This document shows, piece after piece, positions 1-64,000 of a stretch of DNA of 64,000 nucleotides. The DNA lies in NCBI RefSeq assembly GCF_003234445.2, contig NZ_CP126269.1, forward strand, positions 2,356,001-2,420,000, in the 5' to 3' direction. The notes under the pieces are model-generated. The model did no database searches. It saw only the letters and a list, made by a program, of their open reading frames with translations, and had not been told where the DNA came from. The position numbers and the translations under genes are program-made. This DNA is from Curtobacterium sp. MCLR17_036 (GTDB lineage: Bacteria > Actinomycetota > Actinomycetes > Actinomycetales > Microbacteriaceae). Within the stretch, counting starts at the first letter, position 1; the number at the start of each line of letters is the position of its first letter.

Positions 1-860
<860 letters not shown>

Positions 861-959
861 TGAGCTCCTTACGAGGTCGTCGCGCGCGACCTGCGCGCCC
901 GATCGACCAGTCATGCTAGCAACCCGCGGGTGCCCCGCGCTGGGAGCACCGTCGCGGGT

Positions 960-1011
960 CCGCCCGCGGCGTGCGCTCCCCGGCAGGGGGCCGCGCGCAC
1001 GCCGCGGGCGG
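960..1011 (-). terminator. Hairpin terminator downstream of hpf
   Basis: A 17-bp perfect stem (960-976 pairing with 995-1011) encloses an 18-base loop, directly after the hpf stop codon and before secA. There is no T-tract, as is common for terminators in GC-rich actinobacteria. Function is inferred from stem strength and position. Confidence 0.6.
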
Positions 1012-1030
1012 AGGTGGGGTGCGGGTCGCG

Positions 1031-1732
1031 CTAGGCGATCGCCGCGGCCGGTTCGGCTGCGGTCTCGGACGACGCGTCGGACGTGCCGTCGAGGCCGATC
1101 ACGCCGTAGTCCCAGCCCTTGCGCCGGTAGACGACGCTCGGGCGGTGGGTCTCGGCGTCGACGAACAGGTAGAAGTCGTGCCCGACGAGCTCCATGTAGT
1201 ACAGCGCGTCGTCGACCGTCATCGGGGCGGCCTCGAAGACCTTGTGCCGGATGACGACCGGGCTGTAGACCTCGGTCTCGTCGTCCTCGGGCCCCTGTGC
1301 GTCGACGACGGGGACGGCACCGGTGGCGACGTCCTCGATGAGCTTGCCGTCGGCCGGGACCACACCCATGCCGTCGAAGCCGCTGCCCGCAGCCTCGGCC
1401 ACCGAGGTCGGGCGGTGGCGTCCGCGGTGCACCTTGCGGCGGTCGCGCGCGCGGCGCAGCCGTTCGGTGATGCGGGCGAACGCGAGGTCGAAGGCGGCGT
1501 ACTTGTCGGACGCCGCGGACTCCGCCCGCACGAGGGGCCCGGGACCGATGAGCGTCAGTTCGACGCGGTCCTCGCCCTGGCTGCTGCCGGACTTCTCGTG
1601 GTGGCGGCTGATGCGGACCTCGAAGGCCAGCGCACGGTCAGCGAGCACGTCGATCTTCTCGGACTTCTGCTCGACATAGGTGCGGAATCGGTCGGTGACC
1701 CCGACGTTCCGGCCCGTGATCGTCACGTCCAT
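1031..1732 (-). CDS. hpf: Ribosome hibernation promoting factor, long form
   Basis: A 233-residue protein that in its family binds the 30S subunit and dimerises ribosomes into inactive 100S particles in stationary phase. Residues 1 to about 110 form the S30AE/YfiA domain (MDVTITGRNVGVTDRF opening). Residues ~170-225 are the conserved C-terminal dimerisation domain (MTVDDALYYMELVGHDFYLF), which marks the long form. A GGGAG Shine-Dalgarno stands about nine bases before the ATG. Its position upstream of secA is a widely conserved order in actinobacteria and firmicutes. Confidence 0.96.
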   Translation of the reverse strand: MDVTITGRNVGVTDRFRTYVEQKSEKIDVLADRALAFEVRISRHHEKSGSSQGEDRVELTLIGPGPLVRAESAASDKYAAFDLAFARITERLRRARDRRKVHRGRHRPTSVAEAAGSGFDGMGVVPADGKLIEDVATGAVPVVDAQGPEDDETEVYSPVVIRHKVFEAAPMTVDDALYYMELVGHDFYLFVDAETHRPSVVYRRKGWDYGVIGLDGTSDASSETAAEPAAAIA

Positions 1733-1903
1733 GTGGCGGCTCCCATCCAGACTCAGCGCGTCGCCTCCATCCGGCGATCCTGAACGCCTTGTCGCGAGGC
1801 TAGCCCCGTGGAGCAGCCCGCGTCACTGATCACCGGCGAGTCCTCGAGACCCCCACCGGACACCCAGTGGTCACCCGGCGTCCACCGAGGTGACACTGGC
1901 CGG

Positions 1904-2566
1904 TCAGTCCTCGACGCTCGCGACGGCGACGCACCGGACCACGAGACCACCGCCGGCGCGGACGGCACGGACCCCCTCGGCCATGGTCACCCCGGTGGTC
2001 ACGACGTCGTCGACCAGCACCACGCACCGGCCGTCGACGCCGCGTGCCCGCAGGGTCCCGACCGTGGCGGCGACGCGTTCGGTGGCGGTGCGTTCCTTCT
2101 GCCCGGGGTGCGTCGCGCCCGGTGCGGCCCGGACCCGCGAGAGTCGTCCCGTCCGCCGGACCCCGCCCCGTGCGAGGAGCACCACCACGGGGTCGAAGCC
2201 GCGGCGCCGGGCACCGGTCCGGGACGGCGGGACCCGCAGCACCACGGTGTCGGCCGGGGACGCGGCGAGCGCGGCGCGGACGAGGCCGCCGAACCGACGC
2301 CCGAGCGGTCCGGCGACGTCGACCCGGCCGCGCAGCTTCAGCTCGAGCAGCAGGGTGCGGACGAGGCCCTCGTACTCGAACGCGGCGTCGAGCCGGACGC
2401 CGGCGACGAGCCGGACGCGCCGGGGCCGGGCGTCGAGGGCGGTGCGACAGGCACGGCAGAGGGCACGGTCCGGTCGGCCGCAGCCCAGGCAGGCGACGGG
2501 CAGGACGAGCCCGAGCACCGCGAGGGCGGCGTCGGTCCAGACGGTGCGTCGATCCGTGGCGGGCAT
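1904..2566 (-). CDS. ComF family phosphoribosyltransferase-like protein
   Basis: A 220-residue protein of the ComF/GntX family. Two CxxC pairs near the N-terminus (CLGC and CRAC) look like a zinc site. The C-terminal half holds a PRTase-type PRPP loop, VVLVDDVVTTGVTM. ComF proteins are linked to DNA uptake in competent bacteria, but in actinobacteria the role is unproven. The start chosen is the ATG that puts the first cysteine pair about 25 residues in; the reading frame stays open further upstream, but that extension is arginine-rich shadow sequence running into lpqB. The gene lies 134 bases after lpqB on the same strand, the usual actinobacterial order. Confidence 0.88.
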   Translation of the reverse strand: MPATDRRTVWTDAALAVLGLVLPVACLGCGRPDRALCRACRTALDARPRRVRLVAGVRLDAAFEYEGLVRTLLLELKLRGRVDVAGPLGRRFGGLVRAALAASPADTVVLRVPPSRTGARRRGFDPVVVLLARGGVRRTGRLSRVRAAPGATHPGQKERTATERVAATVGTLRARGVDGRCVVLVDDVVTTGVTMAEGVRAVRAGGGLVVRCVAVASVED

Positions 2567-2700
2567 GCCGCGAGTCTGGCGGTGACCGGACGTCGGACGC
2601 GGGCCGGCGCGGCGGACTGTGGACGGGCCTCCAGAGCGGGGGTCCTGTGGAGGGGCGACCGCGCGCTGGCACGGCACCGCACCGCTCCGCACCGCGCGCC

Positions 2701-4383
2701 CTACCGCTGCACGCCGAGCACGTGGGCGGTGACGCCCGTCGTGTCCCAGCTGCCGCCCGTCGACTGCAGCACCGAACCGTCGGCCGTGCGCAGGAGGAGC
2801 GCTCCCCCGCCACCGCCGGTGATCGCCGTCGCGCGCCCGTCCGGCCGGGGCAGGGTGCTCGACCGGCCGCCGATCGTGGAGCGCACGATGTTCGGACCGG
2901 ACGTCGCCTGTGCCACGGACGCGACGTCGGTGTCGTTCACCCACGTCGCCCCGACGGCGTCGCCGGTCGCCGCCTGCACGCGCACGGGCGCGCCGAACGA
3001 CGAGGGCGAGCGGTCGGACCCGCGGATGATCGCCATGACGTACAACGCCGGACCGTCCGTGGTGTCGATGAGGGCGAGCGCCCTGGTCGAGTCGCGGGAC
3101 ACCTGGAACGAGACGAGTTCCCCGCGCGGCAGGGTCGTGGTGACCTGGTGCGGGTCGCCGCCGAGCCCGTAGGCGGTGATCCGCCGGGTGTCGGAGCGCT
3201 GCCCGACCCAGACGAAGCCGAGGTCGTCGATCGACGGAGGGACGAGCGCCTGGCGGGTGTCGACCCGCAGGCTCCGCTTGCCGGTGACCACGAAGACGCC
3301 GTCCCGGTTGCCGACGACCGCGTTCCGGCCCGTGGCCGAGATCGCGAGGGACCGCGGGTCGAGCGCGGCGACCGCGTCGCCGACGCCGCTGCCGAGCTCG
3401 GACACCTTGCCGGTGCCCGGGGTGGCGTAGCCGACGACACCCTGCTCCTCGACGAGGGGCCGCGGGTCGACGTCCGGGTTCTGCTGGGCGTTCGCGCCGC
3501 CCGCGTCGGACACGGACAGGGTCGCGCCCTCCACCGTGAGGGACACCGACGAGATCGTCGCGACGGAGGCGAGCGACCTGCTGAGCTGCTCGCGCATCCG
3601 GACGCGGTCGACGGTGCTCGCGCGCAGGGCGTCACCGGACAGGTCGACGAGCGCGGTGCCGCTGTCGATGGTCACCGCGTTGAGGGAGAGCTGGGTGCCC
3701 TCCGGGAACGACGACACGACGGCGCCCTTGAGCCAGTCGGCGGGGCCGGCGAGCAGGGCGCTCGCGATGCGGGTGCTCGTCGACGAGCGGGCGAGGAACC
3801 ACCGCTCGTCGGGCACCAGGAAGTGGTAGGTCGGGTCGAAGAAGTACAGCGCGTGCTGCTGGAAGACGGACTCGAAGCTCGTCGGCGTCAGGATGATGCC
3901 GTCGGGGGCGTAGGCGATGCGCCACTCCCCGTCCTCGCGGGTGAACTGGAAGGTGAGCGTCGACGACGTCGGGCGGACGGCCTGGGTGTACTCGCCCTCG
4001 GCGTCGACCGACGCGCTCGCGGTGAGCGTGAAGGTGAGCTCGCGCTCGTCGGAACGCTGCACGGTCCCGCTGCCGTCGAGGATCGTGACGCCGTGCCGTG
4101 GGTTCCACTGCTGGGCGAAGGACGACGCCAGGAACTGCCGGGCGACCGCGTAGTTGTCCTGGGAGCCGGTGGCCGCGGCGATGAAGCCCCGCAGGATCTG
4201 GGTCTGGTCGGCACCGGTCGTCGGCTTGTCGGGTCGGTAGTCGAAGCCGGCGACGGCCTCGTCCTTCACGGCCTGCCCGGTGCGCACCGCGCCGTCGGTC
4301 GGGATCGCGACGCAGGCGGTCAGCGCGACGAGCGTCACCGCGGCCAGGGCGGCGGCGACGACGTGCCGGAGGCGGGATCGCAT
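2701..4383 (-). CDS. lpqB: Lipoprotein LpqB, partner of MtrAB
   Basis: A 560-residue lipoprotein that in mycobacteria interacts with the extracellular part of MtrB and modulates MtrA phosphorylation. A signal peptide ends in lipobox LTAC with Cys24 as the lipidation site. The middle resembles a GerMN domain (TALVDLSGDALRAS) and the C-terminal half is a beta-propeller-like region. The ATG overlaps the mtrB stop by one base (TGATG), so translation is coupled. The gene order mtrA-mtrB-lpqB is diagnostic for actinobacteria. Confidence 0.95.
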   Translation of the reverse strand: MRSRLRHVVAAALAAVTLVALTACVAIPTDGAVRTGQAVKDEAVAGFDYRPDKPTTGADQTQILRGFIAAATGSQDNYAVARQFLASSFAQQWNPRHGVTILDGSGTVQRSDERELTFTLTASASVDAEGEYTQAVRPTSSTLTFQFTREDGEWRIAYAPDGIILTPTSFESVFQQHALYFFDPTYHFLVPDERWFLARSSTSTRIASALLAGPADWLKGAVVSSFPEGTQLSLNAVTIDSGTALVDLSGDALRASTVDRVRMREQLSRSLASVATISSVSLTVEGATLSVSDAGGANAQQNPDVDPRPLVEEQGVVGYATPGTGKVSELGSGVGDAVAALDPRSLAISATGRNAVVGNRDGVFVVTGKRSLRVDTRQALVPPSIDDLGFVWVGQRSDTRRITAYGLGGDPHQVTTTLPRGELVSFQVSRDSTRALALIDTTDGPALYVMAIIRGSDRSPSSFGAPVRVQAATGDAVGATWVNDTDVASVAQATSGPNIVRSTIGGRSSTLPRPDGRATAITGGGGGALLLRTADGSVLQSTGGSWDTTGVTAHVLGVQR

Positions 4384-6101
4384 CAGGACTCCTCTCGCAC
4401 GGCGCGGGGGCCGTCGTACGACTCGTCGAGTTCGGGCAGCGGGATCGCGGACGTCGCCGTGGTGGCCTGCTCGTTGCGCGGCAGGGTGAGCACGAAGGTG
4501 GAGCCCGCGCCGGGGCGGGACCAGACGTCGATGCGGCCGCCGTGCAGCTTCGCGTCGCCGAGGCTGATCGCGAGGCCGAGACCGGTGCCGCCGATGGTGC
4601 GCTTGCGGCTCGGGTCGGCGCGCCAGAACCGGTCGAAGACACGGGCGGTGTCCTCTGCCGGCATGCCGACACCCTGGTCGCGCACGGCGATCGCCACGGT
4701 GCGCACGTCGCTGTCGACGACGACCTGCACCGGCCGGCCGTCCCCGTGCTCGACGGCGTTGCCGACCAGGTTGCGCAGGATGCGGCGGACGCGCTTCGCG
4801 TCGAGCCGCATGGTGGTGTGTCCGCCGGGGGTGGCGAGCTGCAGCTCGATGCCGGCGCGCTCGGCGAGCGGACGGAACTCCTCGACGATGTCCGCGGCGA
4901 GCGCCGCCGGGACGACCGGCTCCGTGTCGAGCTGCACGGCCTGGGCGTCGTACCGCGAGATCTCGAGCAGGTCGGCGAGCAGCAGCTCGAACCGCTCCAC
5001 CTGCGCGTGGAGGAGTTCGGCGGAGCGGGCGACGGCCGGTTCGAACGCGTGCCGGGAGTCGTACATCACGTCGCCGGCGAGCCGGATCGTGGTGAGCGGG
5101 GTCCGGAGTTCGTGGGAGACGTCGGACACGAACCGCTGCTGCACGCGGGAGAGCTCCGCGAGCTGGGTGATCTGGCGGCTGACGGCCTCGGCCATGCCGT
5201 TGAAGCTCCGCGCCAGGGTGGCCAGGTCGTCCTGGCCGCGCACCGGGATGCGTTCGTCGAGCCGGCCGGCCGCGATCTTCCGGCTCGTCTCGGCGGCACC
5301 GCGGATCGGGACGACGACGAGGCGGACCACGAGCGAGGTCACGAGGGCGATGAGCACCATGAGGGCGACGCCCCCGATCGAGAGCGTCTGGGAGACGAAG
5401 TCGAGCGTCTTCTGCGCGTCGGACAGTTCGTAGACCATGTAGAGCTCGTACTGGCCGGCACTCGGGACCTGCAGGGTCGACCCGACCGCCAGGCCGGGGA
5501 CCCGGCGTCCGCCGTCCTCGAGCTCCACCGGCTGGAGGCTGAGCTTGCCGGTGTTCGCCCCGACGGCCTTGCGCAGCGAGTCGGTGATGACGGCGTCGGG
5601 GAACCCGGGGCTGACGATCGTCTGCAGCGTCTGCGGCGTCGACTGCCCGGGGGTGCGCTCGATGGCGATGGTCGTGCCACCGGGGCTCGTGGTGTTCGAC
5701 AGGATCGCCTGCTGCGCCTCGTTCTGCAGCGTCTCGAGCTCGGCCTGGTTGCTGTCCTCGGTCGCGGTGGCCGCGTCGAAGATGCCCTGCGCCACGTTCG
5801 TCGCCCGCGCCGACTCGGACTCGATCTGGTCGCGGCGCTGCGAGTAGATGTTCGTCGAGATGCTCACCATGACCGCGGCGCCGATGATGCCGATGGCCAG
5901 GCCCGTGGTCATGACGGTGATCGCCACCGACCGCAGCATGAGCGAACGGCGCCACAGGTAGGCGACCGGGCGCCACCCGCGGCGGACCCAGCGCCGCATC
6001 CGTCGCCGTCCGCGGCCGACCACGCCGATCGGCGCGGTGGCGCTGCCGACGGACCGTGTCGTGCCGGCGGCGGTCCCGGTGGCGGGCGGGGCGGGCGGCA
6101 C
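4383..6101 (-). CDS. mtrB: Sensor histidine kinase MtrB
   Basis: A membrane histidine kinase that phosphorylates MtrA and controls cell division and wall metabolism. A transmembrane helix near the N-terminus (MLRSVAITVMTTGLAIGIIG) precedes an extracytoplasmic sensor of about 150 residues, a second helix and a HAMP linker. The HisKA motif FVSDVSHELRTPLTTIR has its phosphoacceptor at His330, and ATPase boxes include DQGVGMP, FDRFWRAD and GGTGLGLAIS. I chose the GTG at 6101 (572 residues) because GGAGGGG stands upstream and the length fits the roughly 570 residues of M. tuberculosis MtrB. The internal ATG at 5999 (538 residues) is the alternative and lacks a clear Shine-Dalgarno. Confidence 0.92.
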   Translation of the reverse strand: MPPAPPATGTAAGTTRSVGSATAPIGVVGRGRRRMRRWVRRGWRPVAYLWRRSLMLRSVAITVMTTGLAIGIIGAAVMVSISTNIYSQRRDQIESESARATNVAQGIFDAATATEDSNQAELETLQNEAQQAILSNTTSPGGTTIAIERTPGQSTPQTLQTIVSPGFPDAVITDSLRKAVGANTGKLSLQPVELEDGGRRVPGLAVGSTLQVPSAGQYELYMVYELSDAQKTLDFVSQTLSIGGVALMVLIALVTSLVVRLVVVPIRGAAETSRKIAAGRLDERIPVRGQDDLATLARSFNGMAEAVSRQITQLAELSRVQQRFVSDVSHELRTPLTTIRLAGDVMYDSRHAFEPAVARSAELLHAQVERFELLLADLLEISRYDAQAVQLDTEPVVPAALAADIVEEFRPLAERAGIELQLATPGGHTTMRLDAKRVRRILRNLVGNAVEHGDGRPVQVVVDSDVRTVAIAVRDQGVGMPAEDTARVFDRFWRADPSRKRTIGGTGLGLAISLGDAKLHGGRIDVWSRPGAGSTFVLTLPRNEQATTATSAIPLPELDESYDGPRAVREES

Positions 6102-6106
6102 GGGGG

Positions 6107-6781
6107 TCAGGCCCCTCCGGCGCGGTACCCGACGCCGCGCACCGTGGTGACGGTCTTCGGGTTGTCGGGGTCGTGCTCGATCTTCGCGCGGAGCCGCTGC
6201 ACGTGCACGTTCACCAGACGGGTGTCGGCCTTGTAGTGGTAGCCCCACACCTGCTCGAGCAGCATCTCGCGGGTGAACACCTGGTTCGGCTTCTCGGCGA
6301 GGGCGCGGAGCAGGTCGAACTCGAGCGGGGTGAGCGCGATGACGGTGTCGCCGCGACGGACCTCGTGGCCGGCGACGTCGACGGTGAGGTCGCCGACGTG
6401 GAGCACGGTCGCGTCGGTCGCGCTCGGCCGCAGCCGGGTGCGGATGCGGGCGACGAGCTCCTTCGGGTTGAACGGCTTGACCACGTAGTCGTCCGCACCG
6501 TTCTCGAGCCCGGCGACGACGTCGGCGGTGTCGCTCTTCGCGGTGAGCATGATGATCGGGGTGCCGCTCTCCGCACGGATGCGCTTGCAGACCTCGATGC
6601 CGTCGATGCCCGGCAGCATCACGTCGAGCAGGACCAGGTCCGGCTTGGTGCTGTGGAACGCCTCGACGGCGTCGTTGCCGTCGGCGCTGAACTCGGGTTC
6701 GTAGCCCTCGGACCGGAGGACGATGCCGATCATCTCGGCGAGTGCCTGGTCGTCGTCGACGACGAGGATGCGCGGTGTCAT
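6107..6781 (-). CDS. mtrA: Response regulator MtrA
   Basis: A 224-residue OmpR/PhoB-type regulator, the partner of MtrB. The receiver domain has the acidic pocket DDD at residues 9-11, phosphoacceptor Asp53 (LLDVMLPGIDG), switch Thr80 and Lys102. The winged-helix DNA-binding domain follows (EVRRGDTVIALTPLEFDLLRAL ... RLVNVHVQRLRAKIE). A GGAG Shine-Dalgarno precedes the ATG. The first gene of the mtrA-mtrB-lpqB operon, it shares a 170-bp divergent promoter region with the membrane-protein gene at 6952. Confidence 0.97.
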   Translation of the reverse strand: MTPRILVVDDDQALAEMIGIVLRSEGYEPEFSADGNDAVEAFHSTKPDLVLLDVMLPGIDGIEVCKRIRAESGTPIIMLTAKSDTADVVAGLENGADDYVVKPFNPKELVARIRTRLRPSATDATVLHVGDLTVDVAGHEVRRGDTVIALTPLEFDLLRALAEKPNQVFTREMLLEQVWGYHYKADTRLVNVHVQRLRAKIEHDPDNPKTVTTVRGVGYRAGGA

Positions 6782-6951
6782 GTGATCTGGACTCCGTGTG
6801 GCGTGCTGACCGTGCCCGGGTCGGCACGTGTCCCCACACGATAGCCGGTGCCCGTCGCGCGGCGTCCCGACGGAACGCCGGGTTTTCCGCCAGGATGGGC
6901 GGGACGACGCGCTGCGGCGCGTCCCGACACGACGAGGGGGGGGCTCGGGTC

Positions 6952-8397
6952 ATGACCGATTGGCACGCACCGGGCGGGGAGCCGACGCCGGCACCCGGCC
7001 GGCCGGGAGGCCCGCGGCAGTTCTCCGTGCCGCTGCCGCCCGCCCCGGGGCCGGGTCCACGGCCCGCCGGCGTCCGCCCGGTGGTCCCGCTGCGTCCGTT
7101 GGGCTTCGGCGACGTGCTCGGCGGTGCCTTCACGGTCTTCCGACGGAACGCCCGCGTGCTGCTGCTCTGGAGCGTGCTGCTGAGCGGGGTGGTCGGGCTC
7201 CTGTCGACGCTCGTGAGCACCTTCGGCCAGCGGGCCGTGCAGTCGCGGGTGTTCTCGGCCCTCGACGGCGGCAGCGGGTCCTCGGCGATCCTCGCGGGCA
7301 GCACGACGGCCTGGCTGCTGCTGTCGATCGGCCTGCCGTTCGTCGCGTACCTGGGGCGGACGTTCCTGGTGGCACCCGTCGCCGCGGACACCGCGCAGCG
7401 CGTGCTCGGCCGGCGCGCGACCTTCGGCGGATCGTGGCGGCTCCTCGCCGGTCGGCGGGGTTCCGTCGTCGCGTGGATGTTCCTGCAGATCGCCGCGGCC
7501 CTCGTCCTCGTCGTCGCCTACGTCCTGGTCTTCTCCGGGTTCTTCGCCGTCCTCGGCGCCGGTGACTCCGGCATCGCGGGGTTCCTGCTCGGGGCCTTCG
7601 CCGTGACCACCGGGTTCGGGGTGCTGATCGCCTGGTTGGCGACCCGCTTCTCCCTGACCGTGCCGACCATCGCGCTCGAGGGTCGTCGGGTCTTCGACGC
7701 CGCCGGACAGTCGTGGCGGCTCACCCGTGGTGCGTTCTGGCGCACCTTCGGGGTGCTGCTCCTGGTGCAGGTGATGTTCCGCATCGCCGTCTCGATCGCC
7801 GCGGTGCCGTTGACCGTCGGTGCGTCGCTGCTCTCCGGGGTCTTCGACCCGCTCGGGCAGACGGACGCCTCGGCCGGCATCGGGATCGGCGCGACGATCG
7901 CGGTGGTGGTCGGCAGCCTGCTCGCCACGGCCGTGCAGTGCATCACCGACGTGCTGTCCGGGTCGGTCACCACGTTCCTGGCGATCGACCGGCGCATCCG
8001 CACCGAGGCGCTCGACCAACGGATCGCGTCGCACCTGGACACCGGACTGCCGACGGACCCGTTCGCGCCGGGCACCGGCGACGTCCGACCGCGCCCCGGC
8101 CCGCAGCAGTGGACGCCGCAGCAGCCGTGGGCGCAGCAGCAGTGGACGCCGCAGCAACCGTGGGCGCAGCAGCAGCCGTGGACCCCGCAGCAAGCGTGGA
8201 CCCCGCAGCAGCCCGGGGCGCAGCAGTGGCCTGCGCAGCAACAGTGGCCGGGTCAGGGGCAGCAGCAGTCGACACCGCAGCCGCCCGCGCCCGCGCCCGG
8301 TCACCAGCAGGGGGCTCCGCAGCAGCCGTGGTCCGGACAGCAGGACGCGTCCGGCCACCCCGCCCCGGGGAACCCCCCGTCGGACGGCAGCGCGTGA
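6952..8397 (+). CDS. Multi-pass membrane protein with Gln/Trp/Pro-rich tail
   Basis: A 481-residue protein of a family found in actinobacteria at the head of MoxR-DUF58 operons, resembling the membrane domain of glycerophosphodiester phosphodiesterases. Residues ~45-345 hold about six hydrophobic segments with arginine-rich loops; there is no catalytic phosphodiesterase domain. Residues ~385-480 are a repetitive tail dominated by QQPW and WTPQQ units, probably disordered. The ATG follows a G-rich Shine-Dalgarno. The stop overlaps the next gene by four bases, so it is the first gene of a translationally coupled five-gene operon. Its function is unknown; an envelope role with the MoxR ATPase is inferred. 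Confidence 0.85.
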   Translation: MTDWHAPGGEPTPAPGRPGGPRQFSVPLPPAPGPGPRPAGVRPVVPLRPLGFGDVLGGAFTVFRRNARVLLLWSVLLSGVVGLLSTLVSTFGQRAVQSRVFSALDGGSGSSAILAGSTTAWLLLSIGLPFVAYLGRTFLVAPVAADTAQRVLGRRATFGGSWRLLAGRRGSVVAWMFLQIAAALVLVVAYVLVFSGFFAVLGAGDSGIAGFLLGAFAVTTGFGVLIAWLATRFSLTVPTIALEGRRVFDAAGQSWRLTRGAFWRTFGVLLLVQVMFRIAVSIAAVPLTVGASLLSGVFDPLGQTDASAGIGIGATIAVVVGSLLATAVQCITDVLSGSVTTFLAIDRRIRTEALDQRIASHLDTGLPTDPFAPGTGDVRPRPGPQQWTPQQPWAQQQWTPQQPWAQQQPWTPQQAWTPQQPGAQQWPAQQQWPGQGQQQSTPQPPAPAPGHQQGAPQQPWSGQQDASGHPAPGNPPSDGSA

Positions 8398-9035
8398 GCA
8401 CGGTCGACCCGGACGAGGCCCGTCGGCTGCTCGAACGCGAGCTGGACCGCTCGGCCTACGACGGCGCGCACGTCACGTGGTGGGACCGCGCCTCGAGTGC
8501 GTTCCTCGACTGGCTCGGGTCGTTCCGCCTCGGCGGCCTCGACTCCCCCGTCGTCGCGCAGACCGCGCTCTGGATCGCGGTCGTCGTGCTCGTCGCCGTG
8601 GTCGTGCTCGTCCTCGTCTCCCGCGGACTGCCCCGACGACGGCCACGCGCGAAGGCCTCCGACACCGGCGGCGTCTTCGACGACGACGACCTGCGGTCCG
8701 CCGACGAGCTCCGTGACACCGCCCGCGCGGCACTCGCCCGTGCGGACTGGACGCAGGCGGTGCTCGACGGTTTCCGCGCCCTCGCCCGCGGCCTCGGCGA
8801 ACGCGACCTGGTGCCGGACGTGCCCGGTGCGACCGCCCGCGCCATCGCCGACCGGGGCGCGGCGTCGTTCCCCACGGTCCGCGACCGCCTCGAGGACGCC
8901 GCCACGGCGTTCGACGCGGTCCGCTACCTCGGGTCGGACGCCGACGAGGCGACCGCGCGCCGGGTCCTCGACGCCGAGCGCGACGTCCGTCGTGCCCGCC
9001 CGGTCCGTGCGGACGAGCCGGCGGTCCCCGCATGA
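8394..9035 (+). CDS. DUF4129 domain-containing protein
   Basis: A 213-residue membrane-anchored protein. One hydrophobic segment near residue 60 (IAVVVLVAVVVLVLV) is followed by a charged helical cytoplasmic domain typical of DUF4129 (RDTARAALARADWTQAVLDGFRALARGLGER). DUF4129 proteins are regularly encoded with transglutaminase-like, DUF58 and MoxR proteins; the biochemical role is not known. The GTG start overlaps the previous stop (GTGA) and its own stop overlaps the next start (ATGA). Confidence 0.88.
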   Translation: MSTVDPDEARRLLERELDRSAYDGAHVTWWDRASSAFLDWLGSFRLGGLDSPVVAQTALWIAVVVLVAVVVLVLVSRGLPRRRPRAKASDTGGVFDDDDLRSADELRDTARAALARADWTQAVLDGFRALARGLGERDLVPDVPGATARAIADRGAASFPTVRDRLEDAATAFDAVRYLGSDADEATARRVLDAERDVRRARPVRADEPAVPA

Positions 9036-10294
9036 GCACCGCGACCACGGCCCGCGTCGTCGGTGACGCCGCGTCGAAGGACACCCGGCGCCGACGGTTC
9101 GGCCTCTGGGTCGCGGTCGCCGTCGTCGCCGTGCTGTTCGCGGTGCTCACCGCCGTGGCCCGCGGCACCGACGGCGGGACCCCGCGGCCGCTCGACCCGA
9201 CCTCCACCACCGCGAGCGGGTCGGCCGCCCTCGTCCGGGTCCTCGAGCAACGCGGCACGACGGTCACCGTCACAGATCGCGCCGCGGACGTCGACGGCGG
9301 CACGGTCTTCGTCGAGGACTCCGACGGGCTGCTCGGCGCCGGGGCAGCCGCCCGGATCGCCCGGTCCGCGCGGCACGTCGTCGTCGTGACCACCGACGAG
9401 GCCGCGCTGCAGGCGTTCGGCTTCGACGTCACCGGGAGCGCCCCGGTCGACGGCGACGAGACCGTCGCGACGACCACCTGCGCGATCCCCGAGGCGGCGG
9501 CGGCCGGGCGGGTGTCGACCGGCGGGTACGGGTGGGCCGTCGACGACCCGACCGCCGAGCGGTGCGCCCCGACCGGCACCGGGGACGACCGCGTGTGGGG
9601 GCTCGTCCGCACCGCCGGGCCAGGCGGCGACGTCACACTGCTCGGCACCACCGCGGCGCTCCGCAACGACACGGTCACCACGGCGGGCAACGCGGCACTC
9701 GCCCTCGCGCTCCTCGGCTCGGACGACCACCTGACCTGGTACACGCCGGTGGCCGGGTCACCCGACGCCGCGCCGACCCTCGGCGAGCTCGCCCCGCCCT
9801 GGGTGCCCGGCGCCCTCGCCCTGCTCGGACTGGTGGCCGTGGCGGCGGCCGTCTGGCGCGGCCGCCGGCTCGGCCCGCTCGTGGTCGAGCAGATGCCGGT
9901 CGTCGTGCGCGCCGCCGAGACCACCGAGGGCCGCGCCCGCATGTACGCCGGTGCGCGGGACCGCACCCACGCGCTCGACACGCTGCGGGTCGCCGCGGTG
10001 CGCCGACTCGGCCGGGCGCTCGGACTCCCCCGCTCGGCGCACGTCGACGAGGTCGTCCGCGCCGTCGCCCGGGCGACCGGGACCCCACCGGCACGCGTCG
10101 GCGCGGTCCTGGTCGGCGGCCCGACCACCGACGACCGCGGACTCGTCGCGGGGACCGCGGCGCTCGACGCCCTCGAGGACGCGGTGCGGCGGGCGACCTC
10201 GGGCGACGTCCGACGGGCGGCGTCCGCCACCACCGACGACCACCGGGACCGCACCGGACCGACCGACCACGACCGACCAGGAGCACGACCGTGA
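9032..10294 (+). CDS. DUF4350 domain-containing membrane protein
   Basis: A 420-residue protein. An N-terminal transmembrane helix (LWVAVAVVAVLFAVLTAV) leads into an extracytoplasmic region matching DUF4350 (ASGSAALVRVLEQRGTTVTV). A second helix near residue 275 (ALALLGLVAVAAAVW) precedes a cytoplasmic C-terminal part. It sits between DUF4129 and MoxR with four-base overlaps at both ends, the conserved actinobacterial arrangement. The complex may sense or act on the cell wall, but no enzymatic motif is visible. Confidence 0.88.
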   Translation: MSTATTARVVGDAASKDTRRRRFGLWVAVAVVAVLFAVLTAVARGTDGGTPRPLDPTSTTASGSAALVRVLEQRGTTVTVTDRAADVDGGTVFVEDSDGLLGAGAAARIARSARHVVVVTTDEAALQAFGFDVTGSAPVDGDETVATTTCAIPEAAAAGRVSTGGYGWAVDDPTAERCAPTGTGDDRVWGLVRTAGPGGDVTLLGTTAALRNDTVTTAGNAALALALLGSDDHLTWYTPVAGSPDAAPTLGELAPPWVPGALALLGLVAVAAAVWRGRRLGPLVVEQMPVVVRAAETTEGRARMYAGARDRTHALDTLRVAAVRRLGRALGLPRSAHVDEVVRAVARATGTPPARVGAVLVGGPTTDDRGLVAGTAALDALEDAVRRATSGDVRRAASATTDDHRDRTGPTDHDRPGARP

Positions 10295-11313
10295 CCGACC
10301 TGCCCCACGACGCCGCCGACCGCGGCGCACCGACCACGACCGCGAGCACGACCGACCCGACCGTCCCCGCACTGCGCGAGGCCTTCGGCCGGGTCCGCGC
10401 CGAGGTCGGCAAGGCCGTCGTCGGCCAGGAGGGCGCCGTCTCCGGCATGATCGTCGGCCTGCTCGCACAGGGACACGTGCTGCTCGAGGGCGTGCCCGGC
10501 GTCGCGAAGACCCTGCTCGTCCGGAGCCTCGCGAGCGCCATGTCGCTCGACACGAAGCGCATCCAGTTCACGCCGGACCTGATGCCCGGTGACGTCACCG
10601 GCTCGCTCGTGTACGACGCCTCCACCGGCACGTTCCCGTTCCGGGAGGGGCCGGTCTTCACCAACGTGCTGCTCGCCGACGAGGTGAACCGCACGCCCCC
10701 GAAGACCCAGTCCGCGCTGCTCGAGGCGATGGAGGAGCGGCAGGTGAGCGTCGACGGCGACGCCCGCGGGCTGCCGGACCCGTTCTTCGTCGCCGCCACG
10801 ATGAACCCGATCGAGTTCGAGGGCACCTACACGCTGCCGGAGGCGCAGCTCGACCGTTTCCTCGTGAAGCTGACGCTCGACATCCCGCCGCGGGACGTCG
10901 AGTGGCAGGTGCTCCGTCGACACGCCGACGGCTTCGTCCCCCGCGACGTCCGGTCGGCCGGGATCACCCCCGTGGTCGGTGTCGAGGAGGTCCTCGCCGC
11001 GCAGCGAGCCGTCCGCGCCGTCCGCGCCGGAGACGACGTGCTGGCCTACGTGGTCGACCTCGCCCGCGCCACCCGGCAGGCGCCGTCCGTCCGGGTCGGG
11101 GTCAGCCCCCGCGGTGCCACGGCGCTCCTGGCGGCGGCGAAGGCGTGGGCGTGGCTCACCGGGTACGACGCGATCACGCCCGACCACGTGCAGGCCATGG
11201 TGCTGCCGGTCTGGCGGCACCGGTTGCGGGTCGCCTCGGACGCCGAGCTCGAGGGCGTCGGCGCCGACGGGGTGCTGCAGCAGGTGCTCGAGCAGGTGCG
11301 GGTGCCGATCTAG
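10291..11313 (+). CDS. MoxR family AAA+ ATPase
   Basis: A 340-residue AAA+ protein that acts as a chaperone or remodeller, usually with the DUF58 protein encoded next to it. Walker A is GVPGVAKT near residue 70, Walker B is LLADEVNR near residue 130, sensor 1 is ATMNP, and the typical MoxR segment EGTYTLPEAQLDRF follows. The GTG start overlaps the DUF4350 stop (GTGA). The stop overlaps the DUF58 start by one base, indicating coupled translation and probably a stoichiometric complex. Confidence 0.95.
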   Translation: MTDLPHDAADRGAPTTTASTTDPTVPALREAFGRVRAEVGKAVVGQEGAVSGMIVGLLAQGHVLLEGVPGVAKTLLVRSLASAMSLDTKRIQFTPDLMPGDVTGSLVYDASTGTFPFREGPVFTNVLLADEVNRTPPKTQSALLEAMEERQVSVDGDARGLPDPFFVAATMNPIEFEGTYTLPEAQLDRFLVKLTLDIPPRDVEWQVLRRHADGFVPRDVRSAGITPVVGVEEVLAAQRAVRAVRAGDDVLAYVVDLARATRQAPSVRVGVSPRGATALLAAAKAWAWLTGYDAITPDHVQAMVLPVWRHRLRVASDAELEGVGADGVLQQVLEQVRVPI

Positions 11314-12704
11314 TGGCGGTCTCCGGCCGGTTCGTCGTCCTGCTCGCCGTCGCGATCGTCCCCACCGTGCTGCTCGCCAGCGCGTGGGCGGGTGCGGCGT
11401 GGGTCGCCGTCGTCGTGCTCGGCGCCGCGCTCGACGTCCTGCTCGCGGCCGACCTGCGCCGCGTCCGCGTGGACCGTCGGATGCCCCGGCTCGCCCGGCG
11501 CGACACCGCCACGGCCGCCACCCTCGTCGTCGCGAACGACGGCACCCGACCGTTGCGCGGCGTCGTCCGGGACATGTGGGAGCCCTCCGCCGGACAGCAG
11601 CCGCGGCGGATCCGGCTCACCGTGCCCGCCGGTGAACGCCGCACCGCACGGATGCGGTTCGAACCGTTCCGTCGCGGTCGCCGCCGCAGCGCCGGGGTCG
11701 CGGTCCGGGCGTTCGGACCGATCGGGCTCGCCGCCCGCCAGCGGGTGCTCGCGGCACCCGGCGAACTCGTCGTGACGCCGCCGTTCCGGTCGCGACGGCA
11801 CCTGCCCTCGCGGCTCGCACGGCTCCGGGAGCTCGACGGCGAGACCACGCTGCAGCTCCGGGGCCACGGCACCGAGTTCGACTCGCTGCGCGACTACGTC
11901 CGCGGCGACGACGTGCGCTCCATCGACTGGCGGGCGACCGCGCGTCGGCAGGACCTCGTCGTGCGCACCTGGCGCCCGGAACGCGACCGTCGGGTGGTCG
12001 TCGTCGTCGACGCGGGCCGGGCCGGAGCCGGGCGCGTCGCCGACGAACCGCGGCTCGACACCTTCATCGAGTCGGCGCTGCTGCTCGGCGCCCTCGCCGC
12101 GGCCGCCGGTGACCGCGTCGACCTCGCGGTGCTCGGTGACACCGTCCACGACCGCGTGCACGGCGCCACCCGGACCGACGTCGTGCAGCGGTTCGGCGAG
12201 GCGCTCGCCCTGGCCGAACCGGGACTCGCGGCGACCGACTGGTCCGCGGTGCCGGCGCTCGTCGACGCGGTCACGACCTCGCGGGCGCTCGTGGTGCTCG
12301 CGTCGAGCCTCGACTCCGTCGGGGCCTCCGGCGACCTGCTCGCCGTGCTGCCGCGCCTGACGCGGCGGCACGCCGTCGTCGTCACCGCCGTCGACGACCC
12401 GGCGGTGCGGGCCATGGCGAGCACGGCCGTGGAGCCGGGACACGACGGACGTGCGATGCGGGGCGGACGGGTGCCGGGCCTCCCGGGACGCCGCAGGACC
12501 GGTCGCCTGCCCGCCGGGGCCGCCACCGGGGCGGAGCGCGACGTCTACCGCCGGGCCGCCGCGGAACGCACCCTGCTCGACGCGGACGGCGTCGCCGACG
12601 TCGCCCGACGGGCCGGGGCCGAGGTCGTGCGCGGGACACCGGAGGCGCTGCCGCCGCTGGTGGCCGACGCGTACCTGCGGGCGAAGGCGAGCGGGCGGCT
12701 CTAG
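11313..12704 (+). CDS. DUF58 domain-containing protein
   Basis: A 463-residue protein with two N-terminal hydrophobic segments and the DUF58 signature EFDSLRDYVRGDDVRSIDW near residue 200. A von Willebrand A-like domain follows (VVVVVDAGRAGAG), the usual partner of MoxR ATPases. The GTG start shares one base with the moxR stop (TAGTG). The terminal CTAG is shared with the stop codon of the convergent spoIIM-like gene. A role in assembling or inserting envelope proteins with MoxR is inferred from the family. Confidence 0.93.
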   Translation: MAVSGRFVVLLAVAIVPTVLLASAWAGAAWVAVVVLGAALDVLLAADLRRVRVDRRMPRLARRDTATAATLVVANDGTRPLRGVVRDMWEPSAGQQPRRIRLTVPAGERRTARMRFEPFRRGRRRSAGVAVRAFGPIGLAARQRVLAAPGELVVTPPFRSRRHLPSRLARLRELDGETTLQLRGHGTEFDSLRDYVRGDDVRSIDWRATARRQDLVVRTWRPERDRRVVVVVDAGRAGAGRVADEPRLDTFIESALLLGALAAAAGDRVDLAVLGDTVHDRVHGATRTDVVQRFGEALALAEPGLAATDWSAVPALVDAVTTSRALVVLASSLDSVGASGDLLAVLPRLTRRHAVVVTAVDDPAVRAMASTAVEPGHDGRAMRGGRVPGLPGRRRTGRLPAGAATGAERDVYRRAAAERTLLDADGVADVARRAGAEVVRGTPEALPPLVADAYLRAKASGRL

Positions 12705-13699
12705 CCGGCCACGAGGGCGGAGGCGCCGCGCTCGAACTCCTCGAGGTCGCCGCGCTCCCCCGCCCGGAACGCGCGACCGCCGAGCACCCACTGGTACGCC
12801 AGCACGGCGGCCAGGGCGATCGTGCCGATGCCGATCTTCACCGGCCACGGCCAGTCCTGGCGGGTGACGACGCCCTCGACGATGCCGGAGAGCAGCAGCG
12901 TGAACACGAGGCCGATCGCGATGGTGATGAGGGCACGGCCGTCCTCGGCGAGGGCCTGCGCCCGCGTCCGGTGCGGGCCCGGAGCGACCCACGACCAGAA
13001 CACCATCAGCCCGGCACCGCCGGCGAGGAAGACCGAGTACAGCTCGAGCTGCCCGTGCGGGGCGATGTAGAGGAAGAAGTCGCCGAGCCGCCCCTGCGAG
13101 TGCATGATCGCCGCCGACACCCCGAGGCTGACCGCGTTCTGCATGATCGAGAACGGCACGAAGAGCCCCGTGATGCCGAACGCGACCATGGTGGCCGCGA
13201 TGTACGCGTTGTTCGTCCAGACCTGCGCGGTGAACGCCCCGAGGCCGTGGTCGGAGTAGTAGTCGACGAAGTCCTGGGTGGCGTACTGCCGGAGCGCCTC
13301 CGGCGTGCCGAACGTCGCCGTCGCCCCCGGGGTGGCCTGGATCCAGACGGCGACGAGCGCCGCGATCGCGACCGTCGCGACGGCGACCCAGATCGTCACC
13401 CACCGGATCCGGTACAGCGCCGCCGGCAGCTGCCGGGTGGAGAACCGGACCAGGGCGGTGAGCGGGTCGACGGGCGTGCCGGTGAAGCGCAGGCGGGCGC
13501 GGAACAGCGTCAGCGACAGGCGGTCCCCCGCCGTCGTCCGCGGTGCGGCGCCGCGGATGCGGGCGAGGTCCGTCGCGGCCTCCTGGTAGCCCGCGACGAG
13601 GCGGTCGACGTCGGCTCCGGAGACGCTCCGGGCCCGCGCCGACCGGTCGAGTTCCCGCCACCGGTCGCCGTGCACCTCGGCGTAGGCGTCCAGGTCCAC
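12701..13699 (-). CDS. Stage II sporulation protein M-like membrane protein
   Basis: A 332-residue SpoIIM-family protein. After a cytoplasmic N-terminal helical region of ~110 residues it has about six transmembrane segments (WVTIWVAVATVAIAALVAVW; NNAYIAATMVAFGITGLFVP; IGLVFTLLLSGIVEG). The family is named after a Bacillus engulfment protein; in non-sporulating actinobacteria it accompanies RDD and MoxR genes and its job is unknown. The GTG start is chosen for the GAGGGGG Shine-Dalgarno upstream; the open frame extends further but only into the RDD gene. Confidence 0.9.
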   Translation of the reverse strand: MDLDAYAEVHGDRWRELDRSARARSVSGADVDRLVAGYQEAATDLARIRGAAPRTTAGDRLSLTLFRARLRFTGTPVDPLTALVRFSTRQLPAALYRIRWVTIWVAVATVAIAALVAVWIQATPGATATFGTPEALRQYATQDFVDYYSDHGLGAFTAQVWTNNAYIAATMVAFGITGLFVPFSIMQNAVSLGVSAAIMHSQGRLGDFFLYIAPHGQLELYSVFLAGGAGLMVFWSWVAPGPHRTRAQALAEDGRALITIAIGLVFTLLLSGIVEGVVTRQDWPWPVKIGIGTIALAAVLAYQWVLGGRAFRAGERGDLEEFERGASALVAG

Positions 13700-13721
13700 G
13701 TGTTCCCCCTCACGTCGCGCG

Positions 13722-13739
13722 TGTCGCTTGCGACAGAAT
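13722..13739 (+). promoter_or_regulatory. Inverted repeat and -10 box of the RDD gene
   Basis: TGTCGC-TT-GCGACA (13722-13735) is a perfect 14-bp inverted repeat. It overlaps CAGAAT (13734-13739), which lies six bases before the ATG at 13746, so the RDD transcript is probably leaderless. The repeat also lies upstream of the divergent SpoIIM-like gene and could be an operator for both. This is inference from sequence only. Confidence 0.35.
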
Positions 13740-13745
13740 GATGCC

Positions 13746-14615
13746 ATGCCGAAGCCCCGCACGCCGCGCGACCTCGCCGATGCCCGCTTCTCGCGCGCGC
13801 TCGACGAGACCACCGACGAACTCGTCGTCGGTGAGGCCGTCGCGCTCGACGTCCAACCGGCGGGCATCGCGCTGCGGCTCGCGGCGGCGCTGCTCGACGG
13901 GCTGTGCCTGGTCCTGCTCTACGTGATGCTGCTGTTCGGGCTGTCGCGCGTCTGGCCGAGCGGCCTCGACGACGCCTGGATCCCCGCCCTGACGATCGCG
14001 GTGCTCGTCCTGGTGGTCGTGCTCGTGCCGGCCGCGGTCGAGACCGTCACCAGGGGCCGGAGCGTCGGCCGGTACGCCACCGGCACCCGGGTCGTCCGGC
14101 TCGACGGCGGCGCGATCGGGTTCCGGCACGCCTTCACCCGGTCGCTGGTCGGCCTGTTCGAGCTGTGGATGACGCTCGGGTCCGTCGCGGTGCTCGTCGC
14201 GCTGTTCGGCACCCGGCCACGGCGGCTCGGCGACCTGCTCGCCGGCACGGTGGTGCAGCACGAGCGGCTGCCGCGGCACCACGACCCCGAGGTCGTGCTG
14301 CCGCCGGAGCTGACGGCGTGGGCCGGGGTGGCCGACGTGTCGGCGCTCCCGCAGCGGCTGGAGAGCCGGCTCGGCGCGTTCTTCCGTGGCGCCGCCTCGA
14401 TGCGGCCGGAGCTCCGCGACGCCGCGGCGCGGGCGTTGGCGGCCGACGTCGCGCCGTTCGCGCACCCGGTGCCGCCCGTCGCGCCGGAGGCCTTCCTGGC
14501 CGGCGTGGCCGTGCTGCGCCGCCGACGGGACGTCCGGGCGCTGCGCGCCCGGGCCGAGCTGCTGACCGCGGCGGGGGCCGCGGCGACGGCGCGGCCCCCG
14601 GGGTTCCCGCGCTGA
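13746..14615 (+). CDS. RDD family membrane protein
   Basis: A 289-residue protein with an RDD domain (AGIALRLAAALLDGLCLVLLY through TRPRRLGDLLAGTVVQH) containing about three transmembrane helices, followed by a ~100-residue cytoplasmic tail. RDD proteins are small membrane proteins, some of which exchange sodium and protons; no specific role is known here. There is no Shine-Dalgarno before the ATG, consistent with leaderless translation from the box at 13734. It is divergent from the SpoIIM-like gene, with which it usually clusters. Confidence 0.88.
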   Translation: MPKPRTPRDLADARFSRALDETTDELVVGEAVALDVQPAGIALRLAAALLDGLCLVLLYVMLLFGLSRVWPSGLDDAWIPALTIAVLVLVVVLVPAAVETVTRGRSVGRYATGTRVVRLDGGAIGFRHAFTRSLVGLFELWMTLGSVAVLVALFGTRPRRLGDLLAGTVVQHERLPRHHDPEVVLPPELTAWAGVADVSALPQRLESRLGAFFRGAASMRPELRDAAARALAADVAPFAHPVPPVAPEAFLAGVAVLRRRRDVRALRARAELLTAAGAAATARPPGFPR

Positions 14616-15018
14616 GGGGGCGGCGCCGCTGCGGGCCGCGCCCCGCGCCGCCGCGCTGCGCTGTGCGCGCCGGTTGTGCGCCCCATCACGGGCATCGCGC
14701 CCCGACTCTTCGAGGCGCAACGACCGCCAGCGGGCGCGCTGCGGCACGAGCACATGGCGCCCGATGCACCGGAACGCCAGAGCCAGCGCCAGCGCCGCTC
14801 TGATCTCCTCGACGCCCGCGCCGCCCGGGCCCCGTGCGCCCCGTGCGCCCCGTCACGGTCGTTGCGCCCCGACTCTTCGAGGCGCAACGACCGTCAAGGG
14901 GCGCGGTCCGACACAGACGCTCGACAGCCGCGTGTCGGCAGGCGCGCAGCGCGGGCCCGGCCGACTACGCGCGCCCCGCGCCCGCGCGGCCCGCGCCCGC
15001 GCGGCCCGCGCCTCGCGC
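14616..15018. terminator. Intergenic region with long hairpin between convergent RDD gene and ahcY
   Basis: No gene is supported in these 403 bases. The main feature is a two-part hairpin: a 14-bp perfect stem (14855-14868 with 14881-14894, loop of 12) flanked by an outer 7-bp stem (GCGCCCC 14845-14851 with GGGGCGC 14898-14904). A partial copy sharing the loop and right arm lies at 14697-14726. Being between convergent genes, the hairpin may terminate both. GC-only short repeats fill 14975-15010. Confidence 0.6.
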
Positions 15019-16497
<1,479 letters not shown>

Positions 16498-16600
16498 GGC
16501 GTCAGTCTTCCACGCCAGGAGGCGCGGCTCCCCAGCCGACGTCGGTCACCTCCCACACGGCGACCGTCCACCGCTGTGGCACGGTCGCGGCCGCGGTCCG

Positions 16601-16816
16601 TCAGTCCGCCTCGCGCGGCAGCGGCTCCCGCCGGATCACCTGCCAGCCCTGCGGCACACGCAGGCGCGCCGCGTGCCGGGCGCAGAGGTCGTACCCGTGC
16701 GGCTCGACCCGGGTCGAGAGCGGCCCGACGACGACCATGGAGTCGCCGTAGTCGTAGGTCAGGGTCGACGACGCGCTCGCGCCGCACGCGACCTTGCTGC
16801 AGATCCTGACGTCCAT
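16601..16816 (-). CDS. DUF3499 family protein
   Basis: A 71-residue protein of a family conserved across actinobacteria next to whiB and the metallopeptidase-like gene. It carries CSKVAC near the N-terminus and DLCARHA later, consistent with a small zinc-binding fold. The function is unknown. The ATG is ten bases downstream of a TAGGCT -10 box in a very short divergent promoter region, so the leader is minimal. Confidence 0.88.
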   Translation of the reverse strand: MDVRICSKVACGASASSTLTYDYGDSMVVVGPLSTRVEPHGYDLCARHAARLRVPQGWQVIRREPLPREAD

Positions 16817-16826
16817 CTCGCCAGGG

Positions 16827-16869
16827 AGCCTAGCGGAGGGTCATGCCGGACCCGGTGCGCGCGTACGAT
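16827..16869. promoter_or_regulatory. Divergent -10 boxes for DUF3499 and metallopeptidase-like gene
   Basis: On the minus strand TAGGCT (16827-16832) faces DUF3499. On the plus strand TACGAT (16864-16869) lies six bases before the ATG at 16876. This places the expected transcription start on or very near the start codon, so the plus-strand gene is probably leaderless. No good -35 hexamer is evident for either. Confidence 0.45.
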
Positions 16870-16875
16870 GTGGGG

Positions 16876-17316
16876 ATGCGTCGGAAGCCCCGCCTCGTCA
16901 CCCCGATCGACCGCGCTCGCGGCCGTTCCCGGCACGGTCGTGGCGGTCGCTCCAGCGTCACCGGCCCCGAGCTCGCGCCGATCACCACCCGGGCCGAGAA
17001 CTTCGACCGGATCGTCGGGGACAGCGCGCACTACCTGCTCGGGCTGTGGCCGGACGAGCTCGCGGGCGTCGTCTTCCAGGTCGCCGACATGCCGACCGAC
17101 GCGACCCTGCCGGACGCGATGCCGCGGTGGCGGGTGGACCGTGAGGGCCGCCGGGTCACGGTGTTCCGCATCCCCGTCGAGCGGGTGACGCGCAGCCCCG
17201 AGAAGGACGACCTCGACCGACGGATCATCGTCGAGACCGCGGTCTTCCGCGCGGTCGGCGAGCTCATCGACAAGGACCCGTGGGACCTGGCCCCGGACCG
17301 CTACCGCCACTGGTGA
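16876..17316 (+). CDS. Metallopeptidase-family (zincin-like) protein lacking HExxH
   Basis: A 146-residue protein whose size, composition and neighbour (divergent DUF3499) match the short zincin-like family found at this place in actinobacteria. The core (LWPDELAGVVFQVADMPTD ... RVTVFRIPVERV) is present. Where a metalloprotease has HExxH, this protein reads VETAVFRAVGELI, so the zinc ligands are missing and it is probably not a protease. The ATG is selected because it matches the leaderless promoter. Confidence 0.75.
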   Translation: MRRKPRLVTPIDRARGRSRHGRGGRSSVTGPELAPITTRAENFDRIVGDSAHYLLGLWPDELAGVVFQVADMPTDATLPDAMPRWRVDREGRRVTVFRIPVERVTRSPEKDDLDRRIIVETAVFRAVGELIDKDPWDLAPDRYRHW

Positions 17317-17370
17317 CCCGGCGGTGGACCGCGGAGTCCGTGGTCCACGAACCGGGACCGGAGCGCCGGC

Positions 17371-18780
17371 TCAGGGGTAGACGCGGACCGGGCTCGACAC
17401 CTGCGTGGTCGGCCGCACCGGGAACCCGGCGATGCCGTCCGTGCCGCGGTAGGTGACCCCCGCGACGACCCCGTCGACACCGGTCAGCGTGAGCTGCTTC
17501 GCCGTCTGCACGGGCACCGTCGACGTCGCACCGGACGGCAGCGACACCGCCAGGCGTTCGTCGCCGGAGCGGATCGTGACGGTGCGGTCCTCGCGGGTGG
17601 GGTTCACGAGGTTGAGGCGCACGCCCTCCCCCGGGGCGATCGCCGTGATCGCCGAGTCGCCGAGCGGCTCGGCCGACGCGAACCAGCCGAGGTCGCTGCC
17701 GTCGCCGTTGCCGTCCGTCGGCGACGTCGTGCGGGCGCCGGCGACGACGGGTTCGGTGCTCGTCACCGTGAACGAGTACCGGCCGTCCGGGAAGTCGTCG
17801 AGCGTGACGTCGGTCACGACGCCGGGTTCCGCGGTGGCGTTCACCGTGGTGCCGCCGCCGTCCGCCGTCGAGATGCCGAGCGTCACGCGCGCCGCGCGGG
17901 TGCCGGGCACGAACAGGCGCACGATCGGTGCCGCGTCCGCGGTGTCGTCGCCGCGCTGGGCGGCCTCGGCACCGGCGAGCACGACGCCGGGGATCACCTG
18001 CGAGCGCGCGGGGGCGGCACCGCCGGAGACGACGTCGTAGCCACCGGGGGTGAGGGTGCGGACGACGGTCTCCTGCATGTGCGCGACGATCTGGCCGCCG
18101 GAGGACGAGACGTGCACGACCGTCGAGCCCTGGTCCGAGACGAAGCCGGACAGCGGGACGACCTTCTGCGTGTTCGGGGCGACGACGATCCCCGTCGTCC
18201 CCGGGGCGCTCACGGTGCCGTCGCCGTCGAAGATCGCCAGGTCGACGGTCGCGTTGACGTCGGTGGGGTTCGACAGCGTGATGATGCTGGTGCGTCCGGT
18301 CTCGGTGGAGCCGCCGACGAGCCAGGTCGACTGTGACGGGTCGTCGCACGACGCCGCTCCGGCGCCGACCAGGTCGCCGCTCGAGACGCTCTGGTAGCTG
18401 CTGCCGGCGACCTGCGGGGTGCGGTCCCCGGCGGGGGCGGTGAGCAGCTGCGGGTCGCTGCCGCCCGTCGTCGACGCGTCGAGCGCAGAGCGTTCGACGG
18501 TCGAGCCGGTCGTCGCCGTGGCGACGGTCGGCGTGCCGACGGCGCTCGCCCGGGTGGCGTCGTTCCCCGCGGCGTCGGAGAGCCGCAGGGCGCTGCCGGC
18601 GCAGACCCGCTCGGCGTCCGCTGCCACGGGTTGCACGGTCCGGCCCGCCGGGCGGCCCGGTTCGGACGAGGTGCCGTAGGCGTGCGCCGCGGTCACGGCG
18701 CCCGCCGCGACCACCACGGCGACGGCGGTCGCGGTGCCGCGGATCAGCCAGCGACGGACGGAGCCGGTGGTGGTGCTCAT
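17371..18780 (-). CDS. DUF5719 family exported protein
   Basis: A 469-residue protein with one N-terminal transmembrane helix (LIRGTATAVAVVVAAGAVTAAHA), followed by an extracytoplasmic region rich in Thr, Ser and Gly with predicted beta-sandwich character, as in DUF5719. It is encoded directly after the large GT2 glycosyltransferase with a four-base ATGA overlap, an arrangement shared by many actinobacteria. It may assist the glycosyltransferase outside the membrane; no catalytic motif is visible. Confidence 0.85.
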   Translation of the reverse strand: MSTTTGSVRRWLIRGTATAVAVVVAAGAVTAAHAYGTSSEPGRPAGRTVQPVAADAERVCAGSALRLSDAAGNDATRASAVGTPTVATATTGSTVERSALDASTTGGSDPQLLTAPAGDRTPQVAGSSYQSVSSGDLVGAGAASCDDPSQSTWLVGGSTETGRTSIITLSNPTDVNATVDLAIFDGDGTVSAPGTTGIVVAPNTQKVVPLSGFVSDQGSTVVHVSSSGGQIVAHMQETVVRTLTPGGYDVVSGGAAPARSQVIPGVVLAGAEAAQRGDDTADAAPIVRLFVPGTRAARVTLGISTADGGGTTVNATAEPGVVTDVTLDDFPDGRYSFTVTSTEPVVAGARTTSPTDGNGDGSDLGWFASAEPLGDSAITAIAPGEGVRLNLVNPTREDRTVTIRSGDERLAVSLPSGATSTVPVQTAKQLTLTGVDGVVAGVTYRGTDGIAGFPVRPTTQVSSPVRVYP

Positions 18781-21629
18781 TCGTCACGCTCCTCGTCGAA
18801 GGTGGTCGCGGGTTCCTCGGCCTCGATGACGTTCGAGGTGGCACGGCGGCGACGCGGGGCCGTCGGGACGGCGAGCAGCGCGGCGGCGCCGAACACCACC
18901 CCGAGCACGACCAGGTACAGCACGTGGGTCGCCCGCGCGGCGGCGGAACCCGTGGCCGTCCGGTCGACCTCGCCGTCGTAGTGGAACAGCTGGCCGTTCG
19001 TCGTCTCGCCGATGCTCGTGAAGAGCGCGTTCTGGCCGATCGCCCCGGCGGCACGGTCGTGGACCGCGCGGGCCTCGGGGTCGGACCCGGCGTCGTCGAG
19101 CAGCACGAAGCTGACCCCGAGCTCACGGAGCGCCGGGCGCGGGTCGTACCCGCTGCGGCTCGCCAGGTTGCCGGCCAGCGTCGCCAGCCGCGAGCCGGAG
19201 GTGCTCAGGCGGAGCGCCGTGGCGTCGAGCGTCGACTGGTCGTCGAGGGTGGCGCCCTGGCCGCGTTCGAGCGCGACCGCGAGCGAGCCGTCGTCCTGCG
19301 GCTCGACGACGAGCGTGCCGACGTCGGGGTTGGCCTGGGCCTCGGCGTTCACGTAGGCGCTGAGCACGCGACCCGTGGTCGGCTGGATGGCCGCGCCGCC
19401 GAGGTAGAACGCCGCGAAGGCCGGGGCCACGGCGACCGCGGCGAGGACGGTGGTGACGACCCCGGCGAGCGGGGCGGCCTTCGGCAGCACGTCGAAGCCG
19501 ATGCACGCGGCGACGACGAGGGCGAGCCAGTAGACGGACAGCCCGCTGCCCGGCCAGACGATCGTCGTCGTCGACCCGACACCGGTGACGGTCACGTGGG
19601 TCGCGGCGAACGCGGTCGCGAAGCCGAGGAGCGCCATCACGAGGGCGGAGCCGGCGACCGACCACCGGTGGCCGAGGACGGCCCCGATCGCGGCGACCGC
19701 GAGCGGCAGCGCCAGGACCGCCATGACGACGGGCAGGAGCGAGGCCAGCAGTGCGAGGCCGGAGGTGGCGGGCAGCCAACCGCTCCAGTCCGGCAGCGGT
19801 TGGCCGATGGTGAGCTGCAGGGCCGACGGTGCCCGGGTCGCCGAGGGCACGCCCGGGTCGGCGAAGACCGCGAGGACGTTGCCGCGGGCGACCTGCGCGA
19901 GGACGAGGGGCAGGAACAGCACCGCGGTCGGCACCGGGATGAAGGCCCGGCGGTGCGCCCGGCGCCAGCCGACCACGAGCGCGACGAGCCAGCCGACGAG
20001 CAGGACGGGCAGCAGCGACGGCGCCGAGGCCGCCACGACGGCGAACAGCAGCGACGCGCCGGAGGCCCACGCCCACGAGCGGTGCGACTCGAGCACGGCG
20101 ATGAACAGCCAGGGCAGCAGCACGTGCGCGATGACCGCGCCGAGGTGTCCGGTGGTGACCGCGCCGATCAGGGCCGGGGCGACGGCGTACAGCGCGGCCC
20201 CGATCACCGGCACCCAGGTGCGCGTGGTGACCTTGCGGACCGCGAACCAGGCGCCGAGCGCCGACAGCGGCAGGGCGAGCAGCACGACGACCACGACCGC
20301 GGTGGACGGCGACCAGAAGACGATCGAACCGAGGACGGCGAGCACCGCGGCGAACGGGTCGGACGGTCCGGTGAAGCCGGTGCCGAGCGAGTGCCAGCCG
20401 TAGCCGACGTTCTCCCAGAGCTGTCCGACGGTCGTGCTGAGCGGCAGCAGGCCGCCGCCGGTCAGGGCCGGCGAGCCGAGCAGCGGGAAGAGCGTCACGA
20501 CGCTCAGGACGGCCGCGGCGAGCACCACCCAGATGCCGCCGTCGCCGAGGAACGACGCCCGGGCGATCGGCGCGTCCTCGACGCGGGCGAGTTCGACGTC
20601 GCGCGTGGTCGTCCGCCGTTCGTGCACGCGCTTCCAGCTGACGCGGAGCGGTTCGACGGCCGACCAGCCGAGCTTCTTCGTGCGGGCGAGGTTCTTCCGC
20701 GCCCGGGCGGTCCCGCCGCCGAAGGCCACGGCGAAGGCGGCGGCGAGTTCGGCGGCCACGGCAGCCGGGTGCTTCGCGACGAGGTGGCCGACGGCACGGC
20801 CGACCGCGAACGGCACGAGGGTCAACCAGTGCAGCCAGACCAGCCCGGCCGGTGCGTAGGTCATCCGACGGTGCAGCTGGGCCTGGCGGTGCATCCGCAC
20901 GCGGCGCCCCTCGGACACCCGCCGGCGGCCGAACTCCTCGACCGGCCCGGCGCTCGTGACCTTGGCCTCCGGGACGACGGCGACGCGGTGCCCGGCGAGC
21001 CGGACCCGGATGCAGAAGTCGAGGGCGGCGTCGACGTCGGGCAGCGCCGGGTCGAACCCGCCGAGCTCCGTCCACACCGACCGGCGGACGAGCATGCCGC
21101 CGGCCGCGACGCCCATGACGTCGGTGTGCCGGTCGTGCTGTCCCTGGTCGAGTTCGTCCTGCACGAGCGCGAGCGACCGGCCGAAGCGGGTCGTCGCCTC
21201 GCCGAGCGAGCGGATCACGGACGGGTCGTCCTGCGCGACGAGCTTCGGCCCGGCGACGACGACGGACGGGGCGATCTCGACCGCGGAGAGCAGGTCGGCC
21301 AGCGCCGTCGGTGCGGGCGCGTTGTCGTGCCCGAGGAGCCAGATCCACTCGTCGACCGGCTCGTCGGTGGCGGCCGGCGGTGCTTCCCGCTCGCCCGCCC
21401 GGACGGCGTCGCCGAACGGGCGTCCGGCGGGGATCCGGAGCAGGCGGGCGGACCCGCCGAAGGACAGCTCGGCGGTCGATCCGTCGGTCGAGCCGACGTC
21501 GACGACCACCAGGTTCTCCGGGTGCCGGGTCTGGGTGGCGAGGGCGTCCAGCGTGCGGTCGAGGTGGTCCGCTCCGTCGGCGGCGACGAGGATCGCGGTG
21601 ACACGGGGCTGGGAGACACTGGGCTGCAT
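18777..21629 (-). CDS. Large GT2 glycosyltransferase with polytopic membrane domain
   Basis: A 950-residue protein. Residues 1 to about 310 are a family 2 glycosyltransferase (VTAILVAADGADHLDRTLDALATQ; VVVDVGSTDGST; later GGMLVRRSVWTELGGFDPALPDVDAALDFCIRV). The rest has roughly 12 hydrophobic segments and an extracytoplasmic C-terminal loop before a final helix. Such proteins move sugars onto lipid carriers or envelope glycans. The ATG at 21629 is preferred because a TAGAGT -10 box lies ten bases upstream; the GTG at 21641 would overlap that box. The gene is coupled to DUF5719. Confidence 0.9.
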   Translation of the reverse strand: MQPSVSQPRVTAILVAADGADHLDRTLDALATQTRHPENLVVVDVGSTDGSTAELSFGGSARLLRIPAGRPFGDAVRAGEREAPPAATDEPVDEWIWLLGHDNAPAPTALADLLSAVEIAPSVVVAGPKLVAQDDPSVIRSLGEATTRFGRSLALVQDELDQGQHDRHTDVMGVAAGGMLVRRSVWTELGGFDPALPDVDAALDFCIRVRLAGHRVAVVPEAKVTSAGPVEEFGRRRVSEGRRVRMHRQAQLHRRMTYAPAGLVWLHWLTLVPFAVGRAVGHLVAKHPAAVAAELAAAFAVAFGGGTARARKNLARTKKLGWSAVEPLRVSWKRVHERRTTTRDVELARVEDAPIARASFLGDGGIWVVLAAAVLSVVTLFPLLGSPALTGGGLLPLSTTVGQLWENVGYGWHSLGTGFTGPSDPFAAVLAVLGSIVFWSPSTAVVVVVLLALPLSALGAWFAVRKVTTRTWVPVIGAALYAVAPALIGAVTTGHLGAVIAHVLLPWLFIAVLESHRSWAWASGASLLFAVVAASAPSLLPVLLVGWLVALVVGWRRAHRRAFIPVPTAVLFLPLVLAQVARGNVLAVFADPGVPSATRAPSALQLTIGQPLPDWSGWLPATSGLALLASLLPVVMAVLALPLAVAAIGAVLGHRWSVAGSALVMALLGFATAFAATHVTVTGVGSTTTIVWPGSGLSVYWLALVVAACIGFDVLPKAAPLAGVVTTVLAAVAVAPAFAAFYLGGAAIQPTTGRVLSAYVNAEAQANPDVGTLVVEPQDDGSLAVALERGQGATLDDQSTLDATALRLSTSGSRLATLAGNLASRSGYDPRPALRELGVSFVLLDDAGSDPEARAVHDRAAGAIGQNALFTSIGETTNGQLFHYDGEVDRTATGSAAARATHVLYLVVLGVVFGAAALLAVPTAPRRRRATSNVIEAEEPATTFDEERDE

Positions 21630-21639
21630 GACGCGCGTC

Positions 21640-21645
21640 ACTCTA
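21640..21645 (-). promoter_or_regulatory. -10 box of the GT2/DUF5719 operon
   Basis: TAGAGT read on the minus strand, ten bases before the ATG at 21629. It supports that ATG over the upstream GTG and predicts a very short leader. No clear -35 is seen. Confidence 0.35.
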
Positions 21646-21731
21646 CGGTCTGGAGGCGCGGCTCGGCCTGCGGACGGCGGCGCGGCGTGAAGATGTGGGG
21701 GCGTTCAACGACCAGCAGCGTCGGGACGCAG

Positions 21732-21802
21732 GTGGCTGGGTTCCGGCGCCTTCGTCGCAGGCTCCTCAGGGGCGCCATTGTGGCTGGGTTTCGGCGCCTT
21801 CG
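21732..21802. repeat. Pair of 23-bp direct repeats, 48-bp period
   Basis: Two nearly identical 23-base copies (21732-21754 and 21780-21802, one mismatch) beginning GTGGCTGGGTT and ending GGCGCCTTCG. They lie in the 198-base gap after whiB and before the GT2 promoter. Function unknown; they may contribute to termination of whiB. Confidence 0.6.
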
Positions 21803-21827
21803 CACGGGGCTGGCGCCCCGTGAACGC

Positions 21828-22160
21828 TCAGGCGCGCTTCCGCAGTTTGCGACGCTCGCGCTCGGAGAGGCCGCCCCAGATGCCGAAGCGCTCGTCGTTC
21901 TCGAGGGCGTACTCGAGGCACTGGCTGCGGACCTCGCACGAGGTGCAGATCTTCTTCGCCTCGCGCGTCGAACCGCCCTTCTCCGGGAAGAACGCCTCGG
22001 GGTCGGTCTGCGCGCACAGCGAGTCGGCCTGCCAGGCGAGCGGGTTCTCCTCGTCGTCGGTCTCCGGACGACGGACCCCGGGCACGCCGAGCGCGACGGG
22101 GTCGACGTGCCAGTCCTCCGGAACTCCGGCGTGGAAGTCGGAACCGTTCACCCTGATCAC
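21828..22160 (-). CDS. WhiB family iron-sulfur transcription regulator
   Basis: A 110-residue WhiB-like protein, closest in context to WhiB2/WhmD, which controls septation and is essential in mycobacteria. Four cluster-binding cysteines are at 49, 72, 75 and 81 (C-x22-C-x2-C-x5-C), followed by the GIWGG turn at 93-97 and a basic C-terminus (RERRKLRKRA) for DNA contact. The position near DUF3499 and the metallopeptidase-like gene matches the whiB2 neighbourhood of M. tuberculosis; assigning it to WhiB2 is inference. It has a well-formed promoter with a palindrome over the -10 box. Confidence 0.94.
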   Translation of the reverse strand: MIRVNGSDFHAGVPEDWHVDPVALGVPGVRRPETDDEENPLAWQADSLCAQTDPEAFFPEKGGSTREAKKICTSCEVRSQCLEYALENDERFGIWGGLSERERRKLRKRA

Positions 22161-22202
22161 CCCTGACGTCTCGGAATCGGGACCACGACGACTGATGTCG
22201 TC

Positions 22203-22237
22203 GGTGTAATTACACCGGTGTGATTCCTCGGAGTCAA
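22203..22237 (-). promoter_or_regulatory. whiB promoter with palindromic operator over the -10
   Basis: Read on the minus strand: -35 TTGACT (22232-22237), 17-base spacer, -10 TGTAAT (22209-22214). The -10 lies inside a perfect 14-bp palindrome GGTGTAATTACACC (22203-22216). This is the best-formed promoter in the window, and the palindrome is well placed to bind a dimeric repressor or WhiB itself. The leader before the ATG is about 40 bases. Confidence 0.7.
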
Positions 22238-22278
22238 GTCGCGGATCATAGAAGGTGCTGACCGCTTCGGCGTGTCAT

Positions 22279-22327
22279 GTCCCCCGTACGGGCGTGTCGC
22301 GACGCTGCGGCAGCGCGGACGGGGGAC
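22279..22327 (-). terminator. Hairpin downstream of galE
   Basis: A 9-bp outer stem (22279-22287 with 22319-22327) encloses a second small GC hairpin. It lies just after the galE stop and upstream of the whiB promoter, so it would separate the two transcription units. Confidence 0.5.
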
Positions 22328-22348
22328 GACGAGGGCCCTCGGCAGCCG

Positions 22349-23311
22349 TCAGGAGACGCTGCGGCGGGCTTCCCACGCGCTCGTGACCATCTCGTCGAGC
22401 GTGTGGCGCATCGACCACTCGAGGTCGCGGGCGGCCGCCTCGCCGGTCGCGACGATGCGGGCCGGGTCGCCCGGACGCCGGGGAGCGACCTCGGGCTCGA
22501 ACGCGATCCCGGTCGCCGACGCCATCGCGTCCATGATCTGTCGGACGCTGACGCCGTCGCCGCTGCCGAGGTTGTAGGCACGCTCGAGTGGCTCCCCGTC
22601 GGCGAGCTTGCGGGCCGCGACGGCGTGCGAGTGCGCGAGGTCCGCGACGTGCACGTAGTCACGGACACAGGTGCCGTCGGGCGTGGCGTAGTCGTCGCCG
22701 TTGATCCGCGGCGTCCGGCCGGCGAGCAGGGCGTCGAACACCAGCGGGAACAGGTTGTGCGGGCTGGCGTCGTACAGGTCCGGCTCGCCGGAGCCGACGA
22801 CGTTGAAGTACCGGAGCGAGGTGGTGGTGAAGCCGGCAGCGACCTCCATGTCGCGCAGCAGCCACTCGCCGATGAGCTTCGACTCGCCGTAGGGCGACTC
22901 CGGGGCCTTCGGGGTGGACTCCACGACGACGTCGACGTCCGGCGTGCCGTACACCGCGGCGCTCGACGAGAACACGACCTTCGTGACGTCGTTCTCGGCC
23001 ATCGCGCGCAGGAGCGTCGCCGTCCCGGTCACGTTCTGCTCGTAGGTGTGCAGCGGGCGCTGCACCGAGACGCCGGCGTACTTGTAGCCGGCGACGTGCA
23101 CGACACCGGTGACGCCGTGCTCGCGGATCGTCCGGCCGAGCAGCTCGCCGTCGAGGATGGTGCCCTCGACGAAGGGGACGTCCTCGGCGACGAACGAACG
23201 GAAACCGCTCGACAGGTCGTCGAACGCGACGGTGTCGAGGCCCGCAGCGCCGAGCGCGCGGACGACGTGGGACCCGATGTACCCGGCACCGCCGGTGACC
23301 AGCCAACTCAT
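22349..23311 (-). CDS. galE: UDP-glucose 4-epimerase
   Basis: A 320-residue short-chain dehydrogenase-type epimerase interconverting UDP-glucose and UDP-galactose for surface glycans. It has the NAD loop TGGAGYIGSH near residue 6, catalytic YGESK (YxxxK), FSSSAAVYG, and the substrate segments LRYFNVVGSGEP and TCVRDYVHVADLA typical of GalE. The ATG at 23311 is chosen because a TAGCGT -10 box ends seven bases before it; a GTG three codons upstream overlaps that box. Confidence 0.94.
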   Translation of the reverse strand: MSWLVTGGAGYIGSHVVRALGAAGLDTVAFDDLSSGFRSFVAEDVPFVEGTILDGELLGRTIREHGVTGVVHVAGYKYAGVSVQRPLHTYEQNVTGTATLLRAMAENDVTKVVFSSSAAVYGTPDVDVVVESTPKAPESPYGESKLIGEWLLRDMEVAAGFTTTSLRYFNVVGSGEPDLYDASPHNLFPLVFDALLAGRTPRINGDDYATPDGTCVRDYVHVADLAHSHAVAARKLADGEPLERAYNLGSGDGVSVRQIMDAMASATGIAFEPEVAPRRPGDPARIVATGEAAARDLEWSMRHTLDEMVTSAWEARRSVS

Positions 23312-23318
23312 GTCCGCC

Positions 23319-23324
23319 ACGCTA
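23319..23324 (-). promoter_or_regulatory. -10 box of galE (leaderless)
   Basis: TAGCGT on the minus strand, seven bases before the galE ATG, so transcription would start at or next to the start codon. No Shine-Dalgarno is present. Confidence 0.45.
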
Positions 23325-23359
23325 GCGGACGACGGTCACGCCCCGGTGGCGCGCGGCCG

Positions 23360-24568
23360 TCACGCCCCGGTGGCGATGAACACCGTCGAGGTCACGCCGC
23401 CGGACGAGTCGGCCTCGACCGTGACGTCTCCCTCGTCCGGGGTGACGAAGCAGGACTCCCCCTTGCGCAGCAGCGTCGCCGAGGTCGCCCCGACGAGCGT
23501 CACGACGCCCTCGGTGCAGATCGCGATCGACGGGCCGCGCAGCGGTGCGACCCCGCCGGTGCTCAGCCCGACCGGTCGGCCGTCGCCGGTCACCCGGACC
23601 AGCGCGAAGCCGACGCCCTCGGGCGCGAACCGGTCGACGCCGGCCGCCAGGTGCTCCGGCTCGAGCAGGGGTGCCGGGTACGCCGTGAAGTCGAGCACGC
23701 GGAGCAGCTCCGGCACGTCGACGTGCTTCGGCGTCAGGCCACCGCGCAGGACGTTGTCGGAGGGCGCCATCAGTTCGATGCCGAGGCCGTCGAGGTAGGC
23801 GTGGATGTTCCCGGCGGGCAGGTACATCGACTGCCCGGCGGTGAGCGTCACGCGGTGCATGAGCAGCGAGACGACGATGCCGGGGTCCCCCGGCCAGCTC
23901 GCCGCGAGGTCGCGGACGGTCGCGGTGTTCGGCGTGAGCAGGTCGTCGTCGAGGGCGGCGGCCAGGTCGCTGACGGCCTGCACGACGGCGAGCGCCGAGT
24001 CGTCGGCGGTCTCGAGCCAGCGCACGGTGTCCTCGAGGCCGTGCATCAGGTGGACCTCGAGCGGCCCCAGCCGACCGCTGCCGGCGTCGAGCACCCGGAC
24101 CTCGGCCAGGGTGTCCTCGACCGGGCGGAAGCCGCTCAGTGCCTCGAACCGGTCGCTCAGCGCGACGACGAGCTCGGGCTTCGGGAACGGGTCCTTGTAG
24201 TTCCGCGCCGGGTCGTCCAGGGGGACGCCGTCGCGCTCCTCGCGCGCGAAGCCCTCCTCGGCCTGCTCGGGCGTCGGGTGCGCCTGCAGCGACAGCGGCG
24301 CCGCGGCGGCGAGCACCTTGAGCAGGAACGGCAGACCGGTGCGGTCCGACCCGAGGGCGGTCTCGGGTTCGGCGGCGATCCAGTCGCGGAGCGTGTCGGC
24401 GCCGCCGACCATGGCCGGGTTCACGACGACGCTCGGGCTGCCGGCGTGGGCGCCGAGCCAGAGCTCCGCCTGCGGCGCTCCGGTGACGGTCCGACCGAGG
24501 AACTCGGGGATGGCGGTGACCGAGCCCCAGGCGTAGTCGCGGGGCGTGTTGGTGATGCCGAGGAACAT
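23360..24568 (-). CDS. manA: Mannose-6-phosphate isomerase, class I
   Basis: A 402-residue zinc enzyme interconverting fructose-6-phosphate and mannose-6-phosphate, the entry to GDP-mannose and polyprenyl-phosphate-mannose. Family motifs are DYAWGS, LPFLLKVLAAAAPLSLQAHP (zinc site), FPKPELVVAL and YLPAGNIHAYLDGLGIELMAPSDNVLRGGLTPKH. Length is normal. The ATG is six bases after a TAGGCT -10 box (leaderless). It is divergent from the ligase-like gene at 24633 and upstream of galE on the same strand. Confidence 0.95.
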   Translation of the reverse strand: MFLGITNTPRDYAWGSVTAIPEFLGRTVTGAPQAELWLGAHAGSPSVVVNPAMVGGADTLRDWIAAEPETALGSDRTGLPFLLKVLAAAAPLSLQAHPTPEQAEEGFAREERDGVPLDDPARNYKDPFPKPELVVALSDRFEALSGFRPVEDTLAEVRVLDAGSGRLGPLEVHLMHGLEDTVRWLETADDSALAVVQAVSDLAAALDDDLLTPNTATVRDLAASWPGDPGIVVSLLMHRVTLTAGQSMYLPAGNIHAYLDGLGIELMAPSDNVLRGGLTPKHVDVPELLRVLDFTAYPAPLLEPEHLAAGVDRFAPEGVGFALVRVTGDGRPVGLSTGGVAPLRGPSIAICTEGVVTLVGATSATLLRKGESCFVTPDEGDVTVEADSSGGVTSTVFIATGA

Positions 24569-24574
24569 GCCGCG

Positions 24575-24626
24575 AGCCTACCGGCGCCGTCCGGGGGCCC
24601 ACGCGGCCGGGCCCGGCCGGTACCCT
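24575..24626. promoter_or_regulatory. Divergent leaderless promoters of manA and ligase-like gene
   Basis: On the minus strand TAGGCT (24575-24580) lies six bases before the manA ATG. On the plus strand TACCCT (24621-24626) lies six bases before the GTG at 24633. Both genes lack a Shine-Dalgarno. The 64-base gap is GC-rich and shows no clear -35 hexamers. Confidence 0.45.
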
Positions 24627-24632
24627 GGCGAC

Positions 24633-26012
24633 GTGACGAACACCTGGCCGCTCGCACGCGGGACCGTACCGGAGCGCGAGGCGTTCGCCTTCGGGGCGAC
24701 CACGCTCTTCGTGCTGTTCGCGGGCGACGCGGTGCCGAACACCCTGACCTGGGTCGGCGCGGGCGTGCTCTGGGCGCTCGTCGCGGCGTGGGGCGGCACG
24801 ATCCTGGTCCGGGCCCGCCCGCCGATCGTGCGCACGCCGTGGGCGCTCTGGGCGTTCCTCGCCTGGTGCCTGGTCTCGCTGGTCTGGTCGCACTGGCGGT
24901 TCGCGACGATCTCGAGCCTGGTCGTGCAGGTGATCTGCGCAGCCGTCGCGTTCGCCATCGCCTCCACGCTCACCTGGCGGCGGATCGGGGACGCGATCGG
25001 CCTCGCCCTGCGGTGGGTGCTGCTGCTCTCCCTGGTCTTCGAGGCCGTCGTCGCGGTGGTCGTGCGGCACCCGATCGCCCCGATCTGGACCGACTACGGC
25101 GACGCGGACATCCCGGACGCCTTCTACTTCTCGCGCGCCGAGCTGTTCACCGGGGGGCGCATCCAGGGCCTCCCCGGCAACGCGAACCTGCTCGCGATGG
25201 TCGCGCTCCTGGTGGCGATCGTCGTCGCCGTGCAGTTCGCCGAGGGCCGCATGCGCCGCAACCGGGCCGTCGGCTGGCTCGCCCTGGCCGCGCTCGTGTT
25301 CGTGCTGACCCGGTCCTCGACGGTCGTCGCCGCTGCCGTGGTCGTCGTCGTCGTGGCGCTGGCCGCGCTCTGGATCCGCCGGGTGCCGACCGAGCGGCGC
25401 ACCCCCCGGTACCTCGTGCTCGCGGTCGTCGCGGTCGCCGCGGCCGTCGCCGCGGCGGTGCTGCGCGGCCCGGTGTCCGAGCTGCTCGGCAAGGGCTCCG
25501 ACGCGACGGGACGCGGCGAGATCTGGGTGAAGGTGCTCGGCCTGGTCGACCAGCACCCGGTCGTCGGCTGGGGCTGGATCGGCTACTGGTGGCCGGGCAT
25601 CCCGACCCTGGCCGACCTGGCGCACCGGAAGGGCGTCACCTACCTGCAGGCGCACGACGCGTACCTCGACGTCTGGATGCAGACCGGGATCATCGGTCTG
25701 CTCCTGTTCGCGGTGTACGTGCTCACGACGCTCTCCCGCTCGTGGGCGTCGGCGACCCGCATCGGGTACGACGCCGCGCTCCGGCCGCGCACCTTCGACC
25801 CGGTGTCGCTGCTGCCGCTCCTGGTGGTCGTCGCGCTCCTGGTGCAGTCGGTCGCCGAGTCACGACTGCTCTACCAGGGCAACTGGGTGCTCTTCGCCCT
25901 GCTGGCGATCAAGAGCCGCATCGTGCTCGTCGGCGAGGAACCGCTGTCCACCGGCGACGGGCCGCGCACCCCACCCGCCCGGCGCGAGTTCCGCGGGACC
26001 GCGACGCGCTGA
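24633..26012 (+). CDS. O-antigen ligase/polymerase family membrane protein
   Basis: A 459-residue protein with about 10-12 transmembrane segments and the Wzy_C/WaaL-type periplasmic motif GRGEIWVKVLGLVDQHPVVGWGW followed by HDAYLDVWMQTGIIG. Such proteins polymerise or ligate lipid-linked glycans outside the membrane. The GTG start fits a leaderless promoter (TACCCT, six bases upstream). A second, shorter member of the family lies at 27473. The glycan donor and acceptor cannot be told from the sequence. Confidence 0.88.
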   Translation: MTNTWPLARGTVPEREAFAFGATTLFVLFAGDAVPNTLTWVGAGVLWALVAAWGGTILVRARPPIVRTPWALWAFLAWCLVSLVWSHWRFATISSLVVQVICAAVAFAIASTLTWRRIGDAIGLALRWVLLLSLVFEAVVAVVVRHPIAPIWTDYGDADIPDAFYFSRAELFTGGRIQGLPGNANLLAMVALLVAIVVAVQFAEGRMRRNRAVGWLALAALVFVLTRSSTVVAAAVVVVVVALAALWIRRVPTERRTPRYLVLAVVAVAAAVAAAVLRGPVSELLGKGSDATGRGEIWVKVLGLVDQHPVVGWGWIGYWWPGIPTLADLAHRKGVTYLQAHDAYLDVWMQTGIIGLLLFAVYVLTTLSRSWASATRIGYDAALRPRTFDPVSLLPLLVVVALLVQSVAESRLLYQGNWVLFALLAIKSRIVLVGEEPLSTGDGPRTPPARREFRGTATR

Positions 26013-26043
26013 CCCCACCGCCGCGAGGTCCGCTCCCCGTCCG

Positions 26044-27378
26044 TCAGCGCGACAGCCATGCGCACGGGACCGGCGCCGACCACGGCGCCGTCCGCACGCG
26101 CACGACCCCGGTCGACGGGTCCACCCGGCACTGCTCGGCTGCGGCGGGCATCTGCGCGGCCCACACCGGTCCGCCGCTGCGCCGGGTGGCGTCGGGAGCG
26201 ACGTGCAGCACGGCGGACGCGACGACCAGGGTGACCACCGTCCAGGCGGCCAGTGCCCCGAGGAGGCGACCCGGGCCTCCCGTCCGACGCGCCGGGGGCG
26301 ACCAGTGGTCGGGGTCGGCGAGCACGGCGGCGGCGACCACGGCGGCGCTCACCAGCAGCAGGCCGGCGGCCGCGTCGTAGCGCTGCGGGCTGATCGCTGC
26401 CATCGACGCCACGGGCTGCGCCCAGTGCCGCCCGGTGCCGCCGTTCGCGAGCCCGGCGGCGGTCCACACGACGCCGGAAGCCACCGCGAAGGCGACCACG
26501 ACGCAGCGCGCCCGCAGCGGCGCGGCCACGACGGCCGCCACCAGGACGAGCGCGAGCGCGGCGACGGGGACGAGCAGGACCCACCACCCGCGCTCGACGA
26601 CCGCCGTCAGGACGGAACCGAGGTGCGGGTCCCACGCCCCCGCGACCGGACGGAGCAGGTACCCGGCCAGCAGGTCGCGCACCGCGGGCGCACCCGGCAC
26701 GACCGTCCGCGGGTGGGTGACGGCGGTGACCACCTGCACCGCAGCGGCCGCCACGGTCGCGACGGTGACGGGGAGTGCCCGCAGACGCCCCCGCCGATCC
26801 CACCAGCCGAGCAGCAGCAGCGGCGCGAACAGCACCGTCTGCGGCTCGGTGAGCACCGCGGCGGCGGCCACCGCGGCGAGCGCGACCGCTCCCCACGTGG
26901 TGCCGCTGCGGTGTGCGAACACCCACGGCACCAGGACGAGCGCGTACCAGTGCAGGTTCGCGGCGTTCCCGCTGGTCTCGACCGGCGCGAGCGGCAGCAC
27001 GACCGGCACGGCGGCGAGCACCAGCCGGAACGGCCAGGGGCGCACGAGGTCCCGCGACAGCAGGAACACGAGCGCGCTCACGCCGCCGACCACCAGGCAG
27101 CTCGCGAGCGACACGACCTGGGCGTAGCGGACCGCGGGCAGCGCGTACCCGAGGTCGACCACGAGCCGCGGCACCAGGTGGACGTACCCGGCGTACGGGT
27201 GCAGGAGCGTGTCGACCGGTCCGAGGGCGATGCGCTCCCGTAGGAAGACACCGCCGTCCTCGGCCCACACCGTGCCCCGGGTCACCGGACCGAGCCGGTG
27301 CCAGGCCAGCGCGGTGGCGAGCAGGCCGACGACGACCGCTGCCAGCGGCGCTCCGGCGGCCCTGCGCACGCGGTCCAT
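26044..27378 (-). CDS. Polytopic membrane protein, possibly GT-C type glycosyltransferase
   Basis: A 444-residue protein with about 10-11 hydrophobic segments. The first external loop has an acidic pair (TVWAEDGGVFLRE) in the place where GT-C glycosyltransferases using polyprenyl-phosphate sugars carry their catalytic Asp, followed by PYAGYVHLVPRLV. I do not recognise a named family beyond this. It sits convergently with one ligase-like gene and divergently from another, so a role in the same glycan pathway is likely but inferred. The ATG (MDRVRRAAGAP) is chosen because the upstream extension has no hydrophobic or conserved character. Confidence 0.75.
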   Translation of the reverse strand: MDRVRRAAGAPLAAVVVGLLATALAWHRLGPVTRGTVWAEDGGVFLRERIALGPVDTLLHPYAGYVHLVPRLVVDLGYALPAVRYAQVVSLASCLVVGGVSALVFLLSRDLVRPWPFRLVLAAVPVVLPLAPVETSGNAANLHWYALVLVPWVFAHRSGTTWGAVALAAVAAAAVLTEPQTVLFAPLLLLGWWDRRGRLRALPVTVATVAAAAVQVVTAVTHPRTVVPGAPAVRDLLAGYLLRPVAGAWDPHLGSVLTAVVERGWWVLLVPVAALALVLVAAVVAAPLRARCVVVAFAVASGVVWTAAGLANGGTGRHWAQPVASMAAISPQRYDAAAGLLLVSAAVVAAAVLADPDHWSPPARRTGGPGRLLGALAAWTVVTLVVASAVLHVAPDATRRSGGPVWAAQMPAAAEQCRVDPSTGVVRVRTAPWSAPVPCAWLSR

Positions 27379-27460
27379 CGGGCGAGGGTAGGTCCTGATC
27401 GCGCATCGTCGATAGGGGTGGTCCGTCGGCACCCTGGCGACTCGTCACACGGACGTGCGC

Positions 27461-27466
27461 CAAGAT
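27461..27466 (+). promoter_or_regulatory. -10 box of second ligase-like gene
   Basis: CAAGAT six bases before the GTG at 27473, the same spacing as at the other leaderless starts here. The hexamer is a weak match to TAnnnT. Confidence 0.3.
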
Positions 27467-27472
27467 GGACGC

Positions 27473-28774
27473 GTGACGGACGGCCGGGTGGACAGACACG
27501 TGCTCGGGCGCCGCTACCTGTCGGCCTGGATCGGGTTCTCGGCGGGTGGCCGGTTCAGCCAGGCGCTCGCGACCGTCATCGTGCTGTTCGGCTTCGGCCA
27601 GCCCACCGTGCAGGCCCTGGTCGGCCCTGCCGGCACCTGGGCCGTGCTCGTCACGCTGTTCGTGCTCGCCGGGCTGAGCCTGCTCGGGCAGCGCTACCGG
27701 ATCGAGTGGCACGGCGTGCTCCCCCTGTCACTGCTGGCCTTCGTCGGCTACTGCGCGCTGAGCGTGCTCTGGAGCGAGTACTCCTGGGTCGCCCTGCGCG
27801 GCTTCACCGAGACGGTGGGCTTCATCGGACTCGGGCTCTACCTGGCGCTCGGGCGCGACCTGGTGCAGGTGATCCGGGCGTCGGGCGATGCCTTCCGGAT
27901 CCTGCTCGTCACGGCCCTCGGCCTCGAGGTCCTGGCCGGCCTCGTCCTCGACGTCCCCTTCCCCGCCTTCGGCATCCGCGGGGACATCGCCTACGGCGGC
28001 CCGATCCAGGGCATCGGCGGCACCCGCAACTTCATGGGCTTCATCGCCGCGATGGCACTCGTCACCTTCGTCGTCGAGTTCCTCACCCGGTCGGTGACCG
28101 TCTGGCGGGCGATCGGGTCGACCGCACTCGCCGTGATCGCCCTCATGCTCGTGCAGTCCCCCATCACCGGCCTCGCGATGATCGCCCTGGCGATCACGGC
28201 GCTCGCGCTCTGGTCCCTCCGGCACGCCCGCCCGGCGACCCGCCCCGTGGTGAACGGCGTGCTCGGCGCCGCGGTCCTGCTCGCCCTCGTGCTCGCGGTC
28301 CTCGCACGCGGCCGCCTGCTCGCCGAGATCGGCGCCGCCGGCGGCACCGCCACCCGCGTCGACCTGTGGTCGCAGATCCGGGTGTTCGTCGCCCAGTACC
28401 CGATCCAGGGCTGGGGCTGGGTCGGCACCTGGCCGAACGAGGCGGTCGTCCCCTACGTCACCTTCATCGACCCCGCCGGCGCCCGGTTCACCTCGGGCCT
28501 GAACGCCTTCGTCGACGCCTGGCTGCAGATCGGGCTCGCGGGCACGATCATCCTCGCGGTGACGGCCCTGCTCGCGTTCGCCCGGGCCTGGGTGACGGCG
28601 ACGACCTTCCCCGGGGTCGCGTACGTGTGGCCCGCCGCGGTCCTCGTGCTGCTCGCGGTGACGAGCTCGGCCGAGAGCTACCTGCTGCACGGCGCGGGGC
28701 TGATGGTCTTCGTGACGGTGCTCGTGATCGCCGCCCGGCGGCGCTCCTGGCGCCGGCACCTGCCGCGCGTGTAG
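27473..28774 (+). CDS. O-antigen ligase family membrane protein (second copy)
   Basis: A 433-residue relative of the protein at 24633, with about 10 transmembrane segments. Family features are ALSVLWSEYSWVALRGF, GGTRNFMGFI and the Wzy_C-like segment TRVDLWSQIRVFVAQYPIQGWGWVGTWP, then FVDAWLQIGLAGTI. It probably polymerises or attaches a lipid-linked glycan on the outer face of the membrane. The GTG start matches a leaderless arrangement. A 787-base gene-free region full of palindromic repeats follows. Confidence 0.87.
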   Translation: MTDGRVDRHVLGRRYLSAWIGFSAGGRFSQALATVIVLFGFGQPTVQALVGPAGTWAVLVTLFVLAGLSLLGQRYRIEWHGVLPLSLLAFVGYCALSVLWSEYSWVALRGFTETVGFIGLGLYLALGRDLVQVIRASGDAFRILLVTALGLEVLAGLVLDVPFPAFGIRGDIAYGGPIQGIGGTRNFMGFIAAMALVTFVVEFLTRSVTVWRAIGSTALAVIALMLVQSPITGLAMIALAITALALWSLRHARPATRPVVNGVLGAAVLLALVLAVLARGRLLAEIGAAGGTATRVDLWSQIRVFVAQYPIQGWGWVGTWPNEAVVPYVTFIDPAGARFTSGLNAFVDAWLQIGLAGTIILAVTALLAFARAWVTATTFPGVAYVWPAAVLVLLAVTSSAESYLLHGAGLMVFVTVLVIAARRRSWRRHLPRV

Positions 28775-28866
28775 GGCGCGGCGGGCGGGGCGCGGCGCCG
28801 GCGCGGGCGCGGCGCGGGCGCGGGCGCGGGCGCGGGGCTCCTGGCGCGGGGCGCCGGGCGCACATG

Positions 28867-29504
28867 GTGAGCAGAAGATGTCGCCTCCACGTTCCGGACC
28901 CGACCTCTTCTGCTCACTCAGCGATGCGGTGGGCGCCCGCCGCCGGACGGGAGGCCCGTGGCGGCACCGCACCGCACCGCGCCTCCCGTCCGACGCGGCG
29001 TACGTTCCTGGCGCGCACATCGTGAGCAGGAACGGTCGCCTCAACGCACCCCAAGCGACCGTTTCTGCTCACCAAGCGACGCAGTGGGCGCCCGCCGCCG
29101 GACGGGAGGCCCGTGGCGGCACCGCACCGCGCCTCCCGTCCGACCCGACACGCGTACCTGACGCGCACATCGTGAGCAGAAGACGTCGCCTCCGCACATC
29201 GGACCCGACCGTTTCTGCTCACCAAGCGATGCGGTGGGCGCCCGCCGCCGGACGGGAGGCGCGTGGCGGCACCGCGCCGCGCCTCCCGTCCGACCCGACG
29301 TGCGTTCCTGGCGCACACATCGTGAGCAGAAGACGTCGCCTCCGTTCTGCTCACGCAGCGACGCGGTCGCCGCCTGCCGCCGGACGGGAGGCCCGTGGCG
29401 GCAGCACGCCACGCCTCCCGTCCGACGCGACAAGCGCGCCTGACGCGCACATCGTGAGTAGAAGACGTCGCCTCAATGCACCGGACGCGACCGTTCCTGC
29501 TCAC
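28867..29504. repeat. ~150-bp tandem array of 51-bp palindromes
   Basis: Within the gene-free stretch 28775-29561, five copies of a palindrome with arms GTGAGCAG and CTGCTCAC occur at 28867-28917, 29022-29072, 29172-29222, 29322-29354 and 29454-29504. Four are exactly 51 bp; the fourth is 33 bp because 18 central bases are missing. Copies start 155, 150, 150 and 132 bases apart. The ~99-base spacers are also repeated, each holding a hairpin with arms CGGACGGGAGGC and GCCTCCCGTCCG. Protein-coding potential is not convincing. A GCGGGC-type low-complexity run occupies 28797-28850. Confidence 0.85.
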
Positions 29505-29561
29505 CAAGCGACGACGCGCCCGTCCCGCCGCCGGACGGGAAGCGCGACGCGGCTGCGCGCC

Positions 29562-30308
29562 TCAGGGACGGGTGCGTCGCCCGAGGCGGCGCTGCACGCC
29601 CCACTGCGTGACGCGGAGCATCGCCTCGACCACGATCGAGCGGCTCATCTTCGAGACACCGTGCACGCGGTCGCGGAAGCGGATCGGGACCTCGACGATG
29701 CGGCCGCCGAGGTCGTCCACGCGCAGGGTCATGTCGACCTGGAAGCAGTAGCCCTTCGAGTCGATCGAGCCGAGGTCCATCCGGGCGACCGCCGAGGCGC
29801 GGTACACCCGGTACCCCGCGGTGATGTCCCGCACGTCGAGCCCGAGGACCCAGCGCGCGTAGGTGTTCGCGCCGCGGCTGAGCGCCTGACGCCGGAGCGG
29901 CCAGTCGACGACCGAGCCGCCGGGCACCCAGCGGGAGCCGATCGCGAGCAGGACGTCGTCCGAGGCTGTGACCGCGTCGACGAGCGCGGGCAAGCGGTCG
30001 GCCGGGTGCGAGCCGTCCGCGTCCATCTCGACGAGCAGCGGGTAGCCGCGCTCCAGGCCCCAGCGGAACCCGGCGACGTAGGCGGTGCCGAGCCCGAGCT
30101 TGCCGGAGCGCTGCAGCAGGTGCACGCGGTCGTCCTCGGCGGCGATCGCGCGGACGATGTCGCCGGTGCCGTCCGGGCTGCCGTCGTCGACGACCAGGAC
30201 GTGCACCCCGGGCGACGCCGCCAGGACGGCCGACGTGATCGCGCGGACGTTCTCGGCCTCGTCGTACGTCGGGACGATGACGAGCGCCGAGGCGTCGGTC
30301 GGGCTCAC
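29562..30308 (-). CDS. Polyprenol monophosphomannose synthase (DPM1-like GT2)
   Basis: A 248-residue GT2 enzyme that transfers mannose from GDP-mannose to polyprenyl phosphate, giving the donor for extracytoplasmic mannosylation. Motifs are VIVPTYDEAENV, VLVVDDGSPDGTGD, EMDADGSHPADRLPAL (DxD region), SRWVPGGSVVDWPLRRQALSR and DITAGYRVYRASA, all typical of DPM1-like proteins without the extra membrane domain. The GTG start overlaps the upstream gene stop (GTGA). ManA in this window supplies the pathway. The mannose assignment is by family; glucose is a less likely alternative. Confidence 0.9.
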   Translation of the reverse strand: MSPTDASALVIVPTYDEAENVRAITSAVLAASPGVHVLVVDDGSPDGTGDIVRAIAAEDDRVHLLQRSGKLGLGTAYVAGFRWGLERGYPLLVEMDADGSHPADRLPALVDAVTASDDVLLAIGSRWVPGGSVVDWPLRRQALSRGANTYARWVLGLDVRDITAGYRVYRASAVARMDLGSIDSKGYCFQVDMTLRVDDLGGRIVEVPIRFRDRVHGVSKMSRSIVVEAMLRVTQWGVQRRLGRRTRP

Positions 30309-32794
30309 CGGTTGTCGAGGCGCCGCTTGATCTTCCCCGCGACGCTGCGCGGGCCCTCGGTGCGCAGGTAGTGCACCGCGCGGCCGACGTCGTAGCGGAC
30401 GCCGGAGAGCTTCTTGCGCTCGGGCACCCGGACGCGCATGGTGTGCGGCTGGATCGAGGACGTGGTGTCGCGGACGGTCTTGTCCGCGGCACGGACGGGG
30501 TTCCGGCAGAAGTCGACGAGCGGGGCGAGGACGTTCTCCCACGTGAACTGCTCGCGCACCCGGTCGACGTTGCCGATGAAGGTCGCTCGGGCCTTCTTGT
30601 CGAACAGGGCCGTCTCGAGCGCCGCGGCGAGGCCGTCGACGTCCTGCTCGTGCACGGCGATGCCGAGCTTCTCCTCGGCGACGAGGTCGCCGAAGGAGTC
30701 GCCCGCGGTCGTCACGATCGGCAGACGAGCCCACAGGTAGTCGAGGATGCGGGTGCGGAACGAGAACGTGGTCTCGAGGTGCTCGTAGTGCGTCGAGACG
30801 CCGGCGTCGGCCTCGAGCAGGTAGGCGCCGCGTTCCTCGTACGGGATCCACTGGTCGTTGAAGAACACGTGCTTGCCGGTCAGGCCGAGCGCGTCGGCCT
30901 CGGCGCGGACCTTCGCCACGATGTCCATCTCGGGGACGTCGGGGTTCGGGTGCTGCACGCCCATGAAGAAGAGCTTGACCGACGGACGGCGCTCGGCGAG
31001 CTGGGCGATCGAGCGGACCAGGGTGATCGGGTCGAACCAGTCGTAGATCCCCCCGCCCCAGACGACGAGCTTGTCGTTCTTGCCGATGCCCGGCACGACG
31101 CCCTTGACCCGCTGCTGGTCGTGCACCGGCGGGGTCGAGGACAGCCCGAACGGCACGACGCCGATGAGCGAGCGCAGGTCGGCGTCGCGCGAGTAGGTGC
31201 GGGCGTTGACGCGGCCGGAGCCGGCGAGCTGGCCGAGCCAGAACATCCGCTGGCGTTCCGAGGCGCAGATGAAGTAGTCGCCGAGCTCGAGCTGGTGGTT
31301 CAGCGTGTCCGAGGCGTCGAGGATCTGGCGGTTCCACTTGTCGACGTCGTCGCTGCGGCCCTGCTCGAGCTGCTCGAGGTGGAGCGGGTCGTACACGTCG
31401 ACGACCAGGATCTTGCTCGTCGACTCGAGCACCGGGAACAGCCGGAGCGCGTGGCCCTGCACGATGATGACGTCGGCCCAGCCCTCGTGCTCGACCATCT
31501 GGCGCGGGTGGCGGTGCGGCACGGTGACGACCTCGTACGAGGGGTCGATCTGCGACGAGCGGGTGAGGCTGACGACGCGGACGTCGTGCTCGGACGCGAG
31601 CTGCTTCGCCATCTGCGTCGCGCGGATCGCCGGGCCGGCCATCTTCGCGCCGATCGAGTCGCCGGTGATGATGAGCACGCGGCGACGGGTGCCGACCTCG
31701 AGCACGCCGAGGGAGTGCACGATCTTGTCGTACCCGGCCAGGTAGTTCTCGATCGGGTAGGCCGGCTCGTCGCGGTTGCCGAACAGGCGGAGGAGCTCGC
31801 GGTCGGTGCGGACGCGGGTCGCCTGGATCTGCCGGCGGGACTCGGTCATCGACGGCAGCTGCTCGACGAACTGGTCGACGCCGTAGATGCCCGCCATGCT
31901 CGTCTTCGGCACCGGGACGGTGGGGACGCTGTCGTCCCCGGGGTTCCGCAGGTCGAGCGAGGTGGAGTCGAGCTCGCCGCGGCCGACGGCCCGGCGGACG
32001 GCGAGTGCGAGCGAGCCGGGCAGGGCGGCGGCGAGCTGCTCGTCGCCGAGGTTCTTGTAGAGCGTGAAGAGGGCGTTCCGCTCGAGCAGGTACGTCTCGC
32101 GGAAGTCGCCGAACTTGTTCATCGACGCGTGGTGCTTGTGGAACGCGACGGACTTCGGCTGGTAGCGGAAGCGCCAGCCGAGCAGGTTGAGCCGCCAGCC
32201 GAGGTCGACGTCCTCGTAGAACATGAAGTAGCGGTCGTCGAAGCCGTCGAGCTGCTCGAAGAGCTCGGCGCGGATGAACATCGCGGCGCCGGTGCCGAAC
32301 AGCACGTCGGTCTCGCTCTCCCACCGGCCGGTGTCCGGCGACCCGGCGAAGGGCTTGTAGCCCATGCCGTACCAGGTCATCGCGGCCTCGGTGAAGTCGA
32401 CGTTGACGCCCTCCCAGTCGAGGACCTTCGACGCGACGGCTCCGATGTCGGCGCCGGAGGCGAACGTCGCCATCGCCTCGCGCACCCAGCCGGTGTCAGG
32501 CCGGGCGTCGTTGTTGAGGAACGCGACGATCTCACCCGAGGACTTCGCGACGCCGAGGTTGCAACCGCCGGTGAAGCCGAGGTTGGCACCGGCGTCGACC
32601 AGCGTGAAGTCGAGGGTCGAGGCCTGCAGCCGCCCGAGGTGCTCCGGCCCGGAGCCGTTCTCGACGACGATGACCTCGAGCTTGTCCTGCGGCCAGTCCT
32701 GCTTGCGGAGTTCCGCGATGCTCGTCAGGGTGTCGTCGGTGCCCTTGTAGTTCACGAGGACGACGGACACGACTCCCGGCTTGCGCTCTGTCAC
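30305..32794 (-). CDS. Bifunctional GT2-GT4 glycosyltransferase
   Basis: An 829-residue cytoplasmic protein. Residues 1 to ~270 form a GT2 rhamnosyltransferase-like domain (VVLVNYKGTDDTLTSI; VVENGSG; AFLNNDARPDTGW; FYEDVDLGWRLNLLGW). After a linker, residues ~390-790 form a GT-B (GT4-like) domain (VLIITGDSIGAKMAGPAIR; DKLVVWGGGIYDWFDPITLVR; ADAGVSTHYEHLETTFSFRTRILDYLWARLPIV). Two transferases in one chain imply consecutive sugar additions. The GTG start is fixed by a GGAGGAA Shine-Dalgarno. It is translationally coupled to the DPM-type gene and divergent from the gene at 32931. Confidence 0.9.
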   Translation of the reverse strand: MTERKPGVVSVVLVNYKGTDDTLTSIAELRKQDWPQDKLEVIVVENGSGPEHLGRLQASTLDFTLVDAGANLGFTGGCNLGVAKSSGEIVAFLNNDARPDTGWVREAMATFASGADIGAVASKVLDWEGVNVDFTEAAMTWYGMGYKPFAGSPDTGRWESETDVLFGTGAAMFIRAELFEQLDGFDDRYFMFYEDVDLGWRLNLLGWRFRYQPKSVAFHKHHASMNKFGDFRETYLLERNALFTLYKNLGDEQLAAALPGSLALAVRRAVGRGELDSTSLDLRNPGDDSVPTVPVPKTSMAGIYGVDQFVEQLPSMTESRRQIQATRVRTDRELLRLFGNRDEPAYPIENYLAGYDKIVHSLGVLEVGTRRRVLIITGDSIGAKMAGPAIRATQMAKQLASEHDVRVVSLTRSSQIDPSYEVVTVPHRHPRQMVEHEGWADVIIVQGHALRLFPVLESTSKILVVDVYDPLHLEQLEQGRSDDVDKWNRQILDASDTLNHQLELGDYFICASERQRMFWLGQLAGSGRVNARTYSRDADLRSLIGVVPFGLSSTPPVHDQQRVKGVVPGIGKNDKLVVWGGGIYDWFDPITLVRSIAQLAERRPSVKLFFMGVQHPNPDVPEMDIVAKVRAEADALGLTGKHVFFNDQWIPYEERGAYLLEADAGVSTHYEHLETTFSFRTRILDYLWARLPIVTTAGDSFGDLVAEEKLGIAVHEQDVDGLAAALETALFDKKARATFIGNVDRVREQFTWENVLAPLVDFCRNPVRAADKTVRDTTSSIQPHTMRVRVPERKKLSGVRYDVGRAVHYLRTEGPRSVAGKIKRRLDNR

Positions 32795-32917
32795 GCGGGT
32801 TCCTCCAGCAGCTGCCGCGCGGGGGCGCGGATCGGTGGCTCGGTCGCGGGGTGCCGCGGCCGATGACACCCTACAAGGCGCGCCCGGCCGCTCCCCGGTG
32901 GCCGCCGCCGGTTCGTG

Positions 32918-32923
32918 CAGAAT
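32918..32923 (+). promoter_or_regulatory. -10 box of glycosyltransferase at 32931
   Basis: CAGAAT seven bases before the GTG at 32931. It overlaps the upstream in-frame ATG at 32922, which argues for the GTG as the real, leaderless start. Confidence 0.3.
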
Positions 32924-32930
32924 GGCGGGC

Positions 32931-34259
32931 GTGACTGCCGCCATCCCGAGCACCCCCCTGCCCTCCGTCCTGCACGAGGACTACGCCGCCATCGCGGCCG
33001 GCACGCACGCCGAGGGCCCCCGCGGCACCGTCCGCTTCGCCGTGTCGACCGCCGACCCCGCCGAGGGCAAGGGCGACCTGTTCGTGGCACTCGGCCTGGC
33101 CCGAGCCCTGCGCGCCGAGGGCTGGGGCGTCGCGATGTGGCCGCTCGAGCGCTGGGGCGACGAGGTCCCCGCCGACACCGCGGCCGTCGTCGTGATGATC
33201 GAGTCGTTCGTGCCCGGGTACGTGCCGGCCGGCACCGCCCTGGTGGCCTGGGTGCGCAACTGGACCGAGAAGTGGGCGGCGCTGCCCTACCTCGACGAGT
33301 TCGACGCCGTGTGGACGTCGTCCACGATCGCCCGCGACGCGATCGCCCCGCACGTCGCCACGACGGTGGAGGTCGTGCCGATCGGCGTCGACCTCGACCT
33401 GTTCACCACCGACCGGCCGCACGCCCACGCCGAGCCGGCCGACGTCGACCCCGTCGCCGCGGCCGACGCCGCCCGGACCGACCGCGCGGTCACCACGGTG
33501 AACTTCTGGGGAGTCCGCCGTCTGGTGCAGGACGTCCTCGCCGAGGTCGCCCCGGCCGAGCCGATCATCTGGTACGCCGCCAACGTCGACCACGTCGAGC
33601 CCTCGCCGGGTGTCGAGCTCCGCCCGATGGTCTCGTACTTCTCGCTGCCCGAGGTGTACCGCGCCGCCGGGTTCGTCGTCGACGACGTCATCGCCCCGGC
33701 CGCCGCCTACGGCACGCTCAACTCGCGGCTGTACGAGTCGCTGGCCTGCGGCGCGCTGCCCGTCACCGACTGCGCGCTCGGCCTCGACGAGCTCGGACTC
33801 GCCGAGGTGCCGGTCTTCGACGACGCCGCGTCGCTCGAGCGTGCACTCGCGATGCCGCGCGAGGAGCGCACCGCCCTGGTGGAACGGCTCCGGGCCGTCG
33901 TCGTCGAGCGGCACTCGTTCCGCAGCCGTGCCGAGCAGGTCGGCCCGTCGCTCGACGCCGCCGTCGCCGCCGCCTCGGGCCGGAGCGGCGAGCGGAGCGC
34001 CTTCCTGCGCTGGGCGACCGAGCAGCGCGAGCTCCTGCGTCGGACCGAGCACGACCGCGACGTCCACCTGGCCGGCGTGCACGACATCAACGAGCGGCTC
34101 ATCGTCTCGGAGCAGAAGGTCGGCGCCCACGACACGGCGCGGCAGGTCGCCGAGGCGGAGCGCGACCAGATCGCGGCACGGTTCCACGGCCTGACCCGGT
34201 CGCCGGAGTACCGCGTCCTGCACGGCCTCGGTCTCATGGCGCGGCGCGCGCGCCGCTGA
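32931..34259 (+). CDS. GT-B type glycosyltransferase
   Basis: A 442-residue protein. The N-terminal half binds the acceptor (GDLFVALGLARALRAEGWGVAMWPLERWGDE; WVRNWTEKWAALPYLDEFDAVWTSS) and the C-terminal half resembles GT4 donor domains (APAAAYGTLNSRLYESLACGALPVTD, then a glycosyltransferase-type cap). The last ~60 residues are a coiled-coil-like helix rich in Glu and Arg (SEQKVGAHDTARQVAEAERD), perhaps for oligomerisation. It is divergent from the GT2-GT4 gene and convergent with the repeat-protein gene. The donor sugar is unknown. An ATG nine bases upstream is the alternative start. Confidence 0.83.
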   Translation: MTAAIPSTPLPSVLHEDYAAIAAGTHAEGPRGTVRFAVSTADPAEGKGDLFVALGLARALRAEGWGVAMWPLERWGDEVPADTAAVVVMIESFVPGYVPAGTALVAWVRNWTEKWAALPYLDEFDAVWTSSTIARDAIAPHVATTVEVVPIGVDLDLFTTDRPHAHAEPADVDPVAAADAARTDRAVTTVNFWGVRRLVQDVLAEVAPAEPIIWYAANVDHVEPSPGVELRPMVSYFSLPEVYRAAGFVVDDVIAPAAAYGTLNSRLYESLACGALPVTDCALGLDELGLAEVPVFDDAASLERALAMPREERTALVERLRAVVVERHSFRSRAEQVGPSLDAAVAAASGRSGERSAFLRWATEQRELLRRTEHDRDVHLAGVHDINERLIVSEQKVGAHDTARQVAEAERDQIAARFHGLTRSPEYRVLHGLGLMARRARR

Positions 34260-34321
34260 CACCCGGCGCTCCGCGCACCCCGGGCGGGCACGGGAGCGGG
34301 TCCGGTGGACGCACCCACGCA

Positions 34322-34367
34322 ACGGACGGGAGGCACGGTGCCAGCTGGCACCGTGCCTCCCGTCCGT
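34322..34367. terminator. 46-bp perfect palindrome, bidirectional terminator
   Basis: A perfect 46-bp inverted repeat with no loop bases lies between the stops of two convergent genes (34259 and 34381). Its outer arms are ACGGACGGGAGGC and GCCTCCCGTCCGT. The same arms recur at several other gene ends in the window. Position argues for bidirectional termination. Confidence 0.75.
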
Positions 34368-34380
34368 CGTCGGTGACCGT

Positions 34381-37290
34381 CTACCGGACGGTGACGGTCT
34401 TCGTGCCGAAGCTCTTGTAGGTCCCGCTCGGCAGGTCCTGGAAGTAGACGCGCACGGTGTGCGTGCCCTTCGCCAGGCCGGTGAGCTTGCGGGAGAGCCC
34501 GACGTCCGAACCCCAGTCCGGGTAGCTGCGCTGAACATCCGTCCGGGTCGCGTTCGCGGTTCCCGGGGCGACCGCGACGCCGTCCAGGTGCATCTTGTAC
34601 TTGACCGGGTCCCAGACGTCCGGGTCGACGGCCCAGCCCTGCACCGTGATCGTGCCGGTGCCGCCGGTCACCGACTCGAAGGCGCCCGTGACCGGCCCGG
34701 TGCCGCCGGTCTTGCCGGTCGACGGCGGGTCGATCACCGTGAAGGTCTTGGTCCCGAAGCTCTTGTACGTGCCGCTCGGCAGGTCCTGGTAGTAGACGCG
34801 CAGGGTGTGCGTGCCGGCGGTCAGGCCCGTGAGGGTCCGGGACAGCCCGACGTCGCTGCCCCAGCCGGGGTACTTCGCCTGCACGTCGGTGCGCTTCGCG
34901 TTCGCGACGCCCGGGTCGATCGCGACCCCGTCCAGGTGCATCTTGACCTTGACCGGGTCCCAGACGTCGGGGTCGATGGCCCACCCCGTGACCGTCGCGC
35001 TGTGCACACCGCCGGTCACCGACTCGTAGGCACCCGTGACGGAGCCGGTCTTGCCGGTCTTGCCCGTGGTGCCGGAGGTCGGCGGGGCGGCCGCGGCGCT
35101 GGTCACCGTGACGGTCTTCGTGCCGGCACTCACCCACTTGCCGCTCGGCAGGTCCTGGAAGTAGACCCGCACCGTGTGCTTGCCCGCCGACAGACCGGTC
35201 AGCTTCACCGACAGCCCGACGTCGGAACCCCAACCGGGGTACTTCGCCTGCACGTCGGTGCGCTTCGCGTTCGCCGTCCCGGTGCCACCGCGGGCACCGT
35301 CGACGTGCAGCAGGTACTGCACCGGGTCCCACACGTCCGGGTCGATCGCCCACCCCGTGACCGTCGCCGTGCCGGCACCGCCGGTCACCGACTCGTAGGT
35401 GCCCTGCACGGTGCCGGTCTTGCCGGTCTTGCCCGTGGTGCCGGAGGACGGCGCGGCGGCCGCGGCACTGGTCACCGTGACGGTCTTCGTGCCGGCACTC
35501 ACCCACTTGCCGCTCGGCAGGTCCTGGAAGTACACCCGCACCGTGTGCTTGCCCGCCGACAGCCCGGTCAGCTTCACCGACAGCCCGACGTCCGAGCCCC
35601 AGTCCGGGTGCTTCGCCTGCACGTCGGTGCGCTTCGCGTTCGCCGTCCCGGTGCCACCACGGGCTCCGTCGACGTGCAGCAGGTACTGCACCGGGTCCCA
35701 CACGTCCGGGTCGATCGCCCACCCCGTGACCGTCGCCGTGCCGACGCCACCGGTCACCGACTCGTAGGTGCCCCGGACCGTGCCGGTCTTGCCGGTCTTG
35801 CCCGTGGTGGGCGGCGTGACCGTGACCGTCTTCGAGGCCACCTTGACGTACCCGGTGCCGGGCTTGTCCATGACGTAGAGCACGACGGTCTGCTTGCCGG
35901 CCGCGATGCCGGTCAGCTTCTTCGACCAGCCGAGGGTGGTGCCGACGCCCGGGTACACCGCTGCGACGTCCTTGCGGGTGGTCGAGGTGGTCCCACCGCC
36001 GCGGTTCGTGCCGTCGACGAGCAGCTTGTAGGTCGCCGGCTTCGTCGAGTCGGGGTCGAGTGCCCACCCGCTCGCCGAGATCGTGCCGGCACCGCCGGTG
36101 ACGCTGTCGATGACGCCCTTCGGCGCCGCACTCGTGATCGTGCGGGTGTAGCAGCCGAGCAGCGTGTTCGACCCGGCGCCCTGGTTGATCGCGTACGTGC
36201 ACACCGAGTGCGCCCCGACCGACAGCCCGGTGAGCTCCGTCGAGAAGCCGTGCGCGGTGTTGCCCGAGCCGAGGGTGTTCGCGAGGTCGGACCGCTTGAC
36301 GTCGGCGGTGACCGTCTTCGCACCCGCGCCGTCGACGTAGAACGCGACGCGCAGTGCCTTGGTGGTGTCCGGGTCGACCGCCCAGCCGGTGACGGTGATC
36401 GACGACGTCGAGCTCGCGGTGACCGCGTCGACGTTGCCGTAGGGGTTGCCCCCGCCGTTCGAGGACCCGAACCAGTCGGTGTACATGCGCCAGAAGTTGC
36501 GGTTGCCGTACGCCGAGCAGCTGTCGCCGGACCCGTACAGGTTCGACATCGCGGCGCTGTTCGGCGTGTACGGCGTGTAGATGTAGAGCCCGGCGGTGGC
36601 CTGGTTCTTGATGTACACGGTCTTCCGGCCGCAGGCGGCGTTCGGGTTGAGCAGGATCGAGTTGTTCCGGCCCGCCTGGTACGCCCACGAGGTCGGCGTG
36701 GCCTGGTACCGCTTGAACTGCAGCCCTGCGGCGTAGACCTGCTGCGCGAAGCCGCGGTACGCCGGGTCGCACGGCGCGGTGTCCGGGCAGGCGAACCCGG
36801 TCGCGTGCTGGTACATCCAGTTCGTCGGCCGCGAGGTCGAGACGATGCCCTGCTCCTTCTCGAGCAGCACGAGGAGCGCCTTCTGGCTGATGCCGCACGC
36901 GGCGCCGACCTGGGCGATGATCGTCGCGGCGGACTTCGTGCCGCCCGCGATCGCGCTGCACCGGCCGGAGACCGCGTTGATGGTGCTGACCTTCTGCGAG
37001 AAGTTCTTGAGGCAGACCGGGCCACCGCTCTGCTGCGTGCAGCTCGGCGCGACGCTGTTCAGGAACGACTGCACGGCGGCGGCGTTCATCGCCGAGCCGT
37101 TGTAGAAGGCGGCGTCGCTGATGATGTTGCCCGGGTCGAACTGCGACGCGACGGCGGCGGAGGCCGGCTCCGTCGTGGTCGCCTCGGAGAGCACGGTGCC
37201 GAAGGTCATGCCGGTCGCGGCCACGGCGAGCGCGGCGACGAGGGCCAGCGCGGATCGGAGTCCCCGGCGGGGAGTACGGGTGGGACGCAT
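34381..37290 (-). CDS. Large secreted repeat protein with lysozyme-like N-terminal domain
   Basis: A 969-residue exported protein. A signal peptide (ALALVAALAVAATGMTFG) is followed by a ~250-residue domain with KALLVLLEKEQGIVSTSRP, CPDTAPCDPAYRGFAQQVY and QFKRYQATPTSWAYQAG, which looks like the lysozyme-like domain of actinobacterial hemagglutinin-type wall proteins (the Glu of KEQG as a possible catalytic residue is inference). Six ~100-residue repeats follow, each with ESVTGG-like opening and GWAxDPD core, the last four joined by TGKTGKTG linkers. The third and fourth repeats are almost identical. The ATG shares one base with the stop of the lipoprotein gene. No LPxTG or membrane anchor is present. 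Confidence 0.87.
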   Translation of the reverse strand: MRPTRTPRRGLRSALALVAALAVAATGMTFGTVLSEATTTEPASAAVASQFDPGNIISDAAFYNGSAMNAAAVQSFLNSVAPSCTQQSGGPVCLKNFSQKVSTINAVSGRCSAIAGGTKSAATIIAQVGAACGISQKALLVLLEKEQGIVSTSRPTNWMYQHATGFACPDTAPCDPAYRGFAQQVYAAGLQFKRYQATPTSWAYQAGRNNSILLNPNAACGRKTVYIKNQATAGLYIYTPYTPNSAAMSNLYGSGDSCSAYGNRNFWRMYTDWFGSSNGGGNPYGNVDAVTASSTSSITVTGWAVDPDTTKALRVAFYVDGAGAKTVTADVKRSDLANTLGSGNTAHGFSTELTGLSVGAHSVCTYAINQGAGSNTLLGCYTRTITSAAPKGVIDSVTGGAGTISASGWALDPDSTKPATYKLLVDGTNRGGGTTSTTRKDVAAVYPGVGTTLGWSKKLTGIAAGKQTVVLYVMDKPGTGYVKVASKTVTVTPPTTGKTGKTGTVRGTYESVTGGVGTATVTGWAIDPDVWDPVQYLLHVDGARGGTGTANAKRTDVQAKHPDWGSDVGLSVKLTGLSAGKHTVRVYFQDLPSGKWVSAGTKTVTVTSAAAAAPSSGTTGKTGKTGTVQGTYESVTGGAGTATVTGWAIDPDVWDPVQYLLHVDGARGGTGTANAKRTDVQAKYPGWGSDVGLSVKLTGLSAGKHTVRVYFQDLPSGKWVSAGTKTVTVTSAAAAPPTSGTTGKTGKTGSVTGAYESVTGGVHSATVTGWAIDPDVWDPVKVKMHLDGVAIDPGVANAKRTDVQAKYPGWGSDVGLSRTLTGLTAGTHTLRVYYQDLPSGTYKSFGTKTFTVIDPPSTGKTGGTGPVTGAFESVTGGTGTITVQGWAVDPDVWDPVKYKMHLDGVAVAPGTANATRTDVQRSYPDWGSDVGLSRKLTGLAKGTHTVRVYFQDLPSGTYKSFGTKTVTVR

Positions 37291-37886
37291 CACGGCACCT
37301 CCGCCGTCATCGGGTCGGACGCCGTCGACGCGGAGCCGACGGCGTAGGTCAGGGTGACGGACCAGGTGCCGCTGGCGACCTGGGACGCGGGGAACGCGAC
37401 CTGTGCGCAGTTCACCGAGGACGCGCTCGCCGCAGCCGCGCTCGTCGCGGTGCGGGTGACACCGCCCTTCGTGGCGGTGAAGCGGCACGTGCCGGACGTG
37501 TCGGTGGTGCCGGAGACGAGGCCGCCGGCCTGCAGCGTCTTCGTCCCGGTGTCCCAGCCGGCGTAGGTCACCACGGCCGTGGCCGCGAAGTCCGTCGGGT
37601 CGGCGTCGGGCTCGTTCGTCGCCCCGCTGCCGGGGAAGGGCCCGGGGGTGTCGTCGTCCGAGGCCTCGCCGCCGTCCGACGGGTCGTCGCTCGGCGACGA
37701 CGCGACGTCGGTGGGCGCGACCGTGCCGCCGCTCGTCGCGGTCGACGTCGGGGTGGCCGTGGCGCTGGTGGTGCGCGACGCCGAGGGGCTCGGCGAGGCG
37801 TCGTCGCCGCCGGAACAACCGGCCACGAGGAGACTGAGTGCACCGACCACCGCGAACGCAGCGATCGGCCTGGATGCGTGGAGCAT
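37290..37886 (-). CDS. Small lipoprotein with Ser/Thr-rich linker
   Basis: A 198-residue lipoprotein: signal peptide with lipobox LVAGC (Cys24), then ~70 residues rich in Ser, Thr, Asp and Pro, then a ~90-residue C-terminal domain with one cysteine pair (GTCRFTATK, VNCAQVAFPA) and Ig-like beta character. No family is recognised. Its stop overlaps the start of the repeat-protein gene (TGATG), so the two are probably made together and may act together at the surface. The ATG is chosen so that the signal peptide is of normal length; an open extension upstream is unlikely. Confidence 0.8.
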   Translation of the reverse strand: MLHASRPIAAFAVVGALSLLVAGCSGGDDASPSPSASRTTSATATPTSTATSGGTVAPTDVASSPSDDPSDGGEASDDDTPGPFPGSGATNEPDADPTDFAATAVVTYAGWDTGTKTLQAGGLVSGTTDTSGTCRFTATKGGVTRTATSAAAASASSVNCAQVAFPASQVASGTWSVTLTYAVGSASTASDPMTAEVP

Positions 37887-38043
37887 GCTGACGGGCCGTC
37901 CTGAGGGAGTTGACAAGGGTCCGGGTTGCGACAACGGTAACTCGAAAGTCAAGGTTGAGGGTTGGTTCGTCACGAATCACCCCCGGTCGGGGGTACCCGA
38001 CGACTGTCGCGCTCGCGGCGGTCCCGCCCTCGGGCCCGGTGAG

Positions 38044-38049
38044 TATGCT
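38044..38049 (+). promoter_or_regulatory. -10 box upstream of the ABC exporter operon
   Basis: TATGCT in the 196-base divergent region, about 33 bases before the ATG at 38083. A small GC hairpin (CCCCG-GT-CGGGG) lies near 37980. TTGACA at 37910-37915 is too far away to be its -35. Confidence 0.35.
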
Positions 38050-38082
38050 GTTCCGGTCCTGCCCCCACGAACGAAGAGACGT

Positions 38083-38985
38083 ATGGTCGACCAAGCACGC
38101 ATGACCGCGCTCGCGGAGGAACCCCTCGTCGTGATCGGCGCTCCGACGAGCGCCTTCCGCGGGACCTGGCGCGAACTGCGCGACGTCTTCCGGCAGCGGG
38201 AGATGCTCGGCATGCTCGTCCGCCGCGACCTCAAGGCGCGGTACAAGGACTCGGCCCTCGGCTTCGTGTGGACGCTCGTGCGTCCGCTGACGCAGCTCCT
38301 CATCTACTACTTCGTCATCGGGCAGGTGCTCGGCGCCGCCAACGGCATCGACAACTTCGCGATCTACGTCTTCACGGGCCTGACCGCCTACACGCTGTTC
38401 AGCGAGATCGTCGCCGGGTCCACGGGCTCGATCGTCGGCAACAGCGGCCTCATCAAGAAGGTCTACGTCCCACGTGAGGTCTTCCCGCTGGCGAGCGTCG
38501 GCGCGGCCCTGGTGAACTTCACGATCCAGTTCGCGATCCTGCTGGCCGCCACGGTGGTGATCGGGGTGTTCCCCTGGCACGAGGGTCTGCTCTACCTGAT
38601 CCCCTCGCTCGCCGTGATCCTGGTCTACGGCGCGGCCATCGGCCTGGTGCTGTCGGCGCTCAACGTGTACCTGCGCGACGTGCAGTTCGTCATCGACGTC
38701 GGCCTCATGGTGCTGCTCTGGGCGTCGCCGATCGTCTACGCGTACGCACGGGTCGTCGCCACGGTGAAGACCGACTGGCTGCTCGCCGTCTACACGAACA
38801 ACCCGCTGACCCTGTCGGTGCTCGGGATGCAGAACGCGATCTGGCTGCACGACCCGGCGGACGTCACGTACCCGGACCACCTGATGCTGCGCCTCGGCGT
38901 CGCGTTCGTCATCGGTGTCCTGTGCCTCCTCGGCGCGCAGCGGATCTTCTCCCGCCTGCAGGGCAACTTCGCGCAGGAGCTGTAG
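38083..38985 (+). CDS. ABC-2 type polysaccharide export permease (Wzm-like)
   Basis: A 300-residue integral membrane protein with six transmembrane helices, the channel half of an ABC transporter that exports lipid-linked polysaccharide. The cytoplasmic N-terminus FRQREMLGMLVRRDLKARYKDSALGFVWTLVRPL is diagnostic for TagG/Wzm-type permeases. The ATPase gene follows after three bases. This gene starts the plus-strand export and assembly block. Confidence 0.94.
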   Translation: MVDQARMTALAEEPLVVIGAPTSAFRGTWRELRDVFRQREMLGMLVRRDLKARYKDSALGFVWTLVRPLTQLLIYYFVIGQVLGAANGIDNFAIYVFTGLTAYTLFSEIVAGSTGSIVGNSGLIKKVYVPREVFPLASVGAALVNFTIQFAILLAATVVIGVFPWHEGLLYLIPSLAVILVYGAAIGLVLSALNVYLRDVQFVIDVGLMVLLWASPIVYAYARVVATVKTDWLLAVYTNNPLTLSVLGMQNAIWLHDPADVTYPDHLMLRLGVAFVIGVLCLLGAQRIFSRLQGNFAQEL

Positions 38986-38988
38986 ACC

Positions 38989-40218
38989 ATGGCCATCAGC
39001 ACCCCCGTCGCCCCGGTCGGGACCGGTGACACCACCGAGCGCCCCGACGTCATCGTCATCGACCACGTGCGCAAGCGCTTCACCGTGCGCAAGGACAACA
39101 CCCTGCGCGAGCGCATCGTCACGCTCGGCCGCGCCGGCCGCAAGCACCGCCAGGACTTCTGGGCGCTCGACGACGTCTCCGTGTCGATCCAGGCCGGTTC
39201 GACCGTCGGGCTCATCGGCCAGAACGGCTCCGGCAAGTCGACGCTGCTCAAGGCGATCGGCGGCATCATCCAGCCGACCTCGGGCACGGTGTCCCGCCGT
39301 GGTCGCCTCGCCGCGCTGCTCGAGCTCGGCGCCGGCTTCCACCCCGACCTGTCCGGCCGCGAGAACGTCTACCTGAACGCGAGCCTGCTCGGGCTGAGCC
39401 GCAGCCAGACCGACGAGAAGTTCGACGACATCCTGGCGTTCTCGGGCATCGGCGACTTCATCGACACCCAGGTGAAGTTCTACTCGTCGGGCATGTACGT
39501 GCGGCTCGCGTTCGCCGTCGCCGTGCACACCGACCCCGACGTGCTGCTCGTCGACGAGGTCCTGGCCGTCGGCGACGAGGCCTTCCAGCGCAAGTGCCTC
39601 GACCGCATCCGCACCTTCCAGGAGGCCGGCAAGACGATCATCATCGTCACGCACTCCCTGAGCCAGGTCCAGGAGATGTGCGACCGCGTCGTCCTGCTCA
39701 ACAAGGGCAAGGTGCTGCACGACGGCGACCCGGTGGCCGCGGTGAGCATGTTCCGCGAGGTCCTCGAGGAACGCCGCCAGGGCGAGCTGAGCACGGACGT
39801 CGCCGTCGGGCGCGGCCGGGTCCTCGGCGCGGGCGTGCAGGTCGAGGGCAAGGGGCCGAAGGCCGACGTCCTGCCGGGTGACGACCTGGTCGTCGACATG
39901 GAGTTCGAGCACCTGGACGGCATCGACGACTGGGAGGCCGCGGTGCAGATCAACAACGCCGGCGGCCAGGTCGTCTACGGCACGACGACGGGCATCATGG
40001 GCATGACGCTGCAGCCGCTGCACGGTCGCCGGAAGCTCCGCCTGCGGATCGCCGACACCGCCTTCGGCACCGGCAAGTACTTCGTCAACGTCTCGATGAT
40101 GGACTCCGCCGGCCGCCACCTGCACGACATGCCGGAGTGCGACTCGTTCGAGGTCCCCTCGTTCGGCGACGCCGTCGGCACCGTCTACGCGCGGCCCTCG
40201 ATCGAGGAGCTCGACTGA
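38989..40218 (+). CDS. Polysaccharide ABC transporter ATPase with C-terminal glycan-binding domain (Wzt-like)
   Basis: A 409-residue protein. Residues 1-245 are the ATPase with Walker A GQNGSGKST from residue 77, signature YSSGMYVRLAFA near 164 and Walker B VLLVDEVLAVGDEAF near 185. Residues ~265-405 match the Wzt C-terminal domain (VLPGDDLVVDMEFEHLDG; GRHLHDMPECDSFEV), which in Gram-negative exporters binds the non-reducing end of the finished glycan. That domain predicts a chain-terminated, glycan-specific export step here. The 3' end contains a GAGGAG that can serve as Shine-Dalgarno for the next gene. Confidence 0.95.
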   Translation: MAISTPVAPVGTGDTTERPDVIVIDHVRKRFTVRKDNTLRERIVTLGRAGRKHRQDFWALDDVSVSIQAGSTVGLIGQNGSGKSTLLKAIGGIIQPTSGTVSRRGRLAALLELGAGFHPDLSGRENVYLNASLLGLSRSQTDEKFDDILAFSGIGDFIDTQVKFYSSGMYVRLAFAVAVHTDPDVLLVDEVLAVGDEAFQRKCLDRIRTFQEAGKTIIIVTHSLSQVQEMCDRVVLLNKGKVLHDGDPVAAVSMFREVLEERRQGELSTDVAVGRGRVLGAGVQVEGKGPKADVLPGDDLVVDMEFEHLDGIDDWEAAVQINNAGGQVVYGTTTGIMGMTLQPLHGRRKLRLRIADTAFGTGKYFVNVSMMDSAGRHLHDMPECDSFEVPSFGDAVGTVYARPSIEELD

Positions 40219-41297
40219 GCCCGACCGACGGCACGAACCGCCTCGCGGTCGTCGTCGTCAACTGGGAGCGCGCCGACCTGACCACGACGGCCGTCCGGGC
40301 CGTGCTCGCCGAGGGCGCTGCCGACGAGGTCGTCGTCGTCGACAACGGGTCGTCCGACGACTCCCTCGCGGTGCTCCGGCGCGAGCTGCCGGACGCCACG
40401 GTCGTCGCGCTGGACCACAACGGCGGGTTCGCCACCGGTGCGAACGCGGGCATCCGGCACACCGACGCCGAGACCGTCGTCCTGCTCAACAACGACGCGG
40501 TCCCCGCCGCGGGCTTCGTCGCGGCGCTCCGCGACCACCTGGCGCAGGCGGGGCCCGAGGTCGGGGCGGTGACGGGCCGCATCGTGCTCGCCGGACGCTG
40601 GACGGGCCTCCCGGCCGGAGCCACGCCCGAACCCGACCAGCGGGTGCTGCGGGACCACACCGGGCGCGCGTGGACGCCGTCGCCGGACGGCGACGTGCGG
40701 CTCAACTCGACCGGCGTCCTGGTCGACCGCGACGGCAACGGCATGGACCGCGACTGGTTCGCGCCGGCCGACCGTGTCGCGGACGTCGACGTCTTCGGGT
40801 TCTCCGGCGGCGCGTCCGCGCTCCGACGGAGCGCGCTCGACGACGTCGGCCTGCTCGACGAGTCCCTGTTCATGTACTACGAGGACACCGAGCTCGCCTG
40901 GCGGCTCCGCCGCCGCGGCTGGCGGGTCGAGCACGCGGCCGACGCCGTCGTGGAGCACGACCACTCGGCGTCCTCCGGGGTGCAGAGCGACCTGTTCGTC
41001 TTCCGCAACGCCCGCAACCGGCTGGTCGTCGCGCTCTGGCACGCGCCGTGGCCGACGGTGCTGCGGGCGGCCGCCCGCACCCTGGTGCGCGGGGTCCGCG
41101 GGCTGGTGGTCGGTCGTTCCGGTCGTTCCGGTCGTTCCGGTCGTTCCGGACATTCCGGACGTTCCGGACGGGAGGCCCGGCTCGTCCTGGCAGCGCTCGT
41201 CGACGTCGCCGGGGCGCTCCCGTCGCACCTGGCGCGGCGGCTCCGCGAGACGCGTCGCGCCTCGGTCCCGCGCCGCCGGATCGACACGGGCGCATGA
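40215..41297 (+). CDS. GT2 glycosyltransferase, probable CTG start
   Basis: A 360-residue rhamnosyltransferase-like GT2 enzyme (LAVVVVNWERADLTTTAV; VVVDNGSSDDS; LDHNGGFATGANAGIRH; VLLNNDAVPAAGF; FMYYEDTELAWRLRRRGW). No ATG, GTG or TTG lies between the ABC gene stop and the first conserved strand. A CTG overlapping that stop (CTGA) sits five bases after GAGGAG and begins SPTDG, just like the GTG-initiated SPTDA start at 30308. A GTG at 40137 is in frame but lacks a Shine-Dalgarno and would overlap the ABC gene by 82 bases. Near the C-terminus six 9-bp repeats encode Gly-Arg-Ser units. Confidence 0.82.
   Translation: MSPTDGTNRLAVVVVNWERADLTTTAVRAVLAEGAADEVVVVDNGSSDDSLAVLRRELPDATVVALDHNGGFATGANAGIRHTDAETVVLLNNDAVPAAGFVAALRDHLAQAGPEVGAVTGRIVLAGRWTGLPAGATPEPDQRVLRDHTGRAWTPSPDGDVRLNSTGVLVDRDGNGMDRDWFAPADRVADVDVFGFSGGASALRRSALDDVGLLDESLFMYYEDTELAWRLRRRGWRVEHAADAVVEHDHSASSGVQSDLFVFRNARNRLVVALWHAPWPTVLRAAARTLVRGVRGLVVGRSGRSGRSGRSGHSGRSGREARLVLAALVDVAGALPSHLARRLRETRRASVPRRRIDTGA
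41112..41165 (+). repeat. 9-bp tandem repeat inside a glycosyltransferase gene
   Basis: Four copies of GGTCGTTCC followed by GGACATTCC and GGACGTTCC, 54 bases in all, encoding six Gly-[Arg/His]-Ser units. Because the unit is a multiple of three, copy-number change would alter only linker length. Confidence 0.85.
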
Positions 41298-41308
41298 GCG
41301 GCTCGGGC

Positions 41309-41314
41309 TATCCT
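41309..41314 (+). promoter_or_regulatory. Possible -10 box for the GT4 gene
   Basis: TATCCT lies downstream of the ATG at 41294 and about 57 bases before the GTG at 41372. If used, only the GTG start can be translated from it. No strong -35 is seen. Confidence 0.3.
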
Positions 41315-41371
41315 GGTCACTCCCCCGTCGACGGCCCCGGCCGCGACCAGTCCGCACGGAAGGACCCCCGC

Positions 41372-42529
41372 GTGCCGCAGCTCACCGTCCTCGTCGACGG
41401 AACAGCGGTACCGGAGAACCTCGGCGGCGTCGGCCGCTACGTCGAGGGGGTCGTGTCGCACCTGACCGACCCGTCACTCGACGTCCACCTGGTCGTCCGA
41501 CCGGTGCACGCCGCGCACTTCAGCGCGATCGCCCCCGGCGTCACCGTGCACACCGCCCCGCGGTGGACCGACTCCGTGCCGCTCCGGTTCCTGTGGGAGC
41601 AGACCGGCCTGCCGGCGCTCGGCCGTCGGCTCGGTGCGCGGGTGCTGCACTCGCCGCACTACACGTTCCCCTTCGGCTGGCGCGGCGGCTCGGTCGTCAC
41701 CCTGCACGACGCCACCTTCTTCTCGAACCCCGAGTGGCACTCCCGCCTGAAGCGCACGTTCTTCACGTGGTGGAGCCGCCGGTCCCTGCGCACCCGCCCG
41801 GTCGTCGTCGTGCCGAGCGCCGCCACCGCGACCGAGGCCGCCCGGGTCGTCCCCGGCATCCGCGCCGACGTCCGGGTCGCCCCGCTCGGGGTCGACCGCG
41901 CCGTGTTCCACGAACCGTCCACCGCCGAGGTCGAGGACGCACGGATCGCCGCGACCCTGCCCGAGGGGGCGGCCTGGATCGCGTTCCTCGGCACGATCGA
42001 GCCGCGGAAGAACGTCACCGCGCTGCTCGACGCCTACGCGTCCGTGCGGCGGGAACGGCCCGACACCCCGTGGTTGGTGCTCTCCGGCGCCCGCGGCTGG
42101 GACACCGCAGCCGTCGAGCGGCTCGACACCCTGCAGGACGCCGACCACGTCATCGAGGCCGGCTACCTGCCCCTCGAGGACCTCGCCGGCTACCTCGGCG
42201 GCGCCGAGTTCGTCGTCTACCCGTCCCTCGGCGAGGGCTTCGGCCTGCCCGTGGTCGAGGCGATGGCCTCCGGCGCGTGCGTCCTCACCACCCGCCGACT
42301 GTCCCTGCCCGAGGTCGGCGGCGACGCGGCGGTGTACTCCGAGCCCTCCGCTCCCGCGCTGGCCGCCGCGATGACGGAGCTGCTCGACGACCCGTCGCTC
42401 GTCGCGTCGCACCGCGCGGCCGCGCTGGCCCGGGCCGCCTCGTTCACGTGGGAGGCCACCGCCGCCGTGCACGTCGCCGCCTACACCGACGTCGCCGGGG
42501 CCGGGGTCCGGGACGGGGCCCCGCGGTGA
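41372..42529 (+). CDS. GT4 family glycosyltransferase
   Basis: A 385-residue GT-B enzyme. The N-terminal loop LVDGTAVPENLGGVGRYVEGV binds the acceptor. The C-terminal domain has LGTIEPRKNVTALLDAY and the donor-binding motif YPSLGEGFGLPVVEAMASG of mannosyl/rhamnosyl GT4 enzymes. The GTG at 41372 follows GGAAGGA and gives a normal GT4 N-terminus. The ATG at 41294, which overlaps the previous stop, would add 26 poorly conserved residues and is the alternative. It overlaps the next gene by four bases. Confidence 0.9.
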   Translation: MPQLTVLVDGTAVPENLGGVGRYVEGVVSHLTDPSLDVHLVVRPVHAAHFSAIAPGVTVHTAPRWTDSVPLRFLWEQTGLPALGRRLGARVLHSPHYTFPFGWRGGSVVTLHDATFFSNPEWHSRLKRTFFTWWSRRSLRTRPVVVVPSAATATEAARVVPGIRADVRVAPLGVDRAVFHEPSTAEVEDARIAATLPEGAAWIAFLGTIEPRKNVTALLDAYASVRRERPDTPWLVLSGARGWDTAAVERLDTLQDADHVIEAGYLPLEDLAGYLGGAEFVVYPSLGEGFGLPVVEAMASGACVLTTRRLSLPEVGGDAAVYSEPSAPALAAAMTELLDDPSLVASHRAAALARAASFTWEATAAVHVAAYTDVAGAGVRDGAPR

Positions 42530-43380
42530 TCCGGGTCGCGGTGCTGACGGTCACCTACAACACCGGCGAGACCATCCGGCCGTTCCTCGCGAGCGTCGCC
42601 GCGGCGTCGACGGATCCCGTCGCCGTCGTCATCGCGGACAACGGCTCGACCGACGTCGACGCGTTGCGCGCGATCGGCGAGTCCTACGGCGCCGTCGTGG
42701 TGTCCTCCGGCGGCAACCGCGGGTACGGCGGGGGCATCGACGCGGCGCTGAGCGCCCTCGACGACGTCCTGCCCGACGTGCAGCCCGAGTTCCTGCTCGT
42801 CACGAACCCCGACGTCGTGCTCGCCCCCGGTTCGATCGACGAGCTCGTCGCCGCCGCCGACCGGCTGCCGTCCGGCGGCTCGTTCGGCCCGCGGATCCTC
42901 GACGAGCAGGGCGAGACCTACCCGTCCGCGCGGCAGCTCCCCTCGCTCCGGACCGGCCTCGGCCACGCGGCGTTCTCGCGCTTCTGGCCCGCGAACCCCT
43001 GGAGCCAGCGCTACTGGTCCACCACCGAGGTCGTCGAGCGCGAGGCCGGCTGGCTCTCCGGCGCGTGCTTCCTCATCCGCACGTCGCTGTTCCGCGAGCT
43101 CGACGGCTTCGACGAGTCGTACTTCATGTACTTCGAGGACGTCGACCTCGGGCAGCGCGTCGGACGGTCCGGCCGGGCGAACGTCTACGTGCCCTCCGCC
43201 GTCGTCACCCACACCGGCGCACACTCGACGTCGTCGAACCGGCGCCGCATGGAGATCGAGCACCACCGCAGCGCGTACCGCTTCCTGTCGCGGAAGTACC
43301 GGTCGTGGTGGCTCTGGCCCCTGCGCGTCGCCCTGCACGCGGGCCTGTCGCTCCGCGCCCGCTGGGTGACGCGGAAGTAG
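42526..43380 (+). CDS. GT2 rhamnosyltransferase-like protein
   Basis: A 284-residue GT2 enzyme of the WbbL type (VAVLTVTYNTGETI; VIADNGSTDVDAL; SSGGNRGYGGGIDAAL; VTNPDVVLAPGS; GACFLIRTSLFRELDGFDESYFMYFEDVDLGQRV). WbbL-type enzymes add rhamnose from dTDP-rhamnose in lipid-linked intermediates. Since rmlABCD lie nearby, rhamnose is the likely donor. The GTG overlaps the GT4 stop (GTGA). It is the last gene of the ABC exporter operon. Confidence 0.92.
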   Translation: MIRVAVLTVTYNTGETIRPFLASVAAASTDPVAVVIADNGSTDVDALRAIGESYGAVVVSSGGNRGYGGGIDAALSALDDVLPDVQPEFLLVTNPDVVLAPGSIDELVAAADRLPSGGSFGPRILDEQGETYPSARQLPSLRTGLGHAAFSRFWPANPWSQRYWSTTEVVEREAGWLSGACFLIRTSLFRELDGFDESYFMYFEDVDLGQRVGRSGRANVYVPSAVVTHTGAHSTSSNRRRMEIEHHRSAYRFLSRKYRSWWLWPLRVALHAGLSLRARWVTRK

Positions 43381-43435
43381 CTCGGGGCCGCGGGGCAGCG
43401 TGGCCGCGGGGCCGCGCCGCTGACGCGAACGCGCG

Positions 43436-43499
43436 CCGCACAACCGAAGTGCGTCCGAACCGCGCGGTTGCGCGGCGCGAATGCACTTTGGTTGTGCGC
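43436..43499. terminator. Imperfect inverted repeat between convergent genes
   Basis: Arms near 43436-43454 and 43481-43499 pair over 19 positions (GCACAACC core, G-T wobbles inside) with a ~26-base loop. The element lies in the 195-base gap between the stops of the GT2 and the minus-strand gene at 43576, so a bidirectional terminator or REP-like element is likely. No gene is seen in the gap. Confidence 0.55.
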
Positions 43500-43575
43500 A
43501 GCGCGCGCACCCGCCGCGAGACGGCGGCCGCGCCGGCAGGCACCAGCGACAGCGACGCGCCGTCGCCGCGCGGCC

Positions 43576-45357
43576 CTACCGCCGCAGGCGGGCGCGCTCG
43601 GCGCGGGCGGCCTCGAGCAGCACCCGGGCCCGGGCGTCGAAGGAGTGCTCGGCGGCGACGTGCTCGGCGACCGCGGCCCGCTCGGCGGCGGTCGGCCAGG
43701 CGTGCGCCGGGTCGAGCAGGTCGGCGAGCTCCTCGCGCGAGCGTGCCACCGCCAGGGTCGGTACGTCGAGCACCTCGGCCAGCCCGGCCACCGGGTCCGT
43801 CACGACGACTCCCCCGGACGCCAACACGTCGAACACGCGGTTCGAGACGAAGCCCCCCGACGCCATGTCCGGCCAGTGGTCGTTCAGCACGAGACGCGCC
43901 GAGGCGTAGGCACGCGCGACCTCGGCACGCGACAACGACGGCTCGCCGAGCATCGTGGACGGCACGAGCGGCTCCCACCCCGGACCGTGCACCCGCAGGT
44001 CGGCACCGAGCGCCGCCGCGTCGGAGACCACCGGCCGAGCGGCCCCCCGCGTCGACCCGACGAACACCACGTGCCCGGCATCCGGACCCGCCGGGCCGAG
44101 CGCCCCCGGTCGGAACACCGCGGGATCGGTCGCCTGCAGCAGGGTGCGGACCGGCACGCCGGCGCGGGCAGCGGCCGCCGCCGCCCACACCGGCCCGGCC
44201 GCGAAGGCCGCGTCGAAGGACCGCAGCTCGGTGTCGGCGACGTCGTCGGGGTGGCTGATCACCCAGAGCAGGTTCACCGACGCCGGGTTCGGCGGCACCC
44301 GGTCGAGCCCGCGGACGACCAGGGTCACGTCGTCGGACGTGTCGTCGTCCCGCACGTGGGCGTCGCGCCGGTCGACACGGACCCGCTGCCCGAGCCGCTC
44401 GAGTGCCCCGGCGAGCTCGGCAGCGAAGTGCACGTCGCCCCAGCCGTCGCCCTCGGGTCCGGCGGGTGCGGCGATCTTCAGCGACCAGGCGAGTCGCTCC
44501 CCCGTGGCCGTCGTCCGTACGGCTGGTGACACCGGTCGCGCGCCCCACGGCGGCAGCGGCGGGCCCGCGACGACGTCCGCGCCCTCCGGTCCGCGGTCGC
44601 GCCACGCGCTGACGGCGTCGACCGTCGCGGCGTCGACCGTGCGGCCGGGTTCGACGGAGCGGGTCGCGTCGCCGACGACGCGCACCGGTCCACCGTGCAC
44701 GTCGGCGACCGCGCGGGTCCAGGCAGCCAGGGTGGTGCGTTCGTCCGGGAGGCCCGGGGCCGGCACCAGCGCCGCCCCCGGCACCGAGAGCACCGGTTGG
44801 TCCGCCGCGAACACGGTGTCGACGTCGGCGCGGTCGTCGGACCACGGCAGCGCCCCGGGGCGGAGGAGCCGGGCGCCCGACCGCACCGTGCCGTCCGGCA
44901 GCCGGACACGCGCCTGGGCGACGGTGCCGGCGGCGGCGAGGGCACGGAGCGTGGGGACGTCGACCTGCACCGACGAGTCGACGAGCACGAGGGTGCTGCC
45001 CACCCCGCCGGCGACGCCGGCGTCGATCGCCGCGCCGAGGCCGTCGACCGGGGTGCGACGCACCCAGGGCACACCGCGGCCGAACGGGGCGACCGGCGAG
45101 GCGTCGGCGACGTAGCTCACCGCGCGGACGTCGGCGGAGCGGCCGAACGCCCGGCGCGCGACGGCGACGAGCGGAGCGACCTCGGCGTGCCGGTCCGAGC
45201 GCGTGGTGACGAGCACCGTGACCTCGGCGGCGGACCGCGGCGCGGCGTCCTGCGACCCGGCCGCCCCGTCGACGTCAGCCGACGTCGGCGACGCGGGGCG
45301 GGCCTCCCGGCCGGAGGGGTCGCGACGGCGACCGAACCACCCGGTGCCCGACGCCAC
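43576..45357 (-). CDS. Glycosyltransferase with CgeB-like C-terminal domain
   Basis: A 593-residue protein. Residues ~45-270 are an Ala/Val-rich domain loosely resembling a GT2 fold (VTVLVTTRSDRHAEVAPL; LVLVDSSVQV) but without a clear DxD. Residues ~290-590 are GT-B-like (ERLAWSLKIAAPAGPEGDGWGDVHFAAELAGAL; LNDHWPDMASGGFVSNRVFDVLASGGVVVTD), as in CgeB/spore-coat type transferases. The GTG starts eight bases after the rmlA stop, so it belongs to the rmlC-rmlA operon. The sugar is unknown. Confidence 0.85.
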   Translation of the reverse strand: MASGTGWFGRRRDPSGREARPASPTSADVDGAAGSQDAAPRSAAEVTVLVTTRSDRHAEVAPLVAVARRAFGRSADVRAVSYVADASPVAPFGRGVPWVRRTPVDGLGAAIDAGVAGGVGSTLVLVDSSVQVDVPTLRALAAAGTVAQARVRLPDGTVRSGARLLRPGALPWSDDRADVDTVFAADQPVLSVPGAALVPAPGLPDERTTLAAWTRAVADVHGGPVRVVGDATRSVEPGRTVDAATVDAVSAWRDRGPEGADVVAGPPLPPWGARPVSPAVRTTATGERLAWSLKIAAPAGPEGDGWGDVHFAAELAGALERLGQRVRVDRRDAHVRDDDTSDDVTLVVRGLDRVPPNPASVNLLWVISHPDDVADTELRSFDAAFAAGPVWAAAAAARAGVPVRTLLQATDPAVFRPGALGPAGPDAGHVVFVGSTRGAARPVVSDAAALGADLRVHGPGWEPLVPSTMLGEPSLSRAEVARAYASARLVLNDHWPDMASGGFVSNRVFDVLASGGVVVTDPVAGLAEVLDVPTLAVARSREELADLLDPAHAWPTAAERAAVAEHVAAEHSFDARARVLLEAARAERARLRR

Positions 45358-45365
45358 GACGGTGA

Positions 45366-46229
45366 CTACGCGCCGAGCAGTCGCTGGAGGTAGACGCCGT
45401 AGCCGCCCTTGACGAGCGGCGCGGCGAGCTCGGCGAGCTGTGCGTCGTCGATCCAGCCGTTGCGCCAGGCGATCTCCTCGATGCAGCCGATCTTGAAGCC
45501 CTGCCGGTCCTCGATGACCTTCACGTACTCCGAGGCCTGCATCATCGACTCGAACGTGCCGGTGTCGAGCCAGGCGGTGCCGCGGTCGAGGACCTGGACG
45601 CCGAGCTCGCCGGCCTCGAGGTAGCGCTCGTTGACGGTCGAGATCTCGAGTTCACCACGGGCGCTCGGCTCGATCGTCTTCGCGATCTCGATGACCTTGT
45701 TGTCGTAGAAGTACAGGCCGGGGACGGCGTAGTTCGACTTCGGCTCGGCGGGCTTCTCCTCGATGGAGACCGCGGTGAAGTCGTCGTCGAACTCGACGAC
45801 GCCGTACGCCTTCGGGTCGGCCACGTGGTACGCGAAGATCGTCGCGCCCTGCACGTCGGTGTTCTTCCGCAGGTTGGTGCCGAGGCCGGTGCCGTGGAAG
45901 ATGTTGTCGCCGAGGACGAGTGCGACGCTGTCGTCGCCGATGAAGTCCTCACCGATGACGAAGGCCTGTGCCAGGCCGTCCGGCGAGGGCTGCACGGCGT
46001 ACTGGATCGCCATGCCGAGCGCGGAGCCGTCGCCGAGCAGCGCCTTGAACTGCTCGTTGTACTCCGGGGTCGTGATGACGAGGACCTCGCGGATGCCCGC
46101 CATCATGAGCGTCGACAGCGGGTAGTAGACCATCGGCTTGTCGTAGATCGGCATGAGCTGCTTGCTGATGCCCTTGGTGATCGGCCAGAGGCGCGTGCCG
46201 GAACCGCCGGCGAGGATGATGCCCTTCAT
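45366..46229 (-). CDS. rmlA: Glucose-1-phosphate thymidylyltransferase
   Basis: A 287-residue enzyme making dTDP-glucose from glucose-1-phosphate and dTTP, the first step to dTDP-rhamnose. It has the nucleotide-binding motif [17 protein letters not shown] at 8-24, [23 protein letters not shown] and [20 protein letters not shown]. Length is normal. AAGGGAAA precedes the ATG. It lies nine bases after rmlC. Confidence 0.97.
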
Positions 46230-46238
46230 CGCTTTCCC

Positions 46239-46847
46239 TTACTTCTTCGTCCGGAGCGACTCGGTGTACGCGATGCACTCCTCGTAGGTCGGCAGCAGGC
46301 CCTGGGCCGCGGCCTCCTCGAGGGTCGGCGCGGTCGTGTCCTTCTCGGAGAGCACCGGCTCGCCGATGCCGTCCGGCAGTTCCAGCCCGACCGTCGGGTC
46401 GAGGATGGTGATCCCCTTCTCGCGCTGCGGGTCGTAGTGCGCGCTGACCAGGTAGTTCACGGTCGACCGGTCCTCGAGCGCGACGATCGCGTGGCCGAGC
46501 CCCTCGGACAGGTAGACGGCCTTGCGGTCGACGTCGTCGATCCGGACCGAGTCCCACTGGCCGAAGGTCGGCGACCCGACGCGGATGTCGACGATGTAGT
46601 CGATGAACGCCCCGCGGACCGCGGTGACGTACTTCGCCTGGCTCGGGGCGACGAGGGCGTAGTGGATCCCCCGCGCGACGCCGGCCGACGAGATCGACAT
46701 GTTCACCTGGCGGAGGTCCAGCGGGTGGCCGACCGTGTCTTCGACGACGTCGGCCCGGTACGCCTCGAGGAACGCTCCTCGTGCGTCGCCGTGCTGGACG
46801 GGCGTGAACTCCCACGCGCCGGGGATCTTCAGTTCGCGGATCTGCAC
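46239..46847 (-). CDS. rmlC: dTDP-4-dehydrorhamnose 3,5-epimerase
   Basis: A 202-residue cupin enzyme, the third step of dTDP-rhamnose synthesis. Motifs are GAFLEAYRAD, RQVNMSISSAGVARGIHYA (catalytic His region), KYVTAVRGAFIDYIVDIRVGSPTFGQWDSV and YLSEGLGHAIVAL. The GTG start lies six bases after a TAGGCT -10 box, so the rmlCA transcript is probably leaderless. The C-terminal ~30 residues (PTYEECIAYTESLRTKK) are usual in actinobacterial RmlC. Confidence 0.95.
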   Translation of the reverse strand: MQIRELKIPGAWEFTPVQHGDARGAFLEAYRADVVEDTVGHPLDLRQVNMSISSAGVARGIHYALVAPSQAKYVTAVRGAFIDYIVDIRVGSPTFGQWDSVRIDDVDRKAVYLSEGLGHAIVALEDRSTVNYLVSAHYDPQREKGITILDPTVGLELPDGIGEPVLSEKDTTAPTLEEAAAQGLLPTYEECIAYTESLRTKK

Positions 46848-46853
46848 CGGGGA

Positions 46854-46884
46854 AGCCTAGCAAGGGTGGCGGATCGCATAGGCT
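46854..46884. promoter_or_regulatory. Divergent -10 boxes of rmlC and GT2 gene
   Basis: On the minus strand TAGGCT (46854-46859) lies six bases before the rmlC GTG. On the plus strand TAGGCT (46879-46884) faces the GT2 gene starting at 46948. The two boxes are only 19 bases apart, so the two transcripts may compete for polymerase. Confidence 0.5.
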
Positions 46885-46947
46885 GTCCTGGTTCTGTGCC
46901 CTGCGCCCTGCGCACTGCGACGCCCCGAAACGAGACCGAGCGAGCCT

Positions 46948-47889
46948 GTGAAGCTATTCGTCCAGATCCCCTGCCTCAACGAGGAGAACACCCTCGCCAG
47001 CGTCATCGACTCCATCCCGACGGAGATCGACGGCATCGACGAGATCGAGATCCTGGTGATCAACGACGGCAGCACGGACCGCACCGTCGAGGTCGCGAAG
47101 GAGCACGGCGTCAAGCACTTCGTGCACCACACCACGAACATGGGCCTCGCCCGTTCGTTCCGTGACGGGGTCGACTACGCCCTGCTGCACGGCGCGGACA
47201 TCGTCGTGAACACCGACGGCGACAACCAGTACCCGCAGGCACAGATCGCCGAGCTCGTGCAGCCGATCCTCCGCAAGGAGGCCGAGATCGTCATCGGCGA
47301 CCGCCAGACGCGCACGATCGAGCACTTCTCCGGCTTCAAGAAGCTCATGCAGCGCTTCGGGTCCTGGGTGGCCAGCCGCGCGGCCGGTCTCGACCTGCCG
47401 GACGCGGCGAGCGGGTTCCGCGCGTACTCGAAGTACTCGCTCATCCGCCTCAACATCGTGACGCGCTTCAGCTACTGCATGGAGACCATCGTGCAGGCCG
47501 GCTACAAGCGCCTGGCGATCGCGTCGGTGCCGATCACGACGAACCCGAAGACGCGCGAGTCCCGCCTCTTCAGCAACATCTTCCAGCACATGTTCGAGTC
47601 CGGGTCGGCGATCGCCCGCGTCTACCTGATGTACCGGCCGATGGCGCTCTTCGCCTGGGTGAGCGTGGTGCTCGGCGCCCTGGGGCTCTGGCCGCTCATC
47701 CGGTACCTCGTGCTGCTCGCGATGAACACCGGCGGCAACCACCTGCAGTCGATCATCCTCGGGGTGGTCCTGCTCATCACGGCGTTGCTCTCGATCGTCA
47801 TCGGCGTCGTGGCCGACCTCACGCGCCTGAACCGCACGCTGGCCGAGGAGCAGCTCGACCTGCAGAAACTGCAGCGGTATGGCGACTGA
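46948..47889 (+). CDS. Membrane-anchored GT2 glycosyltransferase
   Basis: A 313-residue protein of the DPM/GtrB-like type. Its GT2 domain (VQIPCLNEENTLASVIDSIP; VINDGSTDRTVEVA; VNTDGDNQYPQAQI with the DxD; GDRQTRTIEHFSGFKK) is followed by two transmembrane helices (MALFAWVSVVLGALGLWPLI; SIILGVVLLITALLSIVIGVV). Such enzymes load a sugar onto polyprenyl phosphate for use outside, fitting the downstream DUF2142 proteins. The GTG start is the first in frame. The stop lies inside the next gene's start region. Confidence 0.92.
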   Translation: MKLFVQIPCLNEENTLASVIDSIPTEIDGIDEIEILVINDGSTDRTVEVAKEHGVKHFVHHTTNMGLARSFRDGVDYALLHGADIVVNTDGDNQYPQAQIAELVQPILRKEAEIVIGDRQTRTIEHFSGFKKLMQRFGSWVASRAAGLDLPDAASGFRAYSKYSLIRLNIVTRFSYCMETIVQAGYKRLAIASVPITTNPKTRESRLFSNIFQHMFESGSAIARVYLMYRPMALFAWVSVVLGALGLWPLIRYLVLLAMNTGGNHLQSIILGVVLLITALLSIVIGVVADLTRLNRTLAEEQLDLQKLQRYGD

Positions 47890-49444
47890 CATGACTCCGG
47901 TCGTGTCCGGGACGGGTGTGGGGCGCCCCTCCGTCGGACGCGCCGAGCGTGTCGTCGTCATCGCCCTGACGATCGCCTTCGCCGCGGTGCTCGCGGTCTG
48001 GGCGGTCGTCACCACGACGTACAAGGCGCCGGACGAGCCGACCCACGTGGACGCGGTGCTCCACGTGGCGATCGGCACGGACTGGGCCGACCCCGGCGAG
48101 CTGCACTACCTCGCCGCCACGAACGCCTCGCTCGACGCGAACCTGCGCGAACCGGCGTCGCAGCACCAGACCTGGGGCGAGCTGCTCCGCGAGCACCCGG
48201 GGACCGCGCCGACGAGCATCGACCAGATGTCGCAGCACCCGCCGACGTACTACGCACTGGCCGCCGGCGTCCTGCACCTGGTGCACTTCGAGGACCTCCG
48301 CTGGGACCTGGCGGTGCTGGTGCTCCGCCTCTTCGACGCCCTGCTCGTCCTGCCGCTGCCGTTCCTCGCCTGGGCGACCGTCCGACGGCTGACCCGGTCG
48401 CCCCGCGCCGCCCTGGTCGCCGGTGCGGTGATCGTCGGCGTGCCGGAGATCGCGGCCATCGGCGCCTCGGTCACGAACGACGCGCTCATGCTGCCGCTCG
48501 CCGGTGCCCTGGTGTACTTCGTCGTCCGGCTGCTGACCGGCGACCTGCGCGTGCGCACCACGATCTGGATCGCGCTGTTCCTCGGCGCGATGCTGCTGGT
48601 GAAGGGCACCGCGCTGCCCGCGATCCCGTTCGTGGCGATCGCCGTGATGGCCGCTGGCTGCACCCGCGCCACCGTGTGGCGGAACGTGCTCCGGACGCTG
48701 TGGACGCTCGGCCTCGCCGCCGTCGTCGGCGCGTGGTGGTGGCTGCGCAACCTGCTCGTGTTCCACCAGGTCCAGCCCGACGGCCTGGCGCCGTACGCCC
48801 GGCCGCCGAAGCCGTTCCCCGAGGGCACCGGGGCGAGCCCGGAGATCTTCCTGCGCGACTACTGGAACGGGGTGAGCCGGACGTTCTGGGGCAGCGTCGG
48901 CGGCCTCACGCAGTTCCAGCTGGCGCAGTTCGTCATCGACGGGCTGACCGTCGTGTGCCTGGCCGGCATCGTGATCTGGGCGTTCCGACGCGGTGCGCTG
49001 CTGCGTCCGGCCGTCGTGCTGGCGTCGTACCCGGTGGTGCTCATCGCCCTGCACATGCAGAGCGGGTGGGGCGGCTACCTGCGGAACACCATCGTCGCCG
49101 GGACCCAGGGGCGCTACTACTACCCGACGCTGCTCGCCCTCGTCGCACTGAGCGCCCTGGCGTGGCGGCGGGTCACCGTCACCGCGGCCGGCCGGACCCG
49201 CCTGGCCGTGGGGATCGCCGTCGCCGCGATGGCCCTCGGCCTGTACGGCGTGGTCTACGCGCTCCGGGCCTTCGGCCAGGACGCCGCGTTCTGGATCGAC
49301 GACGCCGTCGTCCGCTCCTTCGACCGCACCGGGACGCTCGCGGCCGGCGGCGCCTTCACCCTGGCGACGGTTGCCGCAGCCGCCCTCGTCGCGACGGCCG
49401 TGCTGCTCGTGCGGTTCCTGCGCCGACCGGAGGTGCAGGCATGA
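47879..49444 (+). CDS. DUF2142 family membrane protein
   Basis: A 521-residue polytopic protein with about 10-12 transmembrane helices. The first external loop YKAPDEPTHVDAVLH carries the acidic signature seen in DUF2142 and GT-C enzymes, and MSQHPPTYYALAAG follows. DUF2142 proteins are probable glycosyltransferases that use polyprenyl-phosphate sugars outside the membrane; the role is inferred. The gene overlaps the upstream GT2 gene by 11 bases and the next DUF2142 gene by four. Confidence 0.9.
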   Translation: MATDMTPVVSGTGVGRPSVGRAERVVVIALTIAFAAVLAVWAVVTTTYKAPDEPTHVDAVLHVAIGTDWADPGELHYLAATNASLDANLREPASQHQTWGELLREHPGTAPTSIDQMSQHPPTYYALAAGVLHLVHFEDLRWDLAVLVLRLFDALLVLPLPFLAWATVRRLTRSPRAALVAGAVIVGVPEIAAIGASVTNDALMLPLAGALVYFVVRLLTGDLRVRTTIWIALFLGAMLLVKGTALPAIPFVAIAVMAAGCTRATVWRNVLRTLWTLGLAAVVGAWWWLRNLLVFHQVQPDGLAPYARPPKPFPEGTGASPEIFLRDYWNGVSRTFWGSVGGLTQFQLAQFVIDGLTVVCLAGIVIWAFRRGALLRPAVVLASYPVVLIALHMQSGWGGYLRNTIVAGTQGRYYYPTLLALVALSALAWRRVTVTAAGRTRLAVGIAVAAMALGLYGVVYALRAFGQDAAFWIDDAVVRSFDRTGTLAAGGAFTLATVAAAALVATAVLLVRFLRRPEVQA

Positions 49445-51171
49445 GCCCCCGCCGCAGCACCTGGCTCCTGCTCGGCACCCTGACGCTTGCCTGGTTCGCG
49501 TTCCTGCTGACCTTCGCCCTCGTCACCCCGGTGCTCGGTGCCCCGGACGAGCCCGCGCACGTCGACGCGGCCTTCCGGCTCGCACTCGGGCTCGGCTGGC
49601 CGCACCCGGGCGAGATGCACTACCTCGCCGCGATCCGCCAGGTCGTCGAGCAGCCCGTCCCCGCGGTCGACCGGCTCTCCGTCGACGCCCTGCTCGCGGC
49701 GACGCCCGGCGACTCCCCCGCGGTCGACCCGATGTCCCAGAACCCGCCGACGTACTGGCTCGTGGCCGCAGGCGTCCTGCGGGTCGTGCGCTTCGGAGCG
49801 CTCGACTGGGGCCACGCGGTGCTCGTCCTGCGCCTGTTCGACGTCGTCCTGGTGACCGCGCTGCCGGTGCTCGTCTGGGCGACCGTCCGGCGGGTGACCC
49901 GTTCACCGCGGACCGCGCTCGTCGCACCGCTGGTGCTCTTCGCCGTGCCGCAGCTCGCCCAGGTGACGTCGGGGGTCACGGTCTGGGCGCCGATGGTGCT
50001 GCTCGGCGCCGTGCTCGTCTGGCTCGTCACCCGCGTGCTCACCGGCGACCGCTCCTGGTGGACCACCGCGGGGCTCGCCGTCGCCGTGACCGGGCTCGCG
50101 TCGCTCAACGCGCTCGGCCTGCTCGCGGTGCCGTTCGCCGCGGCCGTGCTGCTGCTGACCCCCGGCCGCCCCGTCGTGCGACGTGTCCTGCACGCCGCCG
50201 TCGTGGTCGTCGCCGCCGCGGCGGTGTCCGGCTGGTGGTGGGTCCGCACGGTGCTCGTGAGCGGTACCCCGGTGCCGGACGCCCTGCGCGGCGTCACCGA
50301 GGTGCAGCCCTACGGCCCCGGTGGGGTGAACCCCGGGGCGTTCGCCGGCCGGCAGTGGGACGGGCTCACCACCACGTTCTTCGGGTCGTTCGGCGCGAAC
50401 CAGTGGCCGCTGCCAGCCGCCCTGCTCGACGTGCTCGCGATCGGTGCGCTCACCGTCCTCGCGTGGTCGACGGCTCGGCGCACCGCCACCCGGCGCGTCA
50501 CGACCGTCGTGCTCGTCTGGCCCGTGCTCGTCCTCGTCGCCACGCTCGCCTACAACTGGCGGAACTACCTCGGCACCCACCTGGGCAACGGCCAGCAGGG
50601 CCGGTTCCTGTTCGTCGCGATCGTCGCGCTCGTGCTCGGCCAGGTCGTCGCCTGGCACGCCCTCGTCGTGCGCCCCGAGCTGCGCCGCCGGCTCGCTCGC
50701 GGCGGTGCCGTGGCGGCGTACGCGATCGGCCTGTACGGCATCGGCGTCTGCTACCGCGGCGCATGGGAGGCCAGCCAGTTCCGGATCAGCCGCGCCGGGG
50801 CCTCGGCCTTCGCCGGCGGCTCCGTCGCCGGGCCGTACACGGCAGCGCTGGCGTGCGCGTTGTTCGTGGCCGCCGCCCTCGTCAGCACCGTCCTGCTCTG
50901 GCGCGCGACGGGCACCGCGGCGAGCACCGCCACCGGCACCGCCGCGGGCACCCCGACCGACCCGACGCGCACCGCGACCGACCAGACGCGCACCCCGACC
51001 GCTCCGACGCGCGCCCCGACCGACGAGACGCCGGGGCCGGGCACGCCCCGAGCCCGTGCCGACGGCGTGCCCGGCACCGACCGCGCCGCGGCTCCCGCCC
51101 GGCCCACGACCGACTCCCCGCTAGAATCGCGGCCGACCGTCGCACCGACCACAAGGAATGAGCACCCGTGA
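49441..51171 (+). CDS. DUF2142 family membrane protein with Thr/Pro-rich tail
   Basis: A 576-residue paralogue of the preceding gene product, sharing VLGAPDEPAHVDAAF, MSQNPPTYWLVAAG and the later QGRFLFVAIVALVLG segment, with about 10-12 helices. The last ~100 residues are a low-complexity Thr, Pro, Ala and Asp tail with TPTDPTRT-like units, probably disordered. ATGA overlap upstream and GTGA overlap with rmlB downstream show a tightly packed operon. The tail also hides an internal -10 box for rmlB. Confidence 0.9.
   Translation: MSPRRSTWLLLGTLTLAWFAFLLTFALVTPVLGAPDEPAHVDAAFRLALGLGWPHPGEMHYLAAIRQVVEQPVPAVDRLSVDALLAATPGDSPAVDPMSQNPPTYWLVAAGVLRVVRFGALDWGHAVLVLRLFDVVLVTALPVLVWATVRRVTRSPRTALVAPLVLFAVPQLAQVTSGVTVWAPMVLLGAVLVWLVTRVLTGDRSWWTTAGLAVAVTGLASLNALGLLAVPFAAAVLLLTPGRPVVRRVLHAAVVVVAAAAVSGWWWVRTVLVSGTPVPDALRGVTEVQPYGPGGVNPGAFAGRQWDGLTTTFFGSFGANQWPLPAALLDVLAIGALTVLAWSTARRTATRRVTTVVLVWPVLVLVATLAYNWRNYLGTHLGNGQQGRFLFVAIVALVLGQVVAWHALVVRPELRRRLARGGAVAAYAIGLYGIGVCYRGAWEASQFRISRAGASAFAGGSVAGPYTAALACALFVAAALVSTVLLWRATGTAASTATGTAAGTPTDPTRTATDQTRTPTAPTRAPTDETPGPGTPRARADGVPGTDRAAAPARPTTDSPLESRPTVAPTTRNEHP
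51122..51127 (+). promoter_or_regulatory. Internal -10 box for rmlB-rmlD
   Basis: TAGAAT inside the 3' end of the DUF2142 gene, about 40 bases before the rmlB GTG. AAGGA lies between it and the start codon. An extra promoter here would allow rmlBD expression apart from the membrane proteins. Confidence 0.4.
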
Positions 51172-52154
51172 AGATCCTCGTCACCGGAGGAGCCGGCTTC
51201 ATCGGCTCGAACTTCGTCCGCCGCACGCTGGAGGACGCGTACCCCGGCCTCGAGGGCGCCGAGGTCGTCGTCTACGACGCACTGACGTACTCGGGCAACG
51301 AGGCGAACCTCGCCCCGGTCGCCGACTCCCCCCGCTACACCTTCGTGCACGGTGACATCCGCGACGCCGCGAAGCTCGACGAGGTCGTCCCCGGCGTCGA
51401 CGCCATCGTGCACTTCGCCGCCGAGTCCCACGTCGACCGCTCGGTCCGCGACTCCGGCATCTTCGTCGAGACGAACGTCGTCGGCACCCAGCGCCTGCTC
51501 GACGCCGCGCTCCGGCACGGCACCGAGCGCTTCGTGCACGTCTCCACCGACGAGGTCTACGGCTCGATCAGCGAGGGCTCGTGGGACGAGGAGCGCCCGC
51601 TCGAGCCGAACTCGCCGTACTCGGCGTCGAAGGCCGGCAGCGACCTGCTCGCCCGCAGCTACCACCGCACGCACGGGCTGAACCTCTCGATCACGCGCTG
51701 CTCGAACAACTACGGGCCGTACCACTTCCCCGAGAAGGTCATCCCCCTCTTCGTCACGAACCTCATCGATGACAAGAAGGTGCCGCTCTACGGCGAGGGC
51801 AACAACGTCCGCGACTGGCTGCACGTCGACGACCACACCCGCGGCATCGCGATGGTCCTGACCCGCGGCCGCGCCGGCGAGGTCTACAACATCGGCGGCG
51901 GCACCGAGCTCACCAACAAGGAGCTCACGCAGCTGCTGCTCGACGCCACCGGGAAGGACTGGTCGTCCGTCGAGCGCGTCGCCGACCGCCTCGGCCACGA
52001 CCTGCGCTACTCGGTCGACATCTCGAAGATCCAGGCCGAGCTCGGCTACGAGCCGCAGGTGCCGTTCGAGCAGGGCCTGGCCGACGTCGTGCAGTGGTAC
52101 CGCGACAACCGCGCCTGGTGGGAGCCGCTCAAGGAACGCGCGGCGATCGCGTGA
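51168..52154 (+). CDS. rmlB: dTDP-glucose 4,6-dehydratase
   Basis: A 328-residue NAD-dependent dehydratase, the second step of dTDP-rhamnose synthesis. It shows TGGAGFIGSNFVR, HFAAESHVDRSV, STDEVYGSI, YSASKAGSDLL (YxxxK), RCSNNYGPYHFPEKVIPLF and RDWLHVDDH. The GTG overlaps the DUF2142 stop and has AAGGA upstream. It is coupled to rmlD by a GTGA overlap. Confidence 0.97.
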   Translation: MKILVTGGAGFIGSNFVRRTLEDAYPGLEGAEVVVYDALTYSGNEANLAPVADSPRYTFVHGDIRDAAKLDEVVPGVDAIVHFAAESHVDRSVRDSGIFVETNVVGTQRLLDAALRHGTERFVHVSTDEVYGSISEGSWDEERPLEPNSPYSASKAGSDLLARSYHRTHGLNLSITRCSNNYGPYHFPEKVIPLFVTNLIDDKKVPLYGEGNNVRDWLHVDDHTRGIAMVLTRGRAGEVYNIGGGTELTNKELTQLLLDATGKDWSSVERVADRLGHDLRYSVDISKIQAELGYEPQVPFEQGLADVVQWYRDNRAWWEPLKERAAIA

Positions 52155-53002
52155 CCCGCTGGCTCATCACCGGCGCCGCCGGCATGCTCGGCCGTGACCT
52201 GCAGGCCGCGCTCGCCGGTCGCGACGTCACCGCGCTGTCCCGTGCGGAGCTCGACATCACCGACCCGGTCGCGGTGGACGCCGCCGTCGCCGGGCACGAC
52301 GTCGTCGTCAACTCCGCCGCGTACACGAAGGTCGACGACGCCGAGACGCACGAGGACGACGCGTACGCGGTCAACGCGACCGGGCCGCGGCTCCTCGCCG
52401 AGGCGGCGGTCCGGCACGGCGCGAAGCTCGTGACGGTGTCGACGGACTACGTGTTCGACGGCCACGGGACCGCGCCCTACGCCGAGGACGCCCCCACCGA
52501 TCCGGTCAACGCCTACGGCCGCACGAAGGCCGCGGGCGAGGCGTTCGTCCGCGAGATCGCCCCGGACAGCTCGTACGTCGTCCGCACCGCGTGGATCTAC
52601 GGCGCGCACGGCCCGAACTTCGCCGCCACGATGCTGCGGCTCGCCGGGTCGCACGACACCGTCAGCGTCGTCACCGACCAGGTCGGACAGCCGACGTGGA
52701 CCGGCGACCTCGCCGCCCGGATCGTCGAGCTCGTCGACTCGGACGCGCCCGCCGGCACCTACCACGGCACGAACGCCGGCCAGGGCTCGTGGTTCGACTT
52801 CACACAGGCGATCTACCGCGAGCTCGGGCTCGACCCGGACCGCGTCCTGCCCACGGACAGCACCGCGTTCGTCCGGCCCGCTCCGCGCCCCGCCTACAGC
52901 GTGCTCGGTCACGACGGCTGGTCGCGCGCCGGGCTCTCGCCCATGCGCGACTGGCGCGACGCGCTGCGCGCCGCGGTCGCCGCAGGTGCGTTGACGGCCT
53001 AG
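52151..53002 (+). CDS. rmlD: dTDP-4-dehydrorhamnose reductase
   Basis: A 283-residue short-chain reductase, the last step to dTDP-L-rhamnose. Motifs are LITGAAGMLGRDL, VVNSAAYTKVDDAE, STDYVFDG, NAYGRTKAAGE (YxxxK) and VRTAWIYG. The GTG overlaps the rmlB stop. A strong hairpin follows the gene, ending the operon that began at 46948. With rmlA and rmlC on the other strand the pathway is complete in this window. Confidence 0.96.
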   Translation: MTRWLITGAAGMLGRDLQAALAGRDVTALSRAELDITDPVAVDAAVAGHDVVVNSAAYTKVDDAETHEDDAYAVNATGPRLLAEAAVRHGAKLVTVSTDYVFDGHGTAPYAEDAPTDPVNAYGRTKAAGEAFVREIAPDSSYVVRTAWIYGAHGPNFAATMLRLAGSHDTVSVVTDQVGQPTWTGDLAARIVELVDSDAPAGTYHGTNAGQGSWFDFTQAIYRELGLDPDRVLPTDSTAFVRPAPRPAYSVLGHDGWSRAGLSPMRDWRDALRAAVAAGALTA

Positions 53003-53018
53003 CCACGGCGCTCTGCCA

Positions 53019-53067
53019 GGAGGCCCGGATCACGTCACCGACGTCGTCGGACGTGAGCCGGGCCTCC
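53019..53067 (+). terminator. Hairpin after rmlD
   Basis: An 18-bp stem with one mismatch (53019-53036 with 53050-53067) and a 13-base loop. The arms start GGAGGCCCGG and end CCGGGCCTCC, making it a member of the dispersed GGGAGGC hairpin family of this window. Confidence 0.7.
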
Positions 53068-53100
53068 CGTCCCGCCCAGGGCGCGCTCCGCTCGCCCTGG

Positions 53101-53106
53101 TAGTGT
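53101..53106 (+). promoter_or_regulatory. -10 box of GT4 gene at 53164
   Basis: TAGTGT just after the rmlD terminator. The leader to the ATG would be about 50 bases and contains GAGGAGA as Shine-Dalgarno. No convincing -35. Confidence 0.35.
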
Positions 53107-53163
53107 CGGGCAGCCGGATGCCGGGACCACGTCCCGCCCGACCACGACGAGGAGACCCGCACC

Positions 53164-54306
53164 ATGACCACGCTCCACGTGCTCGTCGACCAGGTCGTCG
53201 CCCCCGTGCCGGGCGGCATCGGTCGGTACGCCGAAGAGCTGGCGCGACACCTGGTCGACCAGGCACCGAGCGGCTGCGACGTCGTCGGCGTGGTGTCGGC
53301 CGTCGGCTCCGACGACATGGACCACCTGCGCACGCTGCTGCCGGGACTCGCCGCGCTCGACCGGCTGCCGCTGCCCCGTCGTGAGCTCTCGCTCGCCTGG
53401 CAGGGCGGCTTCGTCGGCGGCATCGCCAAGGGCATGGTCCACGCGCCGAGCGTGCTCGCTCCCCTGGTGAAGCACGACCGCTTCCAGGACCCGGGTCGGC
53501 AGACCGTCGTCACGGTGCACGACACGGTGCCGTGGACCAACCCGGAGACCCTCACCACCCGCGGCGTGCACTTCCACAAGGCGATGGTGAAGCGGGCCTG
53601 GAAGTACGCCGACGCGGTCGTCGTCCCGACCCACGCGGTGGCCGGGGCCCTCAACGAGATCCACCGCTTCGACGACCGCCTGCGCGTCATCGGCGGCGCC
53701 CCGAGCGGACGGCTCCGCCTGCCCGTCGACGCCGACCTGCGTGCCGAGCGCCTCGGACTGCCCGACCGCTACGTGCTCGCGGTCGGCACGCTCGAACCCC
53801 GCAAGGCGCTGTCGTCCCTCATCGAGGCGATGGTGCACCCCGACGCACCGACCGACATCCCGCTCGTCGTGTCCGGCCCCGACGGCTGGGGCGACGTCGA
53901 CGTCTACGGGACCGCCGAGCGCGCCGGGCTGTCCCGCGACCGACTCAAGGTGCTCGGCCGCATCGACGACGCCGACCTGGCGGTCGTCTACGACCGTGCG
54001 ACGGTGTTCGTGTTCCCGAGCCTGGCCGAGGGCTTCGGCCTGCCCGTGGTCGAGGCGATGTCCTTCGGCACCCCGGTCATCCACTCGGACGACCCGGCGG
54101 TCGCCGAGGTCGCGTCCGACGCCGGCGTGACCGTCGCCCGGTCGCCGCGGGAGTCCTACCCGGAGCGCCTCGCACAGGCCGTGTACCAGGTCGTCAACGA
54201 CCCGCACCTGGCCGAGCGCCTCGCCGTCGCCGGGCCGGACCGCGCACGCATGTACGACTGGAGCGACGCCGCCGCCGAGACCTGGCAGCTGCACGCCGAC
54301 CTCTGA
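53164..54306 (+). CDS. GT4 family glycosyltransferase (mannosyl/rhamnosyl type)
   Basis: A 380-residue GT-B enzyme. Acceptor-side loop PVPGGIGRYAEELARHL, catalytic-region TVVTVHDTVPWTNPETL, donor-side AVGTLEPRKALSSLIEAM and PSLAEGFGLPVVEAMSFGTPV. It is a separate transcription unit placed after the rmlBD operon and is convergent with the GH16 gene six bases away. Sugar specificity cannot be read; its relatives transfer mannose or rhamnose. Confidence 0.92.
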   Translation: MTTLHVLVDQVVAPVPGGIGRYAEELARHLVDQAPSGCDVVGVVSAVGSDDMDHLRTLLPGLAALDRLPLPRRELSLAWQGGFVGGIAKGMVHAPSVLAPLVKHDRFQDPGRQTVVTVHDTVPWTNPETLTTRGVHFHKAMVKRAWKYADAVVVPTHAVAGALNEIHRFDDRLRVIGGAPSGRLRLPVDADLRAERLGLPDRYVLAVGTLEPRKALSSLIEAMVHPDAPTDIPLVVSGPDGWGDVDVYGTAERAGLSRDRLKVLGRIDDADLAVVYDRATVFVFPSLAEGFGLPVVEAMSFGTPVIHSDDPAVAEVASDAGVTVARSPRESYPERLAQAVYQVVNDPHLAERLAVAGPDRARMYDWSDAAAETWQLHADL

Positions 54307-54312
54307 CGTCGG

Positions 54313-55071
54313 TCAGCGCCGCACGTACGTGTAGGTGCTGTACCAGTCGATGTACAGGTGCCCGGACGCGCCCCAGTCGCCGGTCTGGAACATGTACCGG
54401 TGCTCGGTCCGGGGCACGTCGTGCGTGACCGTGCTGATCACCTTGCCGTCGAGCCGGTAGCGCACGAGCTTGCCGGGGATCCACTCGATCGAGTAGGTGT
54501 GCCAGCGGCGCCAGTCCACGCCGGTGTCGGTGCTCGTCGCCGTGGCCTCGCGACCCGGGCGCATCGAGTGGTGGTGGACCATCGGCCGGGCGTCGAAGTT
54601 GCCCTCCGGGTAGTCGATCTCGCCGTCCGACCAGACGTCCGACGACGGCCAGAGCATGAACGCCGCACCGTTGCCGTCGCCGCCGGTGGCCTTCGCCCGC
54701 ACGGTGAACTTGCCGCCCTTGTGCGACCACGCGCCCTTCGGCGTGCCGAAGGTCCCCGCAGCGCCCCGCTTGCCGTCGAGCCGGACGTCCATGTACCCGT
54801 CGTGCGCGCTGACCTGCGACCCGGAGAAGTACATGCCGCCGGTGCCGTCCGGGTACGGCTGCCAGGTCTTCGCGTAGGTCCGCGCGAACTGGCCGCCGGC
54901 CGCCGCCTTCGTGCTGAACTGCTCGCGGACCGTCTGTCGGAAGTTCCCCACGTCGCCGCGGGGCGCGGAACTCGCCGCGGCCGGCGCCACCGGGACGAGA
55001 CCGCCGGCGACGAGCGCGGCACCGAGGAGGACGACGGCGAGGCTCGCTCGTCTCGAGGCACGGTCCTGCAT
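54313..55071 (-). CDS. Secreted glycoside hydrolase family 16 protein
   Basis: A 252-residue exported enzyme. The signal peptide (SLAVVLLGAALVAGGLVPVAPAAA) ends near residue 33. The GH16 catalytic motif EIDYPE gives nucleophile Glu151, Asp153 and acid/base Glu156, and WHTYSIEWIPGKLVRYRLDG is the typical C-terminal strand. The family cleaves beta-1,3/1,4-glucans or galactans with retention; the substrate is not clear. The ATG is preferred to the upstream extension because it gives a normal signal peptide and follows GGGAG. Confidence 0.93.
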   Translation of the reverse strand: MQDRASRRASLAVVLLGAALVAGGLVPVAPAAASSAPRGDVGNFRQTVREQFSTKAAAGGQFARTYAKTWQPYPDGTGGMYFSGSQVSAHDGYMDVRLDGKRGAAGTFGTPKGAWSHKGGKFTVRAKATGGDGNGAAFMLWPSSDVWSDGEIDYPEGNFDARPMVHHHSMRPGREATATSTDTGVDWRRWHTYSIEWIPGKLVRYRLDGKVISTVTHDVPRTEHRYMFQTGDWGASGHLYIDWYSTYTYVRR

Positions 55072-55556
55072 GGGCTGGTCACTCCCTGACGTGACGGTCC
55101 ACGCCCGTCCGTCGGGCGTCGGGGGCCCGGTCGGCGGCCACCCGCGGATCACGCTAGTTCGGCGGCACGACGGGCACCGCCCCCAGTCCACGCGCGACCC
55201 GGACGGGGGGGGACCCTCCGTCGGCGGCGACCGGGGCGGCCCGGCGGCGCCCGCTCCGACGGGCCGTCGGGCCGCCGGATCCCCCGGGGCGCCGCGCCGA
55301 GGTGCCGCCGTGCCTGCGCGCCACCGCGCAGCTGCGCCGCGATGCCGACGTGCTGGCGCGTGCCGCGGTGCCGGCGTGCCGGTGGTCTGGAGGGCGAGCT
55401 GGTGGGCTGGCGGGCCGGCTCAGGGTCAGGGTCAGGAGTAGTAGCGCCGAGCCGGTGCCGGTGCCGGTGCCGGCGCGGGGCCGGTGCGGTGCCGGTGCCG
55501 GTTCCGGTGCTCGGCCGGTGTCGGGTCCAGCCGCTCGGGACGGTGCCCGTGGTGAC
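55072..55556. other. Gene-free region with CCGGTG-type low-complexity repeat
   Basis: No gene is supported in these 485 bases. The part next to GH16 holds its promoter. The part at 55453-55515 consists mostly of imperfect CCGGTG hexamers, preceded by AGGGTC repeats near 55424-55438. The low complexity makes the long open frames here unreliable. Confidence 0.6.
55151..55156 (-). promoter_or_regulatory. -10 box of GH16 gene
   Basis: TAGCGT on the minus strand, about 80 bases before the ATG. The leader contains GGGAG as Shine-Dalgarno. No clear -35 hexamer. Confidence 0.3.
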
Positions 55557-55838
55557 TCAGGGCCGGTCGCGGCGACGCGTCACGACGGTGACCACGACCG
55601 TGCCGACGGCGGCGACCACCGCGACGACGGCGGCGACGACGGCGACCGTCCGCGCGGAGGTCCACTCCTCGAACTGGCTCTTGGTGGCCACGAGGTGGTC
55701 CCCGGTCGCTCCGGTCCACGACGCCACCGGGTTCAGCGGGCCGGCGGCGGCGAGCTCGGCGACGCACACGACCGCCGCGACGACGACGACCGCTGCCAGC
55801 ACGAGGACGGGCACGAGACGACGCAGACGAGCGGACAT
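55557..55838 (-). CDS. Small two-helix membrane protein
   Basis: A 93-residue protein with two hydrophobic segments (VPVLVLAAVVVVAAVVCVAE and VAVVAAVVAVVAAVGTVVV) separated by a ~30-residue polar loop, ending in RRRDRP. No family recognised. The basic N-terminus and final arginines suggest both ends are cytoplasmic. It stands alone, divergent from the small CxxC gene at 55857 with only 18 bases between them. Confidence 0.65.
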   Translation of the reverse strand: MSARLRRLVPVLVLAAVVVVAAVVCVAELAAAGPLNPVASWTGATGDHLVATKSQFEEWTSARTVAVVAAVVAVVAAVGTVVVTVVTRRRDRP

Positions 55839-55856
55839 GCCGCTACGGTAGCGCGC

Positions 55857-56042
55857 ATGACACGGTGCGAGGAGTGCGGCAGACCGATCACGGGCGAGCC
55901 CGTGCGGACCGCGACGCGGACGCTTGACCGGGCGTGTGCGGACCGGACGACCGCTATCGCGTACGGCATGCTCACCGCCGGCACGCCCTTCGACGCGGCG
56001 GGGGCCCCGGACCTCGGCGACCGACGCCGCAGCGACCGCTAG
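55857..56042 (+). CDS. Small CxxC protein, hypothetical
   Basis: A 61-residue open frame starting [15 protein letters not shown] with one CxxC and a later single Cys (RACADRT), resembling half of a zinc ribbon. The codon pattern is coding-like (GC third positions). Its stop shares CTAG with the convergent purE stop. The gene is too small to be certain; no homologue is recognised. Confidence 0.5.
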
Positions 56043-56551
56043 ATCGAGTCGCGCAGGCGCGCGGCCTTCTCCTCGACCAGCCGCTCGAGCCCGTCCGCGT
56101 ACTCGGCGAGGCGGGCGGCGACGGCGGGTTCCGACGAGCCGATGATCCGCGCGGCGAGCAGGCCGGCGTTCGCCGCACCGTTGATCGCCATCGTCGCGAC
56201 CGGGATGCCCGCGGGCATCTGCACGATCGAGAGCAGCGAGTCGAGACCGTCGAGACGGGCGAGCTGCACCGGCACGCCGATCACCGGGAGCGTCGTCATC
56301 GACGCGACCATGCCCGGCAGGTGCGCGGCACCGCCCGCTCCGGCGATGACGACGCGGATGCCCCGCCCGGCGGCCTCGCGGGCGAACCGGGTCATCTTGT
56401 CGGGGGTGCGGTGGGCCGAGACGACGTCGGCCTCGAACGGGATGCCGAGCTCGGCGAGGATGTCCGCCGCCGCGCGCATGGTCGGCCAGTCGGAGTCCGA
56501 CCCCATGATGATCGAGACGAGCGGCTGGACGGGGGCGTCGGTGTCGGTCAC
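56039..56551 (-). CDS. purE: N5-carboxyaminoimidazole ribonucleotide mutase
   Basis: A 170-residue class I PurE that converts N5-CAIR to CAIR in purine synthesis, using the product of PurK encoded at 60063. Motifs are [26 protein letters not shown] and [14 protein letters not shown]. The GTG start is six bases after a TAGGCT -10 box that overlaps the upstream gene's stop, so it may be transcribed separately. In most relatives purK and purE are close together; here two glycan genes lie between. Confidence 0.96.
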
Positions 56552-56557
56552 GCGACG

Positions 56558-56563
56558 AGCCTA
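56558..56563 (-). promoter_or_regulatory. -10 box of purE (leaderless)
   Basis: TAGGCT on the minus strand, six bases before the purE GTG. Its first three bases are the stop codon of the upstream glycosyltransferase gene. Confidence 0.4.
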
Positions 56564-57658
56564 GCCGAGCAGCACCCGCCGCCAGGAGTCGCCGTCGCGG
56601 CCGATCGTCCGCTCCGTCGCGACCCACCGGGCAGCGCCCTCGTCGGCCCTGCCGTGCTCGACCGCGGCGCGCACGGCCTCCCGCCACGCCGCGGTGTCGT
56701 CGGGGACCGCGACGGCGCCGTGCTGTCGGGCCGCGGCGTACGAGGGGCGGTCCGAGACGACCGCGGGGATCCCGAGCGCGGTGTACTCGAGGAACTTCAG
56801 GTCGCTCTTCGCGCGGTTGAACTCCTCGTCGCGCAGGGGGGCGACACCGGCACGCCACCGCTGCCGGTGCGCGACGAGCCAGCGCGAGAAGGCCGGGTAG
56901 TGGCCGTCGGGAACCTCGAGCCGGCGGTACCAGTCGGCGCCGTCGTCCTCGGTGACGCCGATGACCTCGAGCCGGATCGGCGTGCCGTCGGTCGTCCTGA
57001 GGTCGGTGAAGACGTCGTGCAGCAGCGCGAGGTCGTCGGCGTGGGTGAGCGTGCCCATGTACAGGACCCGGTGCTCGCCGCGGGGCCGGTCGTCGTCGGA
57101 AGCGGGCTCCCCCGGGGTCCAGAGCCCCGGGTCGAGGGCGTTCCGGACGACCGCGACGCTCCGGGCCACGGGCCGGACGACCTCGGCGAGCTCCGGGGTG
57201 CTCACGACGACGGTGTCGGCGCCGCGGACGATCGCGTCGATCGACGCGAGCCGGTCGGGGTCGTACTCGGCACGGGCCAGCCGCTGTCGGCCCGAGGCGG
57301 TGAAGAAGTCGTCGTCGACCTCGGCCACGACCCGCACCCCTCGGGCCGCTGCCGCGTCGAGGAACGGCTGCACGCTGGCGACCGGCAGGACGTCGCGCTG
57401 GACGAGCACGGCCGCGTACCCGGTGGTGTCGGCGCCGGACACGAACGCCGCGGGGTCGACCTGGCGGACCGTGGCGCTCCCACCCGCGGCCAGGTGCTCG
57501 ACGCGGCGGACGACCCGGACGTGCGCCGAAGCGGGGTGCGCCCCGTCGGTGCCGGCCACGACGTACCCGAGCACCGGGAGCGGGGCGGGTGCCGGTGGCG
57601 CCCCGAGCACCGCACGGCGGAGTCGTCGGACGGCCCGGCGGGCGAGATCACGCGGCAT
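56561..57658 (-). CDS. GT-B type glycosyltransferase
   Basis: A 365-residue protein with a degenerate N-terminal half (VLGYVVAGTDGAHPASAHVRVVRRVEHL; VVAEVDDDFFTASGRQRLARAEYDPD) and a clearer GT4-like C-terminal half (HRVLYMGTLTHADDLALLHDVF; NRAKSDLKFLEYTALGIPAVVSD). The family resembles transferases of surface polysaccharide clusters. The ATG at 57658 has GGGAG about ten bases upstream; the ATG three codons earlier does not leave room for it. It lies between GH6 and purE on the same strand. Confidence 0.83.
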   Translation of the reverse strand: MPRDLARRAVRRLRRAVLGAPPAPAPLPVLGYVVAGTDGAHPASAHVRVVRRVEHLAAGGSATVRQVDPAAFVSGADTTGYAAVLVQRDVLPVASVQPFLDAAAARGVRVVAEVDDDFFTASGRQRLARAEYDPDRLASIDAIVRGADTVVVSTPELAEVVRPVARSVAVVRNALDPGLWTPGEPASDDDRPRGEHRVLYMGTLTHADDLALLHDVFTDLRTTDGTPIRLEVIGVTEDDGADWYRRLEVPDGHYPAFSRWLVAHRQRWRAGVAPLRDEEFNRAKSDLKFLEYTALGIPAVVSDRPSYAAARQHGAVAVPDDTAAWREAVRAAVEHGRADEGAARWVATERTIGRDGDSWRRVLLG

Positions 57659-57802
57659 GCGGCCCATTCTCCCGCACCGCCGCGCACGACCGGCACGCCG
57701 ACCAGGAACCCGCACCGGCCCGGCGGCGCCGCGGAGACCTGCGGGCCCGCGCACGCGCGGCTCAGCGCACCCGCACCGCCCCGGCGGCGCCGTGCGGCCC
57801 CG

Positions 57803-57866
57803 CGGCTCAGCGGCTCAGCGGCTCAGCGGCTCAGCGGCTCAGCGGCTCAGCGGCTCAGCGGCTCAG
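57803..57866. repeat. 8-bp tandem repeat, eight copies
   Basis: CGGCTCAG repeated eight times without error (64 bases), beginning inside the GH6 stop region and running downstream. On the minus strand every unit reads CTGAGCCG, and the first contains the GH6 stop. A single CGGCTCAG followed by the same CGCACCCG context also occurs near 57758. Confidence 0.9.
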
Positions 57867-59845
57867 CGCACCCGTACCGTGCTGCACCCGAGCGCGGTGT
57901 CCCCGCCGCGGCCGATGCCGACGGCGGTCAGGCACACCGAGCGCTTGCCGGCCGCCACGCGGACCGACCCCGCGAAGCCGTGCCGTGCGCCGCTGCTGTG
58001 CACGCGGTCGACGTCGCTCCGCGTGCGGTCGGCCACCAGGGTGCCGACGGACCGGCCGCCGACGGTGACCCGCACGGAGACGGACCGCCCGAGGGCGTCG
58101 CGGTCGAAGGCCCAGCCCCGGACCGAGACCCGGCCGGCGGTACCGGCCGTCACGGACTCGCGCTTGCCGACCGGGGCGGCGACGGGCACCGTCACCGTCC
58201 GGCACGGGCCGACGGACCGGTCGGCGCCCGCTCCGGTGTTCCGCGCGACGGCGCACACGCGGTGCTTCCCCGCGCCGACGGGCACCGTGCCGCTGAACCC
58301 GTGGGCCGCGCCCGATCCCCACGTCCGCTGCACGTCGGCGCGGGTGACCCCGGCGGACAGCGAGCGGACCGTCCTGCCGTCGACGGTCACCGCCACGGTC
58401 GTCGCCGACTCGACGGCGTCGCCGTCGAAGGCCCACCCGGTCACCGCGATGCCGGCCGCCGCCACCCGCGCGGACTCGAGCGCGCCGTAGGGGTCGTGTC
58501 GGTAGGCCCGCGCCGTGGCGCAGCCGAGCGCGGTGTCGTCCCCGGCGCCGATCGAGACCGCCGTGACGCAGACGCGGCGCGGACCGGCCGCCGCGGGCAC
58601 CACGACGTCGAACCCGTGGGACCGGCCGACCCCTGCGGAAGCGTCGACGTCGGACCGGTCGGCGTCGGCGGCGATGCTGCCGGCCGCGGCCCCGTCGACC
58701 GTCGCGCGGACCCGGACGGGCTGCGTCGGGTCGTCCTCGTCGTACGCCCAGCCGCGCACGCGCACGCCGCCGCCCGATCCGGCCACGAGTTCGAGGGAGC
58801 CGCGCGGCGACATCTGCGGGGTGGCCGCGCCGAGTCGGGCGTTCGCGACGAGGGACTGCGCGTACGTCGACCACCACTTCCCCGCGGCCGGTCCGCCGTT
58901 GCAGGTGCCGTCGCTCGCACCCGGGGTCTTCACCCAGAGCAGGGCGTCGAGCGCGGTGCCGTCCGCGACGACCCGCGGCGTGGTGCCGAGTCCGGCGCCG
59001 GGTGGGTTGCACCAGGTGCCCCGCCAGCCCTGCCCGTTCCGCGAGGTGTCGATGACGTAGTGCGAGCCCCCGGTCGCCGCGGAGACCTTCTGCGCGTAGG
59101 CCTCTTCCTGGGCGGTCGGGTAGAAGTTCGCGACGTTGGTGAAGAACCCGCGCGCCTGCCGCACGCCCGCACTGTCCAGGCGGGCGGCCATCGTCGCCGG
59201 CTGGACCCAGTTCGAGTTGCCGGCGTCCAGGTAGGCGGGCACCCCGGCGGCGGTCAGCCCGGCGACCGTGCGGGACAGGATCCGGTAGCGCTGCTGGTCG
59301 AGGGCCTGGTCGCACGCGGCGTTGCTGAGCATGGCGAGCGAGTCCGGCTCGACGATCACCGCGACACGGTGTCCGGCGACGGCGGCCGTGACCTGGTCGA
59401 CCCACGCGTCGTAGGACGCCTCGTCGAACCCACCGGCGGAGTACCCGCCGCAGTCCCGGTCCGGGATCGCGTACAGCACGAACACCGCGGTGGTGCCGGA
59501 CTGCTCGGCCCCGCTGACGGCGGTGTCGATCGTCTTCCGCAGCACCGTGCCCTGCGCCCACTCGCCGAGCCAGGTCGCCACCGGGTAGCGGGCGATCGTC
59601 GACGCGGCCGAGGCACCGGCCGCGTCGGACCCGGCGAGCGCGGTCGCGGCCTTGGCGGCCTCGCTCGTCGGGGAACGGTACGGCCCGGCTCCGTACAGCG
59701 ACGCGGCGGTCGCGGAACGGATGTCGGTCGCGGACGTCGCGGACGTCGCGGCGGACGCGGTGGTCGTCGGCAGCAGCGCCCCGACGACGGCGGTGAGCGC
59801 CACGGCGGCGGCGCAGACGACGGCACGGCGCGGACGGCGGTGCAT
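57863..59845 (-). CDS. Secreted glycoside hydrolase family 6 (cellulase-type) protein with three C-terminal repeats
   Basis: A 660-residue exported enzyme. Signal peptide residues 1-32 (ending TTTASA). The GH6 domain (~40-375) has YAIPDRDCGG with Asp131 and VIVEPDSLAML with Asp168 as the probable catalytic acid, plus YLDAGNSNW and ALLWVKTPGASDGTC. GH6 enzymes cut beta-1,4-glucan with inversion. Residues ~380-660 are three ~95-residue repeats (GWAYDEDD, GWAFDGDA, GWAFDRDA) related to repeats of the secreted protein at 34381. The ATG follows GAGGAG. Plant cell wall degradation is the likely role. Confidence 0.94.
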   Translation of the reverse strand: MHRRPRRAVVCAAAVALTAVVGALLPTTTASAATSATSATDIRSATAASLYGAGPYRSPTSEAAKAATALAGSDAAGASAASTIARYPVATWLGEWAQGTVLRKTIDTAVSGAEQSGTTAVFVLYAIPDRDCGGYSAGGFDEASYDAWVDQVTAAVAGHRVAVIVEPDSLAMLSNAACDQALDQQRYRILSRTVAGLTAAGVPAYLDAGNSNWVQPATMAARLDSAGVRQARGFFTNVANFYPTAQEEAYAQKVSAATGGSHYVIDTSRNGQGWRGTWCNPPGAGLGTTPRVVADGTALDALLWVKTPGASDGTCNGGPAAGKWWSTYAQSLVANARLGAATPQMSPRGSLELVAGSGGGVRVRGWAYDEDDPTQPVRVRATVDGAAAGSIAADADRSDVDASAGVGRSHGFDVVVPAAAGPRRVCVTAVSIGAGDDTALGCATARAYRHDPYGALESARVAAAGIAVTGWAFDGDAVESATTVAVTVDGRTVRSLSAGVTRADVQRTWGSGAAHGFSGTVPVGAGKHRVCAVARNTGAGADRSVGPCRTVTVPVAAPVGKRESVTAGTAGRVSVRGWAFDRDALGRSVSVRVTVGGRSVGTLVADRTRSDVDRVHSSGARHGFAGSVRVAAGKRSVCLTAVGIGRGGDTALGCSTVRVR

Positions 59846-59990
59846 GGACACACTCCTCGGACGGTCGACCCCTGACCGGTCCATGGGAACACGCGGTCGG
59901 CGGCGTCACCACCCGCCAGAGCGGGTGCCACCCGAGGGGGTGTCGGCACTCCTGGGGACCGTCCCGGACGTCCGGGTCGCGACCCCGTGA

Positions 59991-60035
59991 CGGACGGGAG
60001 GCCCGTGGCGGCGCCCGCCACGGGCCTCCCGTCCG
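59991..60035 (-). terminator. Hairpin after purK
   Basis: A 21-bp perfect stem (59991-60011 with 60015-60035) and 3-base loop between the purK stop and the GH6 start. The arms CGGACGGGAGGC and GCCTCCCGTCCG are those of the dispersed hairpin family. There is no T-tract. Confidence 0.7.
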
Positions 60036-60062
60036 GTCCCCGTCACGTCGACGGGCCGCCGC

Positions 60063-61199
60063 TCAGTCGTCGAAGTGCGCTGCGGCCGCCCGTGCGCGGT
60101 AGACGACGTCGTCGACGTCGTCGCCGATGACGGTGACGTGGCCGATCTTGCGACCCGGGCGCGGGGCCTTGCCGTAGAAGTGGTACTTCGCCTCGGGGAA
60201 CGCCTCGAGTGCTGCCGGGTAGCGCGCGGCGAGGTCGCCGTCCGCCGGACCGCCGAGGACGTTGATCATCACCGAGGCGGGGGCGAACGCGCCGGTCGCG
60301 CCGAGCGGCAGGTCGAGGACGGCACGCAGGTGCTGCTCGAACTGGCTCGTGGTGGCGCCGTCGATGGTCCAGTGCCCGGTGTTGTGCGGGCGCATCGCGA
60401 GCTCGTTGATGAGGATGCGCTCGTCGTCGGTCTGGAACAGCTCGACGGCCAGCACCCCGGTGACGCCGAGCGCCTCGGCGATGCGGACGGCGATCGACTC
60501 GGTCAGGTCGGCGATGCGCCCGGCGCTGTCCGGCGCCGGCGCGATGACCTCGGCGCAGACACCGTCGCGCTGCACGGTCTCGACGAGCGGCCAGGCGACG
60601 ACCTGGCCGGAGGGACGCCGGGCCACCGACTGCGCGAGCTCGCGGGTGAAGGGCACGAGCTCCTCGACGAGCAGGGCCTGGTCGCCACCGGCCTCGGCGG
60701 TCGCGATGAACCAGTCGTCGACGTCCGAGGCGTCGGAGACGACCCGCACGCCCTTGCCGTCGTACCCGCCCCGCGGGGTCTTCACGACCGCACGACCGCC
60801 GTGGTCGGCGAGGAAGGCGCGCAGCTCGTCCTGGTCGTGCACGGCCGCCCAGTCCGGCACCGGCAGCCCGAGCTCGGTCAGGCGGGTGCGCATGGTGATC
60901 TTGTCCTGTGCGACGGCGAGGGGCTCCGGGCCGGGGCGGACGGCGACGCCGGCGTCGACGAGTGCGCGGAGGACGTCCTGCGGCACGTGCTCGTGGTCGA
61001 AGGTGACGACGTCGACCTGGCGGGCGAACGCGAGCACGGTCTCGACGTCGTGGTAGTCGCCCTCGGCGGTCGCCGCGATCGCGGCGGACATGTCCGGCCC
61101 CTCGGCGAGGACCCGGATGTCGATGCCGAGTTCGACGGCGGCGGGCACCATCATCCGTGCGAGCTGTCCTCCGCCGATGACCCCGACGCGCAACGCCAT
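60063..61199 (-). CDS. purK: N5-carboxyaminoimidazole ribonucleotide synthase
   Basis: A 378-residue ATP-grasp enzyme making N5-CAIR from AIR, bicarbonate and ATP, feeding PurE. Motifs are VGVIGGGQLARMM, TFDHEHVP, VVKTPRGGYDGKGV (ATP loop), VLAVELFQTDDERILINELAMRPHNTGHWTIDGATTSQFEQH. The ATG has GGAAGGA about ten bases upstream. The hairpin after the gene suggests it is not co-transcribed with GH6. Confidence 0.96.
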   Translation of the reverse strand: MALRVGVIGGGQLARMMVPAAVELGIDIRVLAEGPDMSAAIAATAEGDYHDVETVLAFARQVDVVTFDHEHVPQDVLRALVDAGVAVRPGPEPLAVAQDKITMRTRLTELGLPVPDWAAVHDQDELRAFLADHGGRAVVKTPRGGYDGKGVRVVSDASDVDDWFIATAEAGGDQALLVEELVPFTRELAQSVARRPSGQVVAWPLVETVQRDGVCAEVIAPAPDSAGRIADLTESIAVRIAEALGVTGVLAVELFQTDDERILINELAMRPHNTGHWTIDGATTSQFEQHLRAVLDLPLGATGAFAPASVMINVLGGPADGDLAARYPAALEAFPEAKYHFYGKAPRPGRKIGHVTVIGDDVDDVVYRARAAAAHFDD

Positions 61200-61248
61200 G
61201 CTGTGTGATCCTTCCGGCACTCACACCGGGCGGCGAGAGCGCGTTGTC

Positions 61249-61254
61249 TACAAT
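61249..61254 (+). promoter_or_regulatory. -10 box of gtrA-like gene
   Basis: TACAAT about 57 bases before the GTG at 61312, in the purK/gtrA divergent gap. It is the closest match to TATAAT among the plus-strand boxes here, with no strong -35. Confidence 0.45.
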
Positions 61255-61311
61255 CGTTCTTCGGGTCCGCGGTGCGTGACCCGTCCCAACTCTACGGATC
61301 CTGGAGGGCTC

Positions 61312-61860
61312 GTGCGGCGCCTCATCGCCCAGTTCGCACGCTTCGGCCTCGTCGGAGCGGTCGGCTTCGTCGTGGACACGACGGTGTTCAACGTCCTCCG
61401 CAGCACGGTGCTCGACCCGGCGGACGTCCACTCGGGTCCGTTCTGGGCGAAGGTGGTCTCGACCGCGGTCGCCATCTTCGTGAACTGGATGGGCAACCGC
61501 TACTGGACCTTCCGCGAGCAGCGCCGCGCCGTCGCCACCCGCGAGGGCATCGAGTTCGTCGTCGTGTCGCTCGGCGGCATGGTCATCGCGCTCGCCTGCC
61601 TGGCGGTGTCGCACTACGCGATGGGGCTGACGTCGGTGCTGGCCGACAACGTCGCGAACATCGTCGGGCTCGTGCTCGGCGCGGTCTTCCGGTTCTGGCT
61701 GTACAAGGTGTGGGTCTACCACCCGGAGCGCACCGGCGAGGCCACCGCCCCGGGCAGCGCGACGCCCATGCACGCCGCGGCGCCGTCCGACGTCGTCGAC
61801 GGTGCGGCGGACGCCACGGCCGTGCCCGGGCCGCAGGTGAGCGGCGACGCGCGACCGTAG
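61312..61860 (+). CDS. GtrA-like membrane protein
   Basis: A 182-residue GtrA-family protein with four transmembrane helices (FGLVGAVGFVVDTTVFNVL; FWAKVVSTAVAIFVNWMGNRYWTF; VSLGGMVIALACLAVSHYAM; ANIVGLVLGAVFRFWLYKVWVYHP) and a ~45-residue Ala/Pro-rich tail. GtrA proteins are thought to flip polyprenyl-phosphate sugars made by GtrB-like GT2 enzymes, matching the GT2 at 46948 and the DPM-type enzyme. The GTG follows CTGGAGGG. It lies ten bases before the DUF2142 gene. Confidence 0.93.
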   Translation: MRRLIAQFARFGLVGAVGFVVDTTVFNVLRSTVLDPADVHSGPFWAKVVSTAVAIFVNWMGNRYWTFREQRRAVATREGIEFVVVSLGGMVIALACLAVSHYAMGLTSVLADNVANIVGLVLGAVFRFWLYKVWVYHPERTGEATAPGSATPMHAAAPSDVVDGAADATAVPGPQVSGDARP

Positions 61861-61863
61861 GAT
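61858..61863 (+). promoter_or_regulatory. -10 box of third DUF2142 gene
   Basis: TAGGAT, overlapping the gtrA-like stop codon, seven bases before the GTG at 61871. It supports that GTG as a leaderless start even though the downstream frame is shifted. Confidence 0.4.
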
Positions 61864-61870
61864 CGGTCGG

Positions 61871-63456
61871 GTGACGGCCCCCACGACCACCACCGGCTCC
61901 CCCACCACCGACTCCCCCGCCGCGCCGCCCCCCGCGCCGCCCGGTGGGAGCGCATCGCCATCGCCGTCGTCACCGCGACCTTCGGCCTCTGGCTCGTCGC
62001 GTGGGCACTCGTCGTCCCGGTGTTCGAGGCACCGGACGAGACCGCGCACATCGACGCCGCGGTGCACGTGGCACTCGGCGGCGAGTGGGTCGACCCGGGC
62101 GCGCTGCAGGTCTCGAACGCCGTGCAGGCCGCCAAGGCCGAGCAGGCGACGAAGCCGGCCGACCAGTGGTCCACCGTGAGCGGCCTGCTGCAGGGCGCAC
62201 CGGGGCCGTCGGCGACGGTCAACCAGATGACCCAGCACCCGCCGACCGCGTACCTCGCCGGCGGACTGGTCCTGCGGGCCGTCGACTACGGCGACCTGCG
62301 CTGGGACCACGCGTTCCTGGCGCTCCGCCTCGCCGACGCCCTCGCCGTGACGGCCCTGCCGCTGCTGGTGTGGGCGTCCGTCCGCCGGGTGACCCGCTCG
62401 CCGCGGGCCGCGCTGGTCGGTGCGCTCGCGCTGTTCGCGACGCCGGAGCTCGCGTCCATCGGCTCGTCGGTGTCGAACGACGCCCCCGTGCTGCTCGTCG
62501 CGGGTGTCGTCGCCTGGCTGGCGACGCGCCTGCTCACCGGCGACACCCGCTGGCGGACGACGATCGCGTTGGCCGTGGCCCTCGGTGCGCTCGTCTGGAT
62601 CAAGGGCACCGGTCTGCCGGCGGTCCCCTTCGTCGCCGTGGTCGTGCTGTTCGCCGGCGCCGGGGTGCTGTCCCTGCGGCGACGGGTGGTCCGCACCGTG
62701 GTCGCGATGGCGGTCTCCGGCGGGATCGGCGCGTGGTGGTGGGTCCACAACTGGTTCGCCTACGGCCGCGTGCAGCCGAACGGGTACACCGCGATGCGGC
62801 CCCCGAAGGACTTCCCGCCGGGTGAGCACCCGACCCTCGGGCACTTCCTCGACGTGTCGTGGGGCACCCTCGCCCGCACGTTCTGGGGCAGCTTCGGCGG
62901 CCGGGCGCAGGTGAGCATGGGCGACCTGCTGACCGCCGTCCTCACGCTCGTCGCGCTCGTCGTCCTGGTCGGCTGGGCGTTCCGCCGCGGCCCGCAGCTC
63001 CGGATCGCGCTCTGCCTGGCGGTGTTCCCGGCGCTCCTGATCGGCATCCAGAACCGCACGAGCGCCCACTCGTACCTGACCACCACCGAGGTCGCCGCCA
63101 CGCAGGGTCGCTACTACTTCCCCGCGATCGTCTGCCTCGTCGTGCTGAGTGCCCTCGCCTGGCGACGACTCGTGCCGGCCGGCCGTGCGCGGTCCTGGGC
63201 CGCCGTCGCTCTGGCCGTGCTGCTCCCCGCGGTCGGCGTCTACGGCTTCGCGGTGGCCTCCGCCTGGTTCTGGAACGCCGCGCTGTTCCCGGTCACCGGC
63301 CGCGGGCTCCTGCGGTACTCCGAGCTCGGCCCGGTGCCGCCCGCCGTGCTCGCCGTCGTGGTGGTCCTCGTCGCGGCCGGCCTGGTGGCGTCGGTCGTGC
63401 GGGTCGCCCGCGCGGGCCGTCGTGGTGCGGTCGACGCCCCGGTCGCGGCTCGCTGA
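61871..63456 (+). CDS. DUF2142 family membrane protein with apparent N-terminal frameshift
   Basis: A polytopic protein paralogous to those at 47879 and 49441 (VFEAPDETAHIDAAVHVALGGEW; MTQHPPTAYLAGG; TQGRYYFPAIVCLVVLSALAWRRL), ~11 helices. The conserved frame is open from 61861 but has no ATG, GTG or TTG until 62020, inside the conserved loop after helix 1. The natural start, GTG 61871 with a -10 box, is in another frame and would encode a Thr/Pro-rich N-terminus like that of the paralogue. One added base, for example in the six-C run at 61928-61933, would join them. Either a sequence error, a real mutation or slippage; function as for DUF2142. Confidence 0.8.
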
Positions 63457-63487
63457 CGGCGCCGCTGGGTCGTCGTGGCGGCGCTTG

Positions 63488-63938
63488 GTGAGCAGGAGAT
63501 GTCGGGTCCGCCGCCCCGACCCGACCTCTTCTGCTCACTGAGCGGGAGCGCTGGCGCCACATCGCGGGTGCGTTGCCCGCTGCGTCGCGACGGCACTCGG
63601 TGAGCAGAAGATGTCGAGTCCGCCGCCCCGACCCGACATCTTCTGCTCATGAACGGGAGCACGGGGCATCAGGCCGCCGGTGCGTTGCCCGCTCCGCCGA
63701 CATGACGACACCCGGGAGCGCGGTGCGCGAGCGCCGATGCGTTGCCTGCTGCGTCGACGTGACGACGTCCGGTGAGCAGAAGATGTCGAGTCCGCCACCC
63801 CGACTCGACCTTTTCTACTCACTGAACGGGAGCGCCGGGCATCAGGCCGCCGGTGCGTTGCCCGCTCCGCCGACGTGACGACATTCAGTGAGCAGAAGAT
63901 GTCGAGTCCGTTACCCGGACTCGACCTTTTCTGCTCAC
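63488..63938. repeat. Cluster of four 51-bp palindromes (second locus)
   Basis: The 544-base gene-free end of the window holds four copies of the palindrome with arms GTGAGCAG and CTGCTCAC: 63488-63538, 63600-63650, 63772-63822 and 63888-63938, each 51 bases (the third has CTACTCAC, the second ends CTCAT). Spacers are 61, 121 and 65 bases, share a GAACGGGAGCG and TGCGTTGCC motif with one another, and are unlike the spacers of the array at 28.9 kb. No protein-coding gene is supported. Confidence 0.85.
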
Positions 63939-64000
63939 TGAACGGGAGCGCGGGGCGTCAGGCCCGCGGGCGCGCTGCCCATCGCATCGCCGCGACAGCG

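What the first reader, a model, noticed from the sequence alone, without database searches (positions are those of the whole stretch)
28867..29504. Tandem array of 51-bp palindromes with ~150-bp period
Five copies of a GTGAGCAG/CTGCTCAC palindrome are spaced 155, 150, 150 and 132 bases apart. The short fourth copy lacks exactly the 18 bases by which the last interval is reduced, so the array arose by unit duplication followed by a deletion in the palindrome. Each repeated spacer carries a second strong hairpin. Nothing in the array looks protein-coding. It could be a REP/BIME-like element, a structured RNA, a protein-binding array or a transcription barrier between a ligase gene and a convergent mannose-transferase gene.
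Basis: seen in the sequence. Interest (0 to 1): 0.75.

Follow-up and report, generated by a model that had tools for sequence, protein, structure and literature searches.

The report
Curtobacterium palindrome repeats between converging genes
Five copies of a short DNA hairpin sit in a row between two genes that point at each other; the same hairpin is scattered about a hundred times through this Curtobacterium genome, mostly just after the ends of genes, where it may help to stop transcription, and the enzyme known to spread such repeats elsewhere was not found.

Summary
The array is real and as described: five copies of a 51-nt palindrome (A; copy 4 lacks 18 nt) alternate with a second palindrome (B, 42 nt). 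A has 107/105 exact half-sites in this 3.6 Mb genome (backwards control 0/0). It matches in 31 of 36 genus genomes tested (8 of them with at most 7 rows); B matches in 36 of 36. Outside the genus both are nearly absent. Of 58 A sites examined here, 36 lie between convergent genes, 18 tandem, 4 divergent, 0 inside genes; 26 sites in relatives repeat the bias. Stems are very stable, lack a U-tract, and A's arms co-vary. The REP transposase family (Y1_Tnp/RAYT) was not found in 40 genus genomes; GTAG/CGTC tags and target duplications were not found. All 13 A sites seen in stretches of five relatives coincide with A sites here. Best reading: a REP/REPIN-like palindrome family without RAYT, tandemly multiplied, mostly inherited and lost, acting as a two-way terminator-like barrier at gene ends. 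Function and the spreading agent are inferred; one test for RNA-level selection was negative. Novelty: a variant of a known kind.

The parts
28867..28917 (.). element A copy 1 (51-nt palindrome)
28945..28991 (.). element B copy 1 (47 nt, 5 nt longer)
29022..29072 (.). element A copy 2
29100..29141 (.). element B copy 2 (42-nt palindrome GGACGGGAGGC..GCCTCCCGTCC)
29172..29222 (.). element A copy 3
29250..29291 (.). element B copy 3
29322..29354 (.). element A copy 4, 33 nt (18 nt missing from centre and right arm)
29382..29423 (.). element B copy 4
29454..29504 (.). element A copy 5
29524..29564 (.). degenerate element B (80% to copy 1 over 41 nt) reaching the stop codon of the right-hand gene
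   Evidence: family D2
27473..28774 (+). left convergent gene; 'ligase' not confirmed by Pfam
29562..30308 (-). right convergent gene, family-2 glycosyltransferase (PF00535); the label polyprenol-phosphate mannosyltransferase (Ppm1)-like is recalled
63488..63538 (.). second A array of the window, copy 1 (no B in it)
63600..63650 (.). second A array, copy 2
63772..63822 (.). second A array, copy 3
63888..63938 (.). second A array, copy 4 (copy 5 lies just beyond the window)
34324..34365 (.). stand-alone element B between convergent genes (model span 34316-34373)
59984..60042 (.). stand-alone element B between tandem genes (model span)

Best explanation
Element A (and its partner B) belongs to a REP/REPIN-like family of dispersed, non-coding palindromes of the genus Curtobacterium. 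SHOWN: high copy number, extragenic, mostly 3' of genes and mostly between convergent genes, two arms at nearly fixed spacing, genus-restricted in the genomes tested, patchy between species, tandem arrays of locus-specific units. The array of the finding consists of repeated A+B units; relatives have A-B-A at the same place, so local tandem duplication is the simplest history. INFERRED: in both directions of transcription the 20-27 bp stem forms a very stable hairpin just after the stop codons and acts as a U-tract-less (I-shaped) terminator or 3'-end barrier, so that one element serves both converging genes. INFERRED: the family was spread in the past by a copying process that is not a Y1/RAYT transposase, and is now mostly inherited, lost, tandemly multiplied and homogenised.
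For: Exact half-sites 107 and 105, backwards control 0 and 0; 184 of 188 exact half-sites in the held own DNA lie inside listed A palindromes. 104 intact A copies plus the truncated one form 58 clusters in the stretches used: 36 convergent, 18 tandem, 4 divergent, 0 intragenic, against 18 of 150 convergent among element-free gaps of 60 bp or more (p about 1e-12). In tandem gaps A is nearer the upstream stop in 17 of 18. One site from each of 26 relatives: 18 convergent, 6 tandem, 1 divergent, 1 intragenic; background 4 of 43 convergent. Mean MFE -42.6 (A) and -37.9 (B), no U-tract. Arm co-variation in 40 single copies: identity 0.84 against at most 0.77 in 2000 shuffles. The slot 3' of the glycosyltransferase gene carries A, B, A+B or an unrelated palindrome in different species. 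B in 36 of 36 genus genomes. Orthologous arrays of different length. U-lacking structured transcript ends in Streptomyces and I-shaped terminators within 50 bp of stops in mycobacteria are described in PMC8269248 and PMC12288462 (passages read).
Against: No transcription data. The excess of G.U over A.C pairs is much the same in convergent copies (58:31) as in tandem copies oriented with transcription (21:9), so it gives no sign of RNA-level selection. B shows no significant co-variation, and in the own A alignment the number of pairs changed on both sides is not above shuffles (160 of 500 as high). Terminators need no shared sequence, so function alone does not explain about 100 alike copies. 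At two own-only sites, and at the glycosyltransferase slot in several species, relatives do without A or B. [quoted passage not shown] 4 of 58 A clusters sit between divergent genes.
Confidence: 0.6

Rival explanations
1. Purely selfish or inert repeats: A spreads or once spread without host function, and is found at gene ends only because insertions in genes and promoters are removed by selection.
For: Patchy copy number: on a one-gene tree the A-rich state needs 6 changes (5 forced; label by model rows, 28 species) or 4 changes (3 forced; label by exact half-site, 30 species). 0 intragenic and few divergent sites. Unrelated palindromes occupy the same slots in other species. Species can do without A or B at a given slot. 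No RNA-level signal in the G.U test.
Against: Position is not only outside promoters but close to stops: 17 of 18 tandem sites nearer the upstream stop, and convergent gaps are over-used about 12-fold in odds; A is kept at the same places in species whose DNA is about 85% identical.
Confidence: 0.27
2. Array of binding sites for a dimeric DNA-binding protein (nucleoid, gyrase or segregation protein); the 51-nt dyad is two half-sites.
For: Nearly fixed spacing with variable loop; nearly invariant blocks TGAGCAG and GTCG in each arm; in G016, G027 and G030 the outer pair T-A is G-C in every copy listed (19, 16, 8) while exact T-A half-sites number 0/0, 0/0 and 0/1, as if tracking a trans-acting factor.
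Against: Position at gene 3' ends and between convergent genes has no obvious link to such a protein; some species have no A match; partner positions co-vary in the least conserved block, which a contact-only model would not need.
Confidence: 0.12
3. MITE: remnants of a DNA transposon mobilised in trans by a transposase other than Y1.
For: Dispersed, short, inverted-repeat, no coding capacity.
Against: No target duplication in 40 single copies (112 tests, lowest p 0.003); genes in nine intervals between neighbouring A sites look ordinary (by inspection); no match of one A copy on plasmids or phages; all 13 A sites found in stretches of five relatives coincide with own sites.
Confidence: 0.08

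Closest known systems
REP sequences / REPINs and BIMEs with RAYT (TnpA-REP, Y1 HUH) transposases
   Same: Short extragenic palindromes, about 100 copies, inverted doublet of a conserved word with spacer, tandem clusters with flanking sequence repeated, mosaics of two palindrome types, species-specific populations.
   Different: No Y1_Tnp match in 40 of 40 genus genomes; no GTAG tag and no consistent CGTC tag; strong bias to convergent gaps.
CGTC-tagged REPs (PMC3733652, passages read)
   Same: Its abstract says they apparently lack a dedicated transposase.
   Different: A has no consistent CGTC tag; the main text does not contain the words Actinobacteria or Curtobacterium.
I-shaped (U-less) intrinsic terminators and bidirectional terminators of high-GC bacteria
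   Same: GC-rich stable stem near the stop codon, no U-tract, shared by convergent genes.
   Different: In the passages read they are not described as a repeated sequence family; termination was not measured here.
Inverted pairs of DNA uptake sequences used as terminators (Neisseria, Haemophilus; recalled)
   Same: Repeated word in inverted pairs 3' of genes.
   Different: 184 of 188 exact A half-sites in the held own DNA lie in palindromes, so single words are rare; for B this is open.

Membership tests
REP/REPIN/BIME (RAYT-linked) | Short palindromic, extragenic, high copy number | tested here: met
   58 clusters, 0 of 58 inside genes; half-site 107/105, control 0/0
REP/REPIN/BIME (RAYT-linked) | Two inverted conserved words separated by a spacer (doublet) | tested here: met
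   184 of 188 exact half-sites in the held own DNA are in palindromes; with 30-62 nt allowed nearly every clear copy is 51 nt, exceptions 33 nt (copy 4) and 50 nt at 3499464
REP/REPIN/BIME (RAYT-linked) | Cognate Y1 tyrosine transposase (RAYT) in the genome | tested here: not met
   PF01797: own genome none, 0 of 40 genus genomes at E 0.001; 5 of 14 control genomes ring
REP/REPIN/BIME (RAYT-linked) | GTAG or CGTC tetranucleotide tag at one end | tested here: not met
   GTAG/CTAC within 12 nt of the core in 0 of 40 single copies; CGTC in 3 and 4, GACG in 2 and 3 of 40 on the two sides
REP/REPIN/BIME (RAYT-linked) | Mosaic or tandem clusters | tested here: met
   18 of 58 clusters hold 2-5 A copies; 20 of 58 have a B within 300 nt, though many stretches were picked with a query that holds both
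REP/REPIN/BIME (RAYT-linked) | Evidence of transposition or excision | tested here: inconclusive
   13 of 13 relatives' A sites coincide with own sites; 2 own sites lack A in the relatives compared, gain or loss unresolved
MITE | Target-site duplication | tested here: not met
MITE | Related autonomous transposon | tested here: inconclusive
   only Y1_Tnp was searched by family; genes between close A sites show none by inspection
I-shaped intrinsic terminator | Stable stem near the stop codon without U-tract | tested here: met
   median 58 nt (A) and 41 nt (B) from stop in convergent gaps; at most 4 T (A) or 5 T (B) in any 8 nt of the 20 nt beyond the core
I-shaped intrinsic terminator | Measured termination | not testable with these tools
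Known Rfam RNA family | Match at the gathering score | tested here: not met
   (28600-29800 only)

The most novel reading that the evidence does not exclude
Element A is a population of sequence-specific, two-way transcription barriers recognised or copied by an unknown non-Y1 factor of Curtobacterium: both arms of dispersed copies switch together between species (outer pair T-A to G-C in all listed variant copies of G016, G027 and G030 and in 10 of 13 in G017), as expected if the arms track a coevolving trans-acting protein or are rewritten by a dedicated copying process.
Probability: 0.2. Interest if true: 0.78.

Novelty: new variant of a known kind. Interest (0 to 1): 0.5.

Why it matters
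REP-like repeats are usually explained by a resident RAYT transposase. A genus in which no tested genome shows that family, yet 16 of 40 genomes carry at least 12 exact A half-sites on each strand (up to 107 here) and all 36 tested carry B, is a clean system to ask what else can spread or maintain such palindromes. The placement between convergent genes makes the terminator hypothesis directly testable, and the paired-arm changes between species make it possible to separate selection on pairing from template-switch correction.

Tried and rejected
Assembly artefact: rejected, shorter orthologous arrays in other assemblies. Coding sequence: rejected by a codon model, although mechanical ORFs cross the array. 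Rfam RNA: nothing above gathering. Plasmid or phage origin: one A copy finds no match in two collections. RAYT: no match. A gene bounded by A copies (REPtron-like): nine intervals of 0.4-3.5 kb hold genes that look ordinary (by inspection of the translations, no family search). Target duplication: none. DNA-uptake-word reading of A: unlikely, 184 of 188 exact half-sites in the held DNA are in palindromes. RNA-strand selection by G.U versus A.C: no signal. Co-variation of B: not significant. One search used a wrong gap length and returned nothing; it is not used. Literature: no report of such repeats in Curtobacterium or Microbacteriaceae was seen in the listings (no paper); most subscription journals are not in that library. 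Searches were for terminators and quasipalindromes.

Limits. The gene caller is my own codon model, not checked against an annotation. Own stretches were chosen around elements: 62 fetched, 61 used (L055 was left out; L171 covers most of it), 0.47 Mb distinct with the window, so the background junctions come from the same neighbourhoods, and about a tenth more A copies exist than were placed (held DNA has 96 and 92 of the 107 and 105 half-sites). The copy finder allowed 49-52 nt; it missed a 50-nt A at 3499464, whose neighbour B was therefore counted as B-only. Searches with the A model were capped (150 rows own, 85 per relative). The A-rich label depends on the measure (see rival 1). The 24 rows of the cross-species alignment (of 30 loci, L056-L085) are best hits of a model that rewards pairing, so their co-variation is biased upwards; left out were L073, L074, L076, L083, L084 and L085 (off-register, not 71 nt, or weak). 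In the context count I used 26 of those 30 loci (without own L056, and without L073, L083 and L085); several of the 26 are weak hits. In one search, 28 of the 30 fetched orthologues were used (G061 and G062 had no A-model count). One search's pattern favours the G-C type, so a T-A copy shows only if the rest is perfect. One search was a recount made for this report; it changed 105 copies to 104 intact plus one truncated, and showed one relative's site that one search had skipped (checked).

Full report
What is there. Between two convergent genes (27473-28774 +, 29562-30308 -) the window holds five copies of a palindrome A at 28867, 29022, 29172, 29322 and 29454, alternating with a second palindrome B. 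Copy 4 of A is 33 nt long, 18 nt short of the standard 51; the next interval is shorter by the same 18 nt. The exact pattern was found in none of 100 shuffles of the window. A second A array without B begins at 63488 and runs past the end of the window.

Both elements are genome-wide. A BLAST of the array against the window's own genome (one contig of 3.635 Mb) gave 118 matches. The exact half-site TGAGCAGNANNNGTCG occurs 107 times forward and 105 times reverse; the backwards control gives 0 and 0. With one mismatch the counts are 132 and 136, control 20 and 28. In 61 own stretches plus the window (0.47 Mb), 104 intact A copies and the truncated copy 4 form 58 clusters, 40 single and 18 arrays of 2 to 5 copies with periods of 91-226 nt (one 282-nt step spans copy 4) and locus-specific spacers. 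184 of 188 exact half-sites in this DNA lie inside such palindromes. One well-formed A copy found no match on plasmids or phages.

Where they sit. Of 58 A clusters, 36 lie between convergent genes, 18 between tandem genes, 4 between divergent genes, 0 inside genes; of 150 element-free gaps of 60 bp or more in the same stretches, 18 are convergent, 73 tandem, 59 divergent. Fisher p is about 1e-12 for convergent enrichment and about 1e-6 for divergent depletion. In tandem gaps A is nearer the upstream stop in 17 of 18 cases; B in 20 of 26. B-only clusters: 26 tandem, 11 convergent (one of them beside a 50-nt A that the finder missed), 1 divergent, 7 called inside genes by a permissive match, 2 undetermined. 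One A-model site from each of 26 other genus genomes: 18 convergent, 6 tandem, 1 divergent, 1 intragenic, against 4 convergent of 43 other junctions in the same loci.

Structure. The stems average -42.6 kcal/mol (A) and -37.9 (B), without a U-tract on either side. Symmetry reaches about 6 nt beyond the 51-nt core. The 6-mer next to the outer block comes in two main types (AAGxxG and GAAxGG); arms match more often than chance: in 40 single copies identity is 0.84 against at most 0.77 in 2000 shuffles, in array copies 0.77 against at most 0.74, and with one copy per cluster the median Fisher p is 5.5e-4. In the array of the finding the arms are partly of different types, so pairing is imperfect there. 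For the 48-row own alignment the covariation score is 0.160 against 0.113 in shuffles (0 of 500 as high), while the number of pairs changed on both sides is not special (160 of 500 as high). B shows no significant excess. Across 24 genomes 20 of 27 pairs have two-sided changes and 92% of cells pair, but these rows are best model hits and so biased towards pairing. G.U pairs exceed A.C pairs in much the same ratio whether copies are convergent (58:31) or tandem and oriented with transcription (21:9), so this test does not show RNA-level selection.

Relatives. A named orthologue search places the window in Curtobacterium: the closest named hit is C. flaccumfaciens LMG 3645, 92% protein identity (records very near the window may be left out there). 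A has a model match in 31 of 36 genus genomes, 8 of them with only 1-7 rows, and in 1 of 23 genomes outside the genus, weakly. B matches in 36 of 36 and, outside, in 3 of 23 with one to three weak matches. By the exact half-site, 16 of 40 genus genomes have at least 12 on each strand, 9 have one to four (control values reach 4), 15 have none. On a one-gene tree the A-rich state needs 6 changes, 5 forced by well-supported branches, if richness is read from the model rows (28 species, cut-off 40 rows), or 4 changes, 3 forced, if read from the exact half-site (30 species). The difference comes from a variant: in G016, G027, G017 and G030 the outer pair T-A is G-C. One search lists 19, 16, 13 and 8 copies there, G-C on both sides in all of G016, G027 and G030 and in 10 of 13 in G017 (2 mixed, 1 T-A), and 2 each in G013 and G015.

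The place of the finding in other species. At the 3' end of the same glycosyltransferase gene, C. flaccumfaciens LMG 3645, G003, G005 and G012 have A-B-A; G033, G034, G026 and G029 have one A (the first three also a weak B); G001, G008, G009, G018, G022, G031 and G061 have a B; G002 and G006 have an unrelated palindrome (GGTTCCGAGATCT..), which G012 has beside its A-B-A; several species have none. That unrelated palindrome is itself repeated: 12-23 hits per strand in G002, G006 and G012, a few in four other genomes, none here.

Mobility. Six own A sites could be compared with orthologous gaps in up to five relatives; a seventh had no orthologue in the stretches. The nearest pair, G006 and G012, is 94.7% identical over this region. 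All 13 A sites found in the relatives' stretches coincide with own sites (12, one skipped there and checked); part of those stretches had been chosen around own sites. Two own sites (2336472, a five-copy array, and 2612054) have no A in the relatives compared (four and one). Because this genome is about equally far from all of them, gain here and loss there are equally short explanations. G006 and G012 each miss one site that the other has, both present in more distant species, hence losses. At the gene end near 2597765 the stem differs between species by matched changes in both arms (CAATGG/CCATTG here and in G033, AAAAGG/CCTTTT in G006, AAGACG/CGTCTT in G012). Such block-wise paired change fits strong selection on pairing, or template-switch correction of quasipalindromes (described in PMC7202029 and PMC8604942; only the abstracts in the listing were seen), or replacement by another copy. 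I cannot separate these.

Mechanism. The best-supported account is a REP/REPIN-like palindrome population with tandem multiplication, sitting at gene ends and acting in both directions as a U-less terminator-like barrier. High-GC relatives offer a precedent: structured U-lacking transcript ends in Streptomyces clavuligerus (PMC8269248) and I-shaped terminators within 50 bp of stops in mycobacteria (PMC12288462); passages only were read. The REPIN paper (PMC3116915, passages) describes inverted doublets and tandem clusters with repeated flanks, which match the anatomy here, but ties them to RAYTs. That defining enzyme gave no match in 40 of 40 genomes, so I do not file A as a RAYT-linked REPIN; it looks and evolves like one.

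Verdict. Real, genome-wide, genus-restricted in the genomes tested, not an artefact. It is a variant of a known kind of repeat; the unknown spreading agent and the convergent-gene placement are what make it worth following.

Noticed in passing
63488-64000 (continues beyond the window): Second tandem A array with a different spacer and no B, 3' of a gene ending at 63456; relatives G005, G006 and G033 have one A plus one B there.
   Followed up: partly
14697-14718 and 14864-14885; 43438-43497: Further palindromes between convergent genes, of other sequence: GCGCCCCGACTCTTCGAGGCGC twice, and GCACAACC..GGTTGTGC. Possibly more families of the same sort.
   Followed up: no
7004, 12476, 40604, 41169, 44746, 45300, 53060 and others: The B-arm word CGGGAGGCCC is over-represented (13 against 0.33 expected by an order-3 model), also as single copies outside clear B palindromes, as an uptake-type word would be.
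   Followed up: no
L207, L209, L214 (G032, G009, G061), 3' of the glycosyltransferase gene: These species carry quite different palindromic or repeated words in the same gap (for example CGCTCGTGG, GCGTACCTGG and GTGCGAGG types); not counted over their genomes.
   Followed up: no
34391-35804: About four 369-bp tandem repeats (TRF score 1482) inside the gene called at 34381-37290.
   Followed up: no
57794-57868: 9.4 copies of the 8-bp unit GCGGCTCA, 97% matches.
   Followed up: no
28774-28861: GC-rich 6- to 17-bp repeats (GCGGGC type) directly before the array.
   Followed up: no
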